In this document: positions 1 through 64,000 of the stretch, piece after piece
Layout: every line of letters starts with the position of its first letter
Numbering within the stretch: the first letter of the stretch is position 1
Assembly (NCBI GenBank): GCA_903914955.1
Contig: CAIWRB010000182.1
Span: 1-64,000, forward strand
Reading direction: 5' to 3'
Origin: an uncultured Chloroflexota bacterium
Lineage (GTDB): Bacteria > Chloroflexota > Anaerolineae > Anaerolineales > Villigracilaceae
Length of the DNA: 64,000 bases
Translations under genes and position numbers: made by a program
Notes under the pieces: model-generated
Told to the model about the DNA's origin: nothing
What the model saw: only the letters and a program-made list of their open reading frames with translations
Databases searched by the model: none

Positions 1-404
1 AAATCGTATGCGCCAGCCGCTTCATCCACGGGGGCTCGATGGTCAATTGTCCCTGGCCCAAGGCTATTCTTGTTCGGGCGGTGTCGTTTTCACTTTATCA
101 TTTTGCTCGATTACCTTCTCATGACTCAACAAATGCGTTTCGGTTATTCTCGCGGAAATTGCTTGGACAAGTTACTATTGATTCAAAAGATGGGTTTACC
201 TACAGCCTAGAATTACTGGCTAAATGTCATCGTTTGGGCTTGCAAGTGACAGAATTGCCAGCGAAGTGGTTTGAACGTAATAAGGGGGTCAGTCGCTTTC
301 GTGTGCTTCGATGGGCACCTGCTTATTTGCGTTGGTACTTTTATGTTTTCACAACAACGTATTTGTTAAGAGGGAAAAATAATAAGCCCTCTCATCAAGA
401 ATAA
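1..404 (+). CDS. Glycosyltransferase (family 2-like), C-terminal part, truncated by window start
   Basis: Frame is open from base 3 (IVCASRFIHGGSMVNCPWPKAILVRAVSF...), so the ORF-track Met at 39 is internal; sequence style resembles dolichol-phosphate mannosyltransferase-like GT2 proteins. Confidence 0.6.
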   Translation, partial: IVCASRFIHGGSMVNCPWPKAILVRAVSFSLYHFARLPSHDSTNAFRLFSRKLLGQVTIDSKDGFTYSLELLAKCHRLGLQVTELPAKWFERNKGVSRFRVLRWAPAYLRWYFYVFTTTYLLRGKNNKPSHQE

Positions 405-1008
405 TTTTCAAGTCCGTGATAAACGAAAATGCCCGTGGAAGGCTGACTTTTTATTGTTGAACTGCATATCGGACTCCACTTTGCTAATCTTCTCCAGAGT
501 CAGATGGTAAGCAAACGCCTCATTATTTTATCGTCGTGTTTGGAAATTCTCCGCTTTCATCCAGCTCAACCGCAATGGGCGTGATTTCTCTTAGGCAAAT
601 CAGGCGCAACGTCTCTCAGCATTTTTTGATTGCTGGTCAGTGGACAAATTGGAAGGCTGTCATATGTCATCTCTGAAAAAGTGTCTTGCAGGATTATGCT
701 ACTGATAAATTTCATATATTTCAATATGTGGCGAAATCTTTGGAGTGCTCAAGCCGAAGTGCTGACACTGTTGTTAAGGCTAATCAAGCTCGAGGTCGAG
801 TTGACACGAGAGGATTACATCCCGTTAGAATCGGAATTTAATGGTTGACTTCTTGTCATCGTCTAATATAATTAAAAAATCAAGACGCCCCGTATCCAAC
901 TTTGTGGAGAGGGGTAATATTGTTACATTGAAAGGAGGAGGCTGGACGATATTTTAGTTTAGATTATGTGTTTATTCGTGATTGGACAATTCAAAAGGAG
1001 AGAGAGAA

Positions 1009-2244
1009 ATGAAAAAAACAGTATTTAATATGCTGGTTTTGGTTGTGTTGGCCAGCTTGGTTCTTTCAGCCTGTGGCGGAGCAGCGACCAAGGCTCCCGC
1101 CGCAACAGAAGCTCCTGCCGCAACAGAAGCCCCTGCCGCGGTAGAAGTTCCTGCAGCAACAGAAGCTCCTGCCGCGACGGGCGAAGGTGAAGTGGCGATC
1201 GTCGCCTGGCCGGGTTACATTGAGCGCGGCGCGAATGATCCCGCTTACGACTGGGTGACAGCATTTGAAACACAGACCGGTTGTAAAGTGACTGTGAAGG
1301 ATGCGGGCACGTCTGATGAAATGGTGCAGTTGATTAATAGCGGTGGCTTTGATCTCGTGACCGCTTCCGGTGATGCAAGTCTGCGCCTGATCTTCGGCAA
1401 ATCAGTTCAGGAAATTGATATTTCCAAGATCCCCTCATACAAAAATGTTGATGAGCGTATGCAGAATGGCAATTGGCATACTGTGAACGGCAAGCATTAT
1501 GGTGTTCCCTATCAATGGGGTCCGAATGTGTTGATGTACAACACGAAAACTTTTCCCACTGCGCCGACTTCATGGGATGTAGTCTTCAATGAGCAGACTC
1601 TTCCTGATGGCAAGTCAAACAAGGATCGCGTCCAGGCTTATTCCGGCCCGATCTATATTGCAGATGCGGCTTTGTATTTGATGTCTAAGAATCCCGAGTT
1701 GGGAATTACCGATCCGTATGAGTTAAACGAAGCGCAGTTTGCGGCAGTGTTGGAGTTGCTGAAGCAGCAGAGACAGATTGTCCCCAAGTATTGGGTTGAC
1801 GCGCCGACGCAGGTCGAAGATTTCAAGAACGAGGGTTTCGTGGCTTCCTCGTCTTGGCCTTATCAAGTGGGACTCTTACAGGCCGACTCCGCTCCGATTG
1901 CCAGCACCATTCCTCAGGAAGGCGCGACCGGTTGGGCTGATACCACCATGATGGCGGCGAATGCTCCTCACCCCAAATGCGCTTATCAGTGGCTGGAACA
2001 TTCCATTGATCCGAAAGTTCAGGGTGATGTGGCTTCCTGGTTCGGTTCTGCTCCGTCAGTGCCTGCGGCCTGCGATGGCGCGAGCGAATTGTTTGGTACT
2101 GAAGGTTGTGCGGCGAACGGCTACGATACATTTGATCAGATCCATTTCTGGAAGACGCCCGTTGCCGATTGCGGCAATGGCCAAAGTGACTGTGTCACAT
2201 ACGACCGTTGGGCTGAAGAATTCACCAAGATCGTTGGACAGTAG
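1009..2244 (+). CDS. ABC transporter substrate-binding lipoprotein, spermidine/putrescine type
   Basis: MKKTVFNMLVLVVLASLVLSACGG lipobox; followed by potA/B/C-like genes; RBS aaaggagagaga before ATG 1009 (ORF-track start at TTG 982 is less likely). Confidence 0.85.
   Translation: MKKTVFNMLVLVVLASLVLSACGGAATKAPAATEAPAATEAPAAVEVPAATEAPAATGEGEVAIVAWPGYIERGANDPAYDWVTAFETQTGCKVTVKDAGTSDEMVQLINSGGFDLVTASGDASLRLIFGKSVQEIDISKIPSYKNVDERMQNGNWHTVNGKHYGVPYQWGPNVLMYNTKTFPTAPTSWDVVFNEQTLPDGKSNKDRVQAYSGPIYIADAALYLMSKNPELGITDPYELNEAQFAAVLELLKQQRQIVPKYWVDAPTQVEDFKNEGFVASSSWPYQVGLLQADSAPIASTIPQEGATGWADTTMMAANAPHPKCAYQWLEHSIDPKVQGDVASWFGSAPSVPAACDGASELFGTEGCAANGYDTFDQIHFWKTPVADCGNGQSDCVTYDRWAEEFTKIVGQ
1087..1185 (+). 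repeat. Degenerate tandem repeat encoding APAATEAPAATEAPAAVEVPAATEAPAAT linker
   Basis: Repeated gct-cc(t/c)-gcc-gca-aca-gaa units directly after the lipobox. Confidence 0.8.
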
Positions 2245-2312
2245 TTCGTAAAATATTTTCCAGCCGCGTCTTTTAATTCAAGGCGCGGCTGGATCGTTTG
2301 TGAGGACTCAAG

Positions 2313-3368
2313 ATGAGTGCTAGTGTTGCCATTGAATTCAAGAATGTCAGCCGTATTTTTTCTGTAAAGCAGGAAGATCAATCCGGGGATGTGAAGGCGG
2401 TTGAGAATGTTTCTCTTCAAATTCGCGATGGCGAATTTTTTTCGCTTCTTGGTCCCTCGGGTTCCGGCAAGACAACCAGTCTGCGCATGATCGCCGGGTT
2501 TGACCGCCCAACCTCAGGTCAGATCCTGTTGTATGGTCAGGATGTTTCCAGCCTGCCGCCATATGAGCGCGATGTAAATACAGTCTTTCAAGATTATGCT
2601 TTGTTCCCGCATATGACTGTAGGTGAAAATGTTGCTTATGGCTTGATGATAAAAAAAGTCTCCAAAATCGAGTGTGAGAAACGCGTGGACGATATGATGG
2701 ATCTTGTTCAATTAACTGGATTCGCAGGCCGCAAGCCTTCGCAACTCTCCGGTGGACAGCGCCAGCGGGTCGCCCTCGCCCGTGCGCTGATCAATCATCC
2801 CAAGGTTTTGCTGCTCGATGAGCCTCTCGGTGCATTAGACTTGAAATTACGCCAGCAAATGCAGATCGAGTTGAAGTTCATTCAACAAAGAGTTGGAATC
2901 ACGTTTATATTTGTCACACATGATCAGGAAGAGGCGTTGACCATGAGTGACCGCATCGCTGTTTTCAATCATGGGCGCATCGAACAGATCGGAACTCCCG
3001 CCGAAATTTATGAACATCCGATCACACAATTTGTGGCAGGATTTGTCGGTGTGTCTAATCTTGTCTCTGGGGAGGTCGCGAAACGCATCACAGGTTCGGA
3101 TGTTAAGTTTTCAGTTAGGCCTGAAAAAATTCATCTCGGCATGCTAGGTGACAAACCCGAAGCTGATACATTTATCGCCGAAGGAAAAGTGCGCGACGTG
3201 ATCTATCTCGGCTTATACACTCGCTACCTCGTCGAGTTGGATGGCGGCGGCGACCTTGTTGTCGTCGAGCAAAACTTAAAGACAACTTCAATGGATGTGA
3301 TGCAGGCCAGGGGCCAGTTGGTGCGGCTGTTCTGGAAAAAAGAGCACATTAGTTATATGGGAGACTGA
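2313..3368 (+). CDS. potA: Spermidine/putrescine ABC transporter ATP-binding protein
   Basis: Walker [10 protein letters not shown], signature [15 protein letters not shown], Walker [14 protein letters not shown]-terminal TOBE-like region. Confidence 0.9.
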
Positions 3369-3369
3369 C

Positions 3370-4275
3370 ATGCTGAATCGCATCTCCACTTATTTTTACC
3401 TGCGGCCAAAAGTCGTGCTCGCGTTGATGCTCCTGCCGCCGATGTTGTGGTTTTTGGTGGTTTATATTGGATCGCTGATCACGATGCTGATCAACAGCTT
3501 TTTCTATCTGGATGGTTTTACTGGAAAAGTAATTCACGAGTTTACACTTAGAACTTATATAAAACTTTTCGACCCCATCAACTTACAAATTTTTGGACGC
3601 ACCACATTGATGGCCGCAAGTGTGACCCTTGCCTGCATAATCATTGCTTTTCCGCTTTCCTATTTTATGGCGCGCTTTGCATCACAGCGTATGAAAACTT
3701 TTTTATACCTGGCCGTGACACTGCCGCTCTGGTCAAGTTATGTGGTGCGCGTTTATTCGTGGAAACTCATCCTCGCGCAGGAAGGCATCATTTCATGGTT
3801 CGCGCGCTTGATCCATTTGGATTGGCTGCTTCAATTGTATTTAAACCTGCCTGGCGTGGGTGGGCCTTCGTTATCCATTTCAGCCACCGGTATTTTTATT
3901 GTCTTTGTTTATATCTGGCTGCCGTATATGATCATCCCGATCCAGACCGCGCTTGAACGTGTGCCAAAATCCTTGCTCGAAGCCTCCGGCGATCTCGGTG
4001 CGACTCCGGCGCAAACATTTCGAACGGTGCTTTTGCCTCTGGCTTTTCCGGGTGTGGTGGCTGGTTCAATTTTTACGTTTTCACTTACGCTCGGTGATTT
4101 TATTGTTCCGCAGTTATTTGGCAATTCAAGTTTTTATATTGGCAAGGCGGTATTAACGTATCAAGGTACGTCTGGAAATATTCCTTTGGCGGCGGCTTTC
4201 ACCATGGGTCCCATCATCATCATGATCGTTTACTTGCTGATCGCCCGTAGATTAGGAGCGTTCGATGCCCTCTAA
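3370..4275 (+). CDS. potB: ABC transporter permease, PotB type
   Basis: Multi-TM; EAA-loop LLEASGDLGATPAQTFRTVLLPLAFPGV; operon position. Confidence 0.85.
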   Translation: MLNRISTYFYLRPKVVLALMLLPPMLWFLVVYIGSLITMLINSFFYLDGFTGKVIHEFTLRTYIKLFDPINLQIFGRTTLMAASVTLACIIIAFPLSYFMARFASQRMKTFLYLAVTLPLWSSYVVRVYSWKLILAQEGIISWFARLIHLDWLLQLYLNLPGVGGPSLSISATGIFIVFVYIWLPYMIIPIQTALERVPKSLLEASGDLGATPAQTFRTVLLPLAFPGVVAGSIFTFSLTLGDFIVPQLFGNSSFYIGKAVLTYQGTSGNIPLAAAFTMGPIIIMIVYLLIARRLGAFDAL

Positions 4276-5095
4276 AAATTCATCCCAGTCGGGCGGTGAG
4301 CGCGCTGCATGGCCCTTAAAATTTGGTGCAGTCGGCGCGATATTATTTCTTCATGTTCCATTATGGTTGATTTTTTTATACGCATTCACTACGGAGGAAT
4401 CCGCCTATACTTTTCCGCCCCCAGGCCTGACCTTGAAGTGGATTCCACAAGCGTTGGCAAATCCGGCCATGCAGAGCGCCTTATATCTTTCTATAAGAGT
4501 GGCTTTTCTTGCTACCATCACCGCTCTCGTTTTGGGGACACTGGCCGCCGCCGCAGTGTATCGTTATGATTTTTTTGGAAAAGAGTCTGTTTCGTTTATG
4601 CTGATCCTTCCATTGGCGCTGCCCGGCATTGTTACCGGTATCGCCATGCGTTCAGCCATAAGCTTGATCCACATCCCATTTTCTTTCTGGACGATCGTGA
4701 TCGGACATGCGACTTTTTGCGTGGTCGTAGTATATAACAATGTGTTGGCGCGTTTTCGCCGCTCCAGCAATTCCATGATCGAAGCCTCCATGGATTTAGG
4801 CGCGAATTCATTTCAGACCTTCTGGCATATTGTGCTCCCTAATATCGGAACGGCCTTACTGGCTGGCGCGATCCTGGCATTCTCGCTTTCATTTGACGAA
4901 GTCATCGTCACAACTTTCACAGCGGGTAATCAACAAACTCTGCCGATCTGGATATTCAGTCAAATGTTGAAACCTCGCAATCGTCCAATTACAAATGTCA
5001 CAGCGATGTTGGTGGTGCTGATCACTGCTTTACCAATTTTGTTTGCGCAACGCATTGTCGCCGGAAGTTCTGATTCAGAAGGTGGAAGCAAATAA
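4265..5095 (+). CDS. potC: ABC transporter permease, PotC type
   Basis: Multi-TM; EAA-loop MIEASMDLGANSFQTFWHIVLPNIGTALLAG; overlaps potB. Confidence 0.85.
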   Translation: MPSKNSSQSGGERAAWPLKFGAVGAILFLHVPLWLIFLYAFTTEESAYTFPPPGLTLKWIPQALANPAMQSALYLSIRVAFLATITALVLGTLAAAAVYRYDFFGKESVSFMLILPLALPGIVTGIAMRSAISLIHIPFSFWTIVIGHATFCVVVVYNNVLARFRRSSNSMIEASMDLGANSFQTFWHIVLPNIGTALLAGAILAFSLSFDEVIVTTFTAGNQQTLPIWIFSQMLKPRNRPITNVTAMLVVLITALPILFAQRIVAGSSDSEGGSK

Positions 5096-5101
5096 ATCCA
5101 C

Positions 5102-5620
5102 ATGGCCAAAAATTCTCTTTCGTATCTCAATCTAAAATGTGAAGCGCGAGCCCATCCCGAAGGTGGCTACGGAGTCTTCGCAGTTGGGAAAATAAAAACT
5201 GGTGAATTGATTTCTTTATGGGGTGGAAGGATCGTCCCAAAGGAAATACTTGACCCAGCCATGCCGCGCTTTACACAACGCGTCCTTCAGGTTGACGAGG
5301 ATTTATACATCCTCACTGCGGAGGAAGCGGAGCCGAATGATTGTTTCAATCATTCCTGCGAACCTAATTTGGGATTTTTCGGACAAATTGGTCTGGTCGC
5401 CATGTGCGATATTGAAGCGGGTGAAGAGCTAATGTTTGATTACGCCATGTCGGACGGTGAGCCGTACGATGAGTTTGATTGTTATTGCGGATCATTAAAT
5501 TGCCGCAAAAAAATCACAGGCAATGATTGGAAACTTTCCGAACTGTGGGAAAAATATCAAGGATATTTCTCGCCGTATCTTGCTAGACGGATCGAGGCAT
5601 TGCGGGAAGTTCAAGTCTGA
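5102..5620 (+). CDS. SET domain-containing protein (putative lysine methyltransferase)
   Basis: Motifs NHSCEPN, ELMFDYAM and post-SET-like CYCGSLNCRKKITG. Confidence 0.85.
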   Translation: MAKNSLSYLNLKCEARAHPEGGYGVFAVGKIKTGELISLWGGRIVPKEILDPAMPRFTQRVLQVDEDLYILTAEEAEPNDCFNHSCEPNLGFFGQIGLVAMCDIEAGEELMFDYAMSDGEPYDEFDCYCGSLNCRKKITGNDWKLSELWEKYQGYFSPYLARRIEALREVQV

Positions 5621-6234
5621 TGAAATACTTACTCGGTGAAAAACTAAATTTTGATTGGAAGATTGTGGCTGTTACGATCTTCAGTACCTTGTTGTTGATG
5701 GTGGATCAATATCAAAAGATCACTGTTTATAAATACTGGGACCGCGTAATCTTATATCTTGTCCTTCCGTTATTGATCATAGTGATCCTCTTTCGTGAAA
5801 ATCCAAAAGAATATGGTTTTTCCTTAGGCGATTGGAAACTGGGATTGACCTATACCGCGCTGGGGATTCTTATCATGGCCCCCATTATTTATTACCTTGG
5901 ACGCGGTGATGCTTCCATGAAGATGTATTACGAACCGTCTTTGAAAGGCTTGCCTTGGACGACCTTTCTGGATCTGATCGGCTGGGAATTCTTCTTTCGC
6001 GGTTGGATCCTTTTCGCTTATGCGAGAAAATTTGGTCATGAAGCATTGTGGCTTCAGGCAGTTCCTTTTGCTTTGGCACACATCGGAAAACCAGAGATCG
6101 AAGTGCTCTCCACCATCTTTGGCGGATTTGTCTTTGGTTGGGTGGCGTGGCGCACAAAGTCATTCATCTGGCCATTTCTAATACATTGGTTCATTGCCTC
6201 GTTTATAGTTATTGTTGCTGCTGGAGCAATATGA
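5620..6234 (+). CDS. CPBP family intramembrane metalloprotease-like protein
   Basis: WEFFFRGWILF, FALAHIGKPEIEVLSTIFGGFVFGWVAWRTKSFIWPFLIHW motifs. Confidence 0.75.
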   Translation: MKYLLGEKLNFDWKIVAVTIFSTLLLMVDQYQKITVYKYWDRVILYLVLPLLIIVILFRENPKEYGFSLGDWKLGLTYTALGILIMAPIIYYLGRGDASMKMYYEPSLKGLPWTTFLDLIGWEFFFRGWILFAYARKFGHEALWLQAVPFALAHIGKPEIEVLSTIFGGFVFGWVAWRTKSFIWPFLIHWFIASFIVIVAAGAI

Positions 6235-6674
6235 TCAATTACACTCTTCGCTCGGCCTTGGAATCAGAATCTGCTCAAATAAAGGATCTAATTAATTTAG
6301 TAGGCATCAACCCGATGGGTTTGGATTGGAAGCGTTTTCTCGTCGCAGTCGATGACGGTGGACAGGTGATCGCCTGCGGGCAGATCAAGCCGCACGGGCA
6401 AGACATCCGCGAACTTGCTTCCATCGCTGTGGATCCCGCACATCAAGGTAAAAATATTGCGCGGGCTGTGATGGAACAACTGCTTTCGGTCACAACGCGG
6501 CCTGTGTATTTAATGTGTATTTCCAAAATGGAAAATTTTTATATAAAATTTGGTTTCAAGGCGATCCCTTACGAAACGATGCCGGGCTACTTCCAACGAA
6601 TTTCGAATATTTTCCGCATTGCAGATGTTGTTCGGCGCAGCGGTGAAGAGTTGTTGGTTATGAAAATGGAGTAA
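6231..6674 (+). CDS. GNAT family N-acetyltransferase
   Basis: SIAVDPAHQGKNIARAVMEQLL acetyl-CoA motif; ATGA overlap with upstream CDS; ORF-track start at 6048 is an upstream extension. Confidence 0.8.
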   Translation: MINYTLRSALESESAQIKDLINLVGINPMGLDWKRFLVAVDDGGQVIACGQIKPHGQDIRELASIAVDPAHQGKNIARAVMEQLLSVTTRPVYLMCISKMENFYIKFGFKAIPYETMPGYFQRISNIFRIADVVRRSGEELLVMKME

Positions 6675-6684
6675 AATCACGTTT

Positions 6685-7269
6685 ATGAAAAATGCACTCT
6701 ATGTTTTACTCGGTGTAATGGCTGGATTTATCCTTGCAGGCGTACTGGTCTTTGTTTCGCGCGCGCCCAGTGGAAACCCGATTTTATTGGCGCCTGCACC
6801 TACCGAAGCGCCCATTGCTGTGGATGTGATCGGTGCCGTGGCGCGCCCAGGTTTGTATGAATTTCCGTCAAGTGCGCGTGTGCAGGATGCGCTTGACGCG
6901 GCAGGTGGATTGTTGACCGAAGCTGATGCAACTTCCCTTAACCTTGCTGCATTACTGGAAGATGGCCAACAGTTAAATATTCCGTATCTAACTGGAAGCC
7001 AGCCTGTAGTTGACACCACTGTGCTTGAACTTCCTTCATCTGTAACTGCAGTGCCAACCAATGACCCGAACTTGGAGCTTATCAATATCAATACAGCCAC
7101 GCTCGAAGAGCTTGATTCGTTGCCCGGTATTGGCCCAACAACAGCACAAAAAATAATTGATTATCGTACAATAAATGGACCCTACGCAACACTGGATTCG
7201 ATCATGAATGTTTCAGGCATTGGTCCTTCCACATTTGATTCCATCAAAAATTTGATCACGATCAACTAA
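6685..7269 (+). CDS. comEA: ComEA-like SLBB plus helix-hairpin-helix DNA-binding protein
   Basis: SLBB-like VDVIGAVARPGLYEFPSSARVQDALDAAGG and tandem HhH LININTATLEELDSLPGIGPTTAQKIIDYR. Confidence 0.85.
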   Translation: MKNALYVLLGVMAGFILAGVLVFVSRAPSGNPILLAPAPTEAPIAVDVIGAVARPGLYEFPSSARVQDALDAAGGLLTEADATSLNLAALLEDGQQLNIPYLTGSQPVVDTTVLELPSSVTAVPTNDPNLELININTATLEELDSLPGIGPTTAQKIIDYRTINGPYATLDSIMNVSGIGPSTFDSIKNLITIN

Positions 7270-7829
7270 TGCATCAATTTGATCACTTTGCTGCCATCGC
7301 TCCCTTGTATGCGCGGGTCGCGTATTCCAAGACGAGCTTGATGCGCGAAATTGCCAAACTTCCCATAAAGGGAAATTTGTTGGACGTGGGCGGCGGCACA
7401 GGGCGAGTCTCTTCGGCGATACGCGATCTTGCGGATGAAGTGATCATCGCCGATGTTTCATTTGGGATGCTCAAGCAAGCGCCTCGTACTGCGCTCAAGC
7501 CGGTGTGCGGCGCTTCTGAATCTTTACCTTTCGCTGATAATTCATTTGAACGAGTCATCATGGTGGATGCGTTGCATCATGTGATAGACCATGCCGGGAG
7601 CGCATTTGAAATGTTCCGCGTGCTGAAACCCGGCGGACTACTCGTCATCGAAGAACCAGATATCCGTACTTTTGGCGTGAAGTTGATCGCTCTCGCTGAG
7701 AAACTGCTTTTTATGCGAAGTCACTTCTTTTCACCAGATCAAATTATGAAATTATTTTCGAAGGTTGCGAGTGGGGAAAAGAAAATCCACGCAGAAGATG
7801 GAACTGCGTGGGTGGTGATCGGAAAATAA
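7269..7829 (+). CDS. SAM-dependent class I methyltransferase
   Basis: LLDVGGGTGRVSSAI motif I; MFRVLKPGGLLVIEEPD. Confidence 0.85.
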   Translation: MHQFDHFAAIAPLYARVAYSKTSLMREIAKLPIKGNLLDVGGGTGRVSSAIRDLADEVIIADVSFGMLKQAPRTALKPVCGASESLPFADNSFERVIMVDALHHVIDHAGSAFEMFRVLKPGGLLVIEEPDIRTFGVKLIALAEKLLFMRSHFFSPDQIMKLFSKVASGEKKIHAEDGTAWVVIGK

Positions 7830-7887
7830 AAAAAACAAAATCTACTTGGGGAGAGTGATTTCACAAACGCTTCAGATAGAAACCACT

Positions 7888-9144
7888 TTAATTTGCAGTT
7901 TGGTTTGCACTCTTAACTATTGGAGGCGCATCTTTCCTAAGGAAGAGGAGAAATCCCACCAATCTCAAACCTGCGCTTACCCATAGTGCTCCGCCCAACC
8001 CAATTGAATCTGCGAGCAAGGTGCCGACCAGCGGCGCAACAATGGCGGAGAGGTATTGCATCGATTGAGCGAGAGAAACAAAGGTCGCTCCGTATTCTGG
8101 CGGGACGGTTTTCATCAACTCGTCAAAGAATACCAAATCAAGGCCTGCCTGGAATAATCCTGCGATCGCGGCATAAAGAATGATCAACGGTATTTGAGGA
8201 GTGGCGGCCGTCAGGGCGGGATAAAAGATCATGCCAAAAGTTGTGGCAAGCAGAACAAATCGTCCGCCATATTTTCGTGAAGACCAGGGCCAGATGAAAT
8301 AACCTGCCAACATGACGGTCGTCATTGCCATGGTGATCATGCCGATCTGCGAGTCTGTCGCTTTCACTTCGCGCACAAGGAATAATGGCATGATCGGCTG
8401 GCTGAGAGTCATAGCCGAAAGGTAAACAAATTTTTTCGTGGCAAAGGTTGTGAACGCAGGCGCGCCGCGGATTAATGAGAAATAATTACGAGCTGAGTCA
8501 ATTACCGATTTGGCTGGAGCAAGTACGGCCGGAGTCTGAATCGGGAGTTTTATCTGATTCGAAAAATAATAGCTGATCAACCCGCCCGCGGATAATCCTA
8601 AAAACATCATTTGATAATTACGCGGGAAAGCAACCAGGTCGATGATGCGTGTCACGAAGAAAGTCATCACCACGCTTGTCAAACCGAAGATCGCCCAGCG
8701 GCGACTAAGAAGTGCATAACGCCCTTCGGGACCTGCCACTGTGTTCATTACAACTGAGAAGGCAACCGCCAGCGCGGTTTGGGGAAGGGTCGCGAATGCC
8801 CAGATCGCGAGGGTTGCGACCACCGTGTATTCTTTTGAAAGTATGGAAGTGAGCAAACCCGTCAGCGCAAAACAGGAAATGACGAGCAGACGTGAGAGGC
8901 TATACCACGGAATGATGTTGTTGCGCGTTTGCAGAAATCGGCCAACGATGATCGCGAGCACAAACCCGGTAATTCCCGGCATGGATGTGAGCAAACCAAC
9001 TTGAAAATTGCTCGCGCCGAGCCGGGTAAGAAATACAGGCAGAAAAGGCGCTGCGACATTTGAAATACTGACACCGACAGCATCAATTTGCACATAGCGA
9101 AAATTACGTTTTTGTATTTCCTGTTGTTCAGATTCGTTTATCAT
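7888..9144 (-). CDS. MFS transporter
   Basis: 418 aa with about 12 predicted hydrophobic segments; MFS-like pattern. Confidence 0.75.
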   Translation of the reverse strand: MINESEQQEIQKRNFRYVQIDAVGVSISNVAAPFLPVFLTRLGASNFQVGLLTSMPGITGFVLAIIVGRFLQTRNNIIPWYSLSRLLVISCFALTGLLTSILSKEYTVVATLAIWAFATLPQTALAVAFSVVMNTVAGPEGRYALLSRRWAIFGLTSVVMTFFVTRIIDLVAFPRNYQMMFLGLSAGGLISYYFSNQIKLPIQTPAVLAPAKSVIDSARNYFSLIRGAPAFTTFATKKFVYLSAMTLSQPIMPLFLVREVKATDSQIGMITMAMTTVMLAGYFIWPWSSRKYGGRFVLLATTFGMIFYPALTAATPQIPLIILYAAIAGLFQAGLDLVFFDELMKTVPPEYGATFVSLAQSMQYLSAIVAPLVGTLLADSIGLGGALWVSAGLRLVGFLLFLRKDAPPIVKSANQTAN

Positions 9145-9198
9145 AAAATATAACTGCGTACGAGAATTATAATGCCCTCACAGCGGGTAAAATCAACC

Positions 9199-9732
9199 AT
9201 GATCAAAATCCTTCCCATTCAACCCCACCAGATCGATGAAGCCAAGTATGTGATCTCGGCTGTAGCCCAACGGATCTTCGTGCCGGAAAAGAATGTGCAG
9301 GAGTTTTACGATATTCTTGAGTTGGAAGGCGAATTGCTTGATGTGGATCATTATCAACAGGCTTATCTGGAAGATCGGGGTTTATTTCTGGTTGTGCTGG
9401 ACGATGATAAAGTAATCGGTACAGGTGCGGTCAAAAAAATCGATTTAAAAATCGCCGAGTTAAAACGTCTGTGGCTGCTTGAGGAATATCACGGGCAAAA
9501 AATCGGCTATCAGGTTGTCTCACGCTTGTTGGGTTTTGCCCGCGCGCATGAATATAAAATAGTCCGCCTGCAGACCAGCCAACGACAGGAGCGCGCCATT
9601 CGTTTTTATACAAAAATTGGATTTTATGAAATTCCCAGTTACCGCGAGAGCATGGATGAAATTTCTATGGAAATAAATCTTAATAATCTGCACGAGCGTT
9701 TTTTTTATACTGGTAAAACACACCCGGGATGA
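9199..9732 (+). CDS. GNAT family N-acetyltransferase
   Basis: LKRLWLLEEYHGQKIGYQVVSRLLGFA acetyl-CoA motif; Met 9199 preferred over 9172. Confidence 0.75.
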   Translation: MIKILPIQPHQIDEAKYVISAVAQRIFVPEKNVQEFYDILELEGELLDVDHYQQAYLEDRGLFLVVLDDDKVIGTGAVKKIDLKIAELKRLWLLEEYHGQKIGYQVVSRLLGFARAHEYKIVRLQTSQRQERAIRFYTKIGFYEIPSYRESMDEISMEINLNNLHERFFYTGKTHPG

Positions 9733-10373
9733 TCATTGCCTGGGGAGTTGACCATGGTCGAAACCGGATAAGCAGACATTCTTTCGCTTGGGAATGATCG
9801 AATGAGGGGAAGCAAGTCACCAGGTGCTTGAGGCGGCGTGTCTAACCATTGAGCATAGTCCGCACGATCCAGAATGACTGGCATGCGATTGTGCAGAGAG
9901 GACATCAGTTCGTTGGGCATGGTAGTGATGATCGTGCAAGTGCGAATTGTTCCGCCATCAGGGGAATGCCATTCATCCCACAAGCCTGCAAAGGCAAAAG
10001 GTTTGCGGTCTTTCATGTGAATAAAGTACGGGGTTTTGGTTTTTGCACCTTCCTGCGATTTCCATTCGTAGAAGCCATCGGTCAGGATGAGGCAGCGTTT
10101 GTATTTGAAACTACCGCGAAAGGATGGTTTTTCCGCGATCGTTTCACCGCGCGCATTGATAAGTTTATTTGCAATGGACGGGTCCTTGGCCCATGAAGGA
10201 ATCAATCCCCATAGAAAAAAGTCAGCGGTGTTTTTCCCTTCGTTTGGGATGGCGAGAACAGGCTGGGATGGCGCGATGTTGAATCGCGGCGCAAATTTAT
10301 TGGGAAATATAAAATCTCCAAACGCATCCTGCAATTCGGCAGGGTCAATAGTCAGGGTAAATCGTCCGCACAT
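9705..10373 (-). CDS. SOS response-associated peptidase (SRAP/YedK/HMCES family)
   Basis: N-terminal MCGRFTL with Cys2, NARGETIAEKPSFRGSFKYKRCLILTDGFYEW, HNRMPVIL. Confidence 0.92.
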   Translation of the reverse strand: MCGRFTLTIDPAELQDAFGDFIFPNKFAPRFNIAPSQPVLAIPNEGKNTADFFLWGLIPSWAKDPSIANKLINARGETIAEKPSFRGSFKYKRCLILTDGFYEWKSQEGAKTKTPYFIHMKDRKPFAFAGLWDEWHSPDGGTIRTCTIITTMPNELMSSLHNRMPVILDRADYAQWLDTPPQAPGDLLPLIRSFPSERMSAYPVSTMVNSPGNDHPGCVLPV

Positions 10374-12268
10374 TATTTCCTCAACTTTCTGGCATCGCCA
10401 TCACGCATGGTTACACCGATCGAATCCAAATGCTCCAGCAACGCCTGAACATATTTCCGTGTGGTGTTCAGCGTGTCACGTACTTCAGCGAGTGTGATCG
10501 TCCCTTTTTTTTGCAGCTCTCCCCGTATCTTCGCGATCATTTCTTCATAATCTTGTTTTCGAAAAATGATATCCTGCGAAACAGTCACAAGTTCGCCCAA
10601 TGCGATCAATGAGTTGAGGATTTCCTCTCCTACATCGGATTGACACTCCTTGACACTTGGCGGGGCATATGGATTCGCCTCAAATTTGCGCATCAGCTCT
10701 TTAAGTTTGATCTGGTCGGCCCCATTGAACTTGATCTCATGCCCGGGTTTTGCCAGCCAAATGGAAAGATCAGTTATCAATTGATTAGCGCACAGTCGGT
10801 TGATCGTGGCGTTAAAAATACGCGGCGTTAATTTCAACTTGCTTTTCAATTCCTCACGTGGTATTCCGCGTCTTAATGGAAATTCCTTGTGATACGAATT
10901 GATAAGCTGAAAAACCTTTTCCTGCAATGTATTCCAGTGGGGGAAGGCCATGGCAAGGGAATCACTTTTAATCGGCAGAGCCTCAAGAAGGATTATCTGC
11001 CCGGAATTCAACAATTCTTCAAATGCCGATTCTGCAATAGCTGTTTCAAGGCGCGATTTGATAAAGATCTCTTTTAATGGCGCAGCATGGAGTGCCAGAG
11101 CAGCTTCAAACAAAATGTCTGGGGGGGCGCCTTGTATTAGAGATTCAAGTGATTTGAGCACGCCTTCGTCAAAGCGTTTATGCCTGCCCTTGGGTTGATG
11201 GTCAATGACAGAACCACCGCCGAGGGTTTCACCGGGTGAGGGGCGGCGCAGAATGTATCGATCTCCGCGCACGGTTACAACTGGTTCACGCAATTCAAGT
11301 TGGATCCAGCCTTCATCGCCAGCGTTGAGCTCCTCCGTGCCGAGCAAACGTAGTGTCGCAATAGTTTCACTTGCTCCCACGAAAAATTTTACTTCGTCGC
11401 CATGTTTGATTGAAGTTGACACATCCTTGAGCAAACGGAAACGCGCATCGATCCTTCTGGTGGCCTGGTATTGAGTTGGATTTCTTCGGATAACTACATT
11501 GCCGCGTTGAATTAATTCTGTATCGACCCCGGATATGTTGACCGCGGTGCGAGACCCGATCATTGCTGTCTCTTCTTTTTTCTTGTGAGTTTGAAGTCCT
11601 CTTATTCGGCCCTTCAACCCGGCAGGCAAAATTTCCACTTCATCGCCAACGGATAGATGACCGTCGCTGAGCGTTCCGGTGACCACGGTTCCGAATCCGC
11701 TCATACTAAAGACGCGGTCGATCGGCAGGCGCGGGCGGTTGAGGTCAATCCGCGCGGGTTTTTCCTCCAATATTTTGCTGAGTTGAGAAATGAGAATGTC
11801 AAGGCCTGTTTTGTTTTTTGCCGAGACTCGGACAATACTAGCGTCACGTAGGATGGTGCTGCTTACAGCGGAGCGAATGTCAACCTCCAAAAGGTCAAGC
11901 CATCCTGAGTCAGAAGCGAGGTCGGTTTTCGTAATAACAATTATTCCCGCGGGGATTTGCAATAAGTCCAATATCGCCAGGTGTTCTTTCGTTTGTGGCA
12001 TGACTCCTTCATCCGCAGCGATGACGAGCAATGCCGCGTCGATTCCCCCAATACCAGAAAGCATGTTTTCGATAAAATCACGGTGACCGGGCACGTCGAT
12101 AATTCCCACTTCCTCGCCGTCCGGAAGGGTGAGCCAGCCAAATCCGAGTTCGATGGTCATCTCACGAGCCTGTTCCTCCTTGAGGCGGTCAGGATGAACG
12201 CCGGTGAGCGCGGCGATAAGAGTGGACTTGCCGTGATCTACGTGACCTGCCGTGCCTATGACTCGCAT
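10373..12268 (-). CDS. selB: Selenocysteine-specific translation elongation factor SelB
   Basis: GTAGHVDHGKSTLIAALTG, DVPGHRDFIENMLSG, TKTDLA, 631 aa with C-terminal winged-helix region. Confidence 0.92.
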   Translation of the reverse strand: MRVIGTAGHVDHGKSTLIAALTGVHPDRLKEEQAREMTIELGFGWLTLPDGEEVGIIDVPGHRDFIENMLSGIGGIDAALLVIAADEGVMPQTKEHLAILDLLQIPAGIIVITKTDLASDSGWLDLLEVDIRSAVSSTILRDASIVRVSAKNKTGLDILISQLSKILEEKPARIDLNRPRLPIDRVFSMSGFGTVVTGTLSDGHLSVGDEVEILPAGLKGRIRGLQTHKKKEETAMIGSRTAVNISGVDTELIQRGNVVIRRNPTQYQATRRIDARFRLLKDVSTSIKHGDEVKFFVGASETIATLRLLGTEELNAGDEGWIQLELREPVVTVRGDRYILRRPSPGETLGGGSVIDHQPKGRHKRFDEGVLKSLESLIQGAPPDILFEAALALHAAPLKEIFIKSRLETAIAESAFEELLNSGQIILLEALPIKSDSLAMAFPHWNTLQEKVFQLINSYHKEFPLRRGIPREELKSKLKLTPRIFNATINRLCANQLITDLSIWLAKPGHEIKFNGADQIKLKELMRKFEANPYAPPSVKECQSDVGEEILNSLIALGELVTVSQDIIFRKQDYEEMIAKIRGELQKKGTITLAEVRDTLNTTRKYVQALLEHLDSIGVTMRDGDARKLRK

Positions 12269-12271
12269 GAT

Positions 12272-13462
12272 TTACTTCTTAGATGCTTTTTTGCCGTGCC
12301 CCATGATGCGCTGGTAGGATGTCATCCATTCGTGGATCACATTCATTAATTCTTGTAATTCTTTTTCCGTCGTATCGGTGGTCTGGTGCATTTGGTCCTG
12401 CAAGACCTGCAAGGCATCATTCAAAAGCGGGATGCGTTCTGTTGTTTTAACAGCTTCCTTTCGAATATCACGGAAGGATTCTTCGGATGAAAGGCTGTAG
12501 CCAGTCCATCGTTTTTGATCATCTGATTTGAAACTTACCCATTCTTGTCTCAAGCGGTCTTCTGCGAGGCGCTGCATTTCGGTAACCTCGTTGATGCGGC
12601 GTTCCAATCTTGTATTCAAATCAAGGTAGGCTTCCTGGGCTTTCTTCGCGCCGCGTAAAGCTTCGTCAAGATTTTGTATATGAGAATCGACATTTGCCGC
12701 CTCTTTTTGGAATGACTCATATTTTTCCTTCCAGGCTTTCCAGGCGCGGTCGCGATCAATTTGTACGATCGCCTGTTCTTCAAGAAATGCGGCTTGTGCC
12801 TGTTTGCGTTCAAGCTCTGACCCTGTCAGTGCTGTAAAGCGGTTCTCGATATTGCGAAGACCATCGGATGTGATGGTCGCTTTATCGCGATTCTCATCGA
12901 TGCGTTTTCGCAAGGCCGTGACCTCGCCCTGAATATCTGAGACCTGCTTTAGATCGTTTTTGCGCGTCTCCTCGATTGCTTTTAGAGAATGGAGAGCGTC
13001 GTCTTTGGTGCGTACCGCTTCATCAACCCGAAGTTTAAGGTCACTGACATTGTTCAAGACACGCTGCATTTCATCTGCGCGGTCCTTGATCTGTTTCTTG
13101 ATCTCTGTCAGGTTGGTGGTTATTTTAATCTGCCCGATGGCTTTGTTGATCTCGCTTAATTCGGATTGGAATCTTTTGGTGTGATCGCTTCCGCTTAGCG
13201 TTTGCGCCTTTTCATTTGCTTCGATAATTTTGAGAAATTCAGCGCGTTGACGGGTAAGCATCGTCTCAAATTGATCGAGGCGCGAGGCTGTCGGGGTTAT
13301 TTCGGTAATTTGGCTGCTCAAGGTTTTGATCTGTTTGGAAACAGCGTTGACTGTTGTCTCAAAGGAGGACAAGCGGGCATCCAGTTTTGTTAGCGTGTCC
13401 TGGTTCTGGCGCTGCTGATTATCCAGCCATTCAAGCCGCTTAATGATTTGTTCAAATTCCAT
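12272..13462 (-). CDS. Hypothetical coiled-coil protein
   Basis: 396 aa, long heptad-rich regions; 3 nt upstream of selB. Confidence 0.6.
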   Translation of the reverse strand: MEFEQIIKRLEWLDNQQRQNQDTLTKLDARLSSFETTVNAVSKQIKTLSSQITEITPTASRLDQFETMLTRQRAEFLKIIEANEKAQTLSGSDHTKRFQSELSEINKAIGQIKITTNLTEIKKQIKDRADEMQRVLNNVSDLKLRVDEAVRTKDDALHSLKAIEETRKNDLKQVSDIQGEVTALRKRIDENRDKATITSDGLRNIENRFTALTGSELERKQAQAAFLEEQAIVQIDRDRAWKAWKEKYESFQKEAANVDSHIQNLDEALRGAKKAQEAYLDLNTRLERRINEVTEMQRLAEDRLRQEWVSFKSDDQKRWTGYSLSSEESFRDIRKEAVKTTERIPLLNDALQVLQDQMHQTTDTTEKELQELMNVIHEWMTSYQRIMGHGKKASKK

Positions 13463-13525
13463 GGTTCTCTCCGCTCAAAAAGAAAAAATTGGTGATTGAA
13501 ATTATAGCACGCCCGCATACCGGGC

Positions 13526-14923
13526 TTACTGGCCAAGATGATTGAATAAGGCGGGCAAGTTGACAAGAAACTGCTGTAATATTTGCGGGAATAATCCCAG
13601 GGTGAACAACCCGATCACTCCCAGCCCAAGCATGATCAGTTGCGTCCAGGATTCGTTCCGCTGCCAGATCTTGTTCTCGTTTGCCATCACAAAAACAGCC
13701 AGGGTCCGTGTTGCGGCTAAAATAAGGCCAAGCATTCCCAGAAAAATCCAAAAGGATATGGATAGAGATTGCCCGGCGATTTCCTGCCATAAAGCCAGGC
13801 GCGGCGGAAAACCAGCCAGCAAGGGGAAACCCGTCATTGAAAGATGTGCCAAAATGATCGCTGTAACCGCAAAGGGATAACTTCTTGCGATTCCCTGTAC
13901 ATCGTTGAACTTCAGTGAGGTCACTTTTGGTTTAATTATGGAAAGTGCCAAAGCCCAAACACACAATTCCAATCCGCGCGGGATGATCAATAAGAAAGTG
14001 ACATTGAGCATCTCGGATGACTGCAATCCCATTGCGAGCATGAGCAGCCCTGTCTCTGCGATAGCGGCGTAGCCCATCATTCGTCCGACGTGTTTTTGCA
14101 AAGCAGCAAATATTCCGCCGCTGGCCACCATGAATAGCCCGGCAATTTGTATGGCTCCCGAAAGTTGAGGGGATGTTCTTAGCCAAGTATATCGGTCTAA
14201 AAATCCCAGTCCGAAGATCACTGTGAAAGTGGGAAAAGCCCAGAGCAGAAATCCAACAACATAAGGCGGTGATTCTTCAGTCAACATCGGAATCCAGTTA
14301 TAAAGAGGAAAGACACCCAGCAAAAAGGCAAATCCCAGACCGAGCATCGTGCCTGCCTGTATCGTGGTGTTAATGTCTCCGGGACTTGCTTCCACGCCGG
14401 CAAGCATCCAGCCGGAGAAAAGAATGAAAGGCATGGCAAGAGTTTGATAGATAAGAAAGCGAACCACGCCACGGCCTGGTTTTTGGTAGGGCGGAACTAA
14501 TAAGGGGATGACCAGCATCGCGGCCATTTCGAGCAAGAGCGCGGCAAAGAGGAATGGTTCCACCGCGATCGATGCTGTCAACAAGGCCACGATCATCAAT
14601 CCAAGGGAAACGAATCTGTTGGCTGTGCCGGATGCTTCTGTCCCAAAAAACCATATCGCGGACAATCCATAAATTAAGGCAAGTATTGTTCCATCCGCTG
14701 TTGTCAGAGTAAAACTTCGTCCGAAAAATTGGATCGACGGTGAAATCTTAATGGAGACCGAACCAAGCAGGAGTGCTGTATCAATGGGAATGATCAATGC
14801 GGTCAACGCGAGTATCAATGCCACACTCCCTGCGATCAGTGGAGAGATGCGCTCGCGCAAAAAGGAAAGAATTATAAATCCACTGATGAAGGGGATCGCA
14901 ATCCAGAGAATTGGGGCGCTCAT
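13526..14923 (-). CDS. Proton-conducting membrane transporter (NuoN/NuoM/MrpD/HyfF-like)
   Basis: 465 aa polytopic; antiporter-like pattern (LGVFPLYNWIPMLTEESPPYVVGFLLWAFPTF; LSMTGFPLLAGFPPRLALWQ). Confidence 0.75.
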   Translation of the reverse strand: MSAPILWIAIPFISGFIILSFLRERISPLIAGSVALILALTALIIPIDTALLLGSVSIKISPSIQFFGRSFTLTTADGTILALIYGLSAIWFFGTEASGTANRFVSLGLMIVALLTASIAVEPFLFAALLLEMAAMLVIPLLVPPYQKPGRGVVRFLIYQTLAMPFILFSGWMLAGVEASPGDINTTIQAGTMLGLGFAFLLGVFPLYNWIPMLTEESPPYVVGFLLWAFPTFTVIFGLGFLDRYTWLRTSPQLSGAIQIAGLFMVASGGIFAALQKHVGRMMGYAAIAETGLLMLAMGLQSSEMLNVTFLLIIPRGLELCVWALALSIIKPKVTSLKFNDVQGIARSYPFAVTAIILAHLSMTGFPLLAGFPPRLALWQEIAGQSLSISFWIFLGMLGLILAATRTLAVFVMANENKIWQRNESWTQLIMLGLGVIGLFTLGLFPQILQQFLVNLPALFNHLGQ

Positions 14924-15531
14924 AATTCATTCTCCAATTCTGGCGGAGAAGTACCAGCCAGTAAGAGATACGAGCCGGCCAGGCCTAATCCCAAACTGAT
15001 CACCGAGAGCAACCCGGCAACAAGGGTCGAGCTTTCTACTGCGGCGTATAAAATTTCAAAGCCGGTTAATAGAGTCAGCAATCCGATGATCACGCGTAGA
15101 ATTTCAGAAGTTACGCCCAGATGCACAACGCCAGCGCCTATCAGTAGAATACCTCCAGCGATTACCGGCAGCCCAAGCCCGGGAATGATAGCTTCTATAC
15201 GTGTTGTTACTCCGGCAGTGACAAGTGCCACAATGCACATCAAGATGATACGGAACCATCCTCCACGAAGTAAGGAGGATGGTTCCGTATCATCTTCTTC
15301 GGATGATAAACTGAGGCGGGTCATGCCAAGGGCGGCCACCACCATCCAGCCGGTGATCAATTTTGTTGAGCCCATTACAAAAGGCAGATGACGCGTCACC
15401 AGCCAGAAGGCAGCGACATATTGCAAGGCCAAAGCGCCGAGGTTGATACGCCAGTCGTGAATAATGAGCATGACAGTGGAAGTTACAAGGATCAAGCCAA
15501 CTGCGGCCCAGGAAACGATTTCGATGATCAT
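14920..15531 (-). CDS. Polytopic membrane protein, HyfE/NuoK-like
   Basis: 203 aa, about 6 hydrophobic segments; C-terminus VIIGLLTLLTGFEILYAAVESSTLVAGLLSVISLGLGLAGSYLLL is NuoK/HyfE-like; overlaps and sits between antiporter-like genes. Confidence 0.5.
   Translation of the reverse strand: MIIEIVSWAAVGLILVTSTVMLIIHDWRINLGALALQYVAAFWLVTRHLPFVMGSTKLITGWMVVAALGMTRLSLSSEEDDTEPSSLLRGGWFRIILMCIVALVTAGVTTRIEAIIPGLGLPVIAGGILLIGAGVVHLGVTSEILRVIIGLLTLLTGFEILYAAVESSTLVAGLLSVISLGLGLAGSYLLLAGTSPPELENEL
15242..15296. repeat. Perfect 23-bp inverted repeat with 9-nt loop, inside a CDS
   Basis: aagatgatacggaaccatcctcc (15242-15264) / acgaagtaa / ggaggatggttccgtatcatctt (15274-15296). Confidence 0.95.
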
Positions 15532-15532
15532 T

Positions 15533-17083
15533 TTATGGAGTTCCCTGTGTCATTAAAGAGATGAATATAATCAAAAAGAGCAATGTCCACATGATGCCGC
15601 TTTCACCTTCAAGCATTGCGTTTATCGTCTGACTTATTCGTCCAAAGAGGTTGTATATCATCCACAAACTACTATAGATGCCATCGATTCTTGAAGATGC
15701 GGGGTTTTTTACCCAGTGTGCACGAATCGGGTTGAGGATGCGAAAACGCGGTGTCGCCCAAACCAGCCCAAAGGTTAGAAGTGAGGTGATGATGGCTTGA
15801 AGCCACGCGCCGATCTGAAGCGCGCCGTTCCATCCAATAAATCCCAATAATAGTTGACAGATGAGGAGCAAAATAATGCCGGCTGGGTAAACTGTCCGCG
15901 TCCAGCCCGCCTGAGTTTCAAGTGAGTCCCGCCCAGACGGGCGGAGCGCATGACGGATGAATCCGGCGACTAGCAGGGCTTGAGCCACGATCACAAACGG
16001 GAGAAAGAAACCTAAGTTGCCAAGCCATGCGCTGGCCGTTAGTGAAAACGGCATTGCGGAAAGACTCCATGCGCCAATAAGTAAGGCGCGGTTCAACCAA
16101 GGCTGTTGAACCGATGCGAGAAATAACGAGCCGCCAACAAGAATAAGCGCGCAACCCCAGGCTACTGCGCCTGATTGATTTCCACTCAGAGCTGATGTAA
16201 TTGACAGCGCAGCTAGACCAATAATCCAGTAGGGTCTGCCGGTTAATTCATCCGGCGCCCGCAGCCACATCCAACCGCCATACAGACCTGCGATGAGCGC
16301 AAATGCAAGCATGAGTGGAGTGAATGTTGTACTACTTCCAACGGGGACATGAGCCAACAGCACCAAACTAGATACCGCTGAAATCAAACGAAGCGATGTT
16401 CCGAAACCGCGTCTTAGGGTTGAATCAGATGAATAAGGCAAATGCAGTGGAAACACACCTAATCGCAACCCTGCGGCTACGATAAGGTAAATCCCGGAAT
16501 TTGCCGGCATGGATTGAAAATTAAAAATCCCTCCCTGTGCAATGCTGATAATATTTGCCCATAATAAGAATCCGATCCCCAGTGCCCGTGTGGAAAAGGA
16601 AGTAACCACTTTTTCATTGTTCGAGATTCCCTCCACAGATAATAATTGGGTGGCTAGTTCAGTAAGATCAAGTGCCGCCCATACCAACAATAAAGTCAGC
16701 GGATTACCGGCCGTTACCGCCATGATACCGATCCCGCCCAACGCCAATGCGCCTGTCCAGGTAAATGAATTTGCGGCGACTGGACGCGCCACGGCTGTTA
16801 TTAACATGCCAACGGTGAGGGCAGAAATGGATAAGGCAAGAGGCCAGGATAATTCGTCCGCGTGAAATGTGACCTGGCTCACGAACAAAGCAAGCGGCTT
16901 CCAGGCGGGCAAAGCAATCTCGAATGGCATTTGGGCCGGCCAAATAACCACGCTCGCAAAGGCAAGCATAGCACCGCCCACGGCGACCAACCATGCAAAG
17001 CGGGCGGTTGGGCGGGTCATACGTAACACGATTAATGCCAGCGTAGTCACAAAAAAAAGCAGGCAAGAGACAAAAATCAACAT
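15533..17083 (-). CDS. Proton-conducting membrane transporter (NuoL/NuoM-like)
   Basis: About 516 aa polytopic; GNPLTLLLVWAALDLTELATQL, AAGLRLGVFPLHLPYSSD; Met 17083 preferred over 17146. Confidence 0.7.
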   Translation of the reverse strand: MLIFVSCLLFFVTTLALIVLRMTRPTARFAWLVAVGGAMLAFASVVIWPAQMPFEIALPAWKPLALFVSQVTFHADELSWPLALSISALTVGMLITAVARPVAANSFTWTGALALGGIGIMAVTAGNPLTLLLVWAALDLTELATQLLSVEGISNNEKVVTSFSTRALGIGFLLWANIISIAQGGIFNFQSMPANSGIYLIVAAGLRLGVFPLHLPYSSDSTLRRGFGTSLRLISAVSSLVLLAHVPVGSSTTFTPLMLAFALIAGLYGGWMWLRAPDELTGRPYWIIGLAALSITSALSGNQSGAVAWGCALILVGGSLFLASVQQPWLNRALLIGAWSLSAMPFSLTASAWLGNLGFFLPFVIVAQALLVAGFIRHALRPSGRDSLETQAGWTRTVYPAGIILLLICQLLLGFIGWNGALQIGAWLQAIITSLLTFGLVWATPRFRILNPIRAHWVKNPASSRIDGIYSSLWMIYNLFGRISQTINAMLEGESGIMWTLLFLIIFISLMTQGTP

Positions 17084-17154
17084 GGGAGATGGCAATTGTA
17101 TCAGTTTTATTGCCGCCCATCTTTGATCATATTGCATTTGGTACAATCAAGCTC

Positions 17155-18441
17155 ATGACTTTTCAACATTGCCGATCGAGTGGATTTAGCAGCTTCTTTT
17201 GGATTCTGGCCATCCTATTGACCGCATCTTGCGTTTCTGCTCCAAACTTTACGCCTGCTCCGGTTGCATTGAACGTGTCCGGGATTACCACACTGACGCC
17301 CTTCCAGCCCAAGCTTGAAGCGACGGTAGATCCTTACGGTATCTCCCTGACCCCGCAGATCGAGTTGACATATACTCCATATCCAACTCGTTATGTTCCG
17401 CCTGAAATTTTATCCACACCCGTTGAGTTACTTCCTCAAACGGAAATCAGCCAACTCAATATCTATAATCCGCTGACAGGTCTGCCGGTCAGTGATCCAA
17501 CTTTCCTCCAACACAGGCCGATGGCGATAAAGATTGCGAACTCACCAGATTACATTCGCCCTCAATCTGGTTTGACATTGGCTGATGTGGTTTATGAATA
17601 TTACATTGAATGGGGAGATACGCGTTTTATAGCAGTTTTTTATTCAAATAACCCCACGATGGTCGGCCCAGTGCGTTCAGGACGATATTTTGACGCGCAT
17701 GTAACGCGCATGTATCATGCATTCCTGGTATTTAAATCCGCAGACCAGCGGGAGTTATCTTATTTACAGGGCGGTGATCTTAAAGATTTTTTGGTCATCG
17801 TGGGCTTTGGGGGGTGTTCGCCTTATTTTACCGGTCCCTATCATCGGGATTCATACAACAATCAATTTTTTAATTCCACAAAATGGGCGGCTTGCGCTGT
17901 AAAAAAAGGAGTGGATAATTCCAAGCAAGTTCTAAATGGCGGTTTCTTCACAGTGGATGCGCCCGAGAGCCCTCTGATTGCAAAGCGTGTTTATTCCTTA
18001 TATTCAGTATATAACTACAATTATTGGGAGTATGATCCCATTACTCACCAATACTTCCGCTATCAGGAAGCGAATGATATGGTCAAAGGAAAGCCTGAAG
18101 CGTACGTTGCTCTTTCTGATGCACAAACTGGATTGCCTGTTACAGCCGCGAATGTGGTTGTCCTGCTCGCCCCCCATATTTTTGCAAATACTTACAATGC
18201 GCACGACGAGGTCTTTAACATCGACCTTTTGGATTTTGGGAATGCCTATGTTTTTCGTGACGGTGTGGCGATCCCTGCAATCTGGCATCGCGTGTATGAA
18301 GATCAACCCTTACTGCTTACCACACTGGAAGGCGATCCCATTTATTTGCGTCCGGGACGAACGGTTTATCAGGTGATGGGAGTCAACTCAACTGTTTCAC
18401 AGGTTGGGGAAGATTGGCGTTTTGTTTTCCAGACTCCGTGA
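17155..18441 (+). CDS. DUF3048 (YerB-like) lipoprotein
   Basis: NPLTGLPVSDPTFLQHRPMAIKIANSPDYIRPQSGLTLADVVYEYYIEWGDTRFIAVF...GPVRSGRYFD; lipobox-like LLTASC. Confidence 0.85.
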   Translation: MTFQHCRSSGFSSFFWILAILLTASCVSAPNFTPAPVALNVSGITTLTPFQPKLEATVDPYGISLTPQIELTYTPYPTRYVPPEILSTPVELLPQTEISQLNIYNPLTGLPVSDPTFLQHRPMAIKIANSPDYIRPQSGLTLADVVYEYYIEWGDTRFIAVFYSNNPTMVGPVRSGRYFDAHVTRMYHAFLVFKSADQRELSYLQGGDLKDFLVIVGFGGCSPYFTGPYHRDSYNNQFFNSTKWAACAVKKGVDNSKQVLNGGFFTVDAPESPLIAKRVYSLYSVYNYNYWEYDPITHQYFRYQEANDMVKGKPEAYVALSDAQTGLPVTAANVVVLLAPHIFANTYNAHDEVFNIDLLDFGNAYVFRDGVAIPAIWHRVYEDQPLLLTTLEGDPIYLRPGRTVYQVMGVNSTVSQVGEDWRFVFQTP

Positions 18442-18505
18442 GATAATGGATTAAAATATTCTCTGCTGATTAATTTCAGAAGTAGACAATGCCCTCGGAG
18501 TTCTT

Positions 18506-19030
18506 ATGACCTTTGATCCCGTTTTTCTAAGTAGTCTAACACTCGTGTTGACCGCGTTTGGCGGCGCATTTCTGGCCGCCTTGTGGATCAGCCTCGTCGT
18601 GTGGACTTATCGCGATATCCGCTCACGAGCCCGCGACCCTTTGGTGCAAGCGCTTGCCGCGCTGATGGTGGCCTTGTTAAATCTGCCGGGAGTGATCGTT
18701 TACCTCATCCTGAGGCCGCCGCGCACACTTGAAGAGGAATATCAACGCACACTGGAAGAGGAAGCCTTGCTTCAAGCCTTGGAAGACCTTCCACTTTGTC
18801 CAGGCTGTGAAAGGCGCGTCAAGGAAGATTGGCAGATTTGCCCGAATTGTCACACAAAGTTAAAGAAGGCCTGTCATAATTGCGCGAAATTTATGGAACT
18901 CCCGTGGAATATTTGCCCCTACTGCGGTACACCCGCACCCGGCATGCGTTTGGAATCTTCCAGCATCGACGATGCCTTACGTGCTTTGAAAATCGGTGAT
19001 GAACAAAATGAAGTTAAGGTTGAAAAATGA
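18506..19030 (+). CDS. Membrane protein with two C-terminal zinc ribbons
   Basis: CPGCERRVKEDWQICPNC and CHNCAKFMELPWNICPYCG. Confidence 0.75.
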   Translation: MTFDPVFLSSLTLVLTAFGGAFLAALWISLVVWTYRDIRSRARDPLVQALAALMVALLNLPGVIVYLILRPPRTLEEEYQRTLEEEALLQALEDLPLCPGCERRVKEDWQICPNCHTKLKKACHNCAKFMELPWNICPYCGTPAPGMRLESSSIDDALRALKIGDEQNEVKVEK

Positions 19031-20133
19031 AAATAGAAACCATCACCTTCCATCATCTAAATATGCCGCTGGTCTCACCGTTTGAGACTTCCTTCGGGCG
19101 TGATGTAGATCGCGAATGCATCCTGATCACCATTCATTCAGAAGGATTGATCGGGTATGGCGAATGTGTGGCTTCACGTGACCCCGGTTATAACTATGAA
19201 ACAACCGGCACAGCCATGCACATCCTTAAGGATTTCATATCCCCATTAATACTAGGAAAAGATGTAAAAGATGCTGCGGATTTTCAGGCGCGTGTCTCCG
19301 GTATCCGCGGACATCATCTCGCGAAGGCAGGTATGGAGATGGCGTTGTGGGACTTGCTTGGGAAGCGTACAGGCAAATCACTGCGCGAACTACTCGGCGG
19401 AGTGCGTGAAAAGGTCGAGGTGGGAGTCTCTATAGGAATTCAGTCATCAGCTCAAGGTTTGGTGCGAAGCGCGGCGGATTATATTAAGCAGGGATATGCA
19501 CGGGTGAAGATCAAGATCAAACCTGGCAGAGACGTTGAAGATGCATCCGTCGTTCGAAAGGAATTTCCAAACCTGCGATTGCAGGTGGACGCGAATTCCG
19601 CCTATTCATTGGATGATGCAAAAATACTCAAGCCGCTTGATAAATTGAATTTGCTGTTGATCGAACAGCCTTTGTTTGAAGATGATATTTGGGATCATCA
19701 TAAATTACAGGATCAATTTGAAACGCCCATTTGTTTGGATGAAAGTATTTTTTCGCCGCGCCATGCCCGTTACGCGATCGAAATGAAAGCCTGTCGCACG
19801 ATCAATATCAAGGCGGGCCGCCTGGGTGGATTGAGCCAGGGTGTGATGGTCCACGATATTTGCAGGGAAGTTTCGATGCCGGTTTGGTGCGGCGGTATGT
19901 TGGAGACCGGAATTGGGCGCGCCTCAAACCTCGCGATCGCATCCCTGCCTAATTTTATATTGCCCGCTGATATTTCGGCATCGGATCGTTATTATGTTCG
20001 CGATATTACAAATGAAAGTTTTAAACTAAATTCAGATTCCACCATTGATGTACCCAACGGTGTGGGCTTGGGTGTGACTATAAATGAAGACGCATTAAAG
20101 GAGTTTACGCTGGCTGTGGTACTTATTTCTTAA
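19027..20133 (+). CDS. menC: Enolase-superfamily enzyme, o-succinylbenzoate synthase / N-acylamino acid racemase-like
   Basis: PLVSPFETSFG, KIKIKPG, LQVDANSAYS, LLLIEQPL, CLDESI, INIKAGRLGG. Confidence 0.75.
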   Translation: MKIETITFHHLNMPLVSPFETSFGRDVDRECILITIHSEGLIGYGECVASRDPGYNYETTGTAMHILKDFISPLILGKDVKDAADFQARVSGIRGHHLAKAGMEMALWDLLGKRTGKSLRELLGGVREKVEVGVSIGIQSSAQGLVRSAADYIKQGYARVKIKIKPGRDVEDASVVRKEFPNLRLQVDANSAYSLDDAKILKPLDKLNLLLIEQPLFEDDIWDHHKLQDQFETPICLDESIFSPRHARYAIEMKACRTINIKAGRLGGLSQGVMVHDICREVSMPVWCGGMLETGIGRASNLAIASLPNFILPADISASDRYYVRDITNESFKLNSDSTIDVPNGVGLGVTINEDALKEFTLAVVLIS

Positions 20134-20287
20134 CGACCATGATCGTAAAATTCCGCATGTGAAAATCTGCCTGATACCTGTATGAAGGTTCTCTACCAAT
20201 TAAGCCCAGAGTGCGTCGCACCCTTGCAGAGGAGGAAAATCAGGAGAGATGGCAACTTCTTTTCAAAAGGGAGTCAAAATAAAAAAA

Positions 20288-20334
20288 GTCCCGGCTGTTC
20301 CAGTAACCCCCAAGGGTGACCGTCCAGCCGGGAC
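20288..20334. terminator. Bidirectional intrinsic terminator-like hairpin with nested inner stem
   Basis: gtcccggctg...cagccgggac flanked by A-tract and T-tract; inner gtaaccc...gggtgac. Confidence 0.7.
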
Positions 20335-20353
20335 ATTTTTGTAAATCTATTTT

Positions 20354-20427
20354 CCCAACCTTGCCCGTTCTTCTTCAATGACACTTTTCTCCAACTTCTT
20401 CCCAGACTGTATGTCGCTAGGTTTTCA
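20354..20427 (-). pseudogene. Degenerate partial duplicate of metG 3' end
   Basis: cccaaccttgcccgttcttcttcaatgacacttttctccaacttcttcccag... aligns by eye to metG 3' end (21058-21162) with point changes and an internal gap; decodes on minus strand as KKLEKSVIEEERARLGK* versus KKLEESVIEEERARLGQSNL*. Confidence 0.8.
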
Positions 20428-20736
20428 TTTATATTTTGCCCGTCCTTCGCTTACCTGTCTGCTCTTTTTTGGAGCGAGCGCAATTAACGAACGCAACACA
20501 TTGTTCACGCTTTCTGAATCAGGGAAGTAAGCATATACATCAGGGTCAAGCACCACAGCATTTTTCTGCAAAGTATAGTTTTGTACCACTGTTGTGCCAT
20601 CATCCTTATGAATGGTTACGGTGTATCCTTCGCGTAAGGCGTTTGCATGTTTACCGCGCACAACATTTTTTCCCGTAAAGTTGTATTCGGGAAGCATATC
20701 ATCATCATTAATGGGATCAGTTATTTTGCGTTTCAT
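20425..20736 (-). CDS. Putative antitoxin partner of BrnT-like toxin
   Basis: 103 aa ORF overlapping the brnT-like gene by 20 bp; same strand, toxin-first order. Confidence 0.6.
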   Translation of the reverse strand: MKRKITDPINDDDMLPEYNFTGKNVVRGKHANALREGYTVTIHKDDGTTVVQNYTLQKNAVVLDPDVYAYFPDSESVNNVLRSLIALAPKKSRQVSEGRAKYK

Positions 20737-21001
20737 AGACTTTTCTCTCCGCTGATGTCGCTTTACGGCAATTGATTATGCGGATGTTATTGCCGCGCTC
20801 TATATATGTAACAACTAAAATTTGTCCACTGGATGAAAGTCCGATATCAATAAAACGTTCCTCGCCAATTGAATGGGCGATATCATTCACGGTTAACGAA
20901 AATTTATCCTGTAGAACAGTTGCTGCTTCTTCAAAAGTGACGCCATGCTTTTGGATGTTGCTCTTTGCTTTCTTTTCATCCCATTCAAAATTGGAATTCA
21001 T
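20717..21001 (-). CDS. brnT: BrnT family toxin
   Basis: FEWDEKKAKSNIQKHGVTFEEAATVLQD...ERFIDIGLSSSGQILVVTYIERGNNIRIINCRKATSAERKVYE. Confidence 0.9.
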   Translation of the reverse strand: MNSNFEWDEKKAKSNIQKHGVTFEEAATVLQDKFSLTVNDIAHSIGEERFIDIGLSSSGQILVVTYIERGNNIRIINCRKATSAERKVYETQNN

Positions 21002-21041
21002 CGCGGCGTTTCCTTGAAGGGATTATAGCATTGAACGCTGG

Positions 21042-22871
21042 TCACAGATTGCTTTGACCCAACCTTGCCCGTTCTTCTTCAATAACACTCTCCTCCAATT
21101 TCTTAAACAGTGGACCCGGTTGATTCAATTTCTTCCCAGGTTGTAACTCGCTGGGCTTCCATTGCAATCCATCAATCGGTTTGTAACGTAATACAGTATG
21201 CTCGCCGAGTGAATCTTTGACGGTCTGAGTATATTGCTCGCCAAACAGCGGAGACTCGTAGTTGAAGAAGCCGTGTAGTTTTTCGCAGGTGAACGGCAGG
21301 AATGGGGCGAACATCACCTTGAGCGAGTCGATGGCTTTGAGTGCGGTGTAAACCGTTTTGGATGCGCCGTCTTTATCCACTTTAATGGCCGACCACGGCG
21401 CGTTGCTGTCGAGATATTGATTAACCACGGTGGCGAGTTTCATTGCTTCGCTCAATGCAGAGCGCAGACGTACGGCTTCGAGTTCCGCGCCCACAGTGTT
21501 GAATCCGTTTACGATAACAGCGAGCAGGCTTAGGTCGGAGTCGCGAAGCGTGTTTACATCCACGTTAGGAACCTGCCCATCCCAATTCTTATAACAAAAC
21601 GCCAGCACACGATTCGCGAGGTTGCCCCACGTGGCCACCAGTTCGTTGTTGTTGCGCGCCACGAACTCTGCCCAATCCCAATCGCTATCCTTCGCTTCGG
21701 GCATATTGACGGTCAGATAATAACGCAGCGCGTCAGGGTCGTAGCGGGTCAGCGCGTCGCGACCGTTCACTGCCCAATTGCGCGAGCCGCTGATCTTCTT
21801 GCCTTCAAGATTCATAAATTGATTGGCGGGCACGTCATATGGAAGTGTAAGCTTCACTTCTTTTCCATCGGGAGAAGGCTGGGATGAGGGTTCAAATATT
21901 TCCATGAATGCGCTTCCGACGCCCATCAACTCCGCGGGCCACAGTGATGTGTGGAAGAAGATATTGTCCTTGCCGATAAAGTGGAATTGCTTCGCTTTGG
22001 GATTCGTCCACCAATCGTGCCACGCATTCTTCTGCCCTGATACCTGACTCCACTCAATGGGGGCGGAGAGGTAGCCGATGACGGCCTCGAACCACACGTA
22101 GAGTTTTTTCGATTCCCAACTCGCATCAATGACCGGGACTGGGATGCCCCAATCGAGGTCGCGTGTAATCGCGCGCGGCTTAAGTCCCTCGGCTTCGACT
22201 TTTCTCAGTGACTCACCGAGAACTGTATCGCGCATATGATCCGCGCGTTCTTTAAGATATTTGATGACGTCAGGCTCGAGTTTCGAGAGGTCAATGAAGA
22301 AATGTTCAGTGTCACGCAGTTCAGGCGAAGATGTATCATCCTCAACTTTTGATTTTGGGTTGACAAGTTTGGCGGGGTCGAGCACATTGCCGCAGGCATC
22401 GCATTGATCGGAGCGCGCGCCTTCGGTGCCGCAGATGTAGCAAGTCCCTTCAATGTAACGGTCGGGTAGGAAGCGATTTAATCCGGGAGAGAACCATTGT
22501 GGCTCCGTCTTCTTGAACAGGAATCCGTTCTTCTGTAGCGCGAGGAAAATACTTTGCGAAACTTTGAAATGATTCTCGCTGTGCGTGGTGGTATACAGAT
22601 CATACGAAATACCAATCTGTTTGAACAGGTCAATGAAACCTTCGTGATAAGACTTATACACTTCTTCGACCGGCTTGCCGAGTTTATCCGCGCTCATGGT
22701 GACGGGTGTGCCGTGCGAGTCTGTGCCGGTGATCATCAACACCTTGTTTCCCTTAAGACGGTGATAACGCGCAGCAATGTCACCGGGCAGGTGTGAACCT
22801 GTCAGGTTTCCCACATGAATTTCAGCATTGGCATAAGGCCAGGCGACTGCGATGAGGATATTTTCATTCAT
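21042..22871 (-). CDS. metG: Methionyl-tRNA synthetase
   Basis: AWPYANAEIHVGNLTGSHLPGDIAARYHRLKG, CYICGTEGARSDQCDACG, KKISGSRNWAV (KMSKS-like loop). Confidence 0.95.
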   Translation of the reverse strand: MNENILIAVAWPYANAEIHVGNLTGSHLPGDIAARYHRLKGNKVLMITGTDSHGTPVTMSADKLGKPVEEVYKSYHEGFIDLFKQIGISYDLYTTTHSENHFKVSQSIFLALQKNGFLFKKTEPQWFSPGLNRFLPDRYIEGTCYICGTEGARSDQCDACGNVLDPAKLVNPKSKVEDDTSSPELRDTEHFFIDLSKLEPDVIKYLKERADHMRDTVLGESLRKVEAEGLKPRAITRDLDWGIPVPVIDASWESKKLYVWFEAVIGYLSAPIEWSQVSGQKNAWHDWWTNPKAKQFHFIGKDNIFFHTSLWPAELMGVGSAFMEIFEPSSQPSPDGKEVKLTLPYDVPANQFMNLEGKKISGSRNWAVNGRDALTRYDPDALRYYLTVNMPEAKDSDWDWAEFVARNNNELVATWGNLANRVLAFCYKNWDGQVPNVDVNTLRDSDLSLLAVIVNGFNTVGAELEAVRLRSALSEAMKLATVVNQYLDSNAPWSAIKVDKDGASKTVYTALKAIDSLKVMFAPFLPFTCEKLHGFFNYESPLFGEQYTQTVKDSLGEHTVLRYKPIDGLQWKPSELQPGKKLNQPGPLFKKLEESVIEEERARLGQSNL

Positions 22872-22981
22872 AATAGTACTCCGTTAAAGAATTAGGAATT
22901 AAGCGATTAGGAAATTAATGGATGCAGATCTTCCGTTTCTCCTGATTTCTGTTCCCTGATCACTGCACCATGTTTTGCAAT

Positions 22982-23016
22982 AAAAAAGGCCGTCCGCGAA
23001 ATGGACAGCCCGTTTT
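22982..23016 (-). terminator. Intrinsic terminator-like hairpin
   Basis: aaaaaaggccgtcc gcgaaat ggacagcccgttttt; 8-bp stem with one G-U on minus strand. Confidence 0.65.
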
Positions 23017-23113
23017 TGTTCGTGTATAAAAACCTAAGGTGCTTTCCACTCGGCGCGGCAGAACGTTACTATTCGCATTATGCTGTGCATGGTCAAGGGC
23101 ACACCTGAGTAGG
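22987..23113 (-). ncRNA. Candidate structured RNA / attenuator upstream of metG (family unknown)
   Basis: Minus strand CCTA(ctc)AGGTG...CACCT-TAGG closing stem (23113 to 23033) followed by terminator hairpin ggctgtcc...ggacggcc plus U tract (23010 to 22982). Confidence 0.3.
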
Positions 23114-23260
23114 AATGTCTCGTTTTCATAGGATGTAGTTTACTATGTCCTGCTTCGTGATGCAAGCCCTTTTGGAAAAATTTAGGCGTTTTTTAGCTCT
23201 GTGTGCTAAACTAATTGGTAAAATTGCATTATTTTCCTTTGAATATCTTTGGAGGAAGTC

Positions 23261-26200
23261 ATGGTCTGGTATAAAAACCGTGTGATGTATCTGTCCACCA
23301 TTGTGGGATTTTTAGTAGGGTTTGTATTTCTATTTGCTGGTATCAGGCTTGAAATGCAAAGACAACATCTTCCTTTTACCTATTGGTCATATAATTACCT
23401 GCATCAAAGTCATTATGTTTTTTTTCTATTAGACATTGCTCCATTTGGCTTTGGTATTATGTTTGGCTTATTGGGGCAACAGCGTAGTTCCAATTTAATG
23501 GTTTCGCGCAGCAAAAAAGAGTGGGAAACTACTTTTGACGCGCTCTCCGATCCGATTTTTATTAGCGATAAAGAGGGGAGAGTTATTCGTTGTAATCGCG
23601 CGGTAATAGATAGACTGAATGTCCCTTACTTGAAGGTGGTTGGCAGACAGTTAACCGAAATTCTCGGAACAGGCCAGCAAACCGATTCCGGAGAGGTTGA
23701 TTATCCCGGCAGTGAATTTCCCTGGCTGGGCCGACTCTACGAAATGGAATTCTATCCGATCAAAACGCAGGAAGTGTCAGAAAATATAATTTGTTTGATG
23801 CATGATATTACCGAACGCAATCTGGCGAATGAAAAATTGCGCAAACTTTCACGAGCAGTGGAGCAAAGCGGTTCAACCATCGTCATAGCAGATTTGGCGG
23901 GAAATATTGAATATGCTAATAAAAAATTTGAAGAGTCAACCGGGTACAACTTGAAAGAGGTTATTGGAAATAATCCACGAGTCTTGAAGTCTGGTTATAC
24001 GTCAGATGTGGAGTATAAGCATTTGTGGGAAACGATTACTTCAGGCGGGGAGTGGCATGGCGAATTTCATAACAGAAAAAAAAATGGCGAGTTATTTTGG
24101 GAAGCTGCTACGATCTCGCCGATCATTAATGAAAGCGGAAAAATCACCCACTACCTTGCAGTCAAGGAGGATATCACCGTGCGCAAGGAGGCTTTGGAGG
24201 CCCTCAGTGCTTCCGAGACCCAAATGCGCGCCCTTTTTTCGGCAATGACTGATGTCATTATTGTTTATGATTCTGAAGGCCGTTACCTAAATATAGCAAA
24301 TTCTGATCAGTCAAAATTGTCCCGTTTGCCTGATGAATTTCGAGGCAAGACTGTAACTGAAATGTTTCCTGATCATTCAGCTTTTTTTCTCGAAACTATC
24401 CAGCGCACCCTCAGCTCGGGAAGTGTAACCACTGTGGAATACAGTCTTTTCATTGATAATAAGGAAATGTGGTTTTCAGCTAACGTCTCGCCCATGTCGT
24501 CAAATTCTGTGATTTGGGTGGCGCGCGACATTACCGCGTCTAAACGAAATGCCAGCGAATTGGCGCGCGAGAAACAATACTTTGAATCGCTCGTGCAAAA
24601 TGCTCCGGTCGCCATCGTTGTGCTGGATAATGATGAGAAAATTATATCCAGCAACCCAGCCTTCGAGCAAATGTATGGTTATGTCAGTGCTGAAATATTG
24701 GGTATAAATTTGGATAGCCTCATTACGAATTCAACAACACACGAGGAAGCTGCTCGTTTTACGGAGACTGTTAGGAATCAGCCAATCCATGCGTTTGGCA
24801 AACGCCAGCGCAAAGACGGTTCGTCGGTGGAAGTTGAGATCTTTGGGGTGCCAGTATTTGTTGATGGACAGAAGACCGGTACTCTGGCAATGTATCATGA
24901 TATTTCGGAACTGTTGCACGCCCAGCGCGAAGCGGAGGAATCCAACCGCGCCAAGAGTGAGTTCCTCGCAAATATGAGTCACGAGATCCGCACTCCTATG
25001 AACGGCGTGATGGGTATGCTCGAACTTGCGCTTGATACACAACTCACTGTTGAACAGAATGATTATTTACAAACTTCGCTTAATAGCGCTGAAGCCCTTC
25101 TGTCACTCCTGAATGACATCCTTGACTTCTCCAAAATTGAATCAGGCAAGCTCGCCCTTGAAGAGATCAATTTCAATTTGCGGAATGCTGTTGAAGATGT
25201 AGCTTATACGCTCGCCAAACGCGCCCAAGATAAGGGACTTGAGATCGCCTGTCTGATCGACCCGGACATGAACTATTATTTACGTGGTGATCCTGGCCGC
25301 ATAAGGCAGATCTTGGTCAATCTGGTTGGGAATGCCATAAAATTTACGCATCAGGGTGAAATCATTCTCCGTGCTGAAACCACAGAGCAAACCGAAAAAG
25401 ATGCGACCGTCCACTTTTCAGTACAGGATACGGGAATCGGCATCCCAACCGAACGTCAGGCCGCCGTGTTTGAAAGATTTACACAGGCCGATGGATCCAC
25501 CACGCGCACCTATGGCGGCACAGGGCTGGGATTAACAATATCAAAACAATTGGTTGAAATTATGAATGGCAAGATCGGGCTAAATAGCACTCCAGGTGTT
25601 GGAACCACGTTTTGGTTTGACCTCAAATTTGAGAAACAACCCCTTGAAAAGCATGAAGTAGCCCCGCTTACGCCTGGCCCCGTAAATATTTCTCAGACCC
25701 GCGTTCTTGTTGTGGATGATAACCAAACCAATCGAATGGTGCTAACAAAGAATGTTGAAGCGCTTGGCGCTCGCATAGATTCGGTCTCCAGCGGCGCAAA
25801 AGCTCTCGAGACCCTCCGCAATGCCCAGCGGATGGGTGATCCGTATCATGTCGTTTTGCTTGATATGCAAATGCCTGGTATGGACGGTGAACAAACTGCC
25901 CGCGCCATCAAGAGCGATCCTTCTGTGAAAGAAGTCAAAATCCTAATTCTCACTTCAATGGGACAGCGTGGAGATGCGGTGCGTCTTGAAGCGCTGGGCT
26001 GCTCTGGCTATTTGCTCAAGCCGGTCAAACAACAAATGCTGTTTGACGCAGTTATCGAAGTGCTGGGACGCAAGGTAGAACAGACGCCAAGTATCATCAC
26101 CCGTCACGTCCTCACCGAGAAAAGAAAAGAGGATCTTCGTCTATTACTGGCTGAAGATAATCCGACCAATCAAAAACTTGCAATCGTCCTGTTACAAAAA

Positions 26201-26983
26201 GCCGGTTACTCAGTGGACGCTGTGGATACTGGAGCAAAGGCATTTGAAAGAGTACGTACCAACCATTACAGCGCCGTGCTGATGGATGTTCAAATGCCGG
26301 AGATGGATGGATATGAAGCCACGCGCCAGATCCGTATTTGGGAACAAAGCACAGGCTTGCACATTCCGATCATTGCCATGACCGCACACGCCATGGCTGG
26401 TGACCGTGATCGTTGTATTGATGCAGGCATGGATGATTACATCACCAAGCCGCTTGATCCGCGCTTATTGTTCAGCGCCATAGACCGTTGGACACTGGAA
26501 ACTGATCACGAAAAAGTAAAACATAATGATTCATCTTCTGCTGCACAGCAGGATTATTCCCCGGATTTTTCTGCTGACCCGTTTGGAGAAAATGCAACCC
26601 CCGAATCTTTTGAGAAACTCAGGCCTGCTCTGGTTTCTCTGGCAGGCTCACCCGTTGATAAATTGCCCGTGGACCTCGAAGGCGCTTTATTCCGTTTTGA
26701 CGGAGACCGCGCTTTCATGATGGAAATGTGCAACGAATTCAAGGATCATTTATCTGACCGTGTGGCAGAGCTGAGGTCTGCCTTGCAGGCGGATGATATC
26801 GAAAAACTTGGTAGATTTGCTCATAACCTAAAGGGAATGTCTATGAATTTCAACGCGAACCAGTTATCCAGTCTCGCCGCGAAGCTTGAAGCGTGTGGCA
26901 AAGAGAAAAATCTGACAGGCGCCTCTCTTCTTGTTGAGCAACTTGCAAAGGAAGTTACGCGTGTAGAGGAATATCTTTCGTAG
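23261..26983 (+). CDS. Hybrid sensor histidine kinase (2 TM, multiple PAS, HisKA, HATPase, two REC, HPt)
   Basis: HEIRTPMNGVMGMLELAL; ILVNLVGNAIKFTHQG; GTGLGLTISKQLVEIMNG; two REC domains (VVDDNQTN / LAEDNPTNQ); HPt FAHNLKGMSMNF; RBS ttggagg before ATG 23261. Confidence 0.92.
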   Translation: MVWYKNRVMYLSTIVGFLVGFVFLFAGIRLEMQRQHLPFTYWSYNYLHQSHYVFFLLDIAPFGFGIMFGLLGQQRSSNLMVSRSKKEWETTFDALSDPIFISDKEGRVIRCNRAVIDRLNVPYLKVVGRQLTEILGTGQQTDSGEVDYPGSEFPWLGRLYEMEFYPIKTQEVSENIICLMHDITERNLANEKLRKLSRAVEQSGSTIVIADLAGNIEYANKKFEESTGYNLKEVIGNNPRVLKSGYTSDVEYKHLWETITSGGEWHGEFHNRKKNGELFWEAATISPIINESGKITHYLAVKEDITVRKEALEALSASETQMRALFSAMTDVIIVYDSEGRYLNIANSDQSKLSRLPDEFRGKTVTEMFPDHSAFFLETIQRTLSSGSVTTVEYSLFIDNKEMWFSANVSPMSSNSVIWVARDITASKRNASELAREKQYFESLVQNAPVAIVVLDNDEKIISSNPAFEQMYGYVSAEILGINLDSLITNSTTHEEAARFTETVRNQPIHAFGKRQRKDGSSVEVEIFGVPVFVDGQKTGTLAMYHDISELLHAQREAEESNRAKSEFLANMSHEIRTPMNGVMGMLELALDTQLTVEQNDYLQTSLNSAEALLSLLNDILDFSKIESGKLALEEINFNLRNAVEDVAYTLAKRAQDKGLEIACLIDPDMNYYLRGDPGRIRQILVNLVGNAIKFTHQGEIILRAETTEQTEKDATVHFSVQDTGIGIPTERQAAVFERFTQADGSTTRTYGGTGLGLTISKQLVEIMNGKIGLNSTPGVGTTFWFDLKFEKQPLEKHEVAPLTPGPVNISQTRVLVVDDNQTNRMVLTKNVEALGARIDSVSSGAKALETLRNAQRMGDPYHVVLLDMQMPGMDGEQTARAIKSDPSVKEVKILILTSMGQRGDAVRLEALGCSGYLLKPVKQQMLFDAVIEVLGRKVEQTPSIITRHVLTEKRKEDLRLLLAEDNPTNQKLAIVLLQKAGYSVDAVDTGAKAFERVRTNHYSAVLMDVQMPEMDGYEATRQIRIWEQSTGLHIPIIAMTAHAMAGDRDRCIDAGMDDYITKPLDPRLLFSAIDRWTLETDHEKVKHNDSSSAAQQDYSPDFSADPFGENATPESFEKLRPALVSLAGSPVDKLPVDLEGALFRFDGDRAFMMEMCNEFKDHLSDRVAELRSALQADDIEKLGRFAHNLKGMSMNFNANQLSSLAAKLEACGKEKNLTGASLLVEQLAKEVTRVEEYLS

Positions 26984-28169
26984 GATCTAATTTGATACGG
27001 TGCAGGAGCAATCCCATCACCATTCCCAGCACGATGATCGTAGTCCCCAAACTCCACATATCATTGGATGTTGTTGCGTGTTGTGAAAGAGCGTAAAGTG
27101 AAAATAGATCGAGCATGATCAAGAATAGAAAAGCGTAAACATAACTCTTTGTTCGTTCAACAAGTGTTCCAACGATCCACACGATCGGGATGATATACAC
27201 AAGCTGGTCGTACGCCCACAAATAAATAGTTGAGACGAATGCAATTGGCAGGATGACGTTAAACGCCTCCCACACTGTGGCTTTGGCTGGCGCAGCCTTC
27301 TGCCAGAGGAAGAATCCACCCAGCCCAAGCAGGATCAGCGCCAACGTTCCGCCTAGTAGCATGGAGCAGGGCGCTCCGCCTTTGCAAATCAAATAAGCAA
27401 ACCCCCATACATTCGAATGGACTCCCTGAGTCCGATCCATTACAGCTTCGCTTGCGCCGCGAAATTTGTCGATCCACAAAGGGTCTTGTATCAGCCCAAT
27501 CATTATTAATGAAACCCCTCCAATTGCCATGCCAAAAATAGCCTTCCAATCACGGCGGGCAAGAAACCAAACGGCTGCCAGTACGAGGATCGTCAATCCC
27601 TGCGGCGGCTTGAGCATGGTTAACGATAGAGTAATTCCAGCGAGAATGGTTTTGTTTTTTTCTAACAAACGAATTGCAGTTAGAAGAGATGCAACTGTAA
27701 AAGCGCCGATTGCGCCAATGTGCAATGTCAGATAGAGCGGTCCGAAGAAAATCATGGATGCAAAGAGTGGTATGAGTAATCTCCGATGCGCGGCGGACTC
27801 CCATTGACGCAGCAGTATAAATATTGTAATTGCTATGATCGTTAAAGTGACCACCGTCCAAAGAATGTAGGCATGTTTAATGGATAAAAACCCAAGCGGT
27901 ACACAAAAGATCGCAAGCGGTAAGGGATAGGGAAATATCTTATTGGGCTGCCATTCGATCCCATAGGTTGCATGCCCTGCAAGAAATTGTGTCTGGTCGT
28001 ATGGGTTTTCGCCGTCGAGCAGCATGCGCCCCGCCAGCCAGAAGAATGAGAAGTTTGAATTTTTATAATCAAAACTTTCGAAACTTAGCTGTGTGCGCAC
28101 GAAGATCATTCCCCCAAGAAAAATGAGGGGTACGAGAATTTCCAATATTTTTTTGAGCGTGTCTTTCAT
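26955..28169 (-). CDS. Polytopic glycosyltransferase family 87-like protein
   Basis: NSNFSFFWLAGRMLLDGENPYDQTQF and multiple TM segments. Confidence 0.7.
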   Translation of the reverse strand: MKDTLKKILEILVPLIFLGGMIFVRTQLSFESFDYKNSNFSFFWLAGRMLLDGENPYDQTQFLAGHATYGIEWQPNKIFPYPLPLAIFCVPLGFLSIKHAYILWTVVTLTIIAITIFILLRQWESAAHRRLLIPLFASMIFFGPLYLTLHIGAIGAFTVASLLTAIRLLEKNKTILAGITLSLTMLKPPQGLTILVLAAVWFLARRDWKAIFGMAIGGVSLIMIGLIQDPLWIDKFRGASEAVMDRTQGVHSNVWGFAYLICKGGAPCSMLLGGTLALILLGLGGFFLWQKAAPAKATVWEAFNVILPIAFVSTIYLWAYDQLVYIIPIVWIVGTLVERTKSYVYAFLFLIMLDLFSLYALSQHATTSNDMWSLGTTIIVLGMVMGLLLHRIKLDPTKDIPLHA

Positions 28170-28214
28170 ATGGATGTGAAATTAACAGGCACGTTCCAAA
28201 TGACCGTGGTTTTG

Positions 28215-28721
28215 TTAAAGTAGGTCTTTGAGTTTTGCAAACGGAGAATCGTTCTCTTCGGGAGAATGTCCGCAATCTTTCTCGTTCAGGTTTTGGCCAC
28301 ACTCGGCGCATAATCCCTGACAATCAGATTTGCAGATCGGGCTGATGGGTACTTCCAGGAGCGCGTATTCGCGTAGCATTTCAGCCAGATCAATATGTCC
28401 ATCTTCAGGCAGGATCAGCTCTGATTCAGTTTCAGAGCGTTTGTCAAACGCATATAACTCGGTGAATGACCAATCGAGTTCATGCTCAAATTCTTGCAGG
28501 CAGCGTACGCACATTAGATTTGTTTCGGCGGAGAAGTCTGCTTGAAGCACCAAGCCTTGCGGCGTCCTGCCGATGTTGACAATCCCATCGAGGCTGCGTA
28601 GTTCAAGATCATCGCCAAGCGTGATCTTATCAAACTCAAATGGGAAATCATGACTGCGGCCGATTTCCTCATGGGCAATGAAGCCGACATTAATACGAAA
28701 GGGTTTTTTGGAATTTGGCAT
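28215..28721 (-). CDS. DUF177 (YceD-like) protein
   Basis: FSAETNLMCVRCLQEFEHELDWSFTELYAF...CKSDCQGLCAECGQNLNEKDCGH; Met 28721 preferred. Confidence 0.85.
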   Translation of the reverse strand: MPNSKKPFRINVGFIAHEEIGRSHDFPFEFDKITLGDDLELRSLDGIVNIGRTPQGLVLQADFSAETNLMCVRCLQEFEHELDWSFTELYAFDKRSETESELILPEDGHIDLAEMLREYALLEVPISPICKSDCQGLCAECGQNLNEKDCGHSPEENDSPFAKLKDLL

Positions 28722-28762
28722 GGGGGAAAGGATGAAAGAAATCAGATCCGACAAATTAATGG

Positions 28763-29761
28763 TTATACTTTTCGATCCACAATATATTTTGCGAGGTTTT
28801 CCAGCGCGTCGCGTTCTGCGCAGGTTTCCATGGATAAAAGTATCGTCAGGGCGCGGTCTATGTGCTGGTCTGCTTCTAGCATGGCTTGCTTCGACGAATT
28901 GCTTGCGCGGATATTGCCCACGAGGCGAGTCATGTTTTCATTGTTTGTCCAGCCGCCTTGGGGCAGAGATAATACGTCAGGGTCGTTCGGATTCGCTTCA
29001 GCGTAATAAATGGCTGGCAGGGTCACCAGACCATTCAACAGGTCTGACCCGAGCGGTTTTCCGACAGCGTTTTGGTCGCCATTGAAATCGAGAATATCAT
29101 CCACGATTTGAAATGCCATCCCGATCTGAAATCCAAAATCACGCATGGTTTCGATTATTGCTTCATTCACAGGACTGACCATCGCAGCTGCGCGGGCGGT
29201 CATTTCAAAAAGGGAGGCGGTCTTGGCATAAATTCGTTTGTAGTAATTATCGCGGTTGATCAGTCCGCGCGAGGTGAACATTTGAGTCAATTCACCGTTG
29301 ACAATGGTTGCCAGTGTTTCAGAAAATAATTTCATTAATGGCAGATGATCTGTTTCAGCAGCAGTGATCGCTGCGCGCGCAAAAAGAAAATCCCCGGTTA
29401 GTACAGTCGCAGGAGGGGACCAGCGCGCGTTTAACGTCGCCATGCCCCGTCGGAGTAATGAGCCGTCAATTAGATCATCATGCACGAGAGTGGCAGTATG
29501 CAATAATTCCACCGCCGCGCCCAGTGTGATAATTTTTTCAAGGGGCGCACCCAGCATGTTGCCAATGAGCAGGCTAATGGTGGGACGGACACGTTTGCCT
29601 CCGGCCGCGAGCAAATGCTCCAGCGCGGCGCGCAAGTCCGGATGAGATTCATCTGCTTGTGCCCGCATTCGTTCTTCGACGAGTTTAATTTCTTCGAGTA
29701 TAGGTGAGATAAAAGTTGCCGCGTTCAAATCAGTCTCCCCATGCAAAGAGCCGCGTCGCAT
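28763..29761 (-). CDS. Polyprenyl diphosphate synthase; exact start uncertain
   Basis: LVHDDLIDGSLLRRGMATLNARW (DDxxD region) and FQIVDDILDF; likely initiates near 29728 rather than 29761. Confidence 0.85.
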   Translation of the reverse strand: MRRGSLHGETDLNAATFISPILEEIKLVEERMRAQADESHPDLRAALEHLLAAGGKRVRPTISLLIGNMLGAPLEKIITLGAAVELLHTATLVHDDLIDGSLLRRGMATLNARWSPPATVLTGDFLFARAAITAAETDHLPLMKLFSETLATIVNGELTQMFTSRGLINRDNYYKRIYAKTASLFEMTARAAAMVSPVNEAIIETMRDFGFQIGMAFQIVDDILDFNGDQNAVGKPLGSDLLNGLVTLPAIYYAEANPNDPDVLSLPQGGWTNNENMTRLVGNIRASNSSKQAMLEADQHIDRALTILLSMETCAERDALENLAKYIVDRKV

Positions 29762-30548
29762 TGGCGGTGGTAATAGCGGCGATCTCGGCAGGGCTTTTTA
29801 AATGGATTTCTGCAATTTTATCAGCAATATGCCGAACATAGGCAGGTTCGTTTCTTTTGCCGCGAAATGGCACTGGAGCGAGAAATGGCGAATCGGTTTC
29901 GATCAGTAATTTTTCAAGAGGCAGCTGTCTGATAATTTCGCGCTTTTCATCCGCGTTTTTATAGGTCACGGGACCTGTGATTCCTATATAAAAATTCAGT
30001 GCCAGCGCTTTTTGCGCGGTTTCAAGATTTCCGTTGAAGGAATGCAGCACCCCAGGTTTTTCTGCAAGCCAGCCTTGTAAACTGCTTTGCCATTCTTCCA
30101 AAATTTTCATCAAGTCAACCGAGGCTTTACCGAACCACGCATCATTTTCTTCGCGCATGTGAATGATGACGGGTTTGTTGATCTCTTTTGCAAATTGAAG
30201 CTGCTGTTCTAAGACCTTGCGTTGGACAGCGCGTTTTTCTTTTTCCTTCACCCAATAATAATCAATGCCGATCTCACCAATCGCCGCGACCTTTGGATGA
30301 CCCGCAATCTCCTTTAGTTCATCAAAAGTCTGCTCTGAGAATTCCTCCAGATCAGTTGGATGGAACCCGATCGCCGCATACACGCTGGGATTTGACTCTG
30401 CCAACCGCAGCGCTTCTTTGCTAGACTTGTGGTTGAGTCCTGGTACGAGCATCCGAATCAACCCTGAATCATTCGCGCGTGCGATCACATCCGCACGGTC
30501 AATATCGAATTTATGGTAGTCGAGGTGGCAGTGGGTATCTGTTAACAT
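29730..30548 (-). CDS. tatD: TatD family deoxyribonuclease
   Basis: DTHCHLDYHKFD, IGEIGIDYYW, PVIIHMREE, IETDSPFLAP. Confidence 0.92.
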   Translation of the reverse strand: MLTDTHCHLDYHKFDIDRADVIARANDSGLIRMLVPGLNHKSSKEALRLAESNPSVYAAIGFHPTDLEEFSEQTFDELKEIAGHPKVAAIGEIGIDYYWVKEKEKRAVQRKVLEQQLQFAKEINKPVIIHMREENDAWFGKASVDLMKILEEWQSSLQGWLAEKPGVLHSFNGNLETAQKALALNFYIGITGPVTYKNADEKREIIRQLPLEKLLIETDSPFLAPVPFRGKRNEPAYVRHIADKIAEIHLKSPAEIAAITTANATRLFAWGD

Positions 30549-30614
30549 GTTCGGAAGTTAAAATGTTGGCAGGTTGGAATGTTTAAACATCCCAACCTGC
30601 CAACGCGTGAACGA

Positions 30615-32045
30615 TTATTTTATTCCCGCGACCTTCAGTCCATCCTGCAAAATCGCTTGCACTTTATCACCGTGGCGGGTCTCGCAGTACACACGCAGAA
30701 TGGGTTCTGTGCCGGAAAAGCGGATCAGCATCCAGCCGCCATCTTCCATTTTGAATTGGAAACCATCCACAGTGACAAGCTCGGTCACTGTCACTCCGCC
30801 GAGGGTCTTGGGATTATTGTTCATGATGATCTTCTCGCGTGTGGCGCGGTCTCCGCTAAATGGACTATCCACGCGGTCGTAGAAATATTCACCGCCAACT
30901 TTGGCGAACAAATCCGTCAATAATTCTGTTGGTTTCTTGCCTGTCTTCACCATGAAGTCGAGCATGTATAAGCCAGCTAAAATCCCATCGCGTTCTGGGA
31001 CATTTCCACGGAAAGCGTATCCGCCAGATTCTTCGCCGCCGATGAGCGCGTTGGTCTCGGTCATTTTCGGCGCGACGAATTTGAATCCCACGCCGGTTTC
31101 GTGAACGGGAACTCCATACAACTCGCCGAGTTTATTAAGCATGTTGGTTGTGGACAATGTTTTCACAATGTCACCGCGGTCGCCGCGCACTTCGAGCATG
31201 TAATAAGCGAGCAAACCAAACACACGCAACTGATTGATGAATTTTCCATTCTCGTCTCCAATACCACAGCGATCTGCGTCACCGTCAGTGATGAGAAGCA
31301 CATCGGCTTTGTTGTCGACTGTTGCTTGTAAACCGACATCAATATTCGGCTGGATCGGTTCGGGACGTTTCATCTCAGGGAAGGATGGATTGCGCTGATT
31401 ATGAATTTCGATAACACGAGTTTTTCCGCCCGCCAGTAATCGTGGGAACCAGCCTGCACCGTTGCCCCACATGGTATCCACCATCACGATCAAGCCGGCA
31501 TCTTTGATGGGTTGCAGGTCTATCAAACCATCACGGGTTAAATGTTCAATGTAGGGAGTCGCCGCGTCAAACTTGATGATCTCGCCAGCGGATTCTGCTT
31601 CGTTGTATGATTTCCGTTTTACATCTTTCATATCATCAGGAATGGACGACTCGATTTGGATCAAGCCTTGAGGGTCGATCGCGCCGCCTGTCTCATTGCG
31701 GACTTTGAAGCCGTTGTCGGTGGGGGGGTTATGACTTGCAGTGACATTCACTGCGCCAGCGGCTTTCTTGTCTACAACGGCATACGCGATGACGGGTGTC
31801 GGCGTGGCTTCCTGAGTTAAATAAACTTTCAAGCCGTTGGCCGCCAATACTTCCGCAACTGCCGCTGCGAAGTGTTCACTGCTAAAACGCTTGTCGTGGC
31901 CGACAATGATCCATTGTCCCTTTTTTCCTTGCGCCAACATGTAGGACGCGAATCCCTGTGCACAGCGGCGGACATTGTCAAAGGTGTAATCCTCCGCGAT
32001 AACTCCGCGCCAGCCGTCGGTGCCGAACTTAATTTTATGTGTCAT
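30615..32045 (-). CDS. Phosphoglucomutase/phosphomannomutase
   Basis: [60 protein letters not shown]. Confidence 0.92.
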
Positions 32046-32097
32046 TGATTATTTCTCCAGATCAAATATAGTTTGTAGATTATAAATTAAATAAATA

Positions 32098-33135
32098 TTA
32101 TGGTGTTGCGGTCGGCGCAATTACCGAAGGCGTCGCTTCTGGCGTGGGACTGGACGTTGGAATAGGAGCGGGCGTCGGCGTGGAAGTGACCGTCGCGACG
32201 ATATCCTTTTCGCTATTCGGCAGTCCCATCATCAATAATTGCCAGGCGATATCCACATCATCCACAGCAATGACCGGGAAGGCAGGCAGGTTATTCAAAG
32301 CAAAATCAAGCCGCATGATAATTAGATTCAATGCCTCTACTTGATAGGTGGGAGCGTCCACGATTAACTTTTCCAGAATATCACGCGTGGTTTGCACATC
32401 ATCGTGTGCCAGTCCGAAATTGCTCTGCGATAAAAATAAACGCGCACGCGCGATCGTTTCAATGGCGCGCGTCAGTATGATCTCGCGTTTCAGCGCAGTC
32501 ATCACGCTGTTATTTTGATTCGAAATTTCCTGTTCAAGTGTCGCTTGCATTTCTTCCAGCTTCGCAATGCTGGCGGTGTGTGCTTCGATCGTCGTTTCAA
32601 TCACGCTCACGCGCGAATTCATTTCCGTCAATTGTGTTTGTAGAATAGCGATCTCGTTTTCAAGTTGATTTATTTGAGCAGTGTTGCGTTGTAAAGGCAT
32701 AATAAAATTATCATTGATGAACGGCATTCCAAAATATATGACTGCGCCAATTCCAGCGATGACCAAAACCGTGGCGATCAATCTAAACAAAGCTCTAATG
32801 AAATTGAGAAATGCCTGTCCCAGCCGTGACCAGAATGATGGTTTCTCTTCAACCGGAGACTGTGGCGCAGATTGTCCCTTCCCGATCTGGGCAGGCAGCG
32901 CTTCTTCGTTAACCGTGATGATGGCCTGGCTTTCTGAGGATCTTTCCTGCGCCGCGGCAAAGGACTGCATCCGCGCGAGCAGATTTTTTCCCACTCCATG
33001 GACGAGCAACAGATCGTCCACTGTATCAAATGGACGCGCGGATATGATATTCTCGGCAAGTGTGTTTGAGATGCCCGAAATATTTATCAAGGTTTCGTGG
33101 TCTGCGGTATTAAGAAAGTAAAGGAAGTCGCTCAT
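32098..33135 (-). CDS. HhH domain, TM and coiled-coil protein
   Basis: INISGISNTLAENIISARPFDTVDDLLLVHGVGKNLLARM; central TM; coiled coil; Pro/Thr-rich tail. Confidence 0.65.
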   Translation of the reverse strand: MSDFLYFLNTADHETLINISGISNTLAENIISARPFDTVDDLLLVHGVGKNLLARMQSFAAAQERSSESQAIITVNEEALPAQIGKGQSAPQSPVEEKPSFWSRLGQAFLNFIRALFRLIATVLVIAGIGAVIYFGMPFINDNFIMPLQRNTAQINQLENEIAILQTQLTEMNSRVSVIETTIEAHTASIAKLEEMQATLEQEISNQNNSVMTALKREIILTRAIETIARARLFLSQSNFGLAHDDVQTTRDILEKLIVDAPTYQVEALNLIIMRLDFALNNLPAFPVIAVDDVDIAWQLLMMGLPNSEKDIVATVTSTPTPAPIPTSSPTPEATPSVIAPTATP

Positions 33136-33205
33136 GGTTCACCTATTTCTGATTGAATATATCTATTTTATCACTCCGTCAAATTTGTTTGCTATAATTC
33201 ATCTT

Positions 33206-34360
33206 ATGATTTATCTTGATTACGCCGCCACCACTCCAGTTGACTCGCGCGTCTTTGATGCGATGCTCCCATATTTCCGCGAATCTTTCGGAAACCCATC
33301 CTCCATCCACCGCTTTGGACAAAAAGCCGAAGCCGCGGTGGATGCTGCGCGCGAGAAAGTCGCTGCTGTTCTACATTGCAAACCAGGCGAGATCATCTTC
33401 ACATCCTGCGGCTCCGAGTCTGATAATCTCGCCCTTCGCGGCGCTGCCATTGCAAAACGAAATGTCACAGGCAAAAAATGGATACTTACATCCAAAACCG
33501 AACACCACGCGGTCAGTAAGACCGCACAGCAGCTTGAAAAGGAATATGGTTTCCTACTTGAATGGCTGGACGTTGATGAGTACGGAGCAATCAGGCCGAT
33601 TTCCTTGAACAAAGCTGTTTGCACTGATACGGTGCTTGCCTCTGTGATGTTCGCAAATAATGAGATCGGAACCATCAATCCAATTCCTGAATTGGCTGCG
33701 ATTGCCCGTGCAAACAATATACTCTTTCACACGGATGCAGTTCAAGCCGCAGCATATCTGGATGTAAATGTTGAAAAACTCGGCGTGGATCTGATGTCAC
33801 TCGGCGGGCATAAATTCTACGGGCCAAAAGGCGTGGGCGCGCTATACGTTCGCAATGGAACTGAACTTATCCCGCAGATGACAGGTGGCGGACAGGAGTC
33901 TAGTCTGCGCGCAGGGACGCAGAATGTGCCGTACATCGTCGGCTTTGCCGTGGCGTTACAGCTTGCGATGGAAGAAAGAGATGCGCGCATCGCACATGTC
34001 CAACCATTGCGTGACCATATTATCGGAGAAGTCCTTGAAACAATTTCTGATTCCAAATTGACGGGTCATCCTGAATCCCGCCTTCCCAATCATGCTTCAT
34101 TTGTTTTCAAAGATGTTGATGGAAACCTTTTACTGCAACTACTTGATTCAGCGGGTTTTGCCTGCTCTTCGGGTTCGGCCTGTAAAACAGGAAACCCTGA
34201 GCCAAGCGAAGTAATAACTTCTTTGGGTACCCCCCGCAATTGGGCCTTGGGGTCCTTGCGCATCACACTTGGCGTTGATTCATCACCCGCGCACGTGGAC
34301 GAATTTTTGAAGACTCTGCCAATATTAGTTGAAAAAGCAAGAGGATTACACCAGAGATAA
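33206..34360 (+). CDS. Cysteine desulfurase (NifS/IscS-like)
   Basis: MIYLDYAATTPVD, ASVMFANNEIGTINP, SLGGHKFYGPKGVGALYVR, CSSGSACKTGNPEPSEV. Confidence 0.93.
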   Translation: MIYLDYAATTPVDSRVFDAMLPYFRESFGNPSSIHRFGQKAEAAVDAAREKVAAVLHCKPGEIIFTSCGSESDNLALRGAAIAKRNVTGKKWILTSKTEHHAVSKTAQQLEKEYGFLLEWLDVDEYGAIRPISLNKAVCTDTVLASVMFANNEIGTINPIPELAAIARANNILFHTDAVQAAAYLDVNVEKLGVDLMSLGGHKFYGPKGVGALYVRNGTELIPQMTGGGQESSLRAGTQNVPYIVGFAVALQLAMEERDARIAHVQPLRDHIIGEVLETISDSKLTGHPESRLPNHASFVFKDVDGNLLLQLLDSAGFACSSGSACKTGNPEPSEVITSLGTPRNWALGSLRITLGVDSSPAHVDEFLKTLPILVEKARGLHQR

Positions 34361-34470
34361 TTGGACTTTTTTCTACTAAATTTGCGGATGTATTAAATCC
34401 ATCTTGAGAATTATCTTTTTCACTCTTGACGGATTCTATTTGACGGGAGTATAAACTTACCAAATGTTCC

Positions 34471-34603
34471 GTAAAGCTCCTGCTTTAGCAGTGGAGATGT
34501 AAGGAACGATTTTGCTTGTAGTATACTAAACATAGAAGCTCTCGGACTAGAGAGCCTGGGCTTTGCCCTAGAAGCCCCTCCTTTAGGCGTGGGGAGTAGT
34601 CAC
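34471..34603 (+). ncRNA. Candidate orphan IS200/IS605 right-end / TnpB omegaRNA-like remnant
   Basis: Hairpins gctctcggactagagagc, gggctttgccc, then gaagcccctcctttaggcgtggggagtagtcac (34571-34603), the typical TnpB-element 3' motif; a second related hairpin aaagctcctgctttagcagtggagatg at 34473-34499; no tnpA/tnpB ORF nearby. Confidence 0.5.
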
Positions 34604-34653
34604 TGGTTCTTATGATAATTATTCAATCTCAACCAAAAAAGGAGGTGATGGCC

Positions 34654-34782
34654 GTGGATGCGGATGACCATTTATGTCGTTCGTTTATATTCCGTTTTAA
34701 CTTCTCCGAAATGCGATTATCCCAGGTGCAAGTCAACTGTATTCCCACGCGCGTCACTTTCCTTTCTTCGCGGTATGATTAA
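34654..34782 (+). CDS. Putative leader peptide ORF upstream of the MgtE-N/CBS-NRAMP operon
   Basis: aaaaaaggaggtgatggcc GTG gat gcg gat gac... giving (M)DADDHLCRSFIFRFNFSEMRLSQVQVNCIPTRVTFLSSRYD*; strong SD 8 nt before GTG; stop 30 nt before the terminator hairpin. Confidence 0.45.
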   Translation: MDADDHLCRSFIFRFNFSEMRLSQVQVNCIPTRVTFLSSRYD

Positions 34783-34812
34783 GTAGACTGTTGTTTTTCC
34801 CTGAGTCCATCG

Positions 34813-34849
34813 CCACCTTCGGAGAATATCCCGAGGTGGTTTTTGTTTT
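34813..34849 (+). terminator. Terminator hairpin in the 5' leader of the MgtE-N/CBS gene
   Basis: ccaccttcgg agaatatc ccgaggtgg tttttgtttt; ends 16 nt before the ATG at 34866. Confidence 0.7.
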
Positions 34850-34865
34850 ACGCAAAGGAGTACCT

Positions 34866-36131
34866 ATGGCTTTCATTAGCGAACTCATTGGACGCCCGGT
34901 CACTGACTATGACGGCAAAAAAATTGGCGTGCTAAAGGATTTGATCGCGCGCACTTATAGTGAATTCTCCCATCCCGTTGTGGACGCGATCATTGTACAT
35001 GGCATGGATGGCGATATTACCCTGCCTTACTCCGATCTTGCCGCGTTGCTCTCCGCCGCCATCCCGTTGAAGCGTCCCTCAGTGGATATCCCAAATTACG
35101 AATCGCGCGAGAGCGATATTCGTCTTGTTGAAGATGTCCTTGATCAACAGATCATTGATACCGATGACGCACGCGTGGTGCGAGTCAATGATATTGAATT
35201 AGTGCGGGTTAATGGCAACGTCGTTGTCAGCAACGTGGATATTGGAATGCTGGGAATCATGCGTCGTATCGGATTGGAAAAACTGGGACGTTGGGCCGCC
35301 CAGCGTTTCAAAGCGGACCTGTCAGAGGGCACTATTTCCTGGGAGTTTGTCGAACCTTTGACACACGACCAGTCCATGCGTCTGAAAGTCCCCGCAGAAA
35401 AACTCGCCGAATTGCATCCCTCCGATATCGCCGAAATTATTTCCAATCTTAGCCGCGCTGAACATGGAGAGATACTTCATAAACTGGATATCAAGCGACT
35501 TGCCGAAACTCTCGAAGAAGTTGAACCAGATTTTCAAGCCAGTATCATCGAACACTTCTCTGATGAGATAATGGCAGACGTTCTCGAAGAAATGTCACCA
35601 GATGAAGCTACTGACTTACTCGCCGAACTGCCGGATGGTCGCCGCCAGGATTTGCTCAAACTCATGGAATCTGAAGATGCCGATGAGGTGCGCGAATTAT
35701 TGCGCTATGCTGAAGATACAGCCGGCGGTTTGATGACGACTGAATATGTCTCGGTCCTGCCAAACATGACCGCGTCTCAAACTATTGAACATCTGCGCAA
35801 AGTGGGTGAAGAAGCCGAGTTGGTTTATTACGTTTACGTCACCGATGAAGAAGAGCATTTAATTGGAGTCTTCTCGCTCAGTGATTTGATCCTTGCCCAG
35901 CCTGAAACACCGATCACAGAATTTATGCACAAACGTGTAGTCAGTGTTGAACTGGATACAGAGCAGAATGAGATCGCGCAAATGGTGGCCAAATATAATT
36001 TGATCGCCGTTCCCGTTGTGGATGTTGACAATAAGTTGCATGGCATTGTCACCTCCGATGACGCGCTCGATAAAATTTTACCCACGGCTTGGAAGAAGCG
36101 CCTGCCGCATTTCTTTGGAGCGCTCGAATGA
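34866..36131 (+). CDS. Soluble PRC-barrel + MgtE intracellular N domain + CBS pair protein
   Basis: MAFISELIGRPVTDYDGKKIGVLKDLI; LHPSDIAEIISNLSRAEHGEILHKL...EEMSPDEATDLLAELPDGRRQDLL; CBS repeats; no TM channel domain; RBS aaaggag before ATG 34866. Confidence 0.85.
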   Translation: MAFISELIGRPVTDYDGKKIGVLKDLIARTYSEFSHPVVDAIIVHGMDGDITLPYSDLAALLSAAIPLKRPSVDIPNYESRESDIRLVEDVLDQQIIDTDDARVVRVNDIELVRVNGNVVVSNVDIGMLGIMRRIGLEKLGRWAAQRFKADLSEGTISWEFVEPLTHDQSMRLKVPAEKLAELHPSDIAEIISNLSRAEHGEILHKLDIKRLAETLEEVEPDFQASIIEHFSDEIMADVLEEMSPDEATDLLAELPDGRRQDLLKLMESEDADEVRELLRYAEDTAGGLMTTEYVSVLPNMTASQTIEHLRKVGEEAELVYYVYVTDEEEHLIGVFSLSDLILAQPETPITEFMHKRVVSVELDTEQNEIAQMVAKYNLIAVPVVDVDNKLHGIVTSDDALDKILPTAWKKRLPHFFGALE

Positions 36132-37429
36132 AAAAAATATTTATCTCTTTACGCGAAAAGTGGATCGCTAATCGTTGGGTTCGGCGCGCTGTCTTGATCC
36201 TCTCAGTATTTGGTCCCGCTACCATCGCCGCTATGGCAGATAATGACGCCGGCGGAGTTGCTACCTATTCCATAGCCGGTGCGACACTTGGCTATCCTAT
36301 CCTGTTTCCGTTGTTTATCATCACCATTCTGCTGGCGGTCACGCAGGAAATGGGTATGCGCCTGACGTTGGTTACCCGCCGCGGTCTGGCAGACTTGATC
36401 CGCGAGAAATATGGAATCAAAGTCTCGTTGTTTATTTTTATGGGATTAATGATCGCCAACCTGGGCACCATCACTACTGAAGTTTCCGCCATTCGGACGG
36501 TCAGCGGAATGTTGAATATTCCAGTTCTGCCTTTTGTGATCGGGATGCTGTTGATTGCGTTTATATTTATCACAAAAGGAAATTACAAATTAACGCAGAG
36601 TATTATGTTGATCGTCTCCTTGTTTTATGTGACCTATATATTTTCAGCGGTCAAAGCCAATCCCAATTGGGGATTGGCGCTAGGCAATTTGATATATCCA
36701 CATGGCGTTTCTTGGACGTCCAAATATCTTGTCAGCTATCTGGTGATCGGGATGGGCGTGCTGGGAACTACCATCACTCCTTGGGGACAGTTCTTTATCA
36801 GCAGCTTTGCCTTCGATAAAAAAATGGAAAAAGACACACTTAAATATTCCCAATTTGAAACTTATTGGGGTGCATTCCTGACAGATTTTTTCTCGTTCTT
36901 CATGATCGTCGCGACAGCGGCTGCGCTAAATTCGCATGGTTATGGTGTCGGCGGGATTCAGCTCCAGTCTGGTGAACAGGCCGCTCTGGCGATCCGACCG
37001 TTTGCTGGTGAGCTTGCCAGTGAACTATTTGCGGTTGGGTTGCTCGCCGCGGCTTTTATGGGACTTATCATCGTGCCCCTTTCAACCGCATATGCCTTCT
37101 CGGAATTTTTCGGCCTGTCTGGAAGTCTGGATACAGATTTCCAAAAGAGCAAAACTTTTTATATTCTCTTTATTATTCAATTGGTTTTAGCAGCATTAAT
37201 TACAACCATCCCCGGCATTTCGCTCTTTCATTTTGCTATCGCCACGCAGACGTTGAATGCCATGATCCTACCGCTGGTTTTCTTTTATCTTATCAAGTTG
37301 ACCAGCAGCAAAAAATTGATGGGATCACATGTCAATAATGGTTTTCAGAAAAACTTTACCACAGCTGCTTCCGTCTTCATTGTGATCGCTTCCGCTTTTA
37401 CGGTTGCGGCCGTAATATTTAAATGGTAG
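36128..37429 (+). CDS. Divergent NRAMP-family divalent metal transporter
   Basis: FGPATIAAMADNDAGGVATYSIAGATLGYP...VTQEMGMRLTLVTRRGLADLIRE; ATGA overlap with upstream MgtE-N/CBS gene. Confidence 0.85.
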   Translation: MKKIFISLREKWIANRWVRRAVLILSVFGPATIAAMADNDAGGVATYSIAGATLGYPILFPLFIITILLAVTQEMGMRLTLVTRRGLADLIREKYGIKVSLFIFMGLMIANLGTITTEVSAIRTVSGMLNIPVLPFVIGMLLIAFIFITKGNYKLTQSIMLIVSLFYVTYIFSAVKANPNWGLALGNLIYPHGVSWTSKYLVSYLVIGMGVLGTTITPWGQFFISSFAFDKKMEKDTLKYSQFETYWGAFLTDFFSFFMIVATAAALNSHGYGVGGIQLQSGEQAALAIRPFAGELASELFAVGLLAAAFMGLIIVPLSTAYAFSEFFGLSGSLDTDFQKSKTFYILFIIQLVLAALITTIPGISLFHFAIATQTLNAMILPLVFFYLIKLTSSKKLMGSHVNNGFQKNFTTAASVFIVIASAFTVAAVIFKW

Positions 37430-37435
37430 CTTTTC

Positions 37436-37469
37436 AAATAAAACAACCTGCTTGCAGGTTGTTTTATTT
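37436..37469. terminator. Perfect 16-bp palindromic terminator
   Basis: aaataaaacaacctgc tt gcaggttgttttattt. Confidence 0.85.
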
Positions 37470-37498
37470 GCGTCTATACTCGGCATACTGGAGTATTC

Positions 37499-39349
37499 AT
37501 GTCTGAAATTGATCTTATCCCTTTGAAAAAAGAACTTCCAAAATTTATCCCACTCGGTCGTTCCGGTTTATTGCCCGCGTTGCATGCCGCGCAAAAGTTA
37601 TATGGTTGGCTTCCACAGGAGGTGGCCGCTGAAATCGCAAAGTCTTTGCGCGTGCCGCTTGCGGATGTGCATGGCGTTATAGAATTTTATTCGCTCTTTT
37701 ATAACGAACCAGTCGGCAGGAGTTTTATTCGTGTTTGCACCGATCAAGCCTGTGCGCTCAAGGGTGCAGATCGGCTCCTCGGCAATCTTTGCAAGCATTA
37801 TGATGTGGAACCAGGTCAGACGACCGAGGACTTATCTCTAACCATTGAACGGAGTCCTTGCCTTGGGCTTTGCGAGCAAGCCCCAGCCGCGCTTGTGGAC
37901 GATGACGCACAAACAAACATCGCTCCCAATTTTCAATCCTATGATCTCGGTATCCCACGATCGATTGTTTATGGCTCCATCCATGAGTTGACTGCCAACT
38001 GTGGGAATGGCACGACAACTTTGGCAAAGTATGGTGAATACCTCGCGTATCAAAAAGCATTAAAGATGAAATCCGAAGATGTGATCACTGAAATCAAATC
38101 CAGCGGATTAGTCGGTCGGGGCGGCGCTGCGTTCCCAACGGGAATCAAATGGGAAGGTGCTGCGAAAGCCGAGGGCTTGCAAAAATATATTGTGTGCAAC
38201 GCAGATGAATCTGAACCTGGCACATTTAAAGACAGGATTTTATTATTGGATGACCCCCATCGCACCATCGAAGGAATTTGCATCGCCGCGCATGCCATTG
38301 GCGCGAGCAAGGGTTATATTTACATTCGCGCCGAATACCCATACGTTATTCCAGTTTTGGAAAAAGCGTTGAATGAAGCTCGTGAAGCAGGTTATCTTGG
38401 TCAGTCTTTTGATATTGAAATCCGCGTTGGGGCTGGCGCTTATATTTGCGGAGAGGAAACCGCGCTGTTCGAATCGATCGAAGGCAAGCGCGGTTTTCCA
38501 CGCGTGAAGCCGCCATTTCCAACCACGAACGGCTTGTTCGACAAGCCAACCGTTATCAATAATGTTGAAACGCTTTGCAACGTGCCCCTCATTATTTCAA
38601 AAGGCGCTTTGAAATATCGCAAGATGGGCACGGAAAAATCCCCCGGGACCAAACTCTTTTGTATTTCTGGAGATGTTGTAAAACCAGGCCTATATGAAAT
38701 TCCATTTGGAGCGACTTTACGCGAACTGCTAAAAATGGCGGGTGGTGTCGCGGGTAAAAAATCTCTCAAGGCGGTTTTGTTTGGCGGCGCGGCGGGAGCA
38801 TTTGCCACATCTGAACATTTGAATGTCAAAATGACTTTTGAAGATCTGCGCGCGGCTGGACTGCCTTTGGGTTCTGGCGTTGTAATGGTCTTCGATGAGA
38901 CACGTGATATCCGCGATGCCTTGAAACGGTTGGGAAAATTTTTCGCGCATGAATCCTGCGGTAAATGCTATCCCTGTCAAATGGGAACACAACGACAAAT
39001 GGAAATTTTGGATCGCGTAGCCAGCGGAGGTGTTTTGCCTGGAGATTTTTTCCGCCTGGAAGATGTAGGCTGGACGATGACAGAATCAAGCCTATGCGGT
39101 TTGGGGCAGACTGCGGCGAGCGCGGTGCTGTCCGCGATGAAGTTATGGCCGGGGCTTTTCGGGGAAAGTCAAAAGTCAAACGTTGAAGGTCGAAAGATAT
39201 CGAAAGTTTCTAAAAATTCTAAAGTGCCAAACACTGTAAAGAAATCTATTGTTAAAAAGACGACGTCAAAGGTTGTGAAAAAGAAAGTGTCAAAAGTGAA
39301 GTCGAAAGCCATAAAGAAGGTTACAAAAAAAGCGGCTAAGAAAAAATGA
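37499..39349 (+). CDS. NuoE-NuoF fusion (NADH diaphorase subunit) with Lys-rich C-terminal tail
   Basis: NuoE CTDQAC...CLGLC; Nuo[41 protein letters not shown]; tail [35 protein letters not shown]. Confidence 0.9.
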
Positions 39350-39380
39350 ATCGACTTTTGACAAACGATAAGGTGAATTT

Positions 39381-40067
39381 ATGACAGTCACATTCTTAAT
39401 GGACGGCAAAGAAGTAATCGCAGATGAAAATAAAACCCTGCTTGAAATTGCACGCGAGAACGGCATTGATATTCCAACGATATGCTTCCACGAAGTGACC
39501 ACAGCCAATGCGCTTTGCCGAATCTGCGTCGTCGAGGTGGAGGGGCAGAGAGTCCTCCAGCCAGCTTGTATCGTCAAAGGGGCAAGCAATATGAAGGTCC
39601 AGACGCGAAGCGAGAAAGTCGTCCGTGCACGAAGAACTATTTTGGAAATGCTGGCGTCCACAATGGATCTGTCTGAGGCGTCTGAAATCCAAATGATGAT
39701 GTATGAATATGGGGCTTCATCCAGCCGGTTTCCAGATGCGGAGCGAAGAGAGTCGGAGATTAAAGATGATAACCCGATGTATGTGCGTGATTACTCGAAG
39801 TGCCTGTTGTGCTGGCGCTGTGTACAAGTTTGCGCGGAGGACGCGCAATATACTTTTGCGATCAACTTTGATGGCCGCGGATTTGAAACACAGATCGGTA
39901 CCTTCTTCGATAGAACGATCCCTGAAACAAGTTGTGTGTTATGCGGACAATGCGTCGCAGTCTGTCCTACGGGCGCGTTGAAACCGAAACGTGAATTTTT
40001 ATTGGAAAAGGGGATCAGTCCCCAGGAAATTTCTGTCCTAAATACCGGGCGCAAGAAGAGAAAATAG
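39381..40067 (+). CDS. NuoG/HydA-N-terminal-like FeS protein (2Fe-2S plus two 4Fe-4S)
   Basis: [57 protein letters not shown]. Confidence 0.9.
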
Positions 40068-40900
40068 TGGCGGTGATAATGTTTGGTTTATTATCTGCGG
40101 TTACTTACGGTGCGGCAGATTTCACTGGAGGCATCGCAAGTCGGCGGGCCAGCTCCTACGCGGTTGTGATCTGGGCGGATATTTTCGCCATGCCTATCAT
40201 CGCCATGGCCGCATGGTTGGTTGGAGATATTTTTCCCTCACCGCGCGGTATCTGGCTTTCTCTTGCCTGTGGAATATTTGGCGGGGTGGGTATTCTGATG
40301 CTGTATCGTTCATTTGCAGAGGGAAAGATGAGCATTGCCGCGCCAGTCTCAGCATTGATGGCGGGGATACTTCCTGTTTTAGTTGGCTTGTTCAAGCAGG
40401 GATTGCCTGGCATGTTTGTCATAACTGGCATGGCGTTAGCCTTGGCGGCGATCTGGTTTATTGCGCGTGAAGCAGAAAGCATAGTAGAGTTTAATTGGAA
40501 GAATATCCGCCTGCCATTATTTGCAGGTGTTTTGTTTGGTATGTTTTTCGTGCTAATGCATGAAATAGGAACCGAATCGATACTATGGCCTATCTTTATT
40601 TTGCGCATCTCAGCGACCGTAATTCTTGTTTTGATCGCATCTATTCTTCGTCAGCCGATGAAACCACCATTTCGACAATGGTATTTTCTGGTCTTGATCA
40701 GTATATTTGACATCACTGGAAATATCTTCTTCATCCTTGCGAATCGCGCAGGACGTTTGGATGTTGCAGCAGTTCTGGCTTCCCTCTATCCCGGCGCGAC
40801 CGTCCTGTTGGCGTGGATATTCTTAAAGGAACATATCTCGCGCTCGCAATGGTTCGGCATTTTGCTGGCAATGGTTGCGATTGTGTTAATTGCGTTATAA
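40067..40900 (+). CDS. EamA/DMT family transporter
   Basis: 10-TM pattern, [38 protein letters not shown]. Confidence 0.8.
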
Positions 40901-40922
40901 CATTTATTGTTTGGAGGTACGA

Positions 40923-43082
40923 ATGATCAAACCCGACCGAATCGTCACAACAACTTGTCCCTACTGCGGTGTGGGATGCAATTTGCAGTTACACGTTAAG
41001 GATGAACATATCTTCAAAGTCACATCGCCATTTGACTCACCTGTTAATCATGGCAACTTATGCGTGAAGGGACGTTTTGGTTACGATTATGTTTATCATC
41101 CCAAGCGAGTCACCACACCGATGATCCGCAAGACCTTACAGAAAGCGGGGGAGCGTACCCAGGCCTTTGATTTATCTGAATGGCGTGAAACAACCTGGGA
41201 TGAAACGCTGAATTATGTTGCCGATCGGTTAGTGGAAATCTATAAGCGTGACGGCTCGGATGCGATGGCGGTCTATGCCTGCGCCAAAGCAACAAATGAA
41301 GATAATTATCTATTACAGAAAATGTACCGCGCAATTTTCCGAACGAATAATGTGGATCACTGCACGCGCTTATGTCACGCGGGTTCAGTGGTTGCGCTGC
41401 AGCAAGCCACTGGTTCTTCCGCGATGAGCAATACCGCCTCGCAAGTGATCCAAAATGATGTATTCATTGTGACGGGTTCAAATACCAGTGAAAATCATCC
41501 CATCATTGCGCTGCAAATGAAGGAAGCCGTGCGGCAACATGGCGCGAAGATGATCATCATTGATCCGCGCAGAATCGAACTCGTTGAGTTTGCCGAGATG
41601 TGGCTGCCGCTTAAGCCCGGCACGAATGTGCCTGTCTTCTCTGCCATGGCGCATGTCATCGTCAAAGAGGATTTGGTTAATAGTGAGTTTATTCAAAACC
41701 GCACAGAGGGTTTTAACGATTTTATTGAATCGCTGGATAAATTTACGCCTGAATATGCAGAGGAAATTTCGGGTGTACCTGCCGAGGATATTCGCAAAGC
41801 CGCGCGCATGTATGCCACAGCAAACAAAGCGGCCATTTATTGGGGTATGGGTATCTCGCAGCTTTCACATGGTACGGCCAGCGCGCTTGCGTTGATCAAC
41901 CTTGCTTTCCTCACCGGTCACATTGGGCGCGAAGGCACGGGGCTAAATCCACTGCGCGGACAAAACAATGTGCAAGGCGCGAGCGACATGGGTTGTATGC
42001 CGTTCCATTATCCCGGCTACATGCGTGTGGATAATCCTGACAACCGCGCAAAATGGGAGAAGGCCTGGAACATCAAAGCCGGTGGACTGAGTCTAAAACT
42101 TGGATTAACTACCACCGAAATTTTGAGTCACGCCCACGAAGGCGGCGTCCGCGCGCTGTATATCATGGGCGAGAACCCGATGATGTCTGAACCGAATTTG
42201 AATGAAACACGCAAACATATGCAACAGCTTGAGTTCCTTGTCGCGCAGGATATTTTCATGAATGAAAGCGGAGCCTTCGCGGATGTGTTCCTGCCTGCGA
42301 CGCCCTTCGCCGAAAAAGATGGAACTTTCTCCAACACAGATCGCCGCGTGCAAAGAGTTCGCGCCGCTCATGCCCCGCGTGGACAGGCGCGAGTCGATTG
42401 GCAGATCATCTGTGACTTAGCCCAGCGTTTGGAATCTAAACTGGAAGTTGATTCTGCTTACTGGAAATATTCAAACCCCGAAGAAATTCTGCGCGAGATG
42501 GGCAATGTCAATTCTGATTATGCGGGCATCACTTATGAGCGCATTGATAAAGTCGGCTTGATCTATCCTGTGCCTGATATGACTCACCCCGGCACTCCGA
42601 CTCTCTTCAAAGAATCCTTTCCGCGTGGACGGGGAAAATTCCATCCATTGGATTATATTCCTGCGAAAGAAGCACCGAGCGACGAATATCCATTTATCTT
42701 AACCACTGGTCGAGTTCTTGAACATTGGCATGGCGGCTCAATGACCCGTAATTCTGTGCTGAATGAAGCCTACCCAGAAGCGCGCGTGGAGATGAATCCC
42801 GCAGATGCTGAGATCCATGGAATTCGAAACGGCGACCCTGTCAAAGTAAAGTCAAGACGCGGAGAGGTTATTTTGCGGGCAACGGTCACAGAGAAAACAT
42901 CCGTGGGCGTAGTCTTTATCCCCTTCCACTTTGCCGAAGCCGCCGCGAATTTGCTGACAAATGATGTATTGGATCCACAGGCGAAGATCCCAGAATTCAA
43001 GGCCTGCGCGGTGCAGGTCTTCCCTGTGAGGAAAAAGAACTTGCCGAACCCTGACGCGATTTTGCAACGAGGAAGATACTAA
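40923..43082 (+). CDS. fdhA: Formate dehydrogenase alpha subunit, Cys-type (molybdopterin oxidoreductase)
   Basis: CPYCGVGCNLQL; NNVDHCTRLCHAGSV (Cys TGT at 41373-41375 at the usual Sec/Cys position); GQNNVQGASDMG; GRVLEHWHGGSMTRN. Confidence 0.9.
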   Translation: MIKPDRIVTTTCPYCGVGCNLQLHVKDEHIFKVTSPFDSPVNHGNLCVKGRFGYDYVYHPKRVTTPMIRKTLQKAGERTQAFDLSEWRETTWDETLNYVADRLVEIYKRDGSDAMAVYACAKATNEDNYLLQKMYRAIFRTNNVDHCTRLCHAGSVVALQQATGSSAMSNTASQVIQNDVFIVTGSNTSENHPIIALQMKEAVRQHGAKMIIIDPRRIELVEFAEMWLPLKPGTNVPVFSAMAHVIVKEDLVNSEFIQNRTEGFNDFIESLDKFTPEYAEEISGVPAEDIRKAARMYATANKAAIYWGMGISQLSHGTASALALINLAFLTGHIGREGTGLNPLRGQNNVQGASDMGCMPFHYPGYMRVDNPDNRAKWEKAWNIKAGGLSLKLGLTTTEILSHAHEGGVRALYIMGENPMMSEPNLNETRKHMQQLEFLVAQDIFMNESGAFADVFLPATPFAEKDGTFSNTDRRVQRVRAAHAPRGQARVDWQIICDLAQRLESKLEVDSAYWKYSNPEEILREMGNVNSDYAGITYERIDKVGLIYPVPDMTHPGTPTLFKESFPRGRGKFHPLDYIPAKEAPSDEYPFILTTGRVLEHWHGGSMTRNSVLNEAYPEARVEMNPADAEIHGIRNGDPVKVKSRRGEVILRATVTEKTSVGVVFIPFHFAEAAANLLTNDVLDPQAKIPEFKACAVQVFPVRKKNLPNPDAILQRGRY

Positions 43083-43084
43083 AA

Positions 43085-43126
43085 AAAAGAGGGACTGTCC
43101 CAAAACTTTGAGACAGTCCCTCTTTT
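43085..43126. terminator. Bidirectional terminator between convergent fdhA and arcA
   Basis: aaaagagggactgtc...gacagtccctctttt, 15-bp perfect stem. Confidence 0.9.
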
Positions 43127-43131
43127 ATATT

Positions 43132-44391
43132 CTAAATCGCATCCCTTATAACGGGACAGGTCATGCAGTGACCGCCGCCGCGGCCTTTGCCAAGTTCAAA
43201 GCCGGGGATGGTGATAACTTCCACGCCTGAGGCGCGCATTTTTGCGATGGTGTGCGTGTTGCGTTCATAGGCGATTACCACGCCCGGTTCAATGGCGACC
43301 GTGTTATTGGCATCATCCCATTGTTCGCGTTCGCTTTGGTATTGATCCCCGCCCGTTTCAACCACCTTTAACTTTTTGACTTTGAGCGCATCGGCAACTG
43401 CGGAGAGAAAACTCTTCTCGCGTGTGACATGGAAGTCACCGGGTTTCTTGCCGGGACGCAAGCTGATGGCGCGGATCTGATTTACGACTTTGGGGAATAA
43501 TGTAACCTTGTCGTGGTCGAGCATGGTGAATACGGTGTCGAGGTGCATGTGAGCGCGGTCTTTAGTCATCACGCAAGTGATAACTCGCTCGGCACTTCCG
43601 TTTGTGAAAAGTGAATCCGCGATCTGTTCGATCATACTGCCTTGTGTGCGTTCTGACATACCGATCAACACAGTCCCTTTGCCGATTGGGAGCACGTCAC
43701 CGCCTTCCAGCGCGGAGCGTCCAAAGTTTTGCATGTTGAACTCGCCATCAGTTTCGTTGGGATACCAGAAGTGAAAGCCTGCATCCTTGAACATCGGATG
43801 ATATTTATAAATGGCATACATGTTCAGCGACTCGCGTCTACGTGCAGGCCAGTACATAGGGTTTGCTGAAACGCCATCAAAGATCCAGCAGGACGAGTCA
43901 CGAGTGAAAAGTGTGTTTGGCAAAGGCGGCAGGAGGAATGTATTCATATCATCGAGTGCCGAGGCGTGAAGTGATATGCTGGCGAATTTCTTCCAGTTGA
44001 GGTCAGCTTCGCCGGCTGTCAGGCCGCCGATCAAATATTTCGAAAGCGAATCGGGATTGAGGCCAAGCATGAAGCGGCGCACTTCATCCACTAATGACCA
44101 GCCGACAGTGTACTCAGTCGCAACTTGATTGATAATCAAACGCCGCGCTTCGTCGCTGGCTTGCAAAGTTTCAGATAGAAGATTCTGAACATAGAGAACT
44201 TCGACGCCGCGCTCGCGCATGACTTGTGTGAATTGATCGTGCTCCCATTGGGCGCGCTCGACCCACAGGACATCATCGAAAAGCAGTTCGTCATGATTTG
44301 AAGGAGTGAGTCGCTGTAGACTCAACTCCGGGCGATGAACGATCACTTTGCGAAGTTTTCCGACCTCAGAATGCACGCCGAACTTTGTCAT
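43132..44391 (-). CDS. arcA: Arginine deiminase
   Basis: [65 protein letters not shown]. Confidence 0.95.
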
Positions 44392-44421
44392 AGTTATCTC
44401 CTGTACGAAAATTCCTTATGG

Positions 44422-45897
44422 TTAATTTTCCAACATGTGACGCGCTTCTTCGTGCATCCATTTGCGACCATCACGCGCCAACATGGTGTTTGCTTCAGCA
44501 GGCCCCCACGTGCCGGGTTTGTAAAAAGATAACGGCGGAGCTTGATCGGCTTCCCATGCCTGCAAGATAGGGTCGATCAAACTCCAGGCCGTCTCCACTT
44601 CGTCTGCGCGGGTGAAAAGTGACGCGTCGCCTTGCAGTGCGTCCAGCAGAAGACGTTCATAGGATTCTGGGATCGCAGATTGCCCAAAGGCTTCAGCGTA
44701 ATCGAATTCCATGTTTACCGAGCGTGTATCTGAAACGGTATCTGGAGCCTTGGCTTCAAAACGCAGCTGAATGCCTTCATCAGGTTGAAGATAGAGCACG
44801 AGCATATTGGAAGCTGTCTTGTGACCGGGCGCCATGGGGAACATCGCCAATGGAGGTTCTTTGAAGCTGATGATGATCTGTGAATGTTTCTCTGCTAAAT
44901 TTTTTCCTGATCGCAAATAGAACGGCACTCCCTGCCAGCGCCAGTTGTTGACGTGAAGACGCAATGCCGCGTATGTGGGAGTAATCGAATTGGGCTTGAC
45001 CTCGGCTTCGTTAAGATAGCCTTTATATTGCGCGCGTACGGTATGTTCCGCTACGGCTGAGCCCGTGATCGGCTGGACGGCGCTTAATACTTTTACTTTC
45101 TCATTTCGCAGCGCACTGGCTTTGAAGGATGAGGGCGGTTCCATGGCAAACAGCATTAACAATTGCAATAAATGATTTTGGAACATGTCGCGCAACACGC
45201 CGACACTGTCGTAATATCCCGCGCGATGTTCCAGACCCACTTTTTCAGCTACGGTAATTTGGACATGGTCGATGTAGTTGCGATTCCAAAGCGGCTCAAA
45301 GATCGTATTGGCGAAGCGTGTGAATAAAATATTCTGCACAGTCTCTTTGCCGAGGTAATGGTCGATGCGATAGATCTGGTCTTCGTTCAAACCTTTGTGC
45401 ACCTGCAGGTTGAGCTTTTGCGCCGAAGCCAGATCAGTGCCAAAGGGTTTTTCCAATACCACGCGCCGCCAACCATCGTTTTCGTGAATTTGACCTGTTG
45501 CCCCAAGCTGTTCAATGATATTCGGGAACAAGGTCGGTGGGATGGCCATGTAATATAAGCGGTTGGCTGTGCCTGCTTCCAGTTCGGAGAGACGGTTTGC
45601 AAGATTTTGAAAATCTGTTGTCTGGTCGTAACGTCCTTGCTGATAAAAAAGATGAGGCGCGAAAGTTGCCCATTCCTCATCTGAAAATTTGAAGCTCGCG
45701 AATTGTTTCGCTCCATCCAACAAATGATTTCTGAACTGCTCATCTGTAAACGCTGTCGCCCCAAAACCTATGATGGAGAATATTTTTGGCAAACGGCTTT
45801 TGCGCGATAAATTAAACAGGGACGGAATTAACTTACGCTGGGTGAGGTCACCTGACGCGCCGAAGATAATAATTGAAGTTGTAAGATCATTGTTCAT
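44422..45897 (-). CDS. zwf: Glucose-6-phosphate dehydrogenase
   Basis: IIFGASGDLTQRKLIPSLFNL; RIDHYLGKETVQN. Confidence 0.95.
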   Translation of the reverse strand: MNNDLTTSIIIFGASGDLTQRKLIPSLFNLSRKSRLPKIFSIIGFGATAFTDEQFRNHLLDGAKQFASFKFSDEEWATFAPHLFYQQGRYDQTTDFQNLANRLSELEAGTANRLYYMAIPPTLFPNIIEQLGATGQIHENDGWRRVVLEKPFGTDLASAQKLNLQVHKGLNEDQIYRIDHYLGKETVQNILFTRFANTIFEPLWNRNYIDHVQITVAEKVGLEHRAGYYDSVGVLRDMFQNHLLQLLMLFAMEPPSSFKASALRNEKVKVLSAVQPITGSAVAEHTVRAQYKGYLNEAEVKPNSITPTYAALRLHVNNWRWQGVPFYLRSGKNLAEKHSQIIISFKEPPLAMFPMAPGHKTASNMLVLYLQPDEGIQLRFEAKAPDTVSDTRSVNMEFDYAEAFGQSAIPESYERLLLDALQGDASLFTRADEVETAWSLIDPILQAWEADQAPPLSFYKPGTWGPAEANTMLARDGRKWMHEEARHMLEN

Positions 45898-45909
45898 TCA
45901 AGCCTGCGC

Positions 45910-46819
45910 TTAGTCTGCCTTCTTGATGGCGTGTCCGCCAAATTGATTGCGTAATGCGGCGAGCATGCGAGCTGAAAAATTTTCATCATCGCGGCTGGCG
46001 AAGCGCATTTGTAAAGCAAGTGTGATGATCGGCGCAGGTACATCGAGATCAATAGATTCAAAAACTGTCCAACGGCCTTCGCCAGAATCAGCGACCCACG
46101 GTTTGATATCCTCAAGTTTTGCATCTTCCTTCAACGCGTTGGCGGCCAGGTCTAACAACCACGAGCGCACCACACTGCCATGCTGCCAAATTTCCGAGAT
46201 CTGCGCGAGATCGAGTCCAAACTCTTGCTTGGCTTTCAAAATACTAAAGCCTTCTGCAAAGGCTTGCATCATGCCGTATTCAATTCCATTGTGGATCATT
46301 TTTGTGAAATGCCCAGCGCCATGCGGACCGACTCGTCCCCAGCCTTTATCTGCCGCAGGGGGCCAGCGTCTCAAAAATGGGACGCAACTTCTCCACCGCC
46401 TCAACCTGTCCGCCGATCATCAGGCTGTAGCCTTCGCTGAGTCCCCAGATGCCGCCGCTGGTGCCGCAGTCTACGAAGTCGATTCCTTTGGCTTCAAGCT
46501 GCGCCGCGTGACGGACAGAGTCTTTGTAATTGGAGTTGCCGCCATCAATGACCGTGTCTCCTTTTTGTAGTAACCCTTCCAGTTTATTGATCGTGTCGTC
46601 GGTGGTCAGACCCGATGGCACCATGACCCATACGATCCGAGGTGCGTTCAATTTACTAACCGCATTTTCCAGCGAGCTTGCGCCTTCCGCGCCAAGCTTG
46701 ATCGCTTCTTGTATCGTCTCTTGGCTGCGCGCAAAACCAACTACGCGATGACCACCGCGTACCAACCGCGTTGCCATGTTTAATCCCATTTTTCCTAAAC
46801 CGATGATTGCGAGTTCCAT
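45910..46819 (-). pseudogene. gnd: 6-phosphogluconate dehydrogenase (decarboxylating), interrupted by a single-nucleotide frameshift
   Basis: N part MELAIIGLGKMGLNMATRLVRGGHRVVGF...IFETLAP and C part PAADKGWGRVGPHGAGHFTKMIHNGIEYGMMQAFAEGF are in different frames; the switch falls at the G5 run 46358-46362. Confidence 0.9.
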
Positions 46820-46845
46820 AGTTCTCCTATAATTTTGAATGATTT

Positions 46846-47577
46846 TTATAGCTTACCCGCTGCTGCTTCATCCATCAACCAGAGAAGCTCTCCATCTGTT
46901 GGCTGAATCCGCTGGGCAGGCAGTAAATTCATATTAGATACGTCGCTCAACACCTCGGTTAAAGTTACGGCTTTGGTCGCGCCAGTTACAAGGAATATTA
47001 TTCTACGTGCGCTGTTGAATACCAACGGGGTCAGGGTAACACGTTTGGCGGGGCGGTTTTGGTATTGCGCGGTGATTGCAATGACAGGCTTGCTTGCGTT
47101 CACAGGTGAGCCTGGGAATAGTGAAGCTGTGTGTCCGTCGTCGCCCATGCCAAGTAATACCAAGTCAAAGCGCGGCCAGTCAAGCGGAGGTGCTGAAAAA
47201 ACCTTCAGCGTTCGCGCATAATCCAGTGCGGCCGAGGCTGGTTCAAAATCCGATTGAATGCGGTGTACGTTATCCGCTGGAAGATTTACAAGATCAAGTA
47301 ATACCAGCCTGGCTTGATAATAACTATTGTCCGGATCATCAATGGGTACGCAACGTTCATCGCCCCAGAAGACATGAACCTTTGACCAATCTATTTGGTC
47401 GCGAAAAGGAGTGCTTGCCAGCAATTGATACAGCTGATTTGGCGTACTGCCGCCTGACAGCACAACCAGAAATCGTCCACGTTGCGCGATGGCTTGCGAT
47501 GATGATTCGATGAACATCTTTGCTGCGGCATGACTCAATCCGTCCGGGTCTTTGAATATTTTTATATCAGGCTTCAT
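46846..47577 (-). CDS. pgl: 6-phosphogluconolactonase
   Basis: FLVVLSGGSTPNQLYQLL, WGDERCVPIDDPDNSY, LGMGDDGHTASLFPG. Confidence 0.93.
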   Translation of the reverse strand: MKPDIKIFKDPDGLSHAAAKMFIESSSQAIAQRGRFLVVLSGGSTPNQLYQLLASTPFRDQIDWSKVHVFWGDERCVPIDDPDNSYYQARLVLLDLVNLPADNVHRIQSDFEPASAALDYARTLKVFSAPPLDWPRFDLVLLGMGDDGHTASLFPGSPVNASKPVIAITAQYQNRPAKRVTLTPLVFNSARRIIFLVTGATKAVTLTEVLSDVSNMNLLPAQRIQPTDGELLWLMDEAAAGKL

Positions 47578-47642
47578 ACAAAAAGTTTAACACATCCTTG
47601 TGGCAATGTTCAAACTCATAGATTTCTTTTACAATTCGAGCC

Positions 47643-48278
47643 ATGACCAAAACTTATTTAGTTCCGCTGACACAAATCCGACGTGAGTTGGCTGTAATGA
47701 ACTCGAAATTTATTTCCACGCTCGCGCCCGTCTTTAGCATTGACGAAGCGCGCGCCTTCATGACCCGCATCAGAAAAGAATTTGCGGATGCGTCGCATAA
47801 TGTGCCTGTCTATATTATCGGCGGAGGTAATACGGTAACCGAATATTTTTCGGATGATGGTGAGCCGAGCGGGACTTCGGGTAAGCCTGCTTTGGCGGTC
47901 CTGCGCGGCAGTGGGCTTGGCGATGCGGCGCTGGTTATCACGCGTTACTTTGGCGGGACTTTACTTGGCACGGGTGGGTTGGTCAAAGCGTACACCGAGT
48001 CTGCGCAATTGGTGGTCAATGCGGTGGGGCGCGGGCTGCGGGTTCCAGTACACATCGCGATGATCGCGTTGCCTTACAATTTATTGGAACGATTGCGGCT
48101 TATAGTAACTCGTCAACGCGGAGAAGTTTTGGGAGAGGATTTTGGCGCGGATGTCACGATGACAATCCGCCTGCCTGTGGAAGTATTTGAGATATTTCAA
48201 AATGATTTAAGAGAACTCTCTGCGGGGAAAATACAGGCGGAGGTAATAGAGTCAAAAGAAATGGTCATACCCAATTAG
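47643..48278 (+). CDS. YigZ/IMPACT family protein
   Basis: FFSDDGEPSGTSGKPALAVLRGSGLGDAALVITRYFGGTLLGTGGLVKAYTESAQ. Confidence 0.92.
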   Translation: MTKTYLVPLTQIRRELAVMNSKFISTLAPVFSIDEARAFMTRIRKEFADASHNVPVYIIGGGNTVTEYFSDDGEPSGTSGKPALAVLRGSGLGDAALVITRYFGGTLLGTGGLVKAYTESAQLVVNAVGRGLRVPVHIAMIALPYNLLERLRLIVTRQRGEVLGEDFGADVTMTIRLPVEVFEIFQNDLRELSAGKIQAEVIESKEMVIPN

Positions 48279-48316
48279 AACCAGGATATTCAAGGTTTCG
48301 AAGTTTGGCGTATTAA

Positions 48317-49332
48317 TTAACGTGAATAATGTTTAAGCAACGAGTAAAGGCAATCCAGAAGGAATAATGCCCAAGGAAGGTTTCTTGGGCTGGTGACAAT
48401 AGGCGATCAAGCCAGCAATAATGTTGATGAAGGCATTGATCGGACTGCGATGACGAGTATGCTCAATTTGAGAAATGTTCTTGAGCTGATCCATGACACT
48501 CTCAATAATGGCTCGTTTGCGTAGAAGTATTTTGTCAATCATTGGCATTAGTCGGTTCTTCATGTTCTTCTTAATGCGTGTGATGAGTTGGACATTGAAA
48601 GTTTCCAATAATTGCTCGAATAAAGATTGAGAGATATAGCCACGATCTGGGATCAGCTTGCCAAATAAATGTTTGCACAAAGCAGGAACAGGTTTGCGGT
48701 CATCCACATTTCCAGGTGTGATCTGACAAGCTAGAATTTCGCCGCGATCATTGATTACCAAGTGAACTTTCAAGCCGTAAAACCAGCCCATCGAGCCTTT
48801 TCCGCGTTCGGCAATACCTTCAAACACTTTGTGATTGTGGATACGGTGGTTATCACAGACCTCAAGAGCGGTTGAGTCAACAAATGAAATGCCACTACAG
48901 TTTCTATACAAACTCTTCAGGTAAGCACTCAACGGTCCAAAGGCTGAAGGCATCAAGATCACAAAGCGCTCATAGCTCACTAAATTTGGAAACTCACCTC
49001 TCAAATGCTGGCAGACAAATTCTGTGTAATACGCCTTGAAGTTCCTGTATCGAGATTGGTGAAAGTAAATGATGAGCGTCACACTTGCACCTGCTGCAAG
49101 TGCAGGTGTGATTTCACTGGTGCTTAGCTGCCTTGCTCGAGGGCGTTTTTTACTTCCATCAGCAATCAGTTTCTTTTCCCAAACGGGCAGGAAGATTTGG
49201 CAAAAATTATCTACACTCACGAATAATTCTAGTAAACTCATGGCGCGGGGTTCCTTTCGGGTTCATTTTTTGGTTCGCACCTAAAGTTTACCCAAAAAGC
49301 GAACCCCCTGCCTTATCCATTATTTACGTTAA
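48317..49332 (-). mobile_element. IS982-family insertion sequence (about 1.0 kb)
   Basis: Single DDE transposase bounded by imperfect inverted repeats: left ttaacgtgaataatgtttaag, right (RC) ttaacgtaaataatggataag; no clear target-site duplication seen, so boundaries are approximate. Confidence 0.75.
48333..49241 (-). CDS. IS982 family transposase
   Basis: [105 protein letters not shown]. Confidence 0.9.
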
Positions 49333-49351
49333 GTAGGAATAACGAACAGAA

Positions 49352-50641
49352 ATGAATAACAAAAGACCAAAAACAACTTTTCAGCCTCTTAAGATCCTTG
49401 GCGACTACGGGGCACACATTCGCGCCTTTAAACCGAACGCGCGAATGTATCTTTTAAGCGTGATCATCACCGGCTGCGTGATGGGCGTATTTCGATTGCT
49501 GTTCAATTTTTTCGTGCTCAGTCTCGGCTACAACGAAGCTCTGCTCGGCAATCTGATCACCACCAGCAGCTTCGTCGCATTACTGGCCGCCCTGCCGATG
49601 GGCTATCTGGCAGACATGATCGGGCGCAAAGGTTCGTTGATCATATCCGGCGCATTATTAAGTTTCTCCATTCTAGCCATGGCCATCTGGCGCACCGAGA
49701 ATATGTTCTATTCGATGAACGTTGTCTCAGGCATTGCGCAGAGCCTGGCGGGCGTCACAATGTCGCCGTTTCTAATGGAGAACAGCGACGAAAAAGAACG
49801 CACGTATCTTTTTAGCTTCGGGCAGGGTCTGCAAATGACCATGGCCTCCGTCGGCAACTGGATCGGCGGCTACCTGCCCACTTGGATGGGCAATGCCCAA
49901 CATGTAACAGCCACCAGCAGCATGGCATACGGCAACTCTATTTTCATCATCGGCATTGGAGCTGCAATCGCGATCGTTCCGCTGCTATCTCTCAAGTCGC
50001 CCAAACTGGAGCGGAGTCAACGTGCAGTGTTCGCGCCCTTCCATTACGCGGCAAAACATCCACTGCTCTTGACCAAGTTGATTCTGCCCATGCTGCTCAC
50101 CTCGCTCGGCGCGGGATTGATCATGCCGTTCATGAATGTTTTCTTTCGCGTTGTCCATCATCAATCAGATACGGTCATCGGCACTTTGTTCGCATGGGGT
50201 TCGCTGGCAATGGGACTCGGCCTGTTGATAGCGCCGCCGCTTGCAGAACGCACTGGCAAGATCCAACTGGTGGTCATCACACAAGCGCTCTCGATTCCAT
50301 TCTTAATACTGCTTGGCTTCTCCCCCATCGTTTGGGTCGGGGCCGCCAGCTATTACATCCGCCTGGCATTGATGAACATGAGTTCGCCGGTCTATCAAAC
50401 TTTTATCATGGAACATGTTGAACCATCGTCACGGGCGACGATTGCGAGCCTCACCAGCATGGCATGGAATTTCGGCTGGGCGTTCAGTCCCACCGTCAGC
50501 GGCTGGCTGCAAGTACGCTATGGATTTGGCCCGCCATTCATCGGCACAATTATTCTTTACACGATCTCCGTGATCATGTATTGGGCATTTTTCTGGCGAG
50601 GAAACATCAGTCCGGTTCCAACTCCAACCGCAGCAGATTGA
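49352..50641 (+). CDS. MFS transporter
   Basis: 429 aa, 12-TM pattern; GYLADMIGRKGSLIISG. Confidence 0.85.
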   Translation: MNNKRPKTTFQPLKILGDYGAHIRAFKPNARMYLLSVIITGCVMGVFRLLFNFFVLSLGYNEALLGNLITTSSFVALLAALPMGYLADMIGRKGSLIISGALLSFSILAMAIWRTENMFYSMNVVSGIAQSLAGVTMSPFLMENSDEKERTYLFSFGQGLQMTMASVGNWIGGYLPTWMGNAQHVTATSSMAYGNSIFIIGIGAAIAIVPLLSLKSPKLERSQRAVFAPFHYAAKHPLLLTKLILPMLLTSLGAGLIMPFMNVFFRVVHHQSDTVIGTLFAWGSLAMGLGLLIAPPLAERTGKIQLVVITQALSIPFLILLGFSPIVWVGAASYYIRLALMNMSSPVYQTFIMEHVEPSSRATIASLTSMAWNFGWAFSPTVSGWLQVRYGFGPPFIGTIILYTISVIMYWAFFWRGNISPVPTPTAAD

Positions 50642-50646
50642 TCTTC

Positions 50647-50680
50647 AAAAACAGAGCATCTACAAATGCTCTGTTTTTTT
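50647..50680 (+). terminator. Intrinsic terminator after MFS gene
   Basis: aaaaacagagcat ctacaa atgctctgttttttt. Confidence 0.85.
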
Positions 50681-50696
50681 GTGGGAAAATTGGGAA

Positions 50697-51857
50697 ATGG
50701 AAAAAGACATCATCATTATTGGAGGCGGCCCAAGCGGACTCTCCACCGCATTGCATTTGACGAAAATCGCCCCGCATCTGACTTCCCGAATCCTGATCCT
50801 GGAAAAGGAACATTATCCACGCCCGAAACTGTGCGCCGGCGGACTCGTCGCCGATGCAGAATTTATTTTACAGCGTCTCGGCCTGGATGTCAGCGAAGTC
50901 CCGCACGTGGATGCATCTGCGGCACATTTTGATTTCGCTGGAAAGGGGATCAAGATCAGCGTGCCAAAGAGTCATACCCTCCGCGTGATCCGCCGTAATG
51001 AGTTCGATCATTGGCTGGCGAAGAAAACCCTCGAAGCGGGAATTGAAATTCGAGAAGGCGTTACAGTAAAGAATATTATTCCTAATAAAGATGGTGTGAG
51101 CATTGAAACCGACAGGGGAGATTTCAACCCTCAGATCGTTATAGGTGCAGATGGATCAAATGGCATTACGCGCAGCTGCATTTTTCCGAATGCGCCGGTT
51201 TATACAGCGAGAGTGTTGGAAGTGATAACACCTGATTATTCTGTTGTCGCTTCGGGAAAGAATGCCTCTCGCATCAACAATGCTTACTTCGATTTCTTCC
51301 CAATTCCAAATAATATCGCGGGATATGTATGGGACTTCCCCACGCAAATTAATGGAGAAACGATGCGGTGCTGGGGAATCTATGATACGAACCTGCTCGC
51401 AGACCAGGAACGTCCGCCGCTCAAAAATCCACTAGCCGAAGAAATGGCGCGGCATGGATTCAACCTCGATGATCATGAACTCAAGGGGCATCCTATCCGC
51501 TGGTATGACCCGTCCAATCCTGTTTCAACGCCGCGGGTTTTACTGGTTGGCGATGCGGCAGGCGCAGACTCAATCTTCGGCGAAGGCATCAGCATTGCAT
51601 TAGGGTATGGAGCCATTGCCGCGCATGAGATCAGCGAGTCGATTCGACGCAACGAATTTTCATTTAGCAGATACAAGAGTCGGCTCATGCGAAGCGGGCT
51701 GGGTCAAACTTTGTTCGCACGCTGGGTCATCACTCAGATCATTTATCCACTTAAGTGGCGTTGGTTCCAAATCCTGTTGTGGCGGATTTTAAAACCCATC
51801 GTTATTTTAGTCGCGTGGTTTTTTGTTTTGAATTGGGGAAAACGCATCAAGATTTAA
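50697..51857 (+). CDS. Geranylgeranyl reductase-family FAD-dependent oxidoreductase
   Basis: IIIIGGGPSGLSTALHLTK; YPRPKLCAGGL; VIGADGSNGITR; VLLVGDAAGADSIFGEGISIALGYG. Confidence 0.85.
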   Translation: MEKDIIIIGGGPSGLSTALHLTKIAPHLTSRILILEKEHYPRPKLCAGGLVADAEFILQRLGLDVSEVPHVDASAAHFDFAGKGIKISVPKSHTLRVIRRNEFDHWLAKKTLEAGIEIREGVTVKNIIPNKDGVSIETDRGDFNPQIVIGADGSNGITRSCIFPNAPVYTARVLEVITPDYSVVASGKNASRINNAYFDFFPIPNNIAGYVWDFPTQINGETMRCWGIYDTNLLADQERPPLKNPLAEEMARHGFNLDDHELKGHPIRWYDPSNPVSTPRVLLVGDAAGADSIFGEGISIALGYGAIAAHEISESIRRNEFSFSRYKSRLMRSGLGQTLFARWVITQIIYPLKWRWFQILLWRILKPIVILVAWFFVLNWGKRIKI

Positions 51858-52605
51858 CGCGCTTGATAAAACCCGGTGTGTTGAGTTGGCGCTCCAGCAG
51901 ATAAGTGAAATATCCCTGCATGAGAATTTCCGCTTCCTTCTGGATCTCAGGGCTGGGATTTGCCCGGGAGGCGTCGCGATAATTTGAGCGTTGGAAGTGG
52001 CGAAAATATTTTAGTGTCTCAATTGAAATTTTATTTAAGTTGGGCAGCCCCACCCCGCAGCGTGGGCAGATAACGCCGCCCGCGTTGAATGAGAAGAATT
52101 GATCTTCGGCAACGATCTCGCGTCCGCAGTTGGCGCATTCAAATAATTGCGGACGAAACCCCACGTAATCGAGCAGCCGCATTTCATAATATCGCACAGC
52201 CACCCACGTATCGGATTCTTTTTCGAGGCGGTCAAGCGTTTCAACGAGAAGCTTAAATGTTGAAAGATGCCCGCCATCATCGTCATAAGTAAAACGATCC
52301 AACAGTTCGATCGCATAAGAAGCATAACCGGTCTTCATCAAGTCTGCGCCGATCCCAAGAAACGCGTTGACGGTTTCAACCTGCGTAACAATCAGCAGGT
52401 CACGTCCGCGGGCGAGTTGCAAGGTTACATGAGTGAATGGCTGTAAATGTCCCGCCTTACGTGAAGTGACTTTGCGCGCGCCCTTTGCAACCGCGCGCAC
52501 CTTTCCCAATTCACGCGTATAAAGGGTCAGCAACTGGTCAGCTTCGCCCCAATCTTTATGGCGGAGCACAACAGCAGAAACGCGAAACGATCGGAAATCG
52601 GACAT
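51847..52605 (-). CDS. recO: DNA repair protein RecO
   Basis: VSAVVLRHKDWGEADQLLTLYTRELGKVRAVAKGARK; CANCGREI...CPRCG. Confidence 0.93.
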   Translation of the reverse strand: MSDFRSFRVSAVVLRHKDWGEADQLLTLYTRELGKVRAVAKGARKVTSRKAGHLQPFTHVTLQLARGRDLLIVTQVETVNAFLGIGADLMKTGYASYAIELLDRFTYDDDGGHLSTFKLLVETLDRLEKESDTWVAVRYYEMRLLDYVGFRPQLFECANCGREIVAEDQFFSFNAGGVICPRCGVGLPNLNKISIETLKYFRHFQRSNYRDASRANPSPEIQKEAEILMQGYFTYLLERQLNTPGFIKRVKS

Positions 52606-52652
52606 GATGAAAACGTCTTTGTAAGTTTACAGGTTTACGCTTTTATCTGTAT

Positions 52653-53057
52653 TTACAACAAATGCTTCGGCGTAAATGCCTCAGGCAATAAATCAGCGAC
52701 AGTCATTTCTTTTTTAAGTTTTCCATCTCCATCAGCAATTAAGACGATCGTATCCAAACCAAATTCAGCCATCACCTGCCTGCATCCGCCACAGGGCGAG
52801 CCTCCGTTATTGGTCACAACCGCGATCACATCGAATTCAATTTCGCCTTCAGAGACGGCTTTGAAGATCGCAACTCGTTCCGCGCACATGGTTTGTGGAT
52901 AGGCGGCATTCTCAACATTTACACCTGAATAAAAATGCCCGTTCCTGGTTCGCAATGCCGCGCCAACAGGATAGTTTGAATATGGCGCATATGCGCGTTT
53001 GCGCGCTTCGTTGGCAAGATCAATTAGGGATTGTTTTTCTTCATTCGTCAGATTCAT
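52653..53057 (-). CDS. cdd: Cytidine deaminase
   Basis: AYAPYSNYPVGAALRT; NVENAAYPQTMCAERVAIFKAVSEGE; PCGGCRQVMAEF. Confidence 0.95.
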   Translation of the reverse strand: MNLTNEEKQSLIDLANEARKRAYAPYSNYPVGAALRTRNGHFYSGVNVENAAYPQTMCAERVAIFKAVSEGEIEFDVIAVVTNNGGSPCGGCRQVMAEFGLDTIVLIADGDGKLKKEMTVADLLPEAFTPKHLL

Positions 53058-53073
53058 TTTTCACCTGTTTGTT

Positions 53074-54435
53074 TTACTTTTTCGCTTTTCGTTCGAGTTT
53101 CCTGATCGCGCGCGCGGGCATGCCGACCACAAGCGTATCATCTGCAACGTTTTTCGTCACGACCGCGCCAGCACCTGTGCGCGCACCATTTCCAATTTTA
53201 AGAGGAGCTACCAGCATGGTATCTGAACCAATAAAGACATCCTCACCAATTTCGGTGGCGTGTTTTTTCTCGCCATCATAATTACAGGTAATCGTCCCAG
53301 CGCCGATGTTGGTGTTCGCGCCGATCTGCGCATTACCGATATATGAAAAATGCCCCATCTTCACGCCCTCGGCAAGATATGAATCTTTCACTTCGCCAAA
53401 ATTACCCATGTGAACATGGTTTCCCAAATGTGCCCCTTTTCGTAAACGCGCGAACGGGCCTAAATCCACATCATCTTCGAGCCCCGCGCCCTCCATCACG
53501 GAAGAAAAAACCTTACAGCGATTTCCGATTTTCGAATCACGGATGATCGAATTCGGTCCGATCAGATTGCCCTGGCCGATCTCTGTCTTTCCATGAAGAT
53601 ATGTATTCGGCATGATGACCGTATCCATGCCGATCGTCACGTCAATTTCAATGTATGTAGAGGCGGGGTCAATCAGCGTAACGCCGTTCAACATATGCTG
53701 TTGGTTGATGCGTCTGCGCATGGCTGCATCACATTCTGAAAGATGCACACGTGTATTGATGCCAATGGTTTCTTCCAAATCATCCATAACCATTGCTTGA
53801 ACAGACAATCCGTCTTTGGCGGCAAGCTCCACTGTATCGGTTAAATAATATTCGCCTTTTTTCGGATTCTTTGGGATGCGCTGCAACGCATCCCACAACC
53901 AGTTTGCATCAAAACAATATCCGCCTACATTCAATTCCTTCACCTGTAACTGCTCAGCCGTCGCGACATATTCCTCCACGATGGCAGACACTGTGCCGTC
54001 CGTCTTGCGGATGATGCGGCCAAATCCGCGCGGGTGTTCTGCGATCACAGTTAAAAGTGAAATCGGTCCTGAATTCTTTTTCTGTGTCTCGACAAGTTTT
54101 TGCAAAGTCTCACCGCGTAATAAAGGCATGTCACTGTAAGAAACAACAACCAGGTCGGTTTTATTTTTCAGCAAAGACTCGGCTTGCAATACCGCGTGGC
54201 CGGTACCCAGCTGCGGTTCCTGTAAAACCGTTTGCGCAGAGTCTGCCAGATATTTTGTCACCTCATCCGCGCCGTGACCGACCACCACAACCGGTTTCTC
54301 GCTGGTAGATCGTTTGATCGCTTCCAAGGCGTGCCAGAGCAGGGGCTTGCCTGCGACGGGATGCAGTACCTTCGGCAGGGATGATTGCATGCGTGTGCCT
54401 TGTCCGGCGGCAAGTAAAATTGCTGTTACTCTCAT
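53074..54435 (-). CDS. glmU: Bifunctional UDP-GlcNAc pyrophosphorylase / GlcN-1-P acetyltransferase
   Basis: ILLAAGQGTRMQSSLPKVLHPVAGKPLL; left-handed beta-helix hexapeptides; NIGAGTITCNYDGEKKHATEIGEDVFIGSDTMLVAPLKIG. Confidence 0.96.
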   Translation of the reverse strand: MRVTAILLAAGQGTRMQSSLPKVLHPVAGKPLLWHALEAIKRSTSEKPVVVVGHGADEVTKYLADSAQTVLQEPQLGTGHAVLQAESLLKNKTDLVVVSYSDMPLLRGETLQKLVETQKKNSGPISLLTVIAEHPRGFGRIIRKTDGTVSAIVEEYVATAEQLQVKELNVGGYCFDANWLWDALQRIPKNPKKGEYYLTDTVELAAKDGLSVQAMVMDDLEETIGINTRVHLSECDAAMRRRINQQHMLNGVTLIDPASTYIEIDVTIGMDTVIMPNTYLHGKTEIGQGNLIGPNSIIRDSKIGNRCKVFSSVMEGAGLEDDVDLGPFARLRKGAHLGNHVHMGNFGEVKDSYLAEGVKMGHFSYIGNAQIGANTNIGAGTITCNYDGEKKHATEIGEDVFIGSDTMLVAPLKIGNGARTGAGAVVTKNVADDTLVVGMPARAIRKLERKAKK

Positions 54436-54501
54436 TGTGTCACCTCAATCAAAACAGGATTTGAACGGCATGTGCCGCACAAATCCTGTTTAGAAAAGAA
54501 T

Positions 54502-54517
54502 CCCCGCGTTGGCGGGG
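54502..54517 (-). terminator. Terminator-like hairpin downstream of tRNA-Gln
   Basis: ccccgc gttg gcgggg; minus strand continues attctttt. Confidence 0.6.
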
Positions 54518-54526
54518 TATGTCAGG

Positions 54527-54597
54527 CTGGGGCACCTGGATTCGAACCAAGATCCACAGCTCCAAAGGCTGGTGTGCTGCCATTGCACCATGCCCCA
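54527..54597 (-). tRNA. tRNA-Gln (anticodon TTG), CCA not encoded
   Basis: TGGGGCATGGTGCAATGGCAGCACACCAGCCTTTGGAGCTGTGGATCTTGGTTCGAATCCAGGTGCCCCAG: 7-bp acceptor, D, anticodon CTTTGGA loop, T-arm GGTTCGAATCC. Confidence 0.95.
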
Positions 54598-54625
54598 GTG
54601 CGCGCAAGATTGTATCACAATTTAT

Positions 54626-55687
54626 TTAATTTCCATCCGGGATGAGGCCAAGTTTGCGGGCATCTTCCTGTGAGATCACATTAGCGTTGACAGGTTTTTT
54701 TCCTATTTTTTCTGCGGCTTGATCCCAGAAATCATCCGTGTCATTTCCTTTTGTTTTGTCCAGTGAGGCATTGACCAGGAGCGTTTCCATCTCCGTCGAG
54801 GATGATTCTTCAGCCATTTGGGCAGGATCCTCCCCGGGCGCGGATGCTGACTTCGAAGAAATAAGGTTCAATTCGCCGGTCACACCCATTGATTTTAAGG
54901 CTCTTTCCACCTGAGTCCGCAATGCAAGTAGGGCGCTGATAGTTTCGAGAACACGTTGATCGGCAGCAAGCCCATTGCCGGCAACCAGCAACGCGTACAT
55001 GGGAGTCACAGGGATGAAAAGCAGGTCATGATCGCCGCCGTTAAATACATGGAATGAGTCGATCGAGTCCTGATGATTATGGCGTGCAACTTTCAAACTC
55101 GAAGCGTGAATGGCCATCAATGTCGAAATGAGCGAGACTTCCATACTGGCATCAAGCAGTTTGCCGGTGCGCGCCTGCACGAGACCGTGATCATTAAGCA
55201 GGAAAACCGCTTCGGCTTTGATATCCTGCCGAAAATTAGCAAGCAGGTCTGAGAGTCTGGCGTGGCGTCCTTCCACTATTTCATCTTTTACTTCTGAAGG
55301 GAAGATCGTCCGCACAAGGCCCAGACCACGCTCCACTACATCCAGAAAATCTGTCATTGGAATGGGCTTGTCAAAGATGGCCTGCGCGCCTGCGCTGAGC
55401 ATTTCCTCGCGCATTTTTCGATCAGTCACCCCGGTTATGAAGATCACATTCGCTTCCGGATGGCGCGCGCGGATTTTGTGCATAAGATCCACCCCGCTCA
55501 TGCCAGGCAACATGTAATCGGTGACAAGAAGATCAATTTTATAGCGCGTGGATAAGAGCAAAGCCTCTTCGCCCGAAAGGGATTCAAAGACCTTTAATTT
55601 TTCTATATTAAGTGTATCAAGCGTGGCGTGCAATAATCGTAAAATATCACGCTGGTCATCAACAAGCAAAACATTGCGTTCCATCAT
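54626..55687 (-). CDS. Response regulator: REC plus Roadblock/LC7-like C-terminal region
   Basis: VLLVDDQRDILRLL, LLVTDYMLPGMSG, TGVTDRKM...FDKPI; C-terminal region resembles roadblock domain. Confidence 0.75.
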   Translation of the reverse strand: MMERNVLLVDDQRDILRLLHATLDTLNIEKLKVFESLSGEEALLLSTRYKIDLLVTDYMLPGMSGVDLMHKIRARHPEANVIFITGVTDRKMREEMLSAGAQAIFDKPIPMTDFLDVVERGLGLVRTIFPSEVKDEIVEGRHARLSDLLANFRQDIKAEAVFLLNDHGLVQARTGKLLDASMEVSLISTLMAIHASSLKVARHNHQDSIDSFHVFNGGDHDLLFIPVTPMYALLVAGNGLAADQRVLETISALLALRTQVERALKSMGVTGELNLISSKSASAPGEDPAQMAEESSSTEMETLLVNASLDKTKGNDTDDFWDQAAEKIGKKPVNANVISQEDARKLGLIPDGN

Positions 55688-55763
55688 GGGCCTACATCTC
55701 TACTTCCTGCGTAGTCTCTACGACAAAAATCATCGAAACCCGAATTTTCAGATGGCCACCGGA

Positions 55764-57692
55764 TCAATTCTTGCAAGCTTCGCCCATGTCAATCGTCTCG
55801 ATATTCCAAAGCGGGTTGGCAGTTGCATCCAGATCAAAATGACAAAGGTCTGGACGCGCTGCTGCGATCCGAAGATGATAATAAAGTGGAATGGCGGGAA
55901 GTTCGGTGGAAAACAATACCTGTGTTTTGCGATACGAATCTACGTAGGCTTGATCATCTGGCAGAGCTAGTTGAGCAGCACGGCATGCCGAATCAAATTC
56001 CGCATTCTTGTAGGCTGTTACATTCGTACCGATCCATAAATTAGAAGCCGAGGGGATCTCCGAGCTGGTAAACCAGCCGCAGGGAGGCTCAATACTGTTG
56101 ACACCCATCGCGTATTCAATCAGATCAAAATTACGGCCAAACAACGCACCGCCCGGGCCGGGAGAATACAGATCGTTTTGCTCAAAATATTGCACATTGA
56201 GTCCAATGCCGCATTGCGCAAGTGACTGCGAGAGAATATCGACCACCTGTCTGCGTTGGGTTGCTGTTGTAGTATAGTAATTTAATTGTAAAGGCGTGCC
56301 GGATTTCACATTTTTAACACCTACGGCAGTTATAGGCGTGGATGGTAATCCATCCACATCTCTCCATCCGGCTTGTTCAAGCAATGATTTCCCGGTTGCG
56401 GGGTCAAAGGGAAGCACTTCGATATTGGGATCATATAAAGGATGCCCAACAGGTATGTAGCTGGCTGGCACCGTTGTCTGTCCAAGAAGCACATTGTCGA
56501 CAACAGATTGACGGTTAAGACAATAGGCAATCCCCTGACGGGTGTGCGCATCTCCAAAAATATCCTGCCTGTCATTCTGGCGTGCAGGATCATATCCATT
56601 ATCATATGATGCAGGTGAAATACCAAGCCCAAGCCATTCAATGGTCATACCGGGCGTAAAGAAAGTTTGCGCGAGTTCACCGGCTTGCAACTTTTGCAAT
56701 AGATCTGCCTGATTATCAAGCCGAATGGTTGGGTCAAGAATATCACAGCGGCCTGCCACTAATTCGCTGAGAGCCGTGTTCGGGTTTGCGATGAAGCGGA
56801 AGGAGACTTCATCAAATTTTGGATAGCCTTCTGCAGCGCGAAAATAATACGGGTTTTTCGTCAAAGTGATGTGATCACCTGCGAGCCATTCAGTGATCTT
56901 GTAGGGTCCCCATCCTATTGGCGAACGCGAAGCGACGTCAACAGTCTTCAGTTTATCCGCAGTAAAATCGGACCATACATGCCGTGGCGCGGGTGCCCAA
57001 AAATTGGTGAAGTATGCAGGGTCAAAGAAACCAGGCTTGCCCCACCATTGCACAGTTTGCGGGTCTGTGGCTTCATAGGTCAGTGTGCGATCAATCAAAT
57101 ATTGATTTGAGACAGCGCTCGGGTCAGATGCAAGAGCGAACGCGTAGACCGAATCATCCGAGGTGACCGGCGTACCATCCGACCAGGTCAGGTCTGGGCG
57201 TAAATGGAAATTAACAACCATTTGATCCATCTCAAGCGGCGTGGTGCCATCATACGTGATGACGCAATCATCAGTGCGACAGGCTGTCGGGCGGACTCGC
57301 ACACCTTGTTTCAGAGTAACCAGATTTCCATCTGCATCCACCACCTGACTGTTGAGTTGTACTGATGTACTGACGATTTCCGCGTCGCCGTTTTTAAGAG
57401 AAGGCATTTGAGTGATGATCACAGCCTGATATTCATATCCAATTGTGTCGATCGGGCCATCATTGACAGCTGCCAGCACACTGCGCGCGGCCTCGTTTGG
57501 GCCGCCGTATGGATATAGAGTGTTCGGTTCCTGTCCCAAACAAACAGTGAGTGAACGCGGGTTGAGAGTCGCAGTGGGCGTCACAGGCAGCGGAGTGAAT
57601 GTAGCGAGGGGCGGAGTCTCTGTCTTCGATTGAGTGATCGAACACGCACTAACAATAAATATCATCAAGATAATGGAGATGGTTTTTTTCAT
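55764..57692 (-). CDS. Peptide ABC transporter substrate-binding lipoprotein
   Basis: MKKTISIILMIFIVSACS lipobox; SBP family 5 pattern LRPDLTWSDGTPVTSDDSVYAFALA, RQGIAYCLNRQSVVDNVL. Confidence 0.85.
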   Translation of the reverse strand: MKKTISIILMIFIVSACSITQSKTETPPLATFTPLPVTPTATLNPRSLTVCLGQEPNTLYPYGGPNEAARSVLAAVNDGPIDTIGYEYQAVIITQMPSLKNGDAEIVSTSVQLNSQVVDADGNLVTLKQGVRVRPTACRTDDCVITYDGTTPLEMDQMVVNFHLRPDLTWSDGTPVTSDDSVYAFALASDPSAVSNQYLIDRTLTYEATDPQTVQWWGKPGFFDPAYFTNFWAPAPRHVWSDFTADKLKTVDVASRSPIGWGPYKITEWLAGDHITLTKNPYYFRAAEGYPKFDEVSFRFIANPNTALSELVAGRCDILDPTIRLDNQADLLQKLQAGELAQTFFTPGMTIEWLGLGISPASYDNGYDPARQNDRQDIFGDAHTRQGIAYCLNRQSVVDNVLLGQTTVPASYIPVGHPLYDPNIEVLPFDPATGKSLLEQAGWRDVDGLPSTPITAVGVKNVKSGTPLQLNYYTTTATQRRQVVDILSQSLAQCGIGLNVQYFEQNDLYSPGPGGALFGRNFDLIEYAMGVNSIEPPCGWFTSSEIPSASNLWIGTNVTAYKNAEFDSACRAAQLALPDDQAYVDSYRKTQVLFSTELPAIPLYYHLRIAAARPDLCHFDLDATANPLWNIETIDMGEACKN

Positions 57693-57821
57693 GCTTGCCT
57701 GCCAATCAATATGGAATAGTAGAAATATAATGAGCATATACTCAACAACGAGGGCAATTATAACAACGTTAATCATTTAACGTTGAGCAAAAGATCCGTA
57801 AATTATTGCTGATGCAGGCAC

Positions 57822-57845
57822 AAAAAAACCGCCTCTCAGCGGTTT
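57822..57845 (-). terminator. Intrinsic terminator downstream of oppF on minus strand
   Basis: minus strand aaaccgc tgagag gcggtttttttg. Confidence 0.85.
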
Positions 57846-57856
57846 CTTTGTCTATT

Positions 57857-58849
57857 TTATTCCACCAACCAGCAAGCCACCCAATGGCCAGGGCGGGCTT
57901 CTTTGAATTCAGGCTCAGTTTGCGAACATTGCGCTACAGCAATCGGACAACGTGTATGGAATCGGCAACCCTTAGGCGGATTAAGTGGGCTGGGCACATC
58001 CCCTTTCAGGATGGTACGGTCACGCTTGACTTCCGGATGCGGAACAGGGATGGCCGACATCAAAGCCTTTGTATAAGGATGCAATGGTTCGCGGTAAAGA
58101 GAATCACGTCCAGTGAGTTCAACCATCTTGCCAAGATACATAACCGCAACACGGTCTGAGATGTGTTCCACCACGCTCAGGTTATGCGCGATGAAAAGAT
58201 AAGTGAGACCGAATTCCTTTTGCAAATCTTTGAGAATGTTCAAAACCTGCGATTGAATGGAAACATCCAGCGCGGAAACCGGCTCATCACAAACGATGAA
58301 TTTCGGCTGTAAAGCTAAAGCACGGGCAATACCAATGCGCTGGCGTTGTCCACCGGAGAATTCATGCGGATAGCGGCGGGCATGGTATTCTTCCAACCCC
58401 ACTTTCTTTAGCATGTTAATGGCAACTTCCCAGCGTTCCTTGGGACGTCCAATTTTATGGATTTGCAGTCCCTCCATCACAGCCTCGCCAATCGGCATGC
58501 GCGGATTAAGAGATGCGTACGGATCCTGAAAGATGATCTGCATATCACGGCGTAATGCCTTGAGTGACTTGGGGCGCATCTTGATAATATCTTCGCCATT
58601 AAAACTCACTTCGCCGGAAGTTGGTTCGATCAGACGCAAAATGGAGCGGCCGACGGTGGTCTTCCCACAACCTGATTCGCCTACCATTCCCAAAGTCTCG
58701 CCGTTCTTTATCGCGAAACTTACTTTATCCACAGCCTGTACCCAGGCTGTGGTGCGTTGAAAAACACCGGAGCGAACCGGGAAATACTTTGTAAGGTTTT
58801 TTACAACCAACAGGTCGGGCTTATCTTGGGTTTGCATTTTATTATTCAT
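57857..58849 (-). CDS. oppF: Oligopeptide ABC transporter ATP-binding protein OppF/DppF type
   Basis: [49 protein letters not shown]; Met 58849 preferred over 58900. Confidence 0.9.
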
Positions 58850-58865
58850 CACCACACCATCTCTC

Positions 58866-59900
58866 TTAGGTTTTGCTTCCGTGTTTAATAGGGGCAACAT
58901 GCTGATCAGAGTCCTGAAAAAGCCAGCAACGCACTTTATGTCCCTCAGAAATTTCTTTCAATTCTGGACGCTTATCAGCGCAAATGGACAAATTATGTTC
59001 AATGCGCGCCATGCAGCGCGGAGCAAACCGACAGCCAGTAGGAAGGTTGACCAGATTTGGAACCGCACCGGGGATCACATCCAATCGATCACGCACTTCG
59101 CCTAAAACAGGGATCGAACCAATTAAACCCTTGGTGTAGGGATGAAGCGGCGCATCAAAAAGTACGGCAACGGTTGACTGTTCAACAATCTCACCAGCGT
59201 ACATCACCGCCACACGATCTGCCATTTCAGCGATCACGCCCAGATCATGTGTGATCAAGATCATGGCTGAGCCAAGCTGGGTACGCATGTCGCGCATCAG
59301 ATCCAGAATCTGAGCTTGAATTGTGACGTCCAGCGCTGTGGTGGGTTCGTCCGCGATCAACAAGTCTGGGACACAGGCTAGGGCCATGGCGATCATGACG
59401 CGCTGTGCCATACCACCGGATAGTTCATGAGGAAATGATTGCGCGCGACTTTCAGGCTCGGGAATGCCAACAAGTTTGAGCAATTCCACGGCGCGTTTTT
59501 GACCCGCTTCCTTGCCAAAATCCTGATGAATATTCAACACTTCCGAGATCTGGTCACCGGCTCGAAAAACTGGATTAAGCGCAGACTGCGGCTGTTGGAA
59601 GATCATTGAAACGCGGTTGCCGCGTATTTTCATCATCTCTTCTTCGGTGGCTTTTACCAGATCCTTGCCTTCAAACAAAATCTCGCCAGCTTCGATCTTG
59701 CCGGGCTGACTGATCAGGCGCATGATCGAAAGGGATGTGACACTTTTGCCACAGCCCGATTCGCCGACGATGCCAAGCACTTCACCGGAGTTGACATAGA
59801 AATCCACTCCATCCACGGCATGCACAACACCGTCTTCGGTATAAAAATAAGTCTTTAGATTGCGTACTTCAAGCAAAGGTGTTTGATTATTAGTTGCCAC
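58866..59900 (-). CDS. oppD: Oligopeptide ABC transporter ATP-binding protein OppD/DppD type
   Basis: [49 protein letters not shown]. Confidence 0.92.
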
Positions 59901-59936
59901 GAGTAGCTCCCTGAGTTGAGATTTTTTCCATAGCGA

Positions 59937-60938
59937 TTATAACTTCAAGCGCGGATCGAGCGCATCGCGCAGACCGTCGCCAATGTAATTAAAGGCGAGG
60001 GAACAAATAAAGATGGGAGTGCCCGGCACGAGTGGCAGCCAGGGCTTATCAAACATATACGTTTGTGTTGCTGATAGCATATTTCCCCAGGTAGGAATGG
60101 GGTCCTGAATGCCAAATCCGAGAAAAGCAAGTGCCGCTTCGGCAACCACAAAACCAGCTAAATTGAGCGAGGCATCCACAATAATGGGAGCCATGGCATT
60201 CGGGATCATGTGTTTGAAGATGATCCAAATGTCGGTGGCGCCAAGGGAACGTGAGGCTTCGACAAAAGTTTGCTCACGTAATGAAAGAATCGTACCACGC
60301 ATTAACTGTGCTGCCGAAAGCCAGCCAAAGCCTGCCAGGACGATCACGATCAAAACTGCATTGCGGGCATCTTTGGGGCTTAGTAGCATGACATCCCCTA
60401 CCACCCTTAGCACCCCCTCTGGAATAGGTATCAAATTCTCGTTTCGCAACAGCATGGAAGAAATGATCAATAGCAATGGCAAAGTTGGGATGGTTATCAT
60501 GAATTCAACAAAGCGCATCAAGATCGAATCGACCCAGCCGCCATAGAAACCAGATATCGCACCCACAAGAATTCCGACGATTTCGGAAATAAAGGTTGAA
60601 AGCAAAGCCACTGTCAGAGAGATGCGCCCGGCATAGACCACTCGTGAAAAATAATCGCGACCAATATTATCTGTCCCAAAATAATGGACTCGTCCGGTAG
60701 GCTGGTCTATGGCCCCGAAGGGCAGGAAATAATCGTTGACATTTAATTCATCAACCTTAAAGGAGGTAATATAAGGGGCCAGGATCGTAACACTAAAAAT
60801 CACGATCATGAGAATCAGCGACGCCATCGCCAGGCGGTGTTTTATGAAACGCATCATCACCACTTGGAACGGACTGCGCTCCTGAATGGTAATGGCTTCA
60901 GCTTTAATACTATCCATTTGAACTACTGGTACGGTCAT
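59937..60938 (-). CDS. oppC: Oligopeptide ABC transporter permease OppC/DppC type
   Basis: FGTDNIGRDYFSRVVYAGRISL; FVEASRSLGATDIWIIFKHMIPNAMAPIIV. Confidence 0.92.
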   Translation of the reverse strand: MTVPVVQMDSIKAEAITIQERSPFQVVMMRFIKHRLAMASLILMIVIFSVTILAPYITSFKVDELNVNDYFLPFGAIDQPTGRVHYFGTDNIGRDYFSRVVYAGRISLTVALLSTFISEIVGILVGAISGFYGGWVDSILMRFVEFMITIPTLPLLLIISSMLLRNENLIPIPEGVLRVVGDVMLLSPKDARNAVLIVIVLAGFGWLSAAQLMRGTILSLREQTFVEASRSLGATDIWIIFKHMIPNAMAPIIVDASLNLAGFVVAEAALAFLGFGIQDPIPTWGNMLSATQTYMFDKPWLPLVPGTPIFICSLAFNYIGDGLRDALDPRLKL

Positions 60939-60958
60939 TGAAATTTCCTCAAGCTAGG

Positions 60959-62158
60959 CTAGCTTAGGCGGATGCGGGGATCTACAATGGTATAAAGCAC
61001 GTCACGCAACAAGGTTGCAATAACAACTAACACAGCCGTGATAAAGAAAAGCGCCATCGCCACTGGATAGTCATAAGAGCCTAGAGCCAGGATATATAAA
61101 CGTCCCATACCCGGCCATGAAAATATACTTTCAGTGATAATCGCGCCGCCGAACAGCCCCGGTATCGTAAATACCACGATCGTTACAAATGGGATCAGGG
61201 CGTTGCGAAGGGCATGTTTCATAATAACCATATTCTGACTCAGGCCTTTTGCCCGCGCAGTACGGACATAATCCTGGCGCAACACATCCAACATACTGGC
61301 ACGAATAAAACGGCTCCAGCCTGCTATATTGAGGATCGTCAATACTGCAACAGGCAATATCATATGCAGAATTCTATCTTTCGCCGAGCCAGCTACAACA
61401 GCACCAATCAAGGGGATGGTGTAACCACGGATCGATTCTGATAAGGCGGAAGGAAGGTAAGTCAAACCTGCGTTCTTCGGTAGGATCGAAAATATTAAAA
61501 TAAATAACAGGCCAAAAAAGAAACTGGGCATGGCTGTCCCCATGAATGCCAGGGTCGTAAAAATATAATCAAATTTGGAATATTGCTTGACGGCGGAATA
61601 TATACCAAGCGGAATGCCGATCAGCAGAGATAATAGCGTTTCAAGGCCGATCAATTGCAGGGTCTTGGAGATGCGGCTTGCAATCAGATCACTGACAGGG
61701 CGGTCACGCAAAATATTCCAGGATAAGCCAAAATCACCAAGGAGAATCCCGCGACTGGTGCGGCGGCCAACGATATCCTTTAGCAATACTTCTTCCTTGC
61801 AACCTACTACTTTTACATCAAGGACACCGCGCGAATTAAGAAATTCGGCTTCGATCGGCTTGCGACAGCCTATCACGAGTTCACTAAAATATTCTTTGCC
61901 ACCAATCACAAGAGGACCGCGGGGCACACCGATCAGCCAGCGGCTAAAACGAACCGGCAGGTTGAGATCCAACTCAAAAGATGCGCGGATGCGGGCAATG
62001 TCTTCTTCAGTAATCTTAAAACGAGAACTTTGTGTGATCTGACGCAGACCCGTTAATGGCCCCCCCGGTGCAAAACTCAGCAAAACATAGGAAGCTACGG
62101 CTGATACAAAAACTACCAAAATCGATTGCAAAACTCGACGGATTAAATATGCAGTCAT
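60959..62158 (-). CDS. oppB: Oligopeptide ABC transporter permease OppB/DppB type, with extracytoplasmic insertion
   Basis: MTAYLIRRVLQSILVVFVSAVASYVLLSFAPGGP; DYVRTARAKGLSQNMVIMKHALRNALIPFVTI. Confidence 0.9.
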   Translation of the reverse strand: MTAYLIRRVLQSILVVFVSAVASYVLLSFAPGGPLTGLRQITQSSRFKITEEDIARIRASFELDLNLPVRFSRWLIGVPRGPLVIGGKEYFSELVIGCRKPIEAEFLNSRGVLDVKVVGCKEEVLLKDIVGRRTSRGILLGDFGLSWNILRDRPVSDLIASRISKTLQLIGLETLLSLLIGIPLGIYSAVKQYSKFDYIFTTLAFMGTAMPSFFFGLLFILIFSILPKNAGLTYLPSALSESIRGYTIPLIGAVVAGSAKDRILHMILPVAVLTILNIAGWSRFIRASMLDVLRQDYVRTARAKGLSQNMVIMKHALRNALIPFVTIVVFTIPGLFGGAIITESIFSWPGMGRLYILALGSYDYPVAMALFFITAVLVVIATLLRDVLYTIVDPRIRLS

Positions 62159-62287
62159 GCCGCATCTCCATAAATAAAAGTAAAAAAGTAATTCTTTTCT
62201 TTATTTCTCCACCGTACATCCGTTATTGCGAGGAGCACTCTTGTCCTTTGCACCGAAGCAATAACGTGTGTAATGTGAGTTATTAAG

Positions 62288-62321
62288 GTGTGGGGTAGGC
62301 AATTTCTTACCTACCCCACAC
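62288..62321 (-). promoter_or_regulatory. Intercistronic stem-loop between oppA-like and oppB-like genes
   Basis: gtgtggggtagg caatttctta cctaccccacac: 12-bp perfect stem without a strong minus-strand U tract. Confidence 0.6.
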
Positions 62322-62351
62322 AATTTTATTACAGGTAGTACTTACTGCAAA

Positions 62352-64000
62352 TTAGCGCACGAACAAATTAATGTCAATATGTTCCCAAGTAGCGCTAGGA
62401 TTGATGATGGTCTTGATCTTGCCAGCAGTCGTAGCATCTACGAGAGTCTGGGAGAGACCAGCCAAAGTGGTGGAGTCGAGCACATCAACTTCACCGCCCA
62501 AGAGAGCAGCTTCAGCGCCTTCGGCGGAAACAATCTGAATGACGAGGTTCGGAGTCTTGGCAGTGCCAAATACCCAGTTAGGGTTGGCTTTGTAGACAAG
62601 CTTCTCACCCTTGACCCAATCGGTCAGCATATACGGGCCATAGGACAGGGGCTTCTCTGCAACTTCTGGGAGGGTCGGCCATTCTTTAGCGGGTACATCC
62701 TTCAAATTGCGTCCATCAGAAAGAACCTGGTGAGAAGGTTCGATACCCCAAATGGGGACGAAGTAAGTCGGGGACTGAATTCCGGGCAACCAGGTCTGGG
62801 TGTAACCAACTTCGAAGAAATCAACTTTGGCAGTCTGGTCGCAAATGATGTAGGTGGTCGCACCAGATTCTGGATCGCAGGTGATCTTGTAGCTGAGTTC
62901 GATGTCTGCGGCTTTGACGGGTTCGCCGTCTTCCCACTTGAGACCATCAATGAGCTCAAATTTGGAGACCAATTGCTTCATTGTAACAGTGCCTCCAGCA
63001 GGGAATTCAACTTTTTCGCCAGCGGAGTTGTTAACCATCATGCCAGCCGCGATGGTAACTACATTTCCATCAGCGTCAACAGCTTTATCGCCTTCCTTGA
63101 CCACAACATCGTTATTGAGGGTGCCGCCATTTTCAATCGTCGGCAATTGCTTGACGTAGACAGCAGCGTAATTATAGTTCAAGGAGGTGCTCATAGCCGG
63201 GCGGAGGAAGTAATCAGCCGCAACTGCTACGAAAGCGTTCTCAACTAGGGTGTACAGGGAAGCGGGTTCCTGAGTGAAACCAAGGACGATAGTGTCCTGT
63301 CCGGGTCTTGCCCAATCGCCAGCATTGTACATGAAATATTCCTGACCGGGGGTCGGAGCGAAACCGGTCATATCAGCAGCAGAAGCGAATGTATCGGTGC
63401 GGTTGAATAAAGGAATGGAAGGAACATCCTTGGTGAATTCATTCTGCGTCACGGTGTAAGCGGCAATGCGCTCATCCTTGATCAGTGTATTGTTGGCCAG
63501 TTTGATGTTCTTGCTGGCTTCTTCGTTACACCAGCCCATGGAGTTCTGACCAGCCCAACCGTTTTCCGGGAAGGGGATCTGATCGCAGGCATACAGGGAT
63601 TGGCCACCAGGGTCAGCCTGACCAACCCAGGCGAAAGCGCCCAGTTCAAAGTCACGGCGGGCAAGACCAGTGGTGTCACCGAACCACCAGGAAGCGGGTG
63701 CATGCAGACGAACGATGCGGATACCGCAGGCAGCCATCTGGGATTCCCAAATCGCGGCCCAAGTCTGGCGGAAGGCAGCGGAGGTGGTGGTGAACTTCAA
63801 AGCAAGTTCATCGCCAGCCGCATTGGTGCGAAAATCAGCGCCTTCGGCCAAGGTCCAACCGGCTTCATCGAGAAGGGCAGCACCCTTTGCAGCATCAAAG
63901 GGATAAATGGTTATATTTGCATCGCCGGCATAAGCCCAATGGCTGGTCGGGATGAAAGTATTCATTACCAATTTGGCCTGCTCATCTGCTGAAAGCAAAG
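62352..64000 (-). CDS. oppA: Peptide ABC transporter substrate-binding protein, 5' end beyond window
   Basis: SBP family 5 pattern (FRQTWAAIWESQMAACGIRIV; LSYGPYMLTDWVKGEKLVYKANPNW); ORF open to the window edge. Confidence 0.85.
   Translation of the reverse strand, partial: LLSADEQAKLVMNTFIPTSHWAYAGDANITIYPFDAAKGAALLDEAGWTLAEGADFRTNAAGDELALKFTTTSAAFRQTWAAIWESQMAACGIRIVRLHAPASWWFGDTTGLARRDFELGAFAWVGQADPGGQSLYACDQIPFPENGWAGQNSMGWCNEEASKNIKLANNTLIKDERIAAYTVTQNEFTKDVPSIPLFNRTDTFASAADMTGFAPTPGQEYFMYNAGDWARPGQDTIVLGFTQEPASLYTLVENAFVAVAADYFLRPAMSTSLNYNYAAVYVKQLPTIENGGTLNNDVVVKEGDKAVDADGNVVTIAAGMMVNNSAGEKVEFPAGGTVTMKQLVSKFELIDGLKWEDGEPVKAADIELSYKITCDPESGATTYIICDQTAKVDFFEVGYTQTWLPGIQSPTYFVPIWGIEPSHQVLSDGRNLKDVPAKEWPTLPEVAEKPLSYGPYMLTDWVKGEKLVYKANPNWVFGTAKTPNLVIQIVSAEGAEAALLGGEVDVLDSTTLAGLSQTLVDATTAGKIKTIINPSATWEHIDINLFVR

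Follow-up and report, generated by a model that had tools for sequence, protein, structure and literature searches.

The window analysed here, a 64,000-nucleotide stretch of contig CAIWRB010000182.1 from an uncultured bacterium of the Villigracilaceae (Chloroflexota, Anaerolineales), contains a leader at 34604-34866 in front of genes for a putative regulatory subunit and an NRAMP-related transporter. The features of the locus are listed below with the basis of each assignment in parentheses. Regions 1 to 4 are the segments of the predicted RNA switch, and the core leaders are the nine matches of the pattern search described further on.

34426-34455, + strand: candidate promoter, TTGACG-18 nt-TATAAA (sequence)
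34461-34603, no strand assigned: IS200/IS605-like miniature element between promoter and leader (genome copies; empty site in relatives)
34640-34645, + strand: Shine-Dalgarno (SD) sequence AGGAGG, region 1 (sequence; AAAGGAGGTG is the same in 9/9 core leaders)
34654-34782, + strand: leader ORF of 42 codons with the N-terminus M-D-A-D-D-H (sequence and comparison)
34702-34710, + strand: antiterminator segment TTCTCCGAA, region 2, within the ORF at codons 17-19 (complementarity and folding)
34750-34765, + strand: SD-sequestering segment CGCGTCACTTTCCTTT, region 3 (folding; pairs with 34637-34652, dG -17.3)
34812-34849, + strand: intrinsic terminator hairpin and T tract, the 5' arm and loop being region 4 (scan and folding)
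34866-36131, + strand: MgtE_N/CBS/PRC protein without a membrane domain, putative regulatory subunit (Pfam MgtE_N, CBS, PRC)
36128-37429, + strand: NRAMP-related transporter of the Mg2+ (NRMT) type (nearest structure and metal-site residues)

The AGGAGG is separated by 8 nt from the GTG at 34654, which opens an ORF for a 42-amino-acid peptide (VDADDH...; VDADDHLCRSFIFRFNFSEMRLSQVQVNCIPTRVTFLSSRYD). The stop codon is followed after 30 nt by the terminator hairpin GCCACCTTCGGAGAATATCCCGAGGTGGT (34812-34840, -15.8 kcal/mol), whose T tract reaches 34849 and ends 16 nt before the ATG of the MgtE_N/CBS gene at 34866. The SD sequence, GTG, 42-codon ORF, terminator and MgtE_N/CBS gene reported in an earlier sequence-only reading were all found where it had placed them. 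That reading had also seen no M-box, and this was borne out: none of 4227 Rfam families matched 34000-36000 even at an E value of 5, so the window leader has no covariance-model match to the M-box (RF00380). The core leaders likewise have no M-box.

The candidate promoter was missed by a strict promoter scan; TTGACG-18-TATAAA/G occurs at equal spacing upstream of the leader in three relatives (G018, G334 and G162). The miniature element follows TTAC, ends in TCAC and has palindromic arms; some 13 other copies of 92-97% identity occur in the genome. At the leader site G018 and G015 lack it and the near-identical L191 and G379 carry it; its insertion would lengthen the 5' UTR of the leader. An ATG at 34612 lies in frame 42 nt upstream of the GTG (56-aa ORF), at constant spacing in 9/9 core leaders and near the transcription start predicted for relatives that lack the element. 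It could serve as a second, near-leaderless start. As the main start it was rejected: it is not kept in other clades (in L032, for example, the frame runs into a stop), and because it is not conserved outside the core leaders, the SD-driven GTG was taken as the start.

The closest solved structure to the product of 36128-37429 is 7qia (EleNRMT, E value 4e-60), followed by an NRAMP at 4e-17 and MntH at about 1e-9. Its metal site reads DAGG and TTITPW where others have DPGN and MPH. The Asn of DPGN is thus replaced by Gly and the TM6 Met is also replaced (by Thr rather than Ala), in agreement with the residue rule for NRMT proteins, the Mg2+ branch of SLC11 (PMC8806188). MgtE-N fragments are known to accompany NrmT genes, and one NrmT-clade protein, from A. 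capsulatum, carried Mn2+ (PMC4072509). The product is most probably a Mg2+-type NRMT rather than a Mn2+ transporter of the MntH type, with Mg2+ as its likely substrate. The MgtE membrane domain was searched for in the genome and not found. One other CorA-family gene is present (G000:C199:2829-3710, L239), with no evident leader.

A BLAST search of 41 genomes with 34400-35000 as the query matched 34609-34868 in two genomes of the same genus, at 84% and 79%. The chromosomal slot is unchanged, and the leader precedes a full MgtE gene in G018 and a CorA gene in G015. Retention of this DNA in two same-genus genomes with different downstream genes indicates conservation beyond chance.

A pattern blind to the downstream gene (SD, an NTG start with CTG left out, and D-A-D codons) was applied to 152 genomes of the family. 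It gave nine matches in nine genomes, one per positive genome, and the reversed control pattern gave none in the same 152 genomes. The genes after the nine matches encode MgtE_N/CBS with NRAMP in six cases and MgtE, CorA and the P-type ATPase MgtA in one case each. The last three assignments are supported by profile E values of 4e-116 (TIGR00400, MgtE), 1e-30 (TIGR00383, CorA) and 4e-112 (TIGR01524, MgtA, a 326-aa fragment). All nine matches therefore lie upstream of Mg2+ importers, of four unrelated classes, all known ones, and of nothing else. A looser SD+MDxD pattern, tried order-wide, was discarded as unspecific (about 0.5 matches per genome, close to the control rate).

The core leaders start with GTG, ATG or TTG; their codons 2-4 read GAY-GCN-GAY and differ at third, synonymous positions only, although the search pattern itself demanded the start and the types of codons 2-4. 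The independent evidence is therefore a wider set of 21 leaders of the MgtE_N/CBS class, mostly retrieved through the protein gene alone and otherwise unalignable as DNA, in which Asp stands at position 2 in 19/21 and at position 4 in 19/21. Conservation of the short ORF had been proposed as a check in the sequence-only reading, and the ORF with its acidic N-terminus proved to be kept, with changes of start codon and synonymous changes. Beyond the N-terminus the peptide varies, and the 3' part of the ORF is frame-shifted among relatives. Relative to the window, G018 carries a 1-nt and a 2-nt deletion; the stretch between them is read in another frame yet remains similar as DNA, indicating constraint on the peptide at the N-terminus and on the RNA in the middle and 3' part. 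The pattern of codon changes suggests that the leader ORF is translated.

The complement of region 2 is found at 34818-34826 (TTCGGAGAA), where the terminator has its upper 5' arm and its loop. The terminator is kept among the relatives, as the sequence-only reading had asked to see, and to this the comparison added the antiterminator inside the ORF. The CTCCGA within the ORF and the terminator loop bases, which are unpaired in the hairpin, are conserved in 9/9 core leaders. In nascent RNA ending before the terminator 3' arm, the probability of the 2:4 pairing was 0.80-1.00 in 9/9 core leaders; a ribosome placed on codons 1-6 left the pairing in place, and covering region 2 brought its probability to 0. 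Across nine clades, leaders fitted their cognate terminator arms better than non-cognate ones (permutation p 0.0002 for duplex energy and 0.002 for ungapped match). The energy of the 2:4 duplex compared with shuffles of the window's own leader was unremarkable and not significant, and the antiterminator case therefore rests on position conservation and on the cognate/non-cognate comparison. An unrelated 13-nt match plays the 2:4 part in L027 (TTCTGGCGAAGAA with TTCTTCGCCAGGG), and the equivalent in L026 is TTCTTGAGGGT with ACCTTCGGGAA. In the distant leaders L046, L049 and L050 the 2:4 pairing is weak or absent.

The main partner of the SD sequence lies at the same ORF position (nt ~101-109) in 8/9 core leaders, and the resulting 1:3 helix has a dG of -17 to -24 in these eight, compared with about -13 in shuffles. 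A second partner competes for the SD in G141 and G062, and G155 lacks the 1:3 helix. The 1:3 helix crosses 2:4, so that the two are mutually exclusive in a nested fold. In equilibrium folding of the full leader, the terminator had a probability of 0.94 in free RNA and of 0.66 when a ribosome occupied codons 1-6. Since equilibrium favors the terminator, antitermination would have to be kinetic, acting during transcription. Terminators were found upstream of 33/52 MgtE_N/CBS genes and in 28/113 controls (p 2e-6, relatedness of the sequences being ignored). A simple terminator scan gave no excess of intrinsic terminators in the CorA and MgtE upstream sets, for which reason transcription attenuation is claimed for the core leaders and the MgtE_N/CBS set only.

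Across the order, 122 regions upstream of MgtE_N/CBS, MgtE and CorA genes were compared with 113 control upstream regions. An acidic/Pro short-ORF score of >=4 was reached by 28% of the 122 regions, 6% of the 113 controls and 9% of shuffles (Mann-Whitney p 1e-9 for the scores of importer against control regions, again with relatedness among the sequences ignored). Short ORFs with early D, E or P residues include MDTDHSPQPP, MDPDLDPDSTHPFHPPGD, MNDDDLAGDR, MYTNDESDLGSSDNNPPS and MENITNSGSDSYQGEETAQPPS; acidic/Pro-rich leaders of unrelated sequence, such as MDPDLDPDSTHPFHPPGD and MYTNDESDLGSSDNNPPS, occur order-wide upstream of MgtE and CorA genes. Elsewhere in the phylum, other classes have recurrent short ORFs of a different kind upstream of MgtE_N/CBS genes (MExGPS..., MDAGSDSRIC...). 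A recurring M-[E/D]-x-G-P-S ORF at about -140 of the MgtE_N/CBS gene was observed in six loci of another class (L216, L221, L222, L225, L230 and L234).

In seven relatives (L026, L027, L028, L031, L032, L035 and L039, all MgtE_N/CBS loci), Rfam placed an M-box upstream of the leader. The aptamer is followed by a GC-rich hairpin with a T tract (in at least six of the seven), the start of the acidic ORF 103-169 nt after the aptamer end, and the ORF's own terminator. The tandem arrangement probably ties the ORF to Mg2+ control and marks it as a separate element. Such loci would carry two Mg2+-sensing devices in series. In L193 (2102-2500), the M-box is followed by an SD and then, where an ATG start would be expected, by ATA GAT ACG GGC; this may be the remnant of a leader ORF.

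In the CorA leaders of the family (g1, g18), alignment and folding place the ORF stop codon inside CATCACGTAG, a segment that could base-pair with CTGCGTGATG, itself the 5' part of the hairpin hiding the corA SD. These leaders look like candidate translational attenuators. Acidic or PPS-containing ORFs whose stop region can pair with the SD-sequestering hairpin were seen upstream of CorA genes in L141-L148, L149 and L151.

Taken together, the leader at 34604-34866 is probably a translation-controlled transcription attenuator of a Mg2+-importer operon, turned on when low Mg2+ causes ribosomes to stall or drop off at the acidic codons. What comparison and folding show is the ORF with its acidic N-terminus, the terminator, both pairings (2:4 and 1:3) and the association with Mg2+ importers. 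Regions 1 to 4 would form two exclusive states, 1:3 with the terminator (off) or the 2:4 antiterminator (on). At low Mg2+, a ribosome making M-D-A-D-D would stall or dissociate within the first codons through intrinsic ribosome destabilization, as with MgtL, keeping region 1 occupied and region 2 free. Free region 2 would then pair with region 4 ahead of the terminator 3' arm, and RNA polymerase would continue into the importer genes. When Mg2+ is sufficient, the ribosome would cross region 2, the terminator would form and transcription would stop. In an untranslated leader 1:3 would form, and the default would be termination too. The Mg2+-coupled attenuator put forward in the sequence-only reading is thus largely upheld and made more precise, its translation and Mg2+ response being the parts we infer. 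Mg2+ is argued to be the signal because all four importer classes, and the M-box tandems in relatives, point to it.

How ribosome stability on acidic nascent chains serves to sense Mg2+ was established in enterobacteria such as E. coli and Salmonella, the gut bacteria from which the strategy is chiefly known. Literature searches returned no paper on Mg2+ leaders or riboswitches in Chloroflexi or Anaerolineae. MgtL shows drop-off at EPDP when Mg2+ is low (PMC11282234, PMC11552253), Asp2 and Glu5 act in MgtQ (PMC8092293), and two acidic residues alone may not suffice (PMC11282234). The D-A-D-D of the window leader fits this published early-acidic requirement. As an acidic run, however, M-D-A-D-D is milder than the examples with the best evidence for ribosome destabilization.

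Like mgtL of mgtA in Enterobacteriaceae, the window leader is a short ORF with early acidic codons upstream of a Mg2+ importer, with alternative RNA structures, and early drop-off would favor expression in both. In contrast, mgtL combines EPDP with Rho-dependent termination, whereas the window leader, from another phylum, encodes an unrelated peptide and has an intrinsic terminator with the antiterminator inside the ORF. It shares with mgtQ (Salmonella mgtCBRU) the early acidic codons and a logic of alternative stem-loops (1:2/3:4 versus 2:3 in mgtQ), but mgtQ frees a ribosome-binding site between genes and acts on translation, whereas the window leader would attenuate transcription in a 5' leader. 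The family's CorA leaders seem to bear a closer resemblance to mgtQ. In corL of corA (E. coli, Salmonella), translation of the upstream ORF is likewise inverse to importer expression and linked to Mg2+, but corL is Rho-dependent and has fewer acidic or Pro residues. The features common to mgtL, corL and mgtQ, namely a short ORF with early acidic or Pro residues before a Mg2+ importer, and exclusive RNA structures governed by leader translation (here predicted by folding and comparison), are present in the window. The M-box (ykoK) shares the regulon, including NrmT with the MgtE-N fragment (PMC4072509), and often ends in an intrinsic terminator, but its RNA binds Mg2+ directly, and in relatives it is a separate element upstream of the leader. 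The window leader is a conserved one that would work like the enterobacterial Mg2+ leader peptides; it is not mgtL by sequence or termination type.

A riboswitch binding Mg2+ or another ion directly, with the conserved RNA as the folding element and the ORF incidental, would account for the Mg2+ regulon and for the conservation of the middle and 3' parts as RNA despite the frame shifts between the window and G018. It is nevertheless unlikely: Rfam gives no match, the RNA differs wholly between clades while the SD, start codon and acidic N-terminus persist, and relatives that use a riboswitch show a recognizable M-box upstream as an extra element. Asp is encoded by three of the first five codons and the alternative helices are arranged as in trp, so the ribosome might instead wait at Asp codons when charged tRNA-Asp is scarce, with Mg2+ not the signal. 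The downstream genes, however, are four classes of Mg2+ importers and not genes of Asp synthesis or loading; other clades mix in Glu, Pro and Ser (DESD..PPS, DPDLDPDS, GEDQAQPPS), so that nascent-chain chemistry rather than one codon is kept, and the M-box tandems also speak against an amino acid signal, which we regard as quite improbable. Very little weight is given to a translated attenuator that reports some other state affecting the ribosome (translation stress, ATP, or an EttA-type ABC-F protein) and targets Mg2+ importers through the link between Mg2+ and ribosome number. EttA does rescue ribosomes at early acidic residues, including those of MgtL (PMC11282234), and PMC8092293 describes mgtM of Salmonella as an ATP sensor, but the tight link to Mg2+ importers and the M-box makes Mg2+ the simplest signal.

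Beyond the window, we lean toward the view that the Chloroflexota have their own phylum-wide ribosome-based Mg2+ sensors, in which acidic/Pro leaders act on intrinsic terminators (for MgtE_N/CBS-NRMT, MgtE and MgtA) or on SD-sequestering hairpins (for CorA), in many cases behind an M-box, and which evolved independently of mgtL. If this is true, the occurrence of the enterobacterial logic in a distant phylum, with another termination device and ahead of four importer classes, would suggest that sensing Mg2+ through the ribosome is a general strategy or one invented repeatedly. The leaders would offer many natural D/E/P-rich N-terminal variants for testing which nascent chains destabilize ribosomes, together with natural tandem pairs of riboswitch and leader peptide for one ion, and would provide a functional handle on Mg2+ uptake in the largely uncultured Anaerolineales.
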